From Bacteroidota bacterium (GTDB taxonomy: Bacteria; Bacteroidota; Bacteroidia; Flavobacteriales; Flavobacteriaceae), in NCBI GenBank assembly GCA_027621505.1, contig JAQCBK010000016.1, forward strand, positions 1 through 33,260: 33,260 bases of DNA, read 5' to 3'. Below, piece after piece: positions 1-33,260 of this stretch (positions are counted from its first letter, which is position 1; each line of letters begins with the position of its first letter). The notes beneath the pieces were generated by a model. That model saw nothing but the letters and a program-made list of their open reading frames with translations. It did no database searches and was not told the DNA's origin. The translations under genes were made by a program, and so were the position numbers.

Positions 1-198
1 AACGTGTAGGTTGTTGTAATCTCCCTTGTCTCTCTCTGATACAAAGAATGCCTGTTCTACCTTGTTAGAGCGCGTTAGAAGTCTTGTTAGCCAGTTTCTC
101 ACAGTCATCGTATGAATCTTGTAAGGAGTTCTACATGTGATGAAGTAGTTCCATTGTAATTGCTGGATGAAGTCTGCGTAATCGTTAGATAAATTCAT
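1..198 (-). CDS. Rolling-circle Rep-like protein, N-terminal part (cut by window edge)
   Basis: An open frame of 66 codons runs from an ATG at 198 off the left edge, so only the N-terminus is visible. It reads W-N-Y-F-I-T-C near residue 16-22, then a basic helix with R-N-W-L, then F-F-V-S-E-R-D-K-G-D-Y-N-N-L-H-V at the edge. This order (hydrophobic strand after a Trp, helix, then strand plus E followed by a likely H-x-H) matches the N-terminus of HUH replication initiators of the phage G2P/ORF2 kind; the second His would lie just outside the window. Such proteins nick one strand to start rolling-circle replication of phages or plasmids. Codon use (AGA, CTA, ACA) is more AT-rich than in the genes to the right, which fits a mobile origin. 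The family call is inference from a short pattern. Confidence 0.5.
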   Translation of the reverse strand, partial: MNLSNDYADFIQQLQWNYFITCRTPYKIHTMTVRNWLTRLLTRSNKVEQAFFVSERDKGDYNNLHV

Positions 199-414
199 TC
201 TCTTAAGTTTATGCAATAACAAGGGTTAGGGTGTTTTCGTTATTTTTCACCTATAAACGCTTGTAACTGCTGTTATTATTGACAATAAAGGTACTTCAAA
301 GACTAATCCAAAAAAGGAGAATTGTTGTTGTGGAGAGAATATCTGGGGACAAGTTTAGGGACAAATAAAAAAGCGACTAAAAAGAAAAACTTTTCAATTG
401 CCTATTATTATTAG
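199..414. other. AT-rich gap between Rep-like ORF and tRNA; possible element end
   Basis: This 216-base gap has no convincing reading frame and is clearly AT-rich. It holds a pair of direct repeats (346-352 and 358-364) and, at 331-336, the hexamer TGGAGA, which also begins the tRNA at 415-420. It lies on the 3' side of the tRNA, where integrated elements usually sit, so it may be the end of an integrated element. That is inference; no integrase gene is visible. Confidence 0.35.
346..364. repeat. Two direct GGGACAA repeats, 12 bases apart
   Basis: GGGACAA occurs at 346-352 and again at 358-364, start to start 12 bases, close to one helical turn. Both copies lie between the Rep-like frame and the tRNA. 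Repeats with this spacing could be arm sites for a recombinase, but no protein or second att site is visible to support it. Confidence 0.4.
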
Positions 415-488
415 TGGAGAAGATGGGACTCGAACCCACGACCTCTTGACTGCCAGTCAAACGCTCTAGCCAGCTGAGCTACATCCCC
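415..488 (-). tRNA. tRNA-Ala (anticodon GGC)
   Basis: The minus strand folds as a full cloverleaf of 74 bases: acceptor strand GGGGATG, D stem GCTC/GAGC, anticodon stem TTTGA/TCAAG with loop CTGGCAG (anticodon GGC, reading GCC), a 5-base variable region, T arm GTGGG-TTCGAGT-CCCAT, and 3' strand CTTCTCC followed by discriminator A. The G3-U70 wobble pair, the main identity element for alanyl-tRNA synthetase, is present. CCA is not encoded. Position 6-67 is a U-U mismatch, which is unusual for an acceptor stem. The 3' end faces the possible mobile element on the left. Confidence 0.93.
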
Positions 489-503
489 AAAGTTGGCTGG
501 GTT

Positions 504-534
504 CAAAAATACAACAAAGGTTTAAATTTAAAAA
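504..534 (-). promoter_or_regulatory. Promoter of tRNA-Ala
   Basis: On the minus strand TATTTTTG (511 to 504) matches the Bacteroidota -7 box TAnnTTTG. Nineteen bases upstream lies TTTT (534 to 531), one base off TTTG. The predicted transcript start near 497 is about nine bases before the tRNA 5' end. Confidence 0.45.
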
Positions 535-577
535 CCCGCTGACCAACATTCGTCTTTTATTCTCTATCTTTAGTTTA

Positions 578-1237
578 ATGTCGTTATTGGAAAAAATAGG
601 TTTTTGGGGAGTGTTGTTGTTCTTTTCGACAGTTGCAGCACAAGGCGACGACAATCTGCTGATGCAATACAACAAAGGGCCCGATTTGGATGGCTTCTAT
701 CGCAAATGGAATTTTGACCTCCACGCCCACATGATCTATGGCAAGCTAAAAGAGGATGATGTCGTTTATAAAATTTCTTATTCCGCTGGGGCCTACCTTC
801 AGTTCAAATTCTCCAAAACCTTTGCGCTGAGTTCGGGTACTGATTTTTACCAACTCAGCTATCAGTATAATCTCAGTAAAAATCAATCTTATGATAAACT
901 AACCTACCTCAGTTTCCCTCTCACCATAAGGGCATTTCCCTCGCGAAAACTCCACTTTGAAACGGGTCTGCTCTACCACCATTTGATCGAAGCCCGAAAT
1001 ACTGAAATCGTCGATCTCAGAAAGCAGAGTCCTCTTTATCCGGAGGGGGTTTTCAAAAATGTTTTTGGATGGCTGTTTGGAGTACAATACAATGTTTGGA
1101 AACGATTGGATGTCTCCCTGCAATACCGTTTTCTAAAAAAAGCTTCTGATCTACAACGGCTTCAAAAAAACCATTTTGAGGCTTTCCAGTTGGGCCTGCA
1201 CTTTTATGTATTGAATCCTCAAAAAAAACCCAAGTAG
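578..1237 (+). CDS. Outer-membrane beta-barrel protein, unknown role
   Basis: A 219-residue protein with a hydrophobic N-terminus (residues 5-21, ending V-A-A-Q) that looks like a signal peptide. The mature part alternates polar and hydrophobic/aromatic residues in short strands (for example F-D-L-H-A-H-M-I-Y-G near 46-55, L-D-V-S-L-Q-Y-R-F near 178-186) and ends in F-Y-V-L close to the C-terminus, as in small porin-like barrels of Bacteroidota. No catalytic motif is visible. It stands alone: the tRNA upstream is on the other strand, and the LpxR-like gene downstream is convergent, with only five bases between stop codons. TATCTTTA at 565-572 resembles a -7 box but is only five bases from the ATG, so I do not call it. 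The barrel class is fairly secure; the function is unknown. Confidence 0.75.
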   Translation: MSLLEKIGFWGVLLFFSTVAAQGDDNLLMQYNKGPDLDGFYRKWNFDLHAHMIYGKLKEDDVVYKISYSAGAYLQFKFSKTFALSSGTDFYQLSYQYNLSKNQSYDKLTYLSFPLTIRAFPSRKLHFETGLLYHHLIEARNTEIVDLRKQSPLYPEGVFKNVFGWLFGVQYNVWKRLDVSLQYRFLKKASDLQRLQKNHFEAFQLGLHFYVLNPQKKPK

Positions 1238-1242
1238 GGCTG

Positions 1243-2139
1243 CTAAAACAGTCGGGTGATGGAAATGTTGAGGTAATAATGCCGGGGGCTAACTTGACGT
1301 TCGTTGTCTTTGGAAACGCTGTTCCAAAGGGTCAAGGCCCTCCATTTTTTGCCGTAAAAGGCCAAGCCTGCCTCCAGGCTGTTTTTGTAGGGAATGGAGG
1401 TCAAAACAAAGGGAGCGTCGTTGTTGAACAAACTCCCCGAGATCATATAATCGTGGAAACGATACTCCTGTCGGGTTCCGCAATAAACCCCAAATCCCTT
1501 GCTTTGCATTTCCAGAGGATTCCCCAAAAATGACAAGACTTGTGCATTGCCCAGCAAAAATCCCAAACGTCCACCAAGGGCCATCCGTTGGGTGCCCAAA
1601 TTTCCAAAAAGTTCATACATCAACGCGAGCCCATCGACTATCGGCAATCGCTTTCGGTGCATGCCGTTGAGGTTGAGGTGGAAGCGTTGCGGTAATGCCT
1701 GCGCCCAAGTCACATCGGGTAGGCCCAAAACCTTTTCGTGATAGAGATTCTGGAAAAAGGGGGCCAATGAAGCCTTACCGGTCATGCCGATCTTCAAAGA
1801 GATTCCCCATGACGAAAAGGAACTTTTGTAATGTTCTATAGCCCGCTCCAAAAACAACCAACCCCCATAGGGGTAATCAAATTGACGTTCATCTTGGGTA
1901 TATCTTTTTTTGGGGGTGTAAATTTCCTGACCCAAGGTCCAATGCACATATTTTTTGGGAAATGCCCCCTCCTTTTCGTGCTTTAATTTGCCCGTACTTA
2001 CAAAAATACCGCTCGAGTAATAACGATCCAGACCGAAATAAAGGTCATTGTCCACCGAAAGATTGAGGTATTGTTGAGCAGAAGCCCCCTTTGAAAGTAG
2101 GATTCCAATGGTCAGCATCAATAAAAAAATAGGCCTCAT
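1243..2139 (-). CDS. LpxR-like lipid A deacylase family outer-membrane protein
   Basis: A 298-residue protein with a signal peptide (residues 1-21, ending A-S-A-Q). The N-terminus of the mature part reads S-V-D-N-D-L-Y-F-G-L-D-R-Y-Y-S-S-G, the hallmark of the LpxR (DUF2219) family; N31-D32 and the serine at 42-43 fit the catalytic Asn-Asp and Ser of the Salmonella enzyme. LpxR is a 12-stranded barrel that removes the 3'-acyloxyacyl chain of lipid A from the outer face of the outer membrane. I could not place the catalytic His with confidence, so activity is not certain; many Bacteroidota members are known only by homology. The length fits the family. The gene is divergent from the enoyl-CoA hydratase gene, with 115 bases between starts. 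Confidence 0.85.
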   Translation of the reverse strand: MRPIFLLMLTIGILLSKGASAQQYLNLSVDNDLYFGLDRYYSSGIFVSTGKLKHEKEGAFPKKYVHWTLGQEIYTPKKRYTQDERQFDYPYGGWLFLERAIEHYKSSFSSWGISLKIGMTGKASLAPFFQNLYHEKVLGLPDVTWAQALPQRFHLNLNGMHRKRLPIVDGLALMYELFGNLGTQRMALGGRLGFLLGNAQVLSFLGNPLEMQSKGFGVYCGTRQEYRFHDYMISGSLFNNDAPFVLTSIPYKNSLEAGLAFYGKKWRALTLWNSVSKDNERQVSPRHYYLNISITRLF

Positions 2140-2254
2140 AGGAACTTATAGTGTTGTGAAAATAATCATCATTTTTGGAAAAGTTGGGTCAAAAACATTT
2201 CAATTTGTTTGGCAGTCCCGAAAACAAAATAGATTGGCTATTTTTGAATTGCCA

Positions 2255-2998
2255 ATGGAAGGAAACGTTTACTTCGAAAAAAAGAACAAGGTGGGGAGGA
2301 TCAAATTTTCTCATCCTAAAGGAAACAGCCTGCCCTCTCCCCTTTTACGAAAACTCATCGCGACGCTTGGCAAGGCCAATGATGATCTCGAGGTGCATGT
2401 GGTGGTGCTCGAAAGTGAAGGGAATGCCTTTTGCGCTGGCGCCTCATTAAGCGAATTGAAAACCCTTAAGAACTTAGAGGAGGCCAATGCTTTTTTTATG
2501 GGCTTTGCCGATTTGCTCAATACCCTTAGGAAAATGTCAAAATTTGTATTGGCCAGCGTACACGGCAAGGTCGTTGGTGGCGGGGTTGGACTGGTTTCGG
2601 CTTGTGACTATGCTTTTGCTTCGGAAACTGCTTCCCTCAAACTCTCGGAGTTATCCATCGGGTTGGGCCCCTATGTGATCGAACCTGCGGTAAGCCGAAA
2701 GATTGGAACCACCGCTTTTGCGCAGCTGTCCCTAGACAGCGCCAATTGGAAAAATGCCCATTGGGGTGTTGAAAAAGGACTGTACGCCGAATGCCACCCA
2801 GATCAAAAAGCCTTGGCGGAAGCGGTGAACGAAAAAGCCGAAATGTGGGCCGGATATGCCCCAGCGGCCTGTAGTGCCCTGCGCCAATTGCATTGGAAAA
2901 ACACCCAAAACTGGGAGGGCCTTTTGCCCGAAAATGCAAAGATTACCGCCCAATTGGCCCTGTCTGACTTTACACAAAATAGAATCAAATCGCTATAA
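2255..2998 (+). CDS. Enoyl-CoA hydratase/isomerase family protein, LiuC-like
   Basis: A crotonase-fold protein of 247 residues from the ATG at 2255. An upstream ATG at 2108 would add 49 residues, but these are not crotonase-like and would overlap the divergent LpxR-like gene, so I reject it. The oxyanion-hole region F-C-A-G-A-S-L lies near residue 63 and the G-K-V-V-G-G-G-V-G-L loop near 105. The first catalytic Glu of mitochondrial enoyl-CoA hydratase (in G-G-G-C-E-L) is Gly here, while the second is kept in L-S-E-L-S-I-G-L-G-P. This pattern is typical of bacterial methylglutaconyl-CoA hydratases (leucine breakdown), so that is the likely reaction, adding water to 3-methylglutaconyl-CoA. The stop codon lies two bases before the queD start, so the two are probably co-transcribed; no shared pathway is obvious. 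Confidence 0.85.
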   Translation: MEGNVYFEKKNKVGRIKFSHPKGNSLPSPLLRKLIATLGKANDDLEVHVVVLESEGNAFCAGASLSELKTLKNLEEANAFFMGFADLLNTLRKMSKFVLASVHGKVVGGGVGLVSACDYAFASETASLKLSELSIGLGPYVIEPAVSRKIGTTAFAQLSLDSANWKNAHWGVEKGLYAECHPDQKALAEAVNEKAEMWAGYAPAACSALRQLHWKNTQNWEGLLPENAKITAQLALSDFTQNRIKSL

Positions 2999-3000
2999 CA

Positions 3001-3453
3001 ATGGATCAAAAAGTTCGTGTAACCAAACAGTTTAAGTTCGAAACCGGTCACGCCCTATACGGCTATGACGGGCTTTGTAAAAATGTACACGGCCACAGTT
3101 ATCAACTAGATGTAACCGTGATCGGTTCCCCCATCAACGATCCCCAACACAAGAAAAACGGCATGGTCATTGACTTTGGTGACCTCAAGGCCGTCGTCAA
3201 CCAGGAGATCGTTCAGCCTTTTGACCATGCCACAGTACTCAATGTAAATACCCCCCACAAAGAAATTGCCGATGAAATGGAAAACAGGGGGCACAAAATC
3301 CTTAGGGTAAACTATCAACCCACCAGCGAATTGATGGTTTTGGACTTTGCAGTAAAACTTCAAGCCAAATTACCTAAGTATCTCAAGCTGTACTCTTTAA
3401 AACTTCGAGAAACTGCTACCGCATTTGCGGAGTGGTATGCCGAAGACCAATAA
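3001..3453 (+). CDS. queD: 6-carboxytetrahydropterin synthase / 6-pyruvoyl tetrahydropterin synthase family (QueD)
   Basis: A 150-residue protein of the T-fold PTPS family. Zinc ligands are H17 and the pair in H30-G-H32, and the catalytic Cys is C26 in C-K-N-V-H-G-H-S-Y. D-F-G-D-L-K near residue 58 and F-D-H-A near 74 are the other family signatures, and R136-E137 near the C-terminus supplies the pterin-anchoring Glu. QueD converts dihydroneopterin triphosphate to 6-carboxy-tetrahydropterin in queuosine (7-deazaguanine) synthesis. The length is longer than E. coli QueD (about 120) but usual for Bacteroidota members. The gene follows the hydratase by two bases and ends 23 bases before a convergent gene. 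A biopterin-type role cannot be excluded from sequence alone. Confidence 0.88.
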   Translation: MDQKVRVTKQFKFETGHALYGYDGLCKNVHGHSYQLDVTVIGSPINDPQHKKNGMVIDFGDLKAVVNQEIVQPFDHATVLNVNTPHKEIADEMENRGHKILRVNYQPTSELMVLDFAVKLQAKLPKYLKLYSLKLRETATAFAEWYAEDQ

Positions 3454-3476
3454 AATTTTTTGAAAACCCAATGGGA

Positions 3477-4448
3477 TTACTGCGACCAAGCTGTTGGTTT
3501 TCGATCCCAACGGTGTTCCCTAAGTGCATTGTAGAGTCCCCGATCCATGGCTAAGCCATCGCTGCAATCGATATTGGAATGAACATTCCTCGCTTTTCGC
3601 ATACCGGGGATAACCGTTCCTACGGTTTTGTTTTCTAAGATAAATCGCAATGCCATAGATGCCATGTCCATGCCCTTGGGAATCAAAGGCCTAAGGCGAT
3701 CGGCCCGATCCACACTGGCATTCAGGTTTTCAGGAACAAAATAAGTCCCTCTCCAATCTCCCTCGGGGAATACCGTCTCTTTGGTAAGGTTTCCAGTGAG
3801 GGTGCCCTCATCAAAAGGAACCCTGGCAATGACTCCGATATCAAGTGCTTGACATAAAGGAAATAGCTTGTCCTCGGGTGCTTGATCGAAAATATTATAA
3901 ATTACCTGCACAGCGTCGATGAGTCCTGTCTCCAATGCTTTGATCCCGTTTTGGGGTTCCCATCGATTCATACTAATACCCATCGCGGCCACCTTCCCTT
4001 CTTTTTTGAGGTCTTCCACCACCCTTTGCCACTCCTCTTTTTCGGTCCAAATATCGTCCCAGGTATGGAACTGCATCAAGTCCATTTGTTCCAAGCCCAA
4101 ATTGGTCAAGGTTTTCTCTGTGTATTCTCGAATGTGTTGTTCGGGATAAGACTCCTCAAAAGAATACTCGGGTTTTGCTGGCCATTGAAAATTCATTGGA
4201 GGAATCTTGCTCGCGGTGTACAACTTGGTGTCAGGATGCGCTTTGACCAATTGGCCCAGCAAGCGTTCGCTATGCCCCTCGCCATAGCCCCAAGCCGTGT
4301 CAAAAAAATTGAGCCCTCGCTCCACCGAAAGGTGTAAGGAGGCCATGGACTGTTGATCGTCCGATGCTTTCCAGCCCCCCATTCCCCACATACCATAGCC
4401 TATCTCGCTCAACTGCCAATCGGTTCTTCCAAAACGTCTGTAAATCAT
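3477..4448 (-). CDS. Aldo/keto reductase
   Basis: A 323-residue TIM-barrel oxidoreductase. The catalytic tetrad is visible: D50 and Y55 in F-F-D-T-A-W-G-Y-G-E-G-H-S-E, K81 in A-S-K-I-P-P, and H128 in M-Q-F-H-T-W-D-D. These enzymes reduce aldehydes or ketones with NADPH in the cytoplasm; the substrate cannot be told from sequence. The protein belongs to the bacterial YajO/Tas-like group rather than the short AKR5 type. It is the last gene of a minus-strand run after PBP1A, with 37 bases between the PBP1A stop and its ATG, so it may be read through from that operon. It ends convergent to queD. Confidence 0.92.
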   Translation of the reverse strand: MIYRRFGRTDWQLSEIGYGMWGMGGWKASDDQQSMASLHLSVERGLNFFDTAWGYGEGHSERLLGQLVKAHPDTKLYTASKIPPMNFQWPAKPEYSFEESYPEQHIREYTEKTLTNLGLEQMDLMQFHTWDDIWTEKEEWQRVVEDLKKEGKVAAMGISMNRWEPQNGIKALETGLIDAVQVIYNIFDQAPEDKLFPLCQALDIGVIARVPFDEGTLTGNLTKETVFPEGDWRGTYFVPENLNASVDRADRLRPLIPKGMDMASMALRFILENKTVGTVIPGMRKARNVHSNIDCSDGLAMDRGLYNALREHRWDRKPTAWSQ

Positions 4449-4485
4449 TCTCTTACTAACTATATTTATTAATGTTTGCTACAAA

Positions 4486-6816
4486 TCAAAAACCCAATTC
4501 CTCCAAATCGGCCTTGGCTTTGGCCGGTACCGTTGGGTCGGTATCATTGTCGTATTCCTCGCAATCCAAGGGGATACTCACCACCTCAGGCGCTAAAAAT
4601 TCCTCCTTTGAGATGCCCAGCTCTTCAACTTCATAGGCGCCTTTCATATACAAGCCCCAAATGGGCAGGGCCATGGTCGCCCCTTGACCAAATCCAATTT
4701 CCTTAAAATGAACCGAGCGGTCTTCTCCGCCCACCCATACACCGGTGACCAAGTTGGGTACCATGCCCATGAACCAACCATCGCTTTGGTTTTGGGTGGT
4801 TCCTGTTTTTCCGGCAATGGGATTTTCAAAAATATAGGGATAACCTGTGACTACATTTTCGTAGATGTAGTTGGTCTTCTCCAGTCCGGCGTGCCGCAAT
4901 CGAGCTCCAGAACCGTGCTCCGTCACCCCTTCCATCAGGTTTACGGTTACATAGGCTGCCTCCTCGCTGATGACGTCTTTGGTTTTGGGAACCACTTCAA
5001 AGAGTACCATCCCGTTTTTATCCTCAATTCGGGTGATCATAATGGGCTCGATATAGATGCCTTGGTTGGCAAATGTCCCATAGGCCCCTACCAGCTCAAA
5101 GAGGCTGATATCGGGAGTCCCTAGGGCAATAGAGGGGACTTTAGGGATGGATGAAGTAATCCCGGTCTTGCGCACCAGATCTATTACCGGCTGGGGGCCT
5201 ACCCGATCCATAATTCTGGCACTGATGGTATTGACGGAGTTGGCCAAAGCGTTTTTTAAGGTACGGGTAAGGCCATAGCGGTCCCCCGAATTTTTGGGAC
5301 ACCAAGGGTCCACATTGCCGTGTTTCATGGCATCGATGCAGTAGAGGGCGTCGGGCAACTGATCGCAGGGGGAAAGTTTTAACTGATCGATGGCCGTGGC
5401 ATACAAAAAGGGTTTAAAAGTTGAACCGATTTGTCTTCGGCCTTGCTTGACCTGGTCGTATTGGAAATGTTTGTAGTTGAAGCCCCCTACCCAAGCTTTG
5501 ACATGACCCGTTTGGGGTTCCATCGACATCATGGCGGCCCGCAGGAAGTGTTTGTAATAGCGGATGGAGTCCATGGGGGTCATGATGGTATCGATTTCTC
5601 CTTTCCAACTGAAGACCTGCATGGGTACCGGTTGATGAAATGTTTCCAAAAGGGCTTCCTCTTCCATCCCCGCCAGCTTGCCTTTTCGCCAGCGTTCGCT
5701 GCGGTTGGCGGTCCGAAACAAAAGGGTGTCGATTTCCCCATCCCGCAAATCTAAGAATGGAGCTGTAGGGTTGAAGGCCGCTTTATTTTGGCGGAAAAAT
5801 TCCTGTTGTAAATTTTTCATGTGTTCGCTCACTGCATTTTCTGCGATGGACTGGAGTCGTGAGTCGATGGTGGTATAAATCTTTAGCCCATCGCGGTAAA
5901 TATTGTAGGAACTGCCGTCGGGTTTGGGGTTTTCGCGAATCCATTTTTTCATGAATTCCTGAAGGTAGGCCCTAAAATAGGTGGCCAATCCCTCCCGATG
6001 GGACTCTGGCGAATAGTCGATCTCCAAGGGAAGGGCCGATAGGGAATCCCGCTCTTCGGGGGTGATCATTTCGTTTCTGAGCATCTGTTGGAACACCACA
6101 TTTCGGCGATCCTTTACCAGTTCTGACCTTCGGATGGGGTTGTAGAGGGAGGAGTTTTTGAGCATGCCCACCAAAGTTGCCGATTGTTCCAAAGTCAAGG
6201 CTTCGGGGGTGGTATCAAAATAGATCTTTGCCGCCGAACGTACGCCGTCGGCGTTGTAGCCAAAGTCGTAGATGTTCAGGTACATGGCTATGATTTCATT
6301 TTTGGTGTATCGGCGTTCCAGTTGCACCGACAATACCCATTCCTTGATTTTTTGAAGTACGGCTTCTTTTTTGTTACGGGAACGCACCCCCACAAATAGC
6401 TGTCGGGCCAACTGCTGGGTGATGGTACTGGCACCGCCCTTCTTCCCGAGATAGAAAATGGCCCTGAGGGTGCCTCGCCAATCGATTCCAGCATGGTCAT
6501 AGTAGCGTTCGTCCTCGGTAGCGATCAGGGCATCAACTATGTTTTGGGGTAATTCATCATAGGTGATGGGCGTTCGGTTGTCGTTAAAATAAAACTTACC
6601 CAACACCAGGCCGTCGGCAGAAAAAATTTGTGTGGCCAGATTGGTCTTTGGATTTTCCAATTGCTCCAGTGGGGGCATGGGCCCCATATAGCCCAATGCG
6701 ACGGCAGTAAAAATACCCGCCACCGATAGTACACCACTTATAAAAATGAACCAAAAAGCGAAAACAAACTTTTTGTAACTCCTTTTTCTGTTATTTTTAT
6801 TTTTCGATCTACTCAT
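4486..6816 (-). CDS. Penicillin-binding protein 1A (bifunctional glycosyltransferase/transpeptidase)
   Basis: A class A PBP of 776 residues. A basic N-terminus is followed by one membrane helix (about residues 17-42). The GT51 domain shows E101-D102-E-R-Y-Y-D-H-A-G, G-G-A-S-T-I-T-Q-Q-L-A-R-Q (127-139) and the R-R-Y-T-K-N-E-I motif near 168-175. The transpeptidase domain has all three motifs: S465-T-F-K468 with the acylated Ser, S527-V-N529, and K670-T-G672. It polymerises lipid II and cross-links peptidoglycan on the periplasmic side of the inner membrane. Its ATG overlaps the gldH stop by eight bases (ATGAGTAG at 6816-6809), so translation is probably coupled. The C-terminal 60 residues are acidic and low in complexity. 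Confidence 0.95.
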   Translation of the reverse strand: MSRSKNKNNRKRSYKKFVFAFWFIFISGVLSVAGIFTAVALGYMGPMPPLEQLENPKTNLATQIFSADGLVLGKFYFNDNRTPITYDELPQNIVDALIATEDERYYDHAGIDWRGTLRAIFYLGKKGGASTITQQLARQLFVGVRSRNKKEAVLQKIKEWVLSVQLERRYTKNEIIAMYLNIYDFGYNADGVRSAAKIYFDTTPEALTLEQSATLVGMLKNSSLYNPIRRSELVKDRRNVVFQQMLRNEMITPEERDSLSALPLEIDYSPESHREGLATYFRAYLQEFMKKWIRENPKPDGSSYNIYRDGLKIYTTIDSRLQSIAENAVSEHMKNLQQEFFRQNKAAFNPTAPFLDLRDGEIDTLLFRTANRSERWRKGKLAGMEEEALLETFHQPVPMQVFSWKGEIDTIMTPMDSIRYYKHFLRAAMMSMEPQTGHVKAWVGGFNYKHFQYDQVKQGRRQIGSTFKPFLYATAIDQLKLSPCDQLPDALYCIDAMKHGNVDPWCPKNSGDRYGLTRTLKNALANSVNTISARIMDRVGPQPVIDLVRKTGITSSIPKVPSIALGTPDISLFELVGAYGTFANQGIYIEPIMITRIEDKNGMVLFEVVPKTKDVISEEAAYVTVNLMEGVTEHGSGARLRHAGLEKTNYIYENVVTGYPYIFENPIAGKTGTTQNQSDGWFMGMVPNLVTGVWVGGEDRSVHFKEIGFGQGATMALPIWGLYMKGAYEVEELGISKEEFLAPEVVSIPLDCEEYDNDTDPTVPAKAKADLEELGF

Positions 6817-7297
6817 TCTTCCCTGTTTCCATTATGGCAAGACCTACCCCCACGATGCCCTCCAAATCCTCCATGCCTTTTTCACTGCCATTAAACCGCA
6901 ATGCGTGTTCCAACTCTACCTTCAGTTGGGATACGGCGGGCAATCTATAATTTTCTTTCCACCAAAGTTGGCTTTCCTTTACCTCCAAAAAACCGCTCCC
7001 CAACCATTCCCCTTTGGGATTGGCCATGGCGTATTCTAGGGTATCGCAAACCAAAAGGGAATCCCCCGCATGCATTCTTGCAATCAAAAAAAGATTGGAA
7101 AAAGGATATTGCTTGTTGTTGCGGATATAGATCATCAAATTGACGGGGCGATCAGTAGGGGCGTCGAAAGCAAAAACTGCTTTTTCTGAGGCGGGCCAAT
7201 ATTCCTGAAAATTTCGATATTCCATATACAGCCCTGGATCTTTACACGACAAAAGCCCATTCAAAAGTAAAATCGGAATGATCCATTTTCTAATCAT
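6809..7297 (-). CDS. gldH: Gliding motility lipoprotein GldH
   Basis: A 162-residue lipoprotein counted from the ATG at 7297. An ATG 66 bases upstream is possible but would put a hydrophilic stretch ahead of the signal peptide and lie deep inside ricT, so I reject it. The signal is M-I-R-K-W-I-I-P-I-L-L-L-N-G-L-L-S-C, with lipobox Cys at residue 18. The body (E-Y-R-N-F, W, A-V-F-A-F near the N-terminus, and a C-terminal A-L-R-F-N-G-S-E-K-G-M-E-D-L-E-G-I-V-G-V-G-L) fits GldH, a lipoprotein needed for gliding and type IX secretion in Flavobacterium johnsoniae. The ricT-gldH-PBP1A order is known from this family. The gene overlaps both neighbours by eight bases with the same junction form, ATGANTAG. 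Confidence 0.88.
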   Translation of the reverse strand: MIRKWIIPILLLNGLLSCKDPGLYMEYRNFQEYWPASEKAVFAFDAPTDRPVNLMIYIRNNKQYPFSNLFLIARMHAGDSLLVCDTLEYAMANPKGEWLGSGFLEVKESQLWWKENYRLPAVSQLKVELEHALRFNGSEKGMEDLEGIVGVGLAIMETGKNE

Positions 7298-8456
7298 TGT
7301 CCTGCCGTCGCTTGGGTCTGCGTTTTTTCCTTCTTTTGTTTTCGGCCCTTTTGGGGCGATCAAAGCGGTTCAAGCTGTCTTGACCGACCACATTTTCAAA
7401 GACCACATCGGGTTTTTCTGAAGTGTCGTTGGTAAGTTCTGTGGAATATTCCTCTAAGCTTTCCACGGTTTCTTTCTTCTTGTTTTTGGCGATGATCTCT
7501 TGGACAGATTCCAATGACAGCTTGTGCCAATGCATCCACTCGCCTTTGTAGGCATACCACAATTCCTCTTTGAAGATGTCCATTTTTTGGAAGACACCCT
7601 CTCCTTTTTTGGTTTCTAATTTCACCTGTGACTTGGGGAAATTTTTGAGGGCTGAACGATAGGCATCCAATTCAAAATTGAGGCAACATTTGAGTTTGCC
7701 GCATTGTCCGGCCAGCTTGAGGGGGTTGAGGGCCAACTGCTGGTAACGGGCAGCCGAGGTGGATACGCTGCGGTAATCGGTGAGCCAAGTAGAACAACAA
7801 AGCTCCCTTCCACAGGAACCGATCCCTCCCAGTCGAGAGGCTTCCTGCCGGGGTCCGATTTGCCGCATTTCGATACGGATCGAAAAGGCTTGTGCCATGT
7901 CTTTGATCAACTGCCGGAAGTCCACCCTACCCTCGGCGGTGTAATAAAAGGTGGCTTTTTTACCGTCCCCACGGTATTCTACATCGGAGATTTTCATTTC
8001 CAATCCCAAACGGATGGCCAGCTCACGCGCTCGTTTTTGGATTTGTGGCTCTTTGTCTCTTAGGCTTTGCCATTTGTCTATTTCTTTTTGTTGGGCCTTG
8101 CGGATTATTTTTTGGACTTCCTCGCTGTCTTCGGCCACTTTTTTCTTTTTCATCTGAAAACGCACCAGCTCTCCGGTCAGGGTCACCAGTCCCAAATCAT
8201 AGCCATTGTCGCTTTCGGTGGTGACGGCATCGCCTACAGCGACACTCAAGCCTTCGGGCAAGTGGAAGAACTCTTTTCGGGCGTTCTTAAACCGAACCTC
8301 CACCACAGAAAAAGGCTTTTTCCCAGAGGGCAATTGCATATTGCCCAGCCAGTCAAAAACGGTGAGTTTGTTACAGCTGTCCGTCCCACAGGTACCGTTG
8401 CTCTTGCAACCGCGAGGGGACCCATTTTCGTTTGTGCCACATGAAGCGCAACCCAT
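7290..8456 (-). CDS. ricT: PSP1 domain protein, RicT-like
   Basis: A 388-residue protein with the PSP1 core at about residues 45-280. Conserved Cys are C215, C220-C221, C252 and C257-C258 in G-S-C-G-R-E-L-C-C and Q-C-G-K-L-K-C-C. Further Cys at 3, 6, 17, 23 and 28 form a Cys-rich N-terminus. In Bacillus subtilis RicT (YaaT) joins RicA and RicF in an iron-sulfur-containing complex that controls RNase Y and phosphorelay activity; whether this applies in Bacteroidota, where RicA and RicF are not seen here, is open. The C-terminal 40 residues are very basic (K-R-R-K-K-R-R-P-K-R-R), which suggests nucleic-acid contact. It is the first gene of the ricT-gldH-PBP1A unit. Confidence 0.88.
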   Translation of the reverse strand: MGCASCGTNENGSPRGCKSNGTCGTDSCNKLTVFDWLGNMQLPSGKKPFSVVEVRFKNARKEFFHLPEGLSVAVGDAVTTESDNGYDLGLVTLTGELVRFQMKKKKVAEDSEEVQKIIRKAQQKEIDKWQSLRDKEPQIQKRARELAIRLGLEMKISDVEYRGDGKKATFYYTAEGRVDFRQLIKDMAQAFSIRIEMRQIGPRQEASRLGGIGSCGRELCCSTWLTDYRSVSTSAARYQQLALNPLKLAGQCGKLKCCLNFELDAYRSALKNFPKSQVKLETKKGEGVFQKMDIFKEELWYAYKGEWMHWHKLSLESVQEIIAKNKKKETVESLEEYSTELTNDTSEKPDVVFENVVGQDSLNRFDRPKRAENKRRKKRRPKRRQDND

Positions 8457-8520
8457 AGATCTGATTTAAAGCTTAAAGATAAGGCTAATTGGAGGGATAA
8501 GGAAAATGTAAAATCCTAAA

Positions 8521-9552
8521 TTAATGTTTAAATTTTAACACTTCGGAACGTCCCTTTTTAAAGATTTTATTGCTGTTGTGGTGGCCTTTGCGTCGTTTTT
8601 TTTGCTCTGCCTCGGGCAGATTGACAATGCTTTGGCAATCGGTGGAACAGCAAGTTTCCATTTTTTCTTGACAAGCTTCACATTGAATGAACAGCAAGTG
8701 ACAGGCTTCGTTGGCACAATTTACATGGGTATCACAGGGCGCGCCACATTGGTGACATTGAGCGATTACATGCTCACTTATCCGCTCTCCACGGCGTTCG
8801 TCAAAGACAAAATTCTTCCCCACAAACTGATTTTCCAATCCCTTTTCTTTGACCTGACGGGCATATTCGATGATGCCCCCTTCCAATTGAAAGACATTTT
8901 TAAATCCTTTATGTTTGAAGTAAGCACTTGCTTTTTCGCATCGGATGCCTCCAGTACAATACATCAACAATTTTTTGTCTTCCTTGTGTTCGGCCAGTTC
9001 GGCCTCGATCAAAGGCAGGGATTCCCGAAAGGTATCCACATCGGGGGTGACGGCCCCTTTAAAATGTCCGATCTCGCTTTCATAGTGATTGCGCATGTCC
9101 ACACAAACGGTATCGGGCTCGGCCAAGAGGGCATTAAAATCCTCGGCATTGAGGTGGATGCCTTTTTGGGTCACATCGAAAGTGGCATCGTCCAGTCCGT
9201 CGGCAACGATTTTATCCCGGATTTTTAAGGTCAACTTTAAAAAGGATTCGTTGTCCTGCTCCACAGCTATGTTGAGCCGAACGCCTTTTAGAAAGCTGAT
9301 GCCGTCCAAAAAGTTTTTAAAGTCATCGAAGCGGGGCGCGGGAACCGACAGCTGGGCGTTGATCCCTTCGTGGGCGACATAGATCCGCCCCAAAACGTCC
9401 ATCTCGTTCCAGTGCAGGAACAAATAATCTCTTAAAATCTGTGGGTTTTCGACTTGGTGGTACTGATAAAACGATAGGGTGAGCCGCTCGGTGCCAGCTT
9501 CGGCAATCAATTGGCGTCGTTCCTCAGCACTTAGTTTGTTGTACAGTTGCAT
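8521..9552 (-). CDS. trhO: tRNA uridine hydroxylase, rhodanese type (TrhO)
   Basis: A 343-residue protein of the YceA/TrhO family. It has an N-terminal acylphosphatase-like domain (H-E-G-I-N-A-Q near residue 61), a rhodanese domain with catalytic C199 in Y-C-T-G-G-I-R-C-E-K-A, and a Cys-rich tail (C-H-Q-C-G-A-P-C and more pairs to about residue 310). TrhO uses oxygen to hydroxylate U34 of certain tRNAs to 5-hydroxyuridine, widening wobble reading. The last 25 residues are basic. TAACTTTG on the minus strand (9586 to 9579) resembles a -7 box about 20 bases before the predicted leader, but no -33 box is at the right spacing, so the promoter is only suggestive. Confidence 0.93.
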   Translation of the reverse strand: MQLYNKLSAEERRQLIAEAGTERLTLSFYQYHQVENPQILRDYLFLHWNEMDVLGRIYVAHEGINAQLSVPAPRFDDFKNFLDGISFLKGVRLNIAVEQDNESFLKLTLKIRDKIVADGLDDATFDVTQKGIHLNAEDFNALLAEPDTVCVDMRNHYESEIGHFKGAVTPDVDTFRESLPLIEAELAEHKEDKKLLMYCTGGIRCEKASAYFKHKGFKNVFQLEGGIIEYARQVKEKGLENQFVGKNFVFDERRGERISEHVIAQCHQCGAPCDTHVNCANEACHLLFIQCEACQEKMETCCSTDCQSIVNLPEAEQKKRRKGHHNSNKIFKKGRSEVLKFKH

Positions 9553-9604
9553 GCTATAAACGTTTCAGTGTTGAAAGGCAAAGTTAGGAAAATAGAGCCA
9601 AATC

Positions 9605-9630
9605 TGGGGTTTTGATAAATCAAAACCCCA
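9605..9630 (-). terminator. Perfect 26-base hairpin, likely terminator of the lipoprotein gene
   Basis: Arms 9605-9616 (TGGGGTTTTGAT) and 9619-9630 are exact reverse complements, with only two bases between, so in RNA the top would open to a loop of four or more. It lies 50 bases after the stop of the repeat lipoprotein and 53 bases before the trhO start on the same strand. No long U run follows, so termination may be partial or Rho-assisted. Confidence 0.6.
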
Positions 9631-9679
9631 ATTGATTTATATGGGTGCTGCGCTCATCAACCTTTTGCAATGGTTATTT

Positions 9680-10582
9680 TTAGCGATGGATTTGATGTGC
9701 CCACACTTCCCCTTTCACATTTATCACTAAAATTTTTTCGTCATGGGCTAGAAAGTGTGCTGCTGGTTCTCCATAAACTCCTACTGAAGGCCCATGGCGT
9801 CCATTTAAAATATAGGGGCGGCCATAAGTGGTTTCTGATAAGAAATCAACCGCCCAGACTTCTCCCATATTATTGACTGCAATGACAGAATTATTGTATG
9901 GAATTAGCGCTCTAATCCTGACATCACCATTTTCAAGACCCATGGGACTTCCCCAGACTCGATATTTTTCTCCCACCTGATAATCCTCTGAAAATTCCGA
10001 CGCATATACGCCTCCAGATTTATTGATCATCATGATTCTGTTTCCTAACGGAAAAACATAATCCTCCTCATTCCAGATGATTTTTCCTTGAGTAGGGTGA
10101 AAAGGAACCATTTTTGCGAAACTCATGCCTAACCTATCGGTACCATGCCTCAATATTTCTCGATCTTGGTTTACCACTAAAATTTGGTCTCTCAATGGAA
10201 AAATAAATTTTGCAGGAACACCGCCAACTCCTATGGGAACATTTGAAATCCGTATGCCCTCTCCAATGGATTCCCCAATGTGATGAGCATAGGCCACTCC
10301 ATTGGAATTGATGACAATAATTTTGTCATCCATTGTAAAAACGGCCAACTCCTTCCCATCTAAATGACCTATCTTTCCAGGGATCTGCTGTGCAAAATCC
10401 ATAGCGAGCTCTTCTTTTTTTATACGACTGGACTTGGAGGATTTGACGTAAGTGTTTTCTGTCGTTACCTCAGAAGTGTTCTCCATATTTTGCATTGAAT
10501 TTTCCTCCACCGACTGGGGTTCACAACCCAAAGTAGCTGCGATTAAAAGGGATAATGATAAAATAACAAATGGTTTTTTCAT
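9680..10582 (-). CDS. Lipoprotein with five ~50-residue repeats, possible beta-propeller
   Basis: A 300-residue lipoprotein: signal peptide with lipobox A-T-L-G-C (C20), then a Ser/Thr/Glu-rich linker to about residue 55. The rest is five units, each with a hydrophobic strand, Asn, a turn and an aromatic strand: I-V-I-N-S-N-G-V-A-Y-A-H (89-100), L-V-V-N (135-138), M-M-I-N-K-S-G-G-V-Y-A-S (184-195), I-A-V-N-N-M-G-E-V-W-A-V (234-245) and L-V-I-N-V-K-G-E-V-W-A-H (285-296). Spacing is 46-51 residues. F-A-Q-Q-I at 63-67 resembles W-A-H-Q-I at the C-terminus, as if one blade is closed by both ends. A small five-bladed propeller is inferred; no named family is recognised. Base composition is more AT-rich than in trhO and recA. 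It sits between them as a single gene ending at a hairpin. Confidence 0.75.
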   Translation of the reverse strand: MKKPFVILSLSLLIAATLGCEPQSVEENSMQNMENTSEVTTENTYVKSSKSSRIKKEELAMDFAQQIPGKIGHLDGKELAVFTMDDKIIVINSNGVAYAHHIGESIGEGIRISNVPIGVGGVPAKFIFPLRDQILVVNQDREILRHGTDRLGMSFAKMVPFHPTQGKIIWNEEDYVFPLGNRIMMINKSGGVYASEFSEDYQVGEKYRVWGSPMGLENGDVRIRALIPYNNSVIAVNNMGEVWAVDFLSETTYGRPYILNGRHGPSVGVYGEPAAHFLAHDEKILVINVKGEVWAHQIHR

Positions 10583-10690
10583 GATTTTTATTTTTAGATT
10601 TAAGACGTTATGTACAGCAAGGTATAGAAGAAGTTCCGAAACAGGAATTGGATGGGCTACCGATTTGACGATTGCCTCTCCAATATTTTT
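10583..10690. other. Spacer between small ORF and lipoprotein gene
   Basis: Apart from short AT-rich runs I see only a weak TTCC/GGAA mini-hairpin and TACCTTG on the minus strand, one base short of a TAnnTTTG box. No RNA gene or convincing promoter is visible. Confidence 0.3.
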
Positions 10691-10858
10691 TTACCAATGA
10701 ATTTCAAACCTCGCCATTGGGAGTTCGGCAGGAATTTTTTCGGGATCAAACCGATTGTTGGCCGTATCCCACCAGCCCTCTGACAGTTGCTCTTTTTGAA
10801 AATAAAAGCGTGCACTTGAGAAGTAAGGTGTAGTAACGATAACAAACGCTTCCTCCAT
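10691..10858 (-). CDS. Small unknown ORF (55 aa), possible remnant
   Basis: From an ATG at 10858 the frame gives 55 residues rich in aromatic and acidic residues (F-V-I-V-T-T-P-Y-F-S-S-A-R-F-Y-F near the start, G-W-W-D-T-A-N-N-R-F in the middle, ending M-A-R-F-E-I-H-W). The same frame stays open upstream for another 25 codons to a TAG, without an ATG, and still reads like protein (G-D-L-K-R-F-F-P-V-L-N-Y-Q). This could be the C-terminal end of a decayed gene or a small gene with an unusual start. It lies just after the stop of the 62-residue ORF in a different frame. I do not recognise it. Confidence 0.35.
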   Translation of the reverse strand: MEEAFVIVTTPYFSSARFYFQKEQLSEGWWDTANNRFDPEKIPAELPMARFEIHW

Positions 10859-10920
10859 TTGATAATTCAATACTGGGAAAAAACGCTTTAAATCCCCAAA
10901 GCTACTCTGAACGTTGAGCT

Positions 10921-11109
10921 CTAGCTAGAAGTTTTCTTTCTTGATCCTTTTTTGGAATCAAAGGCTTTTTTCTCGGCATGATAAGCTTGGGATAAGTAGG
11001 CAAAAGCAGTCAACCAATGTGATTCGTGTTGTGCTTGATTTCTGAAATACAGTTTCCTTGCTTCTTGCGGGTTAAAAAATAAAGAAATTCCGTTGAGAAA
11101 ATGTTGCAT
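10921..11109 (-). CDS. Small conserved-looking hypothetical protein (62 aa)
   Basis: I start this at the ATG at 11109. An ATG at 11151 would add 14 residues but lies inside the predicted -7 box, so it would not be on the transcript. The protein is soluble-looking: M-Q-H-F-L-N-G-I-S-L-F-F-N-P-Q-E-A-R-K-L-Y-F, an amphipathic helix with H-W-L-T-A-F-A-Y-L-S-Q-A-Y-H, then a lysine-rich tail (K-K-G-S-R-K-K-T-S-S). No family is recognised. Ordered codon use, a good promoter and a perfect operator-like palindrome upstream argue that it is a real, regulated gene. The gene ends TAG at 10921-10923, next to the 55-residue frame. Confidence 0.55.
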   Translation of the reverse strand: MQHFLNGISLFFNPQEARKLYFRNQAQHESHWLTAFAYLSQAYHAEKKAFDSKKGSRKKTSS

Positions 11110-11148
11110 TTTAAATGGTATAGCCAAAAATTTGGGTCTGTTTATTCT

Positions 11149-11180
11149 CAAAGGTACAAAAGTCTTTAGGTTGACCTAAA
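11149..11180 (-). promoter_or_regulatory. Promoter of the 62-residue gene
   Basis: On the minus strand TACCTTTG (11156 to 11149) is an exact TAnnTTTG box. Twenty bases upstream lies TTTA (11180 to 11177), one base off TTTG. The predicted start near 11142 gives a leader of about 33 bases to the ATG at 11109. Confidence 0.55.
11165..11180. promoter_or_regulatory. Perfect inverted repeat inside promoter, operator-like
   Basis: TTTAGGT (11165-11171), two bases, then ACCTAAA (11174-11180): a perfect 7-base dyad covering the -33 box and part of the spacer of the promoter above. A repressor bound here would block RNA polymerase. The half site TTAGGT resembles DtxR/IdeR-type metal-dependent operators, but the spacer is shorter than in the classical site, so the regulator is a guess. 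Confidence 0.5.
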
Positions 11181-11339
11181 AATTTAACAATTTGTTGTGT
11201 TTTGGGGCTAAAGCGGGCAGGAGAAGGTTGCCCTCAGCTTTTTCCAATAAAAATTCAGTGGATTGGAACTAAAAATTTGAAAGCCAAATTCCGTTAAGCC
11301 TATTTAAAATTGACCCGATATTGTTAATAATCCTTTGGA

Positions 11340-11357
11340 GTGGGTGTTGTGCCCCAC
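11340..11357 (+). other. Short hairpin in the recA leader
   Basis: GTGGG (11340-11344) pairs with CCCAC (11353-11357) around an eight-base loop, 36 bases before the recA ATG. I found no clean Bacteroidota promoter for recA; TAATCCTTTG (11328-11337) is near-consensus with two extra bases. The rest of 11181-11339 holds nothing I can name. Confidence 0.3.
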
Positions 11358-11393
11358 GGACAGAAATAGTAAATTCGTTAAAAAAAGAGGATT

Positions 11394-12398
11394 ATGGCAG
11401 ACGTAAATGAAGCAAAAAAGAAAGCTTTACAGCTAACTTTAGACAAGCTGGACAAGACCTACGGCAAAGGGGCCGTAATGAAATTGGGGGATGAAGCCGT
11501 TGAGGAAGTAGAAGCCATTTCATCGGGTTCCATCGGATTGGACTTGGCCTTGGGCGTAGGGGGCTATCCCCGCGGTCGGGTGATCGAGATCTACGGTCCA
11601 GAATCCTCGGGTAAAACCACCCTAACCCTCCACGCCATTGCCGAGTGTCAAAAGGCCGGGGGCATTGCTGCTTTTATCGACGCCGAACATGCCTTTGATC
11701 GTTTTTATGCCGAAAAGCTGGGGGTGGACATCAGCGAACTGATCATCTCCCAACCCGACCACGGGGAGCAAGCCTTAGAGATTGCGGACAACCTCATCCG
11801 CTCCGGTGCCATCGATATCGTAGTGGTGGACTCCGTGGCCGCGCTGACGCCCAAAAGTGAAATCGAAGGGGAAATGGGCGACTCCAAAATGGGCCTCCAC
11901 GCCCGACTGATGTCGCAGGCCCTGCGAAAACTCACTGCCTCCATCAGCAAAACCAACTGTACTGTTTTCTTTATCAACCAGCTGCGCGAAAAAATCGGGG
12001 TGATGTTTGGCAATCCCGAAACCACCACTGGAGGAAATGCATTGAAATTCTACGCCTCCATTCGTCTTGACATCCGCCGTTCGACCCAGATCAAAAACGG
12101 CGACGCCGAAGTGATGGGGAACAAAACCCGAGTCAAAGTGGTCAAAAACAAAGTGGCACCGCCTTTCCGCACCACCGAATTTGACATCATGTATGGCGAA
12201 GGCATCTCGAAAATCGGGGAGATCATCGACCTGGGAGTCAACTACGAACTCATCAAAAAATCCGGCTCCTGGTTCAGCTATGGCGATACCAAACTGGGGC
12301 AAGGGCGCGATGCGGTCAAGGCCCTGCTGGAAGACAACCTCGAGCTGATGGAAGAGTTGGAAACCAAGATCATGGAAACCGTCAAGGCTTTAGAATAA
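11394..12398 (+). CDS. recA: Recombinase RecA
   Basis: A 334-residue RecA. Walker A is G-P-E-S-S-G-K-T-T (residues 68-76), Walker B is the hydrophobic run ending [11 protein letters not shown], and the DNA-binding L2 region reads [20 protein letters not shown]. RecA forms ATP-dependent filaments on single-stranded DNA for homologous recombination and repair. The C-terminus is short and acidic, as usual. The ATG follows a purine-rich stretch (AAAAAAGAGG). It is followed within 27 bases by the pabB-like gene on the same strand, so they may share a transcript. Confidence 0.98.
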
Positions 12399-12424
12399 TC
12401 CTTTCTTCAATCTGAGCATAGGCA

Positions 12425-13396
12425 TTGGACCTGATTAGCTTTAAAGAAAAAATGTCGGCTTGGGCTGTCGCACAAAAGCCCTTTTTCTTTCTGATCGATT
12501 TCGAACAGCAAAAACCGCTGATCTGTCCCTTGGAGGAAGCCGAAAAGCTAGGCTTTCAGTTTGAAATCAAAGGCCAACGCAATTTCCAACCCCAAGACCG
12601 AAAGCCTACCCCCGTCCCCCTGTCCATCGCTCCCATTCCCAAAGCCATTTATGCCAAAGCCTACCAGCAAGTGGTGGAGGAAATCTATCAAGGCAATACC
12701 TTTTTGCTCAACCTGACCTTTCCCTCGGCCATCGAAACCCCACTGGATCTGGCGGACATTTTCCACTGGGCGCGCGCGCCCTATAAACTGCTGCAGCAGG
12801 ACCGCTTTGTGGTCTATTCCCCAGAATGTTTTGTCAAAATCCAAAACGGCCATATCTTTTCCTACCCCATGAAAGGCACCATCGACGCCCAACTGCCCGA
12901 TGCCCGTCAACAATTGCAAAACGACCCCAAAGAGATCAACGAACACAATACCATTGTCGACCTGATCCGCAACGACCTTTCCAAGGTGGCCAAAGAAGTA
13001 CAAGTAACTCGCTTTCGCTACCTCGATAAGATCAAAACCCAAAAAAACGAGATCTATCACACCAGCTCGGAAATCCGTGGTACCCTCCCCCCCGACTGGA
13101 AAATTCAGCTGCCAGAAATCCTCCTCAGTATGCTGCCCGCAGGTTCCATCTGTGGAGCGCCCAAAGCCAAAACTGTATCCATCATTCAAGCAGTGGAGCA
13201 GGGCCCCAGGGGCTATTATACCGGAATCTTTGGGTATTTTGACGGGCAAAACCTCGACAGTGCGGTCAACATCCGCTATCTGGAAAAAAAGGACGGCCAA
13301 CTGCTTTACCGCAGCGGGGGCGGAATTACCTTTCTCAGCGATCTGGAATCGGAATACAACGAACTCATCAAAAAGATTTATGTACCCGTTGTTTGA
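12425..13396 (+). CDS. pabB: Aminodeoxychorismate synthase component I (PabB-like)
   Basis: A 323-residue chorismate-binding enzyme. Motifs are S-P-E-C-F with K-G-T-I-D-A (near residues 138-158), E-H-N-T-I-V-D-L-I-R-N-D-L (173-185), P-A-G-S-I-C-G-A-P-K-A-K (about 239-250) and G-Y-Y-T-G-I-F-G-Y. PabB adds ammonia to chorismate to make aminodeoxychorismate for folate. K-G-T-I in this position is the PabB/TrpE-type signature. It is shorter than E. coli PabB (453) because the N-terminal domain is reduced, common in Bacteroidota. The start is a TTG at 12425: a stop lies two codons upstream, and an ATG at 12452 would remove nine residues of a plausible first strand. Its end overlaps the next gene by 17 bases; the glutaminase PabA is not in the window. 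Confidence 0.88.
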   Translation: MDLISFKEKMSAWAVAQKPFFFLIDFEQQKPLICPLEEAEKLGFQFEIKGQRNFQPQDRKPTPVPLSIAPIPKAIYAKAYQQVVEEIYQGNTFLLNLTFPSAIETPLDLADIFHWARAPYKLLQQDRFVVYSPECFVKIQNGHIFSYPMKGTIDAQLPDARQQLQNDPKEINEHNTIVDLIRNDLSKVAKEVQVTRFRYLDKIKTQKNEIYHTSSEIRGTLPPDWKIQLPEILLSMLPAGSICGAPKAKTVSIIQAVEQGPRGYYTGIFGYFDGQNLDSAVNIRYLEKKDGQLLYRSGGGITFLSDLESEYNELIKKIYVPVV

Positions 13397-13976
13397 ATCC
13401 CTTTGTGTGCAAGATGGTCAACTGCTGAATGTTCCTTGGCACCAAGATCGCTTCCAAAAAGCCTACCTCCATCGCTACGGCCAAGCGCCTTCTTTTGATC
13501 TTTTGGAGGGCCTCCATATCCCTCCGGACTTTGCCCAAGGGAAAGTGAAGTTGCGGATCCGATACAATGAGCTGGAAAGCAATTTCTATTTTGAGCACTA
13601 CCGCATGCAAAAAATCCAACGCCTCCGATTGGTGCATACCGAAGCATTGGACTACTCCTATAAATATAGTGAGCGAGAACCATTGGAGGCGCTGTTTGCC
13701 CAAAGGGGGGATTGCGATGATGTGTTGATCGTCCGCAAGGGGATGATCACAGACAGCTCCTACGCCAATGTGGTTTTTTTTGATGGAAAAAACTGGTGGA
13801 CGCCCAAAGAACCTTTGCTTAGGGGCACCTGCCGCGCCCGACTGTTGGCCGTTGGACAGATACAACAAGCCACGCTACAACCAGGTGACCTTAAAAACTT
13901 CCAAGGGCTTAAACTGATCAATGCCCTGAGAGATATGGACCAAGCGATGATCCCCATAAGTGCATTGGTGTACTAG
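13380..13976 (+). CDS. Class IV aminotransferase family protein, likely aminodeoxychorismate lyase (PabC-like)
   Basis: A 198-residue fold-type IV PLP protein starting at the ATG at 13380, which overlaps the pabB-like gene by 17 bases; the longer open frame from 13077 is only the pabB gene read in another frame. Visible marks are R-I-R-Y-N near residue 60, the likely PLP Lys in Y-S-Y-K-Y-S-E-R, and D-D-V-L-I-V-R-K-G-M-I-T-D-S-S-Y-A-N-V-V-F-F, then R-G-T-C-R-A-R-L-L. Next to pabB, it most likely cleaves aminodeoxychorismate to 4-aminobenzoate and pyruvate. It is shorter than E. coli PabC (269) but this compact form is known in Bacteroidota. It ends overlapping the convergent acyltransferase gene. 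Confidence 0.82.
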   Translation: MYPLFESLCVQDGQLLNVPWHQDRFQKAYLHRYGQAPSFDLLEGLHIPPDFAQGKVKLRIRYNELESNFYFEHYRMQKIQRLRLVHTEALDYSYKYSEREPLEALFAQRGDCDDVLIVRKGMITDSSYANVVFFDGKNWWTPKEPLLRGTCRARLLAVGQIQQATLQPGDLKNFQGLKLINALRDMDQAMIPISALVY

Positions 13977-14755
13977 CTGGCTTGGGTGAATTTTTTCCAA
14001 ACTTCAATGGCCTCCAGCGCGGTTTGTCGTGGGTCGTTCACCAACTCCGAATGGATGAGCTCATAAGTTTTTTGTTGGAGTTTGGGAATGTCTTCCTTCT
14101 TTAATCCGGCTGTGGGAATGGGCGGGTGGATGTCCACGCGCAATTCCCCGGGGTAGCCGTGGGTGGTGTACCAAGGGAATTTCCTTTTGCAATCCAAGAA
14201 AACCATGGGGCAAATGGGCAACTGGTGATCGATAGCGATCCTAAAAGCACCCTGCTTAAAGGGGTTGAGCAGTATGGTTTCGTCCAAATATTCCTTTTCC
14301 GGAAAAATACAAACGCTGTAGCCCTGATCCAATACCTTTCTGGCCCTGCCATAAACCCCATAACGACTTTTGGAGCTGCTGCGGTCCACCATGATGGCCG
14401 CACGTTTGTAGAGGTAGCCAAAAAATGGAATTTTGACCAGTTCTTTTTTTCCCACAAAAACAAAGGGGTTGGGGGCTGAGGCAAACATCAACATGATGTC
14501 GATATAACTGGAATGATTGGCGACCAAAAGGTAACTTTTTTTGGGGTCAAAATGGGCTTTAAATGCTTTGCGGACCCTAAACCCCATCCCCAATAAAACA
14601 AAACGGGACCAGATGTTGCGGGCGATCCAAAAGAACGGTCGGTAGCCTTTGGGAAAAAGCAATAGGGACGCCAAAAGAGGAAACAACAAGATCACTGGAA
14701 CTGCGGCCAAAAGATAAAACCAAATGCGCCATAGTACGGTCAAAAATTTCCTCAT
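13973..14755 (-). CDS. 1-acyl-sn-glycerol-3-phosphate acyltransferase (PlsC-like)
   Basis: A 260-residue membrane-associated acyltransferase. I use the ATG at 14755 (M-R-K-F-L); one five codons upstream is equally open. A hydrophobic N-terminus (about residues 5-35) anchors it. The catalytic motif is N-H-S-S-Y-I-D (residues 80-86), the H-x4-D of glycerolipid acyltransferases, and the third motif is F-P-E-K-E-Y in place of the usual F-P-E-G. PlsC puts the second fatty acid on lysophosphatidic acid to give phosphatidic acid at the inner membrane. It is single and convergent with the pabC-like gene (four-base overlap), and its 5' end is divergent from trpS. Confidence 0.9.
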   Translation of the reverse strand: MRKFLTVLWRIWFYLLAAVPVILLFPLLASLLLFPKGYRPFFWIARNIWSRFVLLGMGFRVRKAFKAHFDPKKSYLLVANHSSYIDIMLMFASAPNPFVFVGKKELVKIPFFGYLYKRAAIMVDRSSSKSRYGVYGRARKVLDQGYSVCIFPEKEYLDETILLNPFKQGAFRIAIDHQLPICPMVFLDCKRKFPWYTTHGYPGELRVDIHPPIPTAGLKKEDIPKLQQKTYELIHSELVNDPRQTALEAIEVWKKFTQAS

Positions 14756-14806
14756 GGGGTAAAAATACATTTTCTACAGATCGAGAAAGAAGGAAAGGAG
14801 TCAAAC

Positions 14807-14837
14807 TTTGTCCAACTGTGGAAAAAAAATATCTTTG
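14807..14837 (+). promoter_or_regulatory. Promoter of trpS
   Basis: TTTG at 14807-14810, exactly 19 bases, then TATCTTTG at 14830-14837: a full match to the Bacteroidota consensus. The predicted start near 14844 leaves about 18 bases before the trpS ATG at 14862, which rules out the longer frame opening at 14808. Confidence 0.75.
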
Positions 14838-14861
14838 CAACAAACCATCGATCTCCCTCCT

Positions 14862-15830
14862 ATGGCAAGAATACTAACCGGAGTCCAATCTACAGGGGTG
14901 CCCCATTTGGGGAATTTACTGGGGGCCGTATTGCCGGCCGTCCAGATGGCCGCCGCCGCAGAAAATGAGTCTTTTTTGTTTATCGCCGACCTGCACTCCA
15001 TCACCCAGATCAAAGATAGAGCGCAGTTGTCCAAAAACACTTTTGCTACTGCCACTGCATGGCTGGCCTGTGGCTTGGATGTAGAAAAAACGGTTTTTTA
15101 CCGCCAAAGTGATGTGAGTCAGGTGACAGAATTGGCTTGGTTTCTGAGCTGTTTCTTTCCCTATCAAAGGCTGACACTGGCCCACTCTTTCAAAGACAAA
15201 GCCGATCAGCTGGAGGATGTCAACGCTGGATTGTTTACCTACCCCATGCTCATGGCTGCTGATATATTGATCTATGATGCCGATATCGTCCCCGTGGGGA
15301 AAGACCAATTGCAACACCTCGAAATGACCCGCGACGTGGCTGGACGGTTTAACCACCAGATGGGGGCAACTTTTGTCCTACCCAAAGCCAAAATTCAAGA
15401 GCAAACCCAATATGTGACTGGAACAGATGGGAACAAAATGTCCAAGTCCAAAAACAATACCATCAATATTTTCGTGTCGGACAAGGCCCTGCGCAAGCAG
15501 ATCATGGGCATACAAACAGACAGCAAAAGCATGGAAGAACCCAAAGACCCCCAAAGCTGTAATGTCTTTAAGCTTTATACGCTCTTGGGGAACGAGGCCC
15601 AGGTCGAAAACTTAAAACAACAGTATTTGGCTGGAGGGATGGGTTATGGTCATGCCAAACAAGCCTTGTTTGAATTGATGGTAGAAAAGTTCAAGGCGGA
15701 ACGTGAAAGGTTCAACTACTACCAAGACCATCCTGAGGAGGTGGAGGTGGCCTTGGCCAAAGGCGCCGTCAAAGCCAGTAAAATTGCCGATGAAGTTTTG
15801 CTGAGGGTTCGGCGAAATCTGGGATTCTAA
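14862..15830 (+). CDS. trpS: Tryptophan-tRNA ligase
   Basis: A class I aminoacyl-tRNA synthetase of 322 residues, the usual length. It carries H-L-G-N (residues 15-18, the HIGH box) and K-M-S-K-S (192-196). It charges tRNA-Trp with tryptophan. The ATG at 14862 is supported by the promoter just upstream and by M-A-R-I-L-T-G-V-Q-S-T-G as the standard N-terminus. The frame could open at 14808, but this would place the start inside the promoter. Its stop overlaps the convergent dprA stop by four bases. Confidence 0.97.
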   Translation: MARILTGVQSTGVPHLGNLLGAVLPAVQMAAAAENESFLFIADLHSITQIKDRAQLSKNTFATATAWLACGLDVEKTVFYRQSDVSQVTELAWFLSCFFPYQRLTLAHSFKDKADQLEDVNAGLFTYPMLMAADILIYDADIVPVGKDQLQHLEMTRDVAGRFNHQMGATFVLPKAKIQEQTQYVTGTDGNKMSKSKNNTINIFVSDKALRKQIMGIQTDSKSMEEPKDPQSCNVFKLYTLLGNEAQVENLKQQYLAGGMGYGHAKQALFELMVEKFKAERERFNYYQDHPEEVEVALAKGAVKASKIADEVLLRVRRNLGF

Positions 15831-16924
15831 ATCCACTCAAAAAACTTGCCGGGCAAAGGCTTGACACAGCCTTTCATTTCTAATTTCAACAACAATGTTT
15901 CGGTTTTACTCACGGAGTTTTGGGTGTGCAGGGCGATGTTGTCCAAACTTTCTTTTGGCACAGTCTTTAGGCGGTCAAAAATGGCTTGCTCCTCCGAGGA
16001 CAGTTCGATAAAAAGTTTTTTTTGAACGCTCCTGGGGGATGACTCTTCTTGCCATCCCATGGCTTCGATAAGGTCTTCGGCCCCACGGATCAATTGGGCT
16101 TTTTGACTGTGGATCAGTTGGTGCCCGCCCTCAAATAAAGGGTCGTCCAAGTTCCCCGGAAAAGCAAATAACTCCCGCTGGTATTGGTGGGCAAAATTGG
16201 CGGTGATCATGCTTCCACCTTGGGCCTTGGACTGAACCACGACTGTGGCGTGGGACAAACCAGCTATGATACGGTTGCGAATCAAGAAATGTTTGCGGTC
16301 AAAAGCTTCCGATACTGTAAATTCAGAAATAAAGGCTCCGTTTTGTTCGATTTTTTGGGTGTACTTTTTATGCTCCGATGGATAGCAATGATCCAAACCG
16401 TGGGCCAAACAGGCAACCGTGGTCATCCCCGATCTCAAGGCCTGATCGTGGGCGATGATGTCTATGCCACGGGCAAAACCAGAAACGATCACTGGATCCA
16501 GTGCTTGCAATCCAGAAACGAGCTCCCGGCATAGTTTTTCCCCTCGGACATCCCCAGAACGGGTGCCGACAATGCTGATCAATTTGCGTCCATGCCAGGG
16601 GAGGCTTCCCTTATAAAAAAGCACCAAAGGAGCGTCGGGGCAGAAAGCCAAGGTTTTGGGATACGCTGGATCTCCCAAAAAAAGGAACTGGATCCCATGT
16701 TTTTGTATGTTTTCTTCTTCTCGGTAAACAGCCTCACGATGGGCTTTCCATTGTTTTAGCATTTGAATGTGGGAGGACCCAATGCCTTCTATACTAGATA
16801 ATGCGTGATCCGATTGCTTAAAAATGGCTTCCGGGCTTTTGGAAAATTCCCATAATCGTCTGGCGCTGATGTGTCCCAATCGGGGAAGAAATCGCAAAAA
16901 AAGACAGGCTTGCAATCGGTTCAT
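15827..16924 (-). CDS. dprA: DNA processing protein DprA
   Basis: A 365-residue DprA/Smf. The Rossmann-like core begins S-I-V-G-T-R-S-G-D (about residue 117) and contains V-S-G-F-A-R-G-I-D-I-I-A-H, the nucleic-acid-binding pocket, and A-F-P-G-N-L-D. N-terminal helices resemble a helix-hairpin-helix/SAM-like region (L-P-R-L-G-H-I-S-A-R-R-L), and the C-terminal 60 residues form a DprA-type winged helix. DprA guards incoming single-stranded DNA and loads RecA in natural transformation. The window shows no other competence genes, and dprA is widespread in non-competent species too. TATATTTG on the minus strand at 16957-16950 is its likely -7 box. Confidence 0.95.
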   Translation of the reverse strand: MNRLQACLFLRFLPRLGHISARRLWEFSKSPEAIFKQSDHALSSIEGIGSSHIQMLKQWKAHREAVYREEENIQKHGIQFLFLGDPAYPKTLAFCPDAPLVLFYKGSLPWHGRKLISIVGTRSGDVRGEKLCRELVSGLQALDPVIVSGFARGIDIIAHDQALRSGMTTVACLAHGLDHCYPSEHKKYTQKIEQNGAFISEFTVSEAFDRKHFLIRNRIIAGLSHATVVVQSKAQGGSMITANFAHQYQRELFAFPGNLDDPLFEGGHQLIHSQKAQLIRGAEDLIEAMGWQEESSPRSVQKKLFIELSSEEQAIFDRLKTVPKESLDNIALHTQNSVSKTETLLLKLEMKGCVKPLPGKFFEWI

Positions 16925-16949
16925 GAAAAAAAATAAGATTTGGTGCCTC

Positions 16950-16957
16950 CAAATATA
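16950..16957 (-). promoter_or_regulatory. Likely -7 box of dprA
   Basis: TATATTTG on the minus strand matches TAnnTTTG. The predicted start near 16943 leaves about 18 bases before the ATG at 16924. No good TTTG is at the -33 position, so confidence is limited. Confidence 0.4.
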
Positions 16958-17010
16958 CTAACATCAAGATTTATCGTTATTATAGGAAATAAATATTGTT
17001 ATATTTGAGT

Positions 17011-17991
17011 GTGGAATTAAAACAGTGCATCCAAGAATTATTGTATCAACACGAGTGTGTTACGGTTCCCAATTTCGGTGCCTTTCTCACGCGTTCGGTG
17101 CCTGTTTTGATTGAGCAAAACTCCGGTGTTTTTAATCCCCCTCGAAAGGAAATCAGTTTCAACCGCCTTTTGACCAGTAACGACGGTATACTGGCCCACT
17201 ACATGGCACAAAAGCAAGGGATTTCTTACGAGCACGCCTTGAGAAAAATTGAAAAAGAGGTGATCGTATGGAAACAACGCTTGAATACCCAGCACTTGTC
17301 TTTTGCAGGCATCGGTGAGATGCGACTCAACCCTCAAAAAAACTTGAGTTTTTTTCCCTATGGAACCGTTAATTTTGACCTGAATGCCTTTGGTCTAAAA
17401 AGTTTTATCAGAAAACCCCTCACCCCACCCAACTTTTACAAAACAGAAGAATCTAAAACCTCACACATCATGGAAAATGAAAACAAAGATGATTTGATGT
17501 TCACTCCATCAGGAAACGAAAACAAACGCACTCCCCTTTGGAGGTATGCCGCCATTGGCGTAATTGGCATCGCAATTGTGGGAGCTTCTTATTATTTCGG
17601 GCAGCAGTATGTTGCGGATGAAAAAGCAAAGGCCACTGAAATGGCGCAGGAGAAAATCAAAAGCAATGTGCAAAAAGCGACTTTCGATTTGGGCAAGTTG
17701 TCTCAAGTTGATTTAAGCATCAACGCCAATCCAGAGGTGATCGGAAATGCCCCCTTGGCGGAGCCTTTGTATAGCGTGATCGCAGGATCTTATCGCTCGA
17801 TGAAAAATGCAGAAAAAAAGCTCGCCCAATTGCAAGCCGAAGGTTTTGATGCCGCGTTTACGGAAATCAATCCCGAGGGACTCCACCGTGTGGCCTACGG
17901 CCGATTCCGTTCCAAGCGCGAAGCATTGAATTTGCACAACTACATCCGCTTCTCACTCAAAGAAGAAGTGTGGTACTTGGAAGAGAATTAA
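17011..17991 (+). CDS. HU-like (CCDC81-type) and SPOR domain membrane protein
   Basis: A 326-residue protein in three parts: an HU-like domain of the CCDC81 type at the N-terminus (C-V-T-V-P-N-F-G-A-F and S-F-A-G-I-G-E-M marks), one membrane helix (about residues 177-197, I-G-V-I-G-I-A-I-V-G) and a C-terminal SPOR domain (about 250-326: Y-S-V-I-A-G-S-Y, A, L, F, then R-V-A-Y-G-R-F). SPOR domains bind denuded septal peptidoglycan glycan strands. The HU-like part faces the cytoplasm if the helix runs in the usual direction. I use GTG at 17011, which places L-K-Q-C-I-Q-E-L-L-Y-Q-H at the N-terminus as in relatives; TTG at 16996 is possible. It is divergent from dprA. Confidence 0.82.
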   Translation: MELKQCIQELLYQHECVTVPNFGAFLTRSVPVLIEQNSGVFNPPRKEISFNRLLTSNDGILAHYMAQKQGISYEHALRKIEKEVIVWKQRLNTQHLSFAGIGEMRLNPQKNLSFFPYGTVNFDLNAFGLKSFIRKPLTPPNFYKTEESKTSHIMENENKDDLMFTPSGNENKRTPLWRYAAIGVIGIAIVGASYYFGQQYVADEKAKATEMAQEKIKSNVQKATFDLGKLSQVDLSINANPEVIGNAPLAEPLYSVIAGSYRSMKNAEKKLAQLQAEGFDAAFTEINPEGLHRVAYGRFRSKREALNLHNYIRFSLKEEVWYLEEN

Positions 17992-17992
17992 A

Positions 17993-19213
17993 CTACATTC
18001 TGTAGATCCAGCCTTTTGGGTTTTGTGGTGTTGAATTGCTGAACACACTAAATTGAATGGTGGTTTTGCCCGTTTGCGGATGGGTGTAGATTTCCCCTAG
18101 GGTCTGTTTGGCCTTCACCTTATCTCCTTTTTTTACATATACCTTGCCTAAGTTTTTATAGGTAGTAATGAAATTTCCATGCTTGATGAGCACCGTGGGG
18201 TTGCTGCCTTTAAAACTGAGAATGGACATAACCTCCCCTTCAAAAACGGCACGGGCCTCGGTCTTGGGTGCCGTGGCGATGGTGACCCCATTGCTTTTGA
18301 TCATGGTGGTTTTTACCACTGGGTGGGGTTGGGTACCAAAGCGCTGAATGACAATGCCTTTTTCTACTGGCCAAGGAAGTTTGCCTTTGTTGGCCATAAA
18401 ATTGGCCGCCAATAGTTTGGCCTCGGGGGTAAGGGCGAAGGCATTTTCGGAGGATTTGCCTGCAGCCTTATTGGAGGCTGCTATGGCTTCGCGAATCAAG
18501 CGGTCGATCTCACGGTCAATGGCCTCAGCCCTCTGTTGCTTTTGCCTGATCTCTACCGCCAAAGACCGCGACTTGCTTTTTAAGCTTTGGATGAGCCTTT
18601 GCTGTGACTTCCGTTCTTGTTGCAGCTGCTCCTGCACCTTACGGTTTTCGGCCACCAAGACTTCTTTTTGAGCTTTCTGTTCCAATAAATCCTGATTCAA
18701 AGACTGGAGCGTTTTGGTCTTTTCGGCAATCTTCTCCCCTTGACTTTTACGGAAATCGGCATACTGCTTCATGTATTGAATCCGCTTGTATGCTTGGAGG
18801 AAATCTTCCGATGAAAAGAGAAACATCAGGCGGTTTTGAGAGGATTTGCTCTTGTAGGATTTTTGAATCATTTCCGCATAGTCCTTTTTGAGGGTTTCCA
18901 ATTCTTTTCTCAGGTTGGTGATATTTCTTTGGTTGACATTGATTTGACGGGTCAAAAGATTGGCCTGCTGATCGTTAATTTTTACCAAATCACTTCGGAC
19001 CGATATTTTTACATTGAGGTCTTCTACTTGCGAAAGAACAGATTTTTGTTTTTTAGTGGTATTAAAAAGCAGGTTGTTGATCTGCTTGATCTCAGCTTGC
19101 AGTCTTATTTTTTGGCTTTCCAAGGACTTTTGCCGAGCTGCATTGGATTGCGCCACACCGAGGATGGGGAGCATCAGTAAAAAGATAACACAGCACTGTC
19201 TTATGCGATGCAT
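17993..19213 (-). CDS. EnvC-like murein hydrolase activator
   Basis: A 406-residue secreted protein: signal peptide (1-21, ending V-A-Q), a long coiled coil (about 25-265, rich in K, Q, E and L with heptads) and a C-terminal LytM/M23 fold (about 290-406). The zinc-ligand positions of active M23 peptidases are lost: N-G-V-T-I stands where H-x-G-x-D-I is expected, and T-I-Q-F-S-V-F where H-x-H is expected, while one His remains in I-K-H-G-N. This is the state of E. coli EnvC, which activates amidases at the septum instead of cutting. It shares one base (TAATG) with the stop of the DUF4292 gene, so translation is coupled, and it is the last gene of the dut unit. Confidence 0.88.
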   Translation of the reverse strand: MHRIRQCCVIFLLMLPILGVAQSNAARQKSLESQKIRLQAEIKQINNLLFNTTKKQKSVLSQVEDLNVKISVRSDLVKINDQQANLLTRQINVNQRNITNLRKELETLKKDYAEMIQKSYKSKSSQNRLMFLFSSEDFLQAYKRIQYMKQYADFRKSQGEKIAEKTKTLQSLNQDLLEQKAQKEVLVAENRKVQEQLQQERKSQQRLIQSLKSKSRSLAVEIRQKQQRAEAIDREIDRLIREAIAASNKAAGKSSENAFALTPEAKLLAANFMANKGKLPWPVEKGIVIQRFGTQPHPVVKTTMIKSNGVTIATAPKTEARAVFEGEVMSILSFKGSNPTVLIKHGNFITTYKNLGKVYVKKGDKVKAKQTLGEIYTHPQTGKTTIQFSVFSNSTPQNPKGWIYRM

Positions 19214-20004
19214 TACATTTCTATTGGTTCGTATCCTGAGGGAATATCAAAGGGGGTACTCAAGCGGTCGGGGAAATCCGCACGGGTATACTCCATATTG
19301 ATTCTTTTTAAATCCTTTCCGTCAAAGAGGGAAATCTGCACTTCTCCTGGAACAAATTCTCCATCTAATTTCTGATGATTTAGATATTTGATGGTCAGAT
19401 TGTTTTTTGTGCCTGGAATCATAAAGCGTTGTTCCAACAGAAGAAAACTGTTGGGATCAAAAAAGAAAGTGGGGCGAAATCTGAGTTTTTGGGATTTGGG
19501 CGTTAGGATATAGTATTTTGGGTGTGATATGGTCTCCCATCGCCCTCTGTTGATATCGGTGAGCGGGAGTCCCATCAAAAGGTTTTGAAGGTCAGAAAAT
19601 TCAAACCTAGAATCGAGTTTTTGGTTGATAAAAGACACATCTCCTTCGAAATAGGTCTTTTGAAATTTTTCGTAAAAAGAAACCTTTTCGGGGGTAACCA
19701 ATAATTTGGCAATGGGAACAATCATATTGGCACTCATCCATATGGATTTGGACTTTTCCATCCGCAGGTTGATGATGATTTGTTGCTTTCTTTTTCCGTC
19801 ATCATAAGTGGTTTTGACACGGGATCTGAACCGTTGGTATCGCAACTGGTTTTTGGTAATGGATTTGGTCAATTCTTTGATTTGGATTTCCTTCATGGGA
19901 GTCCGGCTGGGAGGAAGGGCAGGCGATTTACAAGCCGAAACCAAGAGCATCCCCCCTACCAAAATGAGTTTTAGGCAATTCAGGAAAATTGATTTTGGCT
20001 TCAT
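19213..20004 (-). CDS. DUF4292 lipoprotein, LolA/LolB-like
   Basis: A 263-residue lipoprotein with lipobox L-V-S-A-C (C25). The body is mostly beta: R-F-R-S-R-V-K-T-T-Y, then I-I-I-N-L-R-M-E-K-S-K-S-I-W-M-S-A, then V-T-P-E-K-V-S-F-Y, F-E-F-S-D-L-Q-N-L-L-M-G-L-P-L. This order is typical of DUF4292, and the run of strands with a glycan/lipid-cavity pattern and an L-Q-N-L-L-x-G-L helix also resembles LolB. LolB accepts lipoproteins from LolA at the outer membrane; Bacteroidota have no obvious LolB by sequence. That link is inference. It overlaps envC by one base and lies two bases after the nucleotidyltransferase stop. Confidence 0.82.
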   Translation of the reverse strand: MKPKSIFLNCLKLILVGGMLLVSACKSPALPPSRTPMKEIQIKELTKSITKNQLRYQRFRSRVKTTYDDGKRKQQIIINLRMEKSKSIWMSANMIVPIAKLLVTPEKVSFYEKFQKTYFEGDVSFINQKLDSRFEFSDLQNLLMGLPLTDINRGRWETISHPKYYILTPKSQKLRFRPTFFFDPNSFLLLEQRFMIPGTKNNLTIKYLNHQKLDGEFVPGEVQISLFDGKDLKRINMEYTRADFPDRLSTPFDIPSGYEPIEM

Positions 20005-20006
20005 GG

Positions 20007-21023
20007 CTATGACAATTCTGAATAATCTCCGATGCTAACAAAATGATACTCGCCGTTGTAATGTACGTGATTTCCGATCATGGCGCCTTGTAGCTGTGCA
20101 TTTCGGATCAGGGTGTTTTTTTGAATCAAACTTCCCCCTATGTTGGAGTCTTCTATTCGGGTTCCTGCACCCACTGCGGTATGGGGTCCGACCGTGGTGT
20201 TTTTTAATACCACACTAGGGCCAATATAGCAAGGAGGGAGGATTTGACTGTTTTCCAATACCACATCATCGGACACCAAATTATGGCCTTCTTGAGACAA
20301 AATGTCCAACATTTTGGCATTGGTCTCCAGTGTGATTTTGGGATTGCCACAGTCCATCCATTCTTTGACCGTCCCGGGGGTAAATACTGCCCCTTTTTCC
20401 ATCATGGCCAAAATCCCTTCGTTGAGTAAAAATTCTTCCCCCGCTGCGCGTTCCATTGCCATGGTTTTTTCCAGCTCTTGCTTGATAACTTCCCCTTCTT
20501 TAAAATAATATATTCCAATAACTGCCAAATCGGTAACAAATTCTTGAGGCTTTTCCACCAAAGCGGTGATGTGATTGTCTTCGTTCATTTTTACCACTCC
20601 GTAGGCTTTGGGATTTTCCACCTTTTTGACCCATATCATTCCGTCCACACTGGGGTCTAGCGTAAGATCGGTGCGGATAAGGGTATCGGCATAGGCCACG
20701 ATGATGGGGCCTGATAGGGAATCGGCAGCACACATTACGGCATGACCAGTACCCAAAGGGTCCAACTGTCGGTATATGGAGGCTTTGGCCCCCAGAGCCT
20801 TAGCCACTTTGGTGAGCTCTTCCTCTATAGCAGGGCCAAAAAAGGCGGGGTCTCCCAAGACATAGGCGACTTCTTCTATGGGTTGGGCCACCACCCTAGC
20901 AATTTCATTGACCAATTGAGCCACGATGGGTGTTCCCGCAACAGGCAACATCGGCTTGGGAACCGTTAAGCTATGGGGCCTTAACCTAGAGCCTCTTCCG
21001 GCCATGGGAACAATGATTTTCAA
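20007..21023 (-). CDS. Sugar-phosphate nucleotidyltransferase with C-terminal left-handed beta-helix
   Basis: A 338-residue protein. The N-terminal NTP-transferase domain begins M-A-G-R-G-S-R-L-R-P-H-S-L-T-V-P-K-P (residues 7-24), the GxGxR/PK motif that binds the nucleotide phosphates. The C-terminal 90 residues contain isoleucine/glycine-rich hexapeptide turns (V-V-L-E-N-S-Q-I-L, Y-I-G-P-S-V-V-L, T-T-V-G-P-H-T-A-V-G-A-G-T) of a left-handed helix. It makes a nucleotide sugar (glucose-1-phosphate thymidylyl- or mannose-1-phosphate guanylyl-type); which cannot be decided from sequence. It sits after dut and before the DUF4292 lipoprotein. Confidence 0.87.
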   Translation of the reverse strand: MKIIVPMAGRGSRLRPHSLTVPKPMLPVAGTPIVAQLVNEIARVVAQPIEEVAYVLGDPAFFGPAIEEELTKVAKALGAKASIYRQLDPLGTGHAVMCAADSLSGPIIVAYADTLIRTDLTLDPSVDGMIWVKKVENPKAYGVVKMNEDNHITALVEKPQEFVTDLAVIGIYYFKEGEVIKQELEKTMAMERAAGEEFLLNEGILAMMEKGAVFTPGTVKEWMDCGNPKITLETNAKMLDILSQEGHNLVSDDVVLENSQILPPCYIGPSVVLKNTTVGPHTAVGAGTRIEDSNIGGSLIQKNTLIRNAQLQGAMIGNHVHYNGEYHFVSIGDYSELS

Positions 21024-21059
21024 TATTTTATATTTAGTTGGTTAAACATATACTTTCAT

Positions 21060-21497
21060 TTACTTCTTTCCCGTGCTTCCAAATCCTCCGCTGCCTCTTT
21101 CGGTGTCGGGAAGCTGATCCACGGGTTGCCACTGCACTTGACTGTATTCGGCAACCACCAGTTGCGCAATCCGATCTTGCGGAGCAATGGTAAAATCCTC
21201 TTGTGAAAGATTGATCAGAATGACACCGATATCTCCCCTATAGTCAGCATCTATGGTTCCTGGGGCATTGAGTACTGTAATGCCGTGTTTGGCAGCTAGT
21301 CCACTTCGGGGTCGAACTTGGGCCTCATGGCCTTTGGGCAAAGCGATGGACAGGCCCGTTGGAATGATTTTACGCTCCAAGGGCGCCAAGGTGATGGGAG
21401 CCTCAATGTGGGCGCGTAAATCCATCCCTGCTGATAAGGGTGTGGCGTAATGGGGCAAATCGCCCGCTCCGGTGTAATGGACAGGAATTGCTGTCAT
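21060..21497 (-). CDS. dut: dUTP diphosphatase
   Basis: A 145-residue trimeric dUTPase with all five motifs: A-G-M-D-L-R (23-28), [10 protein letters not shown] (63-72), [14 protein letters not shown] (76-89), R-I-A-Q-L-V-V (107-113) and [10 protein letters not shown] (134-143, the flexible C-terminal arm). It hydrolyses dUTP to dUMP, keeping uracil out of DNA and supplying thymidylate synthesis. It is the first gene of the dut-nucleotidyltransferase-DUF4292-envC run. On the minus strand TATTTTTG (21519 to 21512) is a possible -7 box only about 8 bases before the leader end, without a -33 partner. Confidence 0.97.
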
Positions 21498-21622
21498 TTT
21501 TTTGATTTATTCAAAAATACAAAAAGCACCCCGAAACCTGGTCTTCTCTCCTTTCAGTTAATCTTTTTTTATGAAAAATAATTGTAAACTTCGACCCCCT
21601 ATGGATTTTGGCAATGATCCAC

Positions 21623-22351
21623 TCACATTTTTTCAAAAGATAATTCTTTTTCAATGGCCGCTATCACCCAATCAATCTCCTTTAAACTCATTTTAAAATA
21701 TTCTACAAACAGCCTTTGTTGGGCCGTGGCAGCGGTGAGATGATTCATGAATTCGCGGTCATGCTTTAGGGCTTTGAAATCATTCGGAAACCTTGAATCA
21801 CGGTTTTGACCAGTTTCCAAATGGCGGGTAATCACCGGTTCTGATAACATAATCAACAATTCCTTGCTGCGGTTGCCCTGTTGTTCCAATTCTTTGAGGA
21901 TGTAGTCGAATAGGTAGGTAATTTGTGCTCTGAGGGGATTGTTTTTAATGACCGCACCAGAATTATCCAGGCTTTCGTAGGACGTTCTTTGGCAAAAGAA
22001 AGCATCGTATCGTAAAATTTTTCCGAGAAGCGTGTCATAATCTTGATGGTAATCGGACAGGGGATCTTTGAGTAACGCAATGAGCTTTTGATTCCCGACG
22101 ATTCTCATTGAGTCATTTTTTATGATGTATTGAATTTTGTTTCGATTTTGGTGAAGATCATCATAAATTCCTTTGAGAGTCATCCTTTCTATACTGATGC
22201 CTTTTCTGTTTTCTTTCCAGTTATCAACCTCCAAGGCAAGGAGGATCCCAAACATGACCAAAAAAATCTCTCCAATGCCAATAAGGATGAATTTTTTGGC
22301 GGTTGCGTTTTTGAAAATGGAAATTTTGAGGGTTCTAAGGATGATCGACAT
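21623..22351 (-). CDS. DUF6090 family membrane protein
   Basis: A 242-residue protein starting at the ATG at 22351 (M-S-I-I-L-R-T-L-K). The open frame reaches 22414 only by a TTG that overlaps the sialidase stop, so I prefer the ATG. One membrane helix follows a basic start: F-I-L-I-G-I-G-E-I-F-L-V-M-F-G-I-L-L-A-L, then E-V-D-N-W-K-E-N-R-K, the signature of DUF6090. The remaining 190 residues are helical and charged and carry no catalytic motif. The function is unknown; family members usually occur in Flavobacteriaceae, often in paralogous clusters. It follows the sialidase on the same strand. Confidence 0.82.
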   Translation of the reverse strand: MSIILRTLKISIFKNATAKKFILIGIGEIFLVMFGILLALEVDNWKENRKGISIERMTLKGIYDDLHQNRNKIQYIIKNDSMRIVGNQKLIALLKDPLSDYHQDYDTLLGKILRYDAFFCQRTSYESLDNSGAVIKNNPLRAQITYLFDYILKELEQQGNRSKELLIMLSEPVITRHLETGQNRDSRFPNDFKALKHDREFMNHLTAATAQQRLFVEYFKMSLKEIDWVIAAIEKELSFEKM

Positions 22352-22410
22352 AGGGCTGTTTTTTAATTTCTGGGCCAGCGGATAAAAAATTGCCCCCAAA
22401 TTATAAAAAA

Positions 22411-23505
22411 TCAATCCAGAAGGGCATGTATTTGGGCTTTGCTGATGCGTACAAAACTGTTTTGGGTGTAGTTGTCTTTTTCAAAAACGATCCCCAAGTC
22501 AGCGTTTTCCAATAGGGTAACGGTAGCATAGGCCGCTGGGCCTTGATATATGGTTTTTTGGGCCGACCAGGTTTTACCATCATCTTTGCTAATGCTCAGG
22601 GTAAGATTTTTCCTATTGTGGGGGTCAAAGGCATTGACAAATAGTAAAATTCCCTTGGGTGTCCTGGAATCGTTTGTATCCCAACGAATGATGCCTGCAT
22701 TACAACCCGGGTCGACCAAGTTATAGTCGGGATGAGTGGTCCAAGTTTTGCCCTCGTCCTCTGAAATATAAATTTGTCTGTAGCCTTTTTTGTTAAGTCT
22801 GCAGTTGACCATCCAACTGCCGTCACTACGTTCCACCACTTTGGATTCATCCCCTGGAATGAGGGGAGTGTTGACCCTTTGCCAAGTACGGCCGTGATCC
22901 TCACTTTTGAAAAGGTGAAGACCGTTGTTGAGGTTGACCAAAGTGTGGATTAGGGTTCCCTTTCGGGTTTGAATCCCCCTGCCTGAAGTGATGAATTTAA
23001 AGTCTTTGTGCCAATGGTCAGGAGTGATTTGATCGGTGATGTCTACAGCTTCCGACCAGCTTTTTCCGTTGTCCTCGCTTTTGATGTATTTTAGGTAATA
23101 TACTTGGGGTTCTCTGTCGAGATCCATATAATTAAAAAACAAAAAGATTGTATGGGTCATCCGATCCACGATCATGGAGGGGTCGGAGGCTGATTGGCCC
23201 AAAGGATAGTCTACGAGTCTTTCAATAGGGGTCCAAGTTTTCCCGTTATCACTGCTTCTTTTACTAACTATATTTATATTGTTGTTGTCCCTTAAGTCGG
23301 CACAAGAAGGTACTCTTTCGTCAATGGCAGTGATGAGATCGCCATTGGGAGCGGTTACGATGGCTGGGATTCTGTAACAGGCGATGTCTTCTTTTTGAGG
23401 GAACAGATCTTTAAATTCAAATTCCTGAGCAGGGCTTATGCCAAGGGAAAGGAGGCCAATGGCGAGTGCCAGCTTATTTTTAATCTTTGATTTTTTGTTT
23501 TTCAT
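22411..23505 (-). CDS. Sialidase (exo-alpha-sialidase, BNR repeats)
   Basis: A 364-residue secreted glycoside hydrolase family 33-type protein. A signal peptide (1-27, ending S-P-A-Q) is followed by Y-R-I-P (44-47), whose Arg is the first of the triad binding the carboxylate of sialic acid. Five Asp boxes are visible: S-S-D-N-G-K-T-W, S-E-D-N-G-K-S-W, S-E-D-H-G-R-T-W, S-E-D-E-G-K-T-W and S-K-D-D-G-K-T-W. It releases terminal sialic acids from glycans. It ends without the C-terminal sorting domain of type IX cargo, so it is probably periplasmic. It lies between the membrane acyltransferase and the DUF6090 gene on one strand, with short gaps. Confidence 0.9.
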   Translation of the reverse strand: MKNKKSKIKNKLALAIGLLSLGISPAQEFEFKDLFPQKEDIACYRIPAIVTAPNGDLITAIDERVPSCADLRDNNNINIVSKRSSDNGKTWTPIERLVDYPLGQSASDPSMIVDRMTHTIFLFFNYMDLDREPQVYYLKYIKSEDNGKSWSEAVDITDQITPDHWHKDFKFITSGRGIQTRKGTLIHTLVNLNNGLHLFKSEDHGRTWQRVNTPLIPGDESKVVERSDGSWMVNCRLNKKGYRQIYISEDEGKTWTTHPDYNLVDPGCNAGIIRWDTNDSRTPKGILLFVNAFDPHNRKNLTLSISKDDGKTWSAQKTIYQGPAAYATVTLLENADLGIVFEKDNYTQNSFVRISKAQIHALLD

Positions 23506-23529
23506 ATGCTCTGATGGAAGCCCCTGGGC

Positions 23530-24627
23530 TTAAACCTTGAGGAAGGTTTTGTTTTTGTACATGTACCACAATAGTAGATAAAGTAATGCAAAGCCTCCGA
23601 TGACAGTGATCAATTCATAATAGTCTCCCATAATCGGGGCCAGCCCATACAGCACAAATCCAGCAATTTTGGGGAAAGGCAAAACGTGGGTGATCACATA
23701 AGCAGTGATGGCATTCATTCCAATCACTTTAAGAAAAAAAGCCCATTTGAACTTTTGTTGGACGTCTATGATCCAATAAAAAACAGCCATCAGAATATAA
23801 CAGATTCCAGAAGAGACCAAGACAAAAGAGGAAGACCACAGTTTCTTTACGATGGGGTGCCAAATGTTTGCAAAAATACCTATAAAAAGAGCAATTGCTC
23901 CATAAATGAGGAGGGTTTTGACCACCTTCATTTTGTCTTTTTGAGCTTTGATGAGGATCCCTGCAAACAGGCCAGAAAGGGTGGTGGCGGTAAAGCCTAA
24001 ACCAGACAAAAACCAAGTATATTGTTTGCCATCGTCAAAAGAACCAAAAATCAAATGATCGACATAGAGGGCAAAGTTTGCGTCGGGGGTAAGGGTACTC
24101 CTGCCGATACCAGGGAGGGTGGGTAAGGTCAATAATAGGGCATAGACCAACAAACAGCCAACAAAAAGCAGTTGTCTTTGGATGGGTTTTAAATAGACAT
24201 AAGCAATCGTGGTAAAGACATAGCCTACGGCAATGGCTTGCAAGGTGTTGCTAAAGATTTTGAAGGTAGAAAGGTTAAAGTCCAATAGGTTGCCCTGAAC
24301 AATCCAACCGAGTAAAAAGAGCAAAAAGAACCTTCTCAACAGCTTTAGGAAAAGGGGTTTTCTACTGCTGGAATTTTGTGTGTATTTTGAAACAGAAAAG
24401 GGGATTACTGCCCCAACGACAAAGAGAAACAGCGGCATAATGATGTCGTAAAACCGAAAACCCAACCATTCTGGGTGGGAGAATTGCCGAGCCAACGCGG
24501 CCGTAAAATCAGAGCCCACGCCCTTGTTTAATTTAGAAAAAAACTGGTCGGCCAAAACGATCATCAACATGTCGAAGCCCCTAAGGATGTCTATGGAACG
24601 GATACGATTTTGAGTTGAAGAAAGCAT
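23530..24627 (-). CDS. HGSNAT/YeiB-type membrane acyltransferase (DUF5009, NagX-like)
   Basis: A 365-residue protein with about ten membrane helices. It opens R-I-R-S-I-D-I-L-R-G-F-D-M, the standard start of the DUF5009/heparan-alpha-glucosaminide acetyltransferase superfamily, and keeps H51 in S-H-P-E-W-L-G-F-R-F-Y-D-I-I-M-P-L-F-L-F, equivalent to the His that carries the acetyl group in human HGSNAT. It probably acetylates an amino sugar across the membrane using cytoplasmic acetyl-CoA. The neighbouring sialidase suggests a role in catabolism of amino-sugar-containing host or algal glycans. A weak promoter (TACTTTTA on the minus strand at 24658-24651, 24 bases from the ATG) has a TTTG only 15 bases away, so it is unsure. 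Confidence 0.82.
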   Translation of the reverse strand: MLSSTQNRIRSIDILRGFDMLMIVLADQFFSKLNKGVGSDFTAALARQFSHPEWLGFRFYDIIMPLFLFVVGAVIPFSVSKYTQNSSSRKPLFLKLLRRFFLLFLLGWIVQGNLLDFNLSTFKIFSNTLQAIAVGYVFTTIAYVYLKPIQRQLLFVGCLLVYALLLTLPTLPGIGRSTLTPDANFALYVDHLIFGSFDDGKQYTWFLSGLGFTATTLSGLFAGILIKAQKDKMKVVKTLLIYGAIALFIGIFANIWHPIVKKLWSSSFVLVSSGICYILMAVFYWIIDVQQKFKWAFFLKVIGMNAITAYVITHVLPFPKIAGFVLYGLAPIMGDYYELITVIGGFALLYLLLWYMYKNKTFLKV

Positions 24628-24762
24628 TGCTTTTGGGAATTATATTCAACTAAAAGTAGTAAAAAATCGTCTTCAAAGGGGAAGTCCGTTTTTATCTTCC
24701 TTTTTAGAACAATGCGTGGCATGAGGCTTAAAGAAAATTAAACCCTAAAATGTGGGAGTTTC

Positions 24763-25626
24763 CTAGCCGTTCAAAGCCTCAGCGCCGCCCACAATTTCGA
24801 GGATCTCGTTGGTGATGGCTGCTTGTCGTGCTTTGTTATAGGTAAGTTTGAGTTGATCTCTCAAATCAGTTGCATTGTCGGTGGCCTTGTGCATGGCAGT
24901 CATCCGTGCACCGTGTTCGCTGGCAAAGGAATCTCTGACGGCTTTAAAAAGCTGCATTTTGAGGGACTTGGGCAGCAACTCATCAACAATGGCCGATTGG
25001 GAGGGCTCGTAAATGTAATCGGAAGAAGTATTTCGTGTGCTGTCTTCTTCAGCAACAATAGGAAGGTATGCTTCGGTGGTAACGATCTGTGTGGCTGCAT
25101 TTTTAAAGCGGTTGTAAACCAACATAACTTTGTCGTATTGCCCTTCGGCAAAAGCGTCCATGGCTTTAATGGCCACCGCCGAGACATTGCTAAAGTTAAG
25201 GTCGTCATATATGGCATCATGACGACTGATGACCGGCAAGGTTTTGGAAAGAATGTCTCCTCCTTTTTTACCAATCCCCATTACCTCAACGGTTTTGCCT
25301 GCGTAATCTTCCTTGGACAACCTTAGGGTTTCTTTGATAATATTGGTATTGAAAGCTCCACACAAGCCTCTGTTGGAGGTCACGGCAATGATGAGGATCT
25401 TCTCCTCAGCACGCTGTGCGGTATAGGGGTTTTGCCCCTCACCGTCTAAGCTTCCGCTGAGGTTTTGAATGAGTTCCGTCAGCTTGTTGGCATAGGGCCG
25501 CATGGCGGTAATGGCGTCCTGGGCTTTCTTCAACTTGGCAGCCGATACCATTTTCATGGCACTGGTGATTTGCATGGTCGAAGAGACCGAAGCAATACGA
25601 TTCCGTATTTCTTTTAGGTTGGGCAT
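24763..25626 (-). CDS. atpG: ATP synthase subunit gamma
   Basis: A 287-residue F1 gamma subunit, the central rotor shaft. It opens M-P-N-L-K-E-I-R-N-R-I and S-S-T-M-Q-I-T-S-A-M-K-M-V-S-A-A-K-L, the N-terminal coiled-coil helix, and ends with the matching C-terminal helix L-T-Y-N-K-A-R-Q-A-A-I-T-N-E-I-L-E-I. Its ATG directly follows the atpA stop without a gap. It is the last gene of the cluster: atpD and atpC do not follow, and the next gene is an acyltransferase 135 bases on. Confidence 0.97.
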   Translation of the reverse strand: MPNLKEIRNRIASVSSTMQITSAMKMVSAAKLKKAQDAITAMRPYANKLTELIQNLSGSLDGEGQNPYTAQRAEEKILIIAVTSNRGLCGAFNTNIIKETLRLSKEDYAGKTVEVMGIGKKGGDILSKTLPVISRHDAIYDDLNFSNVSAVAIKAMDAFAEGQYDKVMLVYNRFKNAATQIVTTEAYLPIVAEEDSTRNTSSDYIYEPSQSAIVDELLPKSLKMQLFKAVRDSFASEHGARMTAMHKATDNATDLRDQLKLTYNKARQAAITNEILEIVGGAEALNG

Positions 25627-27204
25627 CTATTCAAACGCTTTGGAGGTTTCTTGTGCTACCGCATTGAGGGTGTCTAGAACATTGTCGGTCAATTTTCCTG
25701 CTTTTAGTTCTGCCAACACTTTTTGGTGTTGCTTTTTAAGGCTTGTCAAAAAAGCGGTCTCAAATTCTTTGACTTTATTTACAGGAACATTTCTCAAAAG
25801 GTTCTTAGATCCTGCATAGATGATAGCAACTTGTTCTTCCACGGTATAGGGATCGTTTTGGGCCTGCTTGAGAATTTCTACATTTCGTCTTCCTTTTTCG
25901 ATTACGTTGAGTGTGGCGGCGTCAAGATCAGAACCAAACTTGGCAAAAGCCTCCAATTCTCGGAACTGGGCTTGGTCGAGTTTGAGGGTCCCCGCTACTT
26001 TTTTCATGGACTTGATCTGCGCAGACCCCCCTACCCTCGATACGGAGATTCCCACGTTGATCGCAGGACGCACTCCAGAGTTAAAGAGGTCGGACTCTAA
26101 AAATATCTGGCCATCGGTAATCGAAATTACGTTGGTAGGAATGTATGCGGAAACATCGCCCGCTTGGGTTTCTATGATGGGCAGCGCCGTTAATGAACCT
26201 CCTCCTTTCACTTTGTCTTTGAGGGAGTCGGGCAGGTCGTTCATGCCTTTGGCGATGTCGTCATCGGCAATGACTTTTGCGGCACGTTCCAGCAATCTGG
26301 AGTGAAGATAGAATACATCCCCAGGATAGGCCTCACGCCCTGGAGGACGGCGAAGCAAAAGGGATACCTCACGATAGGCTACTGCTTGTTTTGACAAATC
26401 GTCGTATATGATTAAAGCCGGACGACCAGTGTCTCTGAAGTACTCACCAATGGCGGCTCCTGCAAAAGGAGCGTATACTTGCATGGGTGCAGGGTCGGAG
26501 GCATTGGCAGCAACGATGGTGGTGTAGGCCAATGCGCCTTTGTCCTCTAATATTTTGGAAATTCCAGCTACAGTTGAGGCCTTTTGCCCCACTGCAACAT
26601 AGATACAATATACTGGCTCACCCGCATCAAAGAATTCTTTTTGATTGAGGATGGTGTCGATACATACGGTGGTTTTTCCAGTTTGACGGTCACCAATCAC
26701 CAGCTCTCTTTGTCCTCTTCCCACAGGAATCATCGCATCGATGGACTTGATCCCAGTCTGAAGCGGCTCATTAACGGGCTGCCTGAAAATTACCCCTGGG
26801 GCTTTTCGCTCTAAGGGCATTTGAAAGGTTTCCCCTTCGATGGGCCCCTTTCCGTCAATGGGATTCCCCAAGGTGTCCACCACGCGCCCTACGATGCCCT
26901 CTCCTACATTGATGGAGGCAATTTTTTTGGTTCGCTTAACGGTATTTCCCTCCTTAATTTCCCTAGAGGGACCGAGGAGTACCACCCCAACATTGTCTTC
27001 TTCGAGGTTGAGAACCATGCCGTCCATTCCATTTTCGAAAGTGACCAACTCCCCGTACTCAACATGGGTAAGACCATAAACTCTGGCGATTCCGTCCCCT
27101 ACTTCAAGTACGGTTCCCACTTCGTCCAAGGAAGCGGTGGCCTCGAATCCTGCCAATTGTTTTTTTAATATTGCTGATACTTCAGCGGGCTTCACATCTG
27201 CCAT
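25627..27204 (-). CDS. atpA: ATP synthase subunit alpha
   Basis: A 525-residue F1 alpha subunit. Walker A is G-D-R-Q-T-G-K-T (171-178), and the signature [17 protein letters not shown] follows, then [10 protein letters not shown]. Alpha alternates with beta in the F1 head; its nucleotide site is regulatory, not catalytic. Length is usual. Nineteen bases separate it from atpH, and atpG starts immediately after it. Confidence 0.98.
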
Positions 27205-27222
27205 TTTTTATTTTTTTCAGTA

Positions 27223-27759
27223 TTAAGATGTAATCAATTCTCTCTTTAATAATTCCATGCGTTCTGCAACGCTGGCATTGTATTGTAAATCGCCTACTTT
27301 GAGGATAAACCCTCCCTTGATGGCAGGATCTACAATGTTTTTCAACTCCATTTTTAAAGGGGTCAAAGCGGCTGCTTTTTTCAAAACTTCTTTATCCAAA
27401 GCTGCGGTTAATGGAACTGCAGTGGTGACTGTGGCGCCCACTTTGCCTTGTTGCTGGTCATACAAATAAATGAATTGCTGTGCTATGCCTTCCAAAAGTC
27501 CCTCTCTGCTGTTTTGAGAGAGAAGGTCAAAAAGACTTTGGAGGATTTTGGATCCTTTGGGGAAAACCTCATCCATGATCTTTCTTTTTTTGGAACCCGG
27601 CAAAACAGGGCTGTTCAAAACTTCTTGCAATTCAGGATTGCTTTCCATCACAGAACCGATGTTTTGCATTTCTTCTACGACCTCTTGCTGCTTTTGGTTT
27701 TCGGTTGAAAATTCCAAAAGTGCTTTGGCGTAACGTATGGCAGCTCTTCCTGATTTCAT
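27223..27759 (-). CDS. atpH: ATP synthase subunit delta
   Basis: A 178-residue F1 delta subunit, the stalk cap that binds the top of alpha3-beta3 to subunit b. It shows R-Y-A-K-A-L-L-E-F-S at the start, the helical N-terminal domain to about residue 105, and the C-terminal K-V-G-D-L-Q-Y-N-A-S-V with G-G-F-I-L in front, as usual for OSCP/delta. It lies seven bases after atpF and is read in the same direction as the whole cluster. Confidence 0.95.
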   Translation of the reverse strand: MKSGRAAIRYAKALLEFSTENQKQQEVVEEMQNIGSVMESNPELQEVLNSPVLPGSKKRKIMDEVFPKGSKILQSLFDLLSQNSREGLLEGIAQQFIYLYDQQQGKVGATVTTAVPLTAALDKEVLKKAAALTPLKMELKNIVDPAIKGGFILKVGDLQYNASVAERMELLKRELITS

Positions 27760-27766
27760 AGAGGGT

Positions 27767-28264
27767 TTATAAAGAAGCGTCTTTTAGTAATTTCTCTACC
27801 AATTGAGCTTGTTTTTCTCTACTGTCCAACTCGGTATCAATGACTTTTTCGGCGATGTCCAAAGAAATTTGGGCTACTTGGTTTTTGAGTTCATTGATGG
27901 CAGCACGCTTTTCATTTTGAATGGCTTCCTGAGCCTGCGCGATGATTTTGTCGGCCTCAGCCTTGGCTTCTGCTTTGGCTTGTGCAACAATCTCTGCACC
28001 ATTGGATCGTGCGTCCTTCAAGAGGGCTTCTCGCTCCGCTCGAGCCTCTTTTAAAACCTTTTGGTTGTCTTCTTGGATGGAAGCCATTTCTTTTTTGGCT
28101 TCTTCGGCTGCATTCATGGCGTCCCTAATGGAAGTTTCCCTTTCATTAACGGTGTCCAAAATGGGCTTCCATGCGAACTTTCTTAAAAGTAAGACAAGTC
28201 CAATGAAAATGAACAGCTGCCAAAAAAACAGCCCAAATGAGAATTCATTGATTAGTTTTTCCAT
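27767..28264 (-). CDS. atpF: ATP synthase subunit b
   Basis: A 165-residue Fo b subunit. One N-terminal membrane helix (F-G-L-F-F-W-Q-L-F-I-F-I-G-L-V-L-L-L, about 10-27) leads into R-K-F-A-W-K-P-I and a long charged helix rich in A, E, K and Q that forms the stator dimer. The C-terminal end contacts delta. A short hairpin lies in the 46-base gap to atpE. Confidence 0.96.
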   Translation of the reverse strand: MEKLINEFSFGLFFWQLFIFIGLVLLLRKFAWKPILDTVNERETSIRDAMNAAEEAKKEMASIQEDNQKVLKEARAEREALLKDARSNGAEIVAQAKAEAKAEADKIIAQAQEAIQNEKRAAINELKNQVAQISLDIAEKVIDTELDSREKQAQLVEKLLKDASL

Positions 28265-28280
28265 TCTTAAATGAATTTAT

Positions 28281-28293
28281 CCCGCTTTGCGGG
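28281..28293 (-). other. Short GC-rich hairpin between atpE and atpF
   Basis: CCCGC (28281-28285), TTT, then GCGGG (28289-28293) form a five-pair stem, the only GC-rich spot in this 46-base AT-rich gap. On the minus strand it follows atpE and precedes atpF. A structure here could protect the atpE 3' end or damp readthrough and so raise subunit c output, but this is inference. Confidence 0.4.
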
Positions 28294-28310
28294 GAGATAC
28301 ATAGGGAAGA

Positions 28311-28508
<198 letters not shown>

Positions 28509-28535
28509 CTATTGATTTAAATGTTATAATTTATT

Positions 28536-29624
28536 TTAATGATCTTCGTGTTCTTCTTCAACGGCGAACCCAAAATACAAAGCCGATAATACCGTAAAGA
28601 TATAGGCTTGCAAAAGGGCAACCAGTATTTCAATGATAGAAATGGAAAAAGCCAATACGAATGAAAGGCTGGAACCAATCCAATTTTTAAATATAAATAT
28701 AAGGGCAATCAAACTCATTAGTACAATATGACCCGCTGAGATGTTGGCGTACAAACGGATCATTAAAGAAAAAGGCTTGATCATGAGTCCTAAAAGCTCA
28801 ATGGGCGCCAAGATAATCTTCATTGGCCATGGCACTCCAGGCATCCAAAAGATGTGCTTCCAATAATATTTTTTCCCCACCAAAGTTGTAATGACAAAGG
28901 TGATCAATGCCAAACAAAAAGTGATGGCAATGTTGCCAGTTACATTAATCCCTAGCGGAGTTAACCCCAAAAGGTTTAAAAACCAGATGAAAAAGAACAA
29001 GGTCAATAGGTATCCCATAAACCTACGATGGTGTTTTTCTCCAATATTAGGGATGGCTATCTCATCTCTAACATATAATATTATGGGTTCAAAAAATCGA
29101 CCCACTCCTTTGGCAATCCTTCCGTTTTTTTGGTAGGACTTGGCCAAGCCTCTAAACAAAAAGAACATCAACAATGCGGTAAATAAAATGGACACGACGT
29201 TTTTGGTAATTGAAAAATCAAGCGGTTTTATGTTTGCGGGGTGATCATGGTCGTCATAGGTTATGGTTCCCTGTGCATCGGTTTTGTAGATCTTCCCGTG
29301 ATAGAGCTTGTAATGGTTCTCGCCCAATTGAACAACACTTTTTCCGTGTTTGAGCTTGGAAGAGGAAAAGATTTTAAGTCCATTGTCCCACAAAATCACT
29401 GGCAAGGGCATTCCGATGTAGACTTTTTCTCCACTTGTTTTATCCTTATAAGACAATAGATTGAAATCGTGAGCGTCTTCCAAGTGATGAAGGATGTATG
29501 CTTTAATTTCAGACTTTAAATCGGAGGGGGTATCGCCGTCTTTGGTGTTGGATGTTTTAGCGTAGAGGGTATTTAAAGACACCATTAAAAATGCAACGAA
29601 ATAGGTGTAAAATGGTTTCGGCAT
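28536..29624 (-). CDS. atpB: ATP synthase subunit a with N-terminal extension
   Basis: A 362-residue Fo a subunit from the ATG at 29624. An ATG 48 bases upstream is open, but the predicted promoter lies between them, so it is rejected. Residues 1-22 form a signal-like segment (M-P-K-P-F-Y-T-Y-F-V-A-F, ending L-Y-A), followed by about 100 polar residues rich in His, Asp and Lys before the first true membrane helix. The core shows M-I-R-L-Y-A-N-I-S-A-G-H-I-V-L, with the essential Arg of the proton half-channel, and the end E-E-E-H-E-D-H is acidic. The extension is typical of Bacteroidota, about 110 residues longer than E. coli AtpB. Confidence 0.93.
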   Translation of the reverse strand: MPKPFYTYFVAFLMVSLNTLYAKTSNTKDGDTPSDLKSEIKAYILHHLEDAHDFNLLSYKDKTSGEKVYIGMPLPVILWDNGLKIFSSSKLKHGKSVVQLGENHYKLYHGKIYKTDAQGTITYDDHDHPANIKPLDFSITKNVVSILFTALLMFFLFRGLAKSYQKNGRIAKGVGRFFEPIILYVRDEIAIPNIGEKHHRRFMGYLLTLFFFIWFLNLLGLTPLGINVTGNIAITFCLALITFVITTLVGKKYYWKHIFWMPGVPWPMKIILAPIELLGLMIKPFSLMIRLYANISAGHIVLMSLIALIFIFKNWIGSSLSFVLAFSISIIEILVALLQAYIFTVLSALYFGFAVEEEHEDH

Positions 29625-29658
29625 ATTGACTACCAGTCTAATGGTTTGAATTTTGGTG

Positions 29659-29689
29659 CAAATGTAAGTCATTACACCATTAAAATAAA
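29659..29689 (-). promoter_or_regulatory. Promoter of the atpBEFHAG genes
   Basis: On the minus strand TACATTTG (29666 to 29659) matches TAnnTTTG, and TTTA (29689 to 29686) lies exactly 19 bases upstream. The predicted start near 29652 gives a leader of about 28 bases to the atpB ATG at 29624. It means that the atp genes can be read independently of the sprE-bactofilin unit upstream. Confidence 0.55.
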
Positions 29690-29726
29690 ACAGTTTTGGA
29701 AATAATTTTAAGCTTATTAAAGGGGG

Positions 29727-30113
29727 CTAATCTCTCTGACTTAAAATTTTTACCAGTGCTATAATCTCTAATGTCAATGCCGCAATGTAAGGCACAAAAA
29801 AAGATAAAAACCCAAGTTTTGGGGACAAATCTTGCTCCTCAAAGCCCCTAAATACGAGGACATAAAAAAGAATAAATTTAAGTCCGCTGGTAAGGAGAAA
29901 GACCCAACCCAATAGCGCAGGGTTCTGTTTGGAAATCCAAAGTAAAACGATAAAAAAGACAAATGCTATACCAGCGTTGAAGACATAGCATGAAATTAGG
30001 AGTTGATTGGGAATCGGCCAATCGAAATGGTGATTGGTCAGTGTGTGCATCCACAACAAAAAAGCCATGGACAAAAAAAGCTTTAGCGAAAACTTTAGAA
30101 TCGTTGAGTCCAA
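29727..30113 (-). CDS. Small membrane protein, DUF6168-like
   Basis: A 128-residue protein with four predicted membrane helices (about 8-24, 38-59, 66-88, 100-121) and few charged residues. It resembles the DUF6168 family of Flavobacteriaceae, which I name from memory of the pattern. Its place between AtpZ and AtpB, three bases after atpZ, is where AtpI usually stands, so it may replace AtpI in c-ring assembly or magnesium/proton coupling. No catalytic residue is visible. Confidence 0.65.
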   Translation of the reverse strand: MDSTILKFSLKLFLSMAFLLWMHTLTNHHFDWPIPNQLLISCYVFNAGIAFVFFIVLLWISKQNPALLGWVFLLTSGLKFILFYVLVFRGFEEQDLSPKLGFLSFFVPYIAALTLEIIALVKILSQRD

Positions 30114-30116
30114 TAA

Positions 30117-30317
30117 TTATTTTCTGTTGCTTTGTTTGTTGATGAGCAATAGGATCATGACCAATCCTATTGAAGCCGCCACCAAGGTGGGCCATTTTGA
30201 AGTAATGTCCCATTTCTTTTGTGCCCAGCCGCCCAGACTAATCATCAGATACATGACTGCACCAATTTGAAAGGCAAGACCCGTGAAAACAAGCCAATTC
30301 TTAGGCTGTTTTTTCAT
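30117..30317 (-). CDS. AtpZ/AtpI family membrane protein
   Basis: A 66-residue protein with two membrane helices (L-V-F-T-G-L-A-F-Q-I-G-A-V-M-Y-L near 9-24 and V-A-A-S-I-G-L-V-M-I-L-L-L near 47-59), separated by L-G-G-W-A-Q-K-K-W-D. The G-x-x-x-Q-x-G-x and L-G-x-W motifs fit AtpZ, a small partner of AtpI in Fo assembly and magnesium transport. It overlaps the bactofilin end by 17 bases and precedes the DUF6168-like gene by three bases. Confidence 0.8.
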   Translation of the reverse strand: MKKQPKNWLVFTGLAFQIGAVMYLMISLGGWAQKKWDITSKWPTLVAASIGLVMILLLINKQSNRK

Positions 30318-30699
30318 GATTATCGTCGGTGTCTTTGACCAACCTGATCTCTGCTTTTTTTCCTTCTCGATTCATGGAGCAGCTTGCATTGAAAGATGCC
30401 CCCGACTCAACAATCAATTTGCCAATGACCACATCACCATCAATAACACTGGTTGAGCGTAAGTTTAGGGTTTCGGAAACAAATAATTTTCCTTTGATTT
30501 TTCCTTCCACATCAGCATTAGAGCAACTTACTTCCCCATCGATAATGCCGTCTTTACCCACGACTACTTTTCCCTTGGTTTTCAGGGATCCTTTGAGTTC
30601 GCCGTCGATTCTAAAATCCTCTTCAGAAACGATATTTCCTTGTACGGAAGTGCTGTTTTCAATTCGGCTGTAATGGCTGTTGATCTCGTTATTTTTCAT
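30301..30699 (-). CDS. Bactofilin family cytoskeletal protein
   Basis: A 132-residue bactofilin. The core (about 18-108) is a right-handed beta-helix built of short hydrophobic strands with Gly/Asp turns: V-Q-G-N-I-V-S-E-E-D-F-R-I-D-G, L-K-G-S-L-K-T-K-G-K-V-V-V-G, I-I-D-G-E-V-S-C, V-E-G-K-I-K-G, and V-I-D-G-D-V-V-I. Bactofilins polymerise without nucleotide into membrane-bound scaffolds that organise cell-wall or polar proteins. The C-terminus is charged and likely disordered. It overlaps sprE by 11 bases and atpZ by 17 bases, so the whole set is translationally linked. Confidence 0.9.
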   Translation of the reverse strand: MKNNEINSHYSRIENSTSVQGNIVSEEDFRIDGELKGSLKTKGKVVVGKDGIIDGEVSCSNADVEGKIKGKLFVSETLNLRSTSVIDGDVVIGKLIVESGASFNASCSMNREGKKAEIRLVKDTDDNHEKTA

Positions 30700-33163
30700 G
30701 GTTGAAACTTATTTTGTCTAGGAGCATTTTTCTGTAATCGGCTGATAAAACTACAAAATTATTTGTATTCAATAGATCTTCCTCAATTTCTTTGAGCTTG
30801 TTTTTTAGATCGTTGAGCTTTCTTCTGTTTCGGATTCCGTGCAAGACAAGAAAGGTTTGGTCTTGGTCAAAGCGATCTTCAGATAAAAACCAACGGTTTT
30901 GAGGTATCTCATTTAATGCGTTTTGAACTTTGGTTCTGGTCTGATTTAGAAGGGCGGTGTCTTTGGCTTTAAAAGTGAAGACCCATTTGTAGTTGAGAAA
31001 AACCTTTTTGTCTTTTTCGATGGAATCGGTCAATTGAATCTGTTTGATCATTTCTTTGGCCCGCTCTGCCTCGACAGATTCTGGATATTTTAATGCTATC
31101 TGCTCCAATTGCTTTTGCCAAGTTTTCTTACCTTCAAGACGCCCCTGCAAATTGGCCATCAAAAGATCAAACTTGGCCTGAACTGGAGTTCCCCCCAACA
31201 AAACTCGATAAGAGGCTTCCTTTTGATAGAGCTCATCAAAATCGTCCTTTTTGTAAATGCTCAACAGATTTTCATAAATACTCTCGGGGGTTTGCAAGTC
31301 CGATTGGCTGAATTTTTCAGGATTGACCAAGATTTTTGAATAGGGGGATTCTGGGTAAGCATTAACGATTTCTTTGTAATATTCCTCTGCTTTTTGCGGC
31401 ATTGTGTTTTCGTGAATTTTGTAGAGGTGATAGAGTGCGGGAGCGGCTGTTTCTGCGGGAGGATCTAATCCCAACAAATGGTCCAATCGTTCTTTGGCAA
31501 GCTTGAAATTTTTAAAACTCTCCTTGTAGATCATCCCCAATTGCAAGTAGGCATTCTGGTTTCGTTTTTTGATGCTATCGATTTCTTTTGGGGACTGGGG
31601 TAGGGCTTTGACATAGTTTTCTGGTTTTTCAACAAAAAATGTATCCGTCGGCTCTTGTAGCTGTTCTTGAATGTTGTCGGGGGTTTGCCTCACTGTATTG
31701 ATGGCCGAGGCAATGGCCCAATTGTCAGTATTGGGGCGGTCGCCCCAGGTAGAAAGGAATTTTTGTTGACCCTGAACCACCAACATAGGATTATAAAAAT
31801 AAAAGGCATTGGCATTTGACGATTTTCCAAAAAACGGAAAAGCCCCTTTCTCTTCTGTGTCCACCTCCGCCAGTGCTTTCGCCTCTTTCTTTTTTATGTA
31901 TTCCTGAAAATACTCCAATTGTGCGGTTTTATCCATTGAGGTGAGGTGGAGCACACTGTCGGTAGCCTGTGCCATTTTTTCGTATTTGATTACCGCATTG
32001 AGGTTGTCACGTTCCCTTTGTGTTCTTCTTTTTTCCAGTGTTTGGTCGGGCATGATGTTGAGAAGGCTGTCGAGGTAGGCGCCAGTATTTACGTATTGGC
32101 CGCTGGCAAAATTGAAATTGGCCAAGTCTCGATAGTTCGCTTTTCTGGTGGGCAAATCGAGGTTTTCAGATCTTAAGGATTGGCTGAGGTAGCGCTCTCC
32201 CAAGCTGTCTTGATGTTGCCGGAAATAGTGCATTCCAATGGCACGATAAATCCAGTGATCATAGGGCTCGTTTTCGTAGTTTTTAGTCAGCTTTTCGTAG
32301 GATTCCATTGGGTCCAAACTGTCTCGAATGCTCCTGATCTGCAATCTTTTAATCTGGGCATTGATCCAGTATTTTCTTGATGTTTTTCGCTTAAGCCCCA
32401 CTACCTGTTCAAAAGCCCATAGTGCAGAGTCAGGTTTATTAAGGTTTTCATACAATTGACCAGTCAAAAAATAGTACCGTCCTTTGATAAGATTGTCTTT
32501 GGCAGTTGAAGCCGCTTTTCTCATGTAAAAGCAGGCGGAATCCAGTTGTTTGGTATTGATGAAGGCCTGAGAGAGGGTCGCATTGGCGGAACTGTGAAAG
32601 TTGCTTTTGGGGGTAATGGATCGTGCCAAGCTCCTGAGGTTTTTGATGGCCAACTCATTGTTCCTCAATCGAATATTGGTTTTTTCCCGCCAAATTCTTC
32701 CTTCTACATAGGTTTTGCTGTCGGCATAGTTTTCCAACAGAAAGTTGAAGGCCTCCATGGCCGGGAAAAAACGGCGGTCAAAATAGCGGGCCTTGCCCAA
32801 GAGTAAATAAGCCTCATCGATTTGATTGTTGCGTTGAATCCCATTGATGTTCATGGAATGCTTTTGGATGGCTTTTACTGCTTTTTCCTCGGCACGACTG
32901 AATCCTGGAACGAGGGTGGTTTGATCCATTTGCTCGCCGTTGAGGGCAATGGGCTCTACCTCAAGAAGCTCAAAAAAGTTGTCGTCGTAGGCTTGTGATA
33001 TGATGGACTCCCCTACCTTAAAGGCTTCCTTGCCATTGAACATTACATTGTACTTGGTGTTGACGGAATGGTAGCCCCTATTGAGCATTTTGTTTTTTTG
33101 AGTAGAGCACCCCCCTAATAAGAGTAACAAAATGGAAGACCAAAAAATGATTCCTTTTTTCAA
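30689..33163 (-). CDS. sprE: Type IX secretion/gliding TPR lipoprotein SprE (PorW)
   Basis: An 824-residue lipoprotein with lipobox L-L-G-G-C (C19) and N-terminal region R-G-Y-H-S-V-N-T-K-Y-N-V-M-F-N-G-K-E-A-F, typical of SprE/PorW. The body is a long helical array with TPR-like repeats (Y-L-L-G-K-A-R-Y, A-M-E-A-F-N-F-L-L-E-N-Y, Y-F-L-T-G-Q-L-Y-E-N-L), and later A-Y-L-Q-L-G-M-I-Y-K-E. SprE is needed for type IX secretion and gliding in Flavobacterium johnsoniae; PorW in Porphyromonas gingivalis bridges the outer-membrane translocon and the motor. It is the first gene of the sprE-bactofilin-atpZ run. No clear promoter is visible in 33164-33260, which is AT-rich with no gene. Confidence 0.9.
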   Translation of the reverse strand: MKKGIIFWSSILLLLLGGCSTQKNKMLNRGYHSVNTKYNVMFNGKEAFKVGESIISQAYDDNFFELLEVEPIALNGEQMDQTTLVPGFSRAEEKAVKAIQKHSMNINGIQRNNQIDEAYLLLGKARYFDRRFFPAMEAFNFLLENYADSKTYVEGRIWREKTNIRLRNNELAIKNLRSLARSITPKSNFHSSANATLSQAFINTKQLDSACFYMRKAASTAKDNLIKGRYYFLTGQLYENLNKPDSALWAFEQVVGLKRKTSRKYWINAQIKRLQIRSIRDSLDPMESYEKLTKNYENEPYDHWIYRAIGMHYFRQHQDSLGERYLSQSLRSENLDLPTRKANYRDLANFNFASGQYVNTGAYLDSLLNIMPDQTLEKRRTQRERDNLNAVIKYEKMAQATDSVLHLTSMDKTAQLEYFQEYIKKKEAKALAEVDTEEKGAFPFFGKSSNANAFYFYNPMLVVQGQQKFLSTWGDRPNTDNWAIASAINTVRQTPDNIQEQLQEPTDTFFVEKPENYVKALPQSPKEIDSIKKRNQNAYLQLGMIYKESFKNFKLAKERLDHLLGLDPPAETAAPALYHLYKIHENTMPQKAEEYYKEIVNAYPESPYSKILVNPEKFSQSDLQTPESIYENLLSIYKKDDFDELYQKEASYRVLLGGTPVQAKFDLLMANLQGRLEGKKTWQKQLEQIALKYPESVEAERAKEMIKQIQLTDSIEKDKKVFLNYKWVFTFKAKDTALLNQTRTKVQNALNEIPQNRWFLSEDRFDQDQTFLVLHGIRNRRKLNDLKNKLKEIEEDLLNTNNFVVLSADYRKMLLDKISFNHEK

Positions 33164-33260
33164 TGGAAAAGCTTTATTCTAATAACTTAAATTAGAAAGG
33201 TTTAGTATGTATAAAGAGCTTAAATTCTCATAGAATACAATAATATTTATTTTTAAAATA

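Follow-up and report, generated by a model that had tools for sequence, protein, structure and literature searches.

A DUF4292 lipoprotein gene that runs directly into a gene for an EnvC-like protein raises two questions: whether the lipoprotein is the LolB of this Bacteroidota bacterium, and whether its pairing with EnvC links lipoprotein sorting to the activation of cell wall hydrolases, as a sequence-only reading had suggested. The two genes lie in a 33,260-nucleotide stretch of a Flavobacteriaceae draft genome (assembly GCA_027621505.1, contig JAQCBK010000016.1), called the window below. Inspection of the open reading frames confirmed the positions and strands proposed for both genes, as well as a stop/start overlap of a single base: on the minus strand, base 19213 belongs both to the TAA of lolB1 (19215-19213) and to the ATG of envC (19213-19211). 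An open reading frame for a nucleotidyltransferase ends 2 bp before lolB1, and a dUTPase frame lies 36 bp further upstream (Table 1); these spacings make an operon with the order dut-NTP transferase-lolB1-envC likely. Scans for promoter-like sites (9 found, 7.6 expected from shuffles) and terminator-like sites (5 found, 6.8 expected) gave values near chance and were left unused, and thus we infer the extent of the transcript.

Table 1. Features of the lolB1-envC locus, in positions of the window
Feature	Position	Strand	Details
dUTPase gene (dut)	21060-21497	-	PF00692; likely same operon
Sugar-nucleotidyltransferase-like (NTP transferase) gene	20007-21023	-	PF00483; likely same operon
lolB1 (DUF4292), outer-membrane lipoprotein gene	19213-20004	-	263 aa; ATG start; lipobox Cys25
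TAATG stop/start overlap of lolB1 and envC	19211-19215	-	read from sequence
envC-like gene	17993-19213	-	406 aa; ATG start; PF01551, E 5.1e-15

The lolB1 product matches PF14125 (DUF4292) with an E value of 2.4e-38 and 132.3 bits, against a cut-off of 23, and the NCBIfam equivalog NF053559, LolB1_Flavo ("lipoprotein insertase outer membrane protein LolB1"), with 188.9 bits against a cut-off of 50; judging by its name, the latter model was probably built on Fjoh_1066, the lolB1 of Flavobacterium johnsoniae. The proteobacterial lolB model, TIGR00548, did not match the window protein. We aligned this protein with 79 relatives (alignment A1, 80 rows), taking only proteins that pass a strict lipobox rule, capping the larger families and leaving out L148 of genome G096, a locus judged doubtful. 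At E ≤ 0.001, a laxer threshold than the curated cut-offs, 78 rows match LolB1_Flavo and 2 match TIGR00548, the best E value for the latter being 8.7e-6. A phmmer search of the PDB with the single window protein returned nothing related-looking, whereas the 80-row profile succeeded, recovering the LolB proteins of Porphyromonas gingivalis (9tpm, 1.7e-16) and Vibrio cholerae (8cm1, 2.7e-6). The window's genome has one PF14125 match, and in a sample of 148 genomes from across the phylum, this one included, 145 carry the domain; among 14 control genomes it was matched in the Bacteroides only. Two of the three PF14125-negative genomes do carry a relative, described below, so that a domain of unknown function in Pfam is almost universal in the phylum (at least 147 of 148 genomes) and yet is its LolB. 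The DUF4292 frame is long in a few genomes; we did not read these cases as fusions, since the longest frame starting with ATG, GTG or TTG was always chosen. Twelve stretches of viral contigs fit a pattern, and none of them encodes a relative.

Structure prediction, which had been proposed as a check against LolA and LolB, gave a model from the 80-row alignment with a mean pLDDT of 91.7 and a pTM of 0.82. In the VIA comparison, by far the nearest entry was the crystal structure of P. gingivalis LolB (LolB-PG, PGN_0994; 9tpm), with a Z score of 23.9 and 221 residues aligned, to the C terminus, at 2.5 Å; this entry is named a DUF4292 protein in the PDB and is 14 percent identical to the window protein over the structural alignment. 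The next scores belong to two proteins that are not LolB, 3bk5 (Z 16.5) and a DUF1329 protein (Z 16.4), followed by V. cholerae LolB and P. gingivalis LolA3 (both Z 16.1), E. coli LolB (1iwm; Z 15.5, 161 residues, 2.7 Å) and Xanthomonas LolB (Z 14.2). The LolA entries 6f3z, 2zpc, 1ua8, 7z6x, 7z6w, 1iwl and 7arm, which we take to be E. coli LolA, score between 10.8 and 12.9. Foldseek also placed 9tpm first (7.6e-13), followed, by E value, by the LolA proteins of Pseudomonas aeruginosa and Francisella tularensis, with E. coli LolB behind them at ranks 6 and 8. The predicted fold is a half-barrel of the LolA/LolB superfamily to which P. gingivalis LolB is clearly nearest. Given the scores of LolA3 and of the non-LolB proteins and the Foldseek order, the fold, 9tpm apart, does not decide between LolB and LolA; the preference for LolB rests on four things: the curated model, the studied orthologues, the lipobox and the match to 9tpm.

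A mixture of LolA and LolB features has already been described for P. gingivalis LolB (PMC13103446), and the window protein could be read as a LolA-like or hybrid carrier, that is, a chaperone that happens to be lipid anchored and has a LolA-type C-terminal tail. The tail itself is LolA-like, since most LolA entries align to model residue 263 and the proteobacterial LolB entries end at 245-246; the level scores of LolA3 and proteobacterial LolB, and the LolA entries that precede E. coli LolB in Foldseek, point the same way. We nevertheless consider such a carrier quite improbable, because a LolB leads the structural matches by a wide margin, proteobacterial LolB proteins (Z 14.2 to 16.1) score above the presumed E. 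coli LolA entries (Z 10.8 to 12.9), the protein has a lipobox, its curated model and its characterized orthologues are of the LolB type, and the NCBIfam matches of the 80 relatives include no LolA family. The DUF4292 gene is best named lolB1, the Bacteroidota orthologue of LolB, an identity that has already been published.

The lipobox reads VSAC, with Cys25 behind a hydrophobic stretch, and provides the lipoprotein signal of a LolB; among the relatives, a strict lipobox rule was passed by 97 of 145 proteins (the window's included) and a relaxed rule by 127, and conservation of the cysteine in A1 is partly due to selection by the strict rule. The helix motif LQNLLMGL (residues 139-146) coincides largely with a model helix at 136-144, has Q140, L143 and G145 invariant in a 10-sequence alignment, and aligns by profile with EQLEDWILG of V. 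cholerae LolB. In the model, a β3-β4 hairpin connects strands 87-93 and 97-103, with I94-V95-P96 at its tip. The tip is hydrophobic in 77 of 80 rows, with a hydrophobic residue followed by Gly in 68 and Leu in 30; the I-V-P of the window is hydrophobic, without Leu and without a Leu-Gly type sequence, whereas Leu is reported at the tip of E. coli LolB, F. johnsoniae LolB1 (Leu74) and P. gingivalis LolB (PMC11885536, PMC13103446). The E. coli and V. cholerae proteins (1iwm, 8cm1) share the fold and hairpin of the window protein but are smaller and lack the C-terminal tail, and the window protein falls outside their TIGR00548 model. The curated profile, the predicted structure, the comparison of folds and the profile search all back the LolB-like family and fold that the sequence-only reading had drawn from the strand pattern, helix motif and lipobox, while its premise that Bacteroidota lack an obvious LolB has been overtaken by two recent studies (PMC11885536, PMC13103446).

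De Smet et al. (2025; PMC11885536) describe LolB1 homologues in all the species that they analysed. In their account of F. johnsoniae, deletion of lolB1 (Fjoh_1066) abolished gliding and lowered type IX secretion of amylase, and the gene restored these functions; LolB1 was exchangeable with Capnocytophaga LolB1, could not replace E. coli LolB or be replaced by it, and was fully functional when not lipidated. The complementation of E. coli lolB that had been suggested as a check has in effect been attempted with this orthologue, and it failed. All five LolA/LolB genes could be deleted with viability kept, and the quintuple mutant is described as still displaying a reporter lipoprotein at the surface (PMC11885536). 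F. johnsoniae LolB1 is, like the window protein, a lipoprotein with a cysteine near its start (residue 17 there, 25 here), and the two have an extra C-terminal region in common. Jaiman et al. (2026; PMC13103446) solved the structure of P. gingivalis LolB and measured its binding to LolA; they describe fimbrial proteins as unaffected by loss of LolB. The functional evidence all comes from orthologues; by analogy, the window protein would bind a LolA and its loss would cause a sorting phenotype. Orthology and fold give good support to a role as the probable outer-membrane receptor of a subset of lipoproteins. A literature search for DUF4292 alone found no paper, the word EnvC is absent from the main texts of PMC11885536 and PMC13103446, and a search by title beyond these two papers found no published report of lolB1-envC linkage. 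The linkage is the part that we did not find in print, the LolB identity having been published beforehand.

The downstream protein has the layout of EnvC: an N terminus that resembles a signal peptide by eye, a coiled coil and a C-terminal LytM domain, with helices at residues 2-125 and 138-250 and a β domain from residue 286 in the predicted model. Among solved chains, phmmer found 8i6o and 8tzk, named only metallopeptidase and peptidase M23, plus the EnvC entries 4bh5 and 8c0j, and the first four Foldseek matches of the model are all EnvC (8tzl, 6tpi, 4bh5 and 8c0j). Superposition of the full-length model on solved EnvC was poor (TM 0.33), but the LytM domain alone superposed well, at TM 0.84 to 0.86 of the target (0.86 of 4bh5). 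The long helices and degenerate LytM domain are those of EnvC; in contrast to EnvC, the window protein is encoded beside lolB1 and scores 44.7 bits on the EnvC equivalog NF008644/PRK11637, far short of its cut-off of 270.

An M23 endopeptidase that cuts the wall itself, instead of activating an amidase, would also give the PF01551 match, which is above its cut-off, and part of the catalytic set is retained in related proteins: among 102 aligned rows, His occupies the column of Q387 in 35 and Asp the column of T311 in 41. The EnvC alignment (A3) comprised the window protein and 68 of the other 94 EnvC proteins, after frames longer than 1500 bases had been removed and families capped. In the window protein, however, the active-site columns, which we assigned from the usual M23 motif, contain S307, T311, N354 and Q387, and only H345 of the usual set is left, so that the LytM site is catalytically degenerate, as in EnvC. 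Together with the four leading EnvC matches, this makes an active endopeptidase a most improbable reading, and an FtsEX-controlled amidase activator most likely describes the gene.

Candidates for the partners of both proteins are present in the window's genome. One LolA_2 match (PF16584, 1.5e-7) was found, and PF03548 (LolA) had no match in this draft; the draft is 86 percent complete, so absences mean little. There is one FtsX_ECD match and one Amidase_3 gene (L032:1147-2301, minus strand), whose catalytic domain can be aligned with AmiA and AmiC chains without a break, even across an inserted stretch. The C-terminal tail of this amidase looks SPOR-like by eye, and Pfam gives no SPOR match there.

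We next consider how widely the pair is kept. The surroundings of lolB1 were fetched for the 144 other PF14125-positive genomes, giving 145 neighbourhoods with the window. In 95 of these, from 24 of 33 families, the open reading frame directly after lolB1 matches an EnvC profile. Three genomes add to this count: in G082, envC follows lolB1 but is truncated where the contig stops, while G127 and G139, both without a PF14125 match, encode LolB1 relatives by the A1 profile (8.7e-60 and 4.6e-53) that overlap envC by 4 bases and score below the LolB1_Flavo cut-off (36.4 and 34.6 bits). In total, lolB1 was located in 147 genomes, and in 98 of them envC is the next gene downstream. The loci of G127 and G139 (L265 and L266) also show that clear family members can escape the Pfam DUF4292 model and yet be recovered with a wider profile, and in both a frame that resembles TPR proteins by eye overlaps the start of the DUF4292 frame. 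An ATG start could not be picked in 12 of the 95 pairs; of the other 83, 54 have overlapping genes. A Flavobacteriaceae-type query recovered at least 455 relatives; in the named loci of the best 80, the two genes were adjacent in 79, and the remaining locus was cut by a contig end. The other neighbours tested are rarer and stay local, with the NTP transferase in 18 and the dUTPase in 23 of 145 neighbourhoods (upstream neighbours were sought within the roughly 3.5 kb fetched, less at contig ends) and a HU-CCDC81/SPOR gene in 9. The adjacency of lolB1 and envC is not due to chance. Linkage was not seen in 49 of 147 genomes, among them all 30 of family f15 (G121, where the contig ends, could not be judged). 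An EnvC-profile match occurs somewhere in 147 of 148 genomes, although the profile also picks other M23 proteins and most genomes have several matches; neither gene, it follows, needs the linkage.

In 11 of the 145 genomes, from five families (f20, f22, f25, f30 and f31), envC is not found after the DUF4292 gene and an LptD-type frame follows directly, at a distance of -4 to +35 bases (loci L119, L146, L150, L151, L152, L158, L163, L165, L169, L173 and L178). PF19838 (LptD_2) was confirmed in all four of these neighbours that were tested, and the other seven calls rest on an iterated HMM. The DUF4292 proteins of these loci may be divergent, since three of five fall below the LolB1_Flavo cut-off (the other two pass) and six of 11 fail the relaxed lipobox rule. 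These lineages raise the question of whether LolB-type proteins serve the lipopolysaccharide machine.

As a whole, the locus is very probably explained by a LolB1 lipoprotein receptor and an EnvC-type amidase activator made from one message. With Cys25 as its anchor in the outer membrane, LolB1 would accept a subset of lipoproteins from a LolA-type chaperone of the periplasm, binding their acyl chains in its hydrophobic half-barrel; the β3-β4 hairpin, with its hydrophobic tip around I94-V95-P96, could help to release these chains into the membrane. The catalytically degenerate LytM protein would most likely be held by FtsEX and most likely switch on the AmiA/AmiC-type amidase of the genome at division. 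Translation of lolB1 and envC from one message is most likely, and that the two proteins are made together is plausible from the gene overlap and its conservation. The conserved pairing suggests that the two genes are expressed jointly, not that their products act together. A role for LolB1 itself in wall hydrolysis, which the sequence-only reading had entertained, is unsupported; only the EnvC neighbour fits it.

Short gene overlaps are common in compact operons, and the junction of lolB1 and envC may be ancestral operon packing only, with lipoprotein insertion functionally unconnected to septal wall cleavage. We lean somewhat toward this explanation, which agrees with the 49 genomes in which the linkage was not seen although EnvC-profile matches are nearly universal, and with the wild-type shape of the F. 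johnsoniae lolB1 mutant in rich medium, an observation that does not favour a link between lipoproteins and the wall (PMC11885536). Packing fits less well with a pair that spans 24 families and outlasts its NTP transferase, dUTPase and HU-SPOR neighbours. According to the same report, the lolB1 mutant forms abnormal cells when the medium is poor, and the outer membranes of lolA1 and lolB1 mutants contain less of a peptidoglycan hydrolase (PMC11885536); both would be compatible with such a link. It is conceivable, though unlikely, that the lolB1-envC unit ties lipoprotein insertion to septal peptidoglycan cleavage, for instance through delivery of lipoproteins to the sites at which EnvC opens the wall, or through contact between LolB1 and EnvC; the lptD pairing elsewhere would then make LolB1 a general outer-membrane assembly factor, encoded beside whichever envelope machine needs timing with it. 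Whether insertion and septal cleavage are timed together in Bacteroidota is a question for which the conserved pair offers a cheap lead.

Two further features of the window deserve mention. A gene with HU-CCDC81 and SPOR domains (16996-17991, plus strand) is convergent with envC, a single base separating their stop codons; SPOR domains bind glycans trimmed by amidases. All nine neighbourhoods with such a gene on the opposite strand downstream belong to the window's family, and in the eight besides the window's it lies at least 574 bases away. On the other side of the locus, a frame that looks sialidase-like by eye (22411-23505, minus strand) overlaps a DUF6090 frame (21623-22414) by 4 bases.
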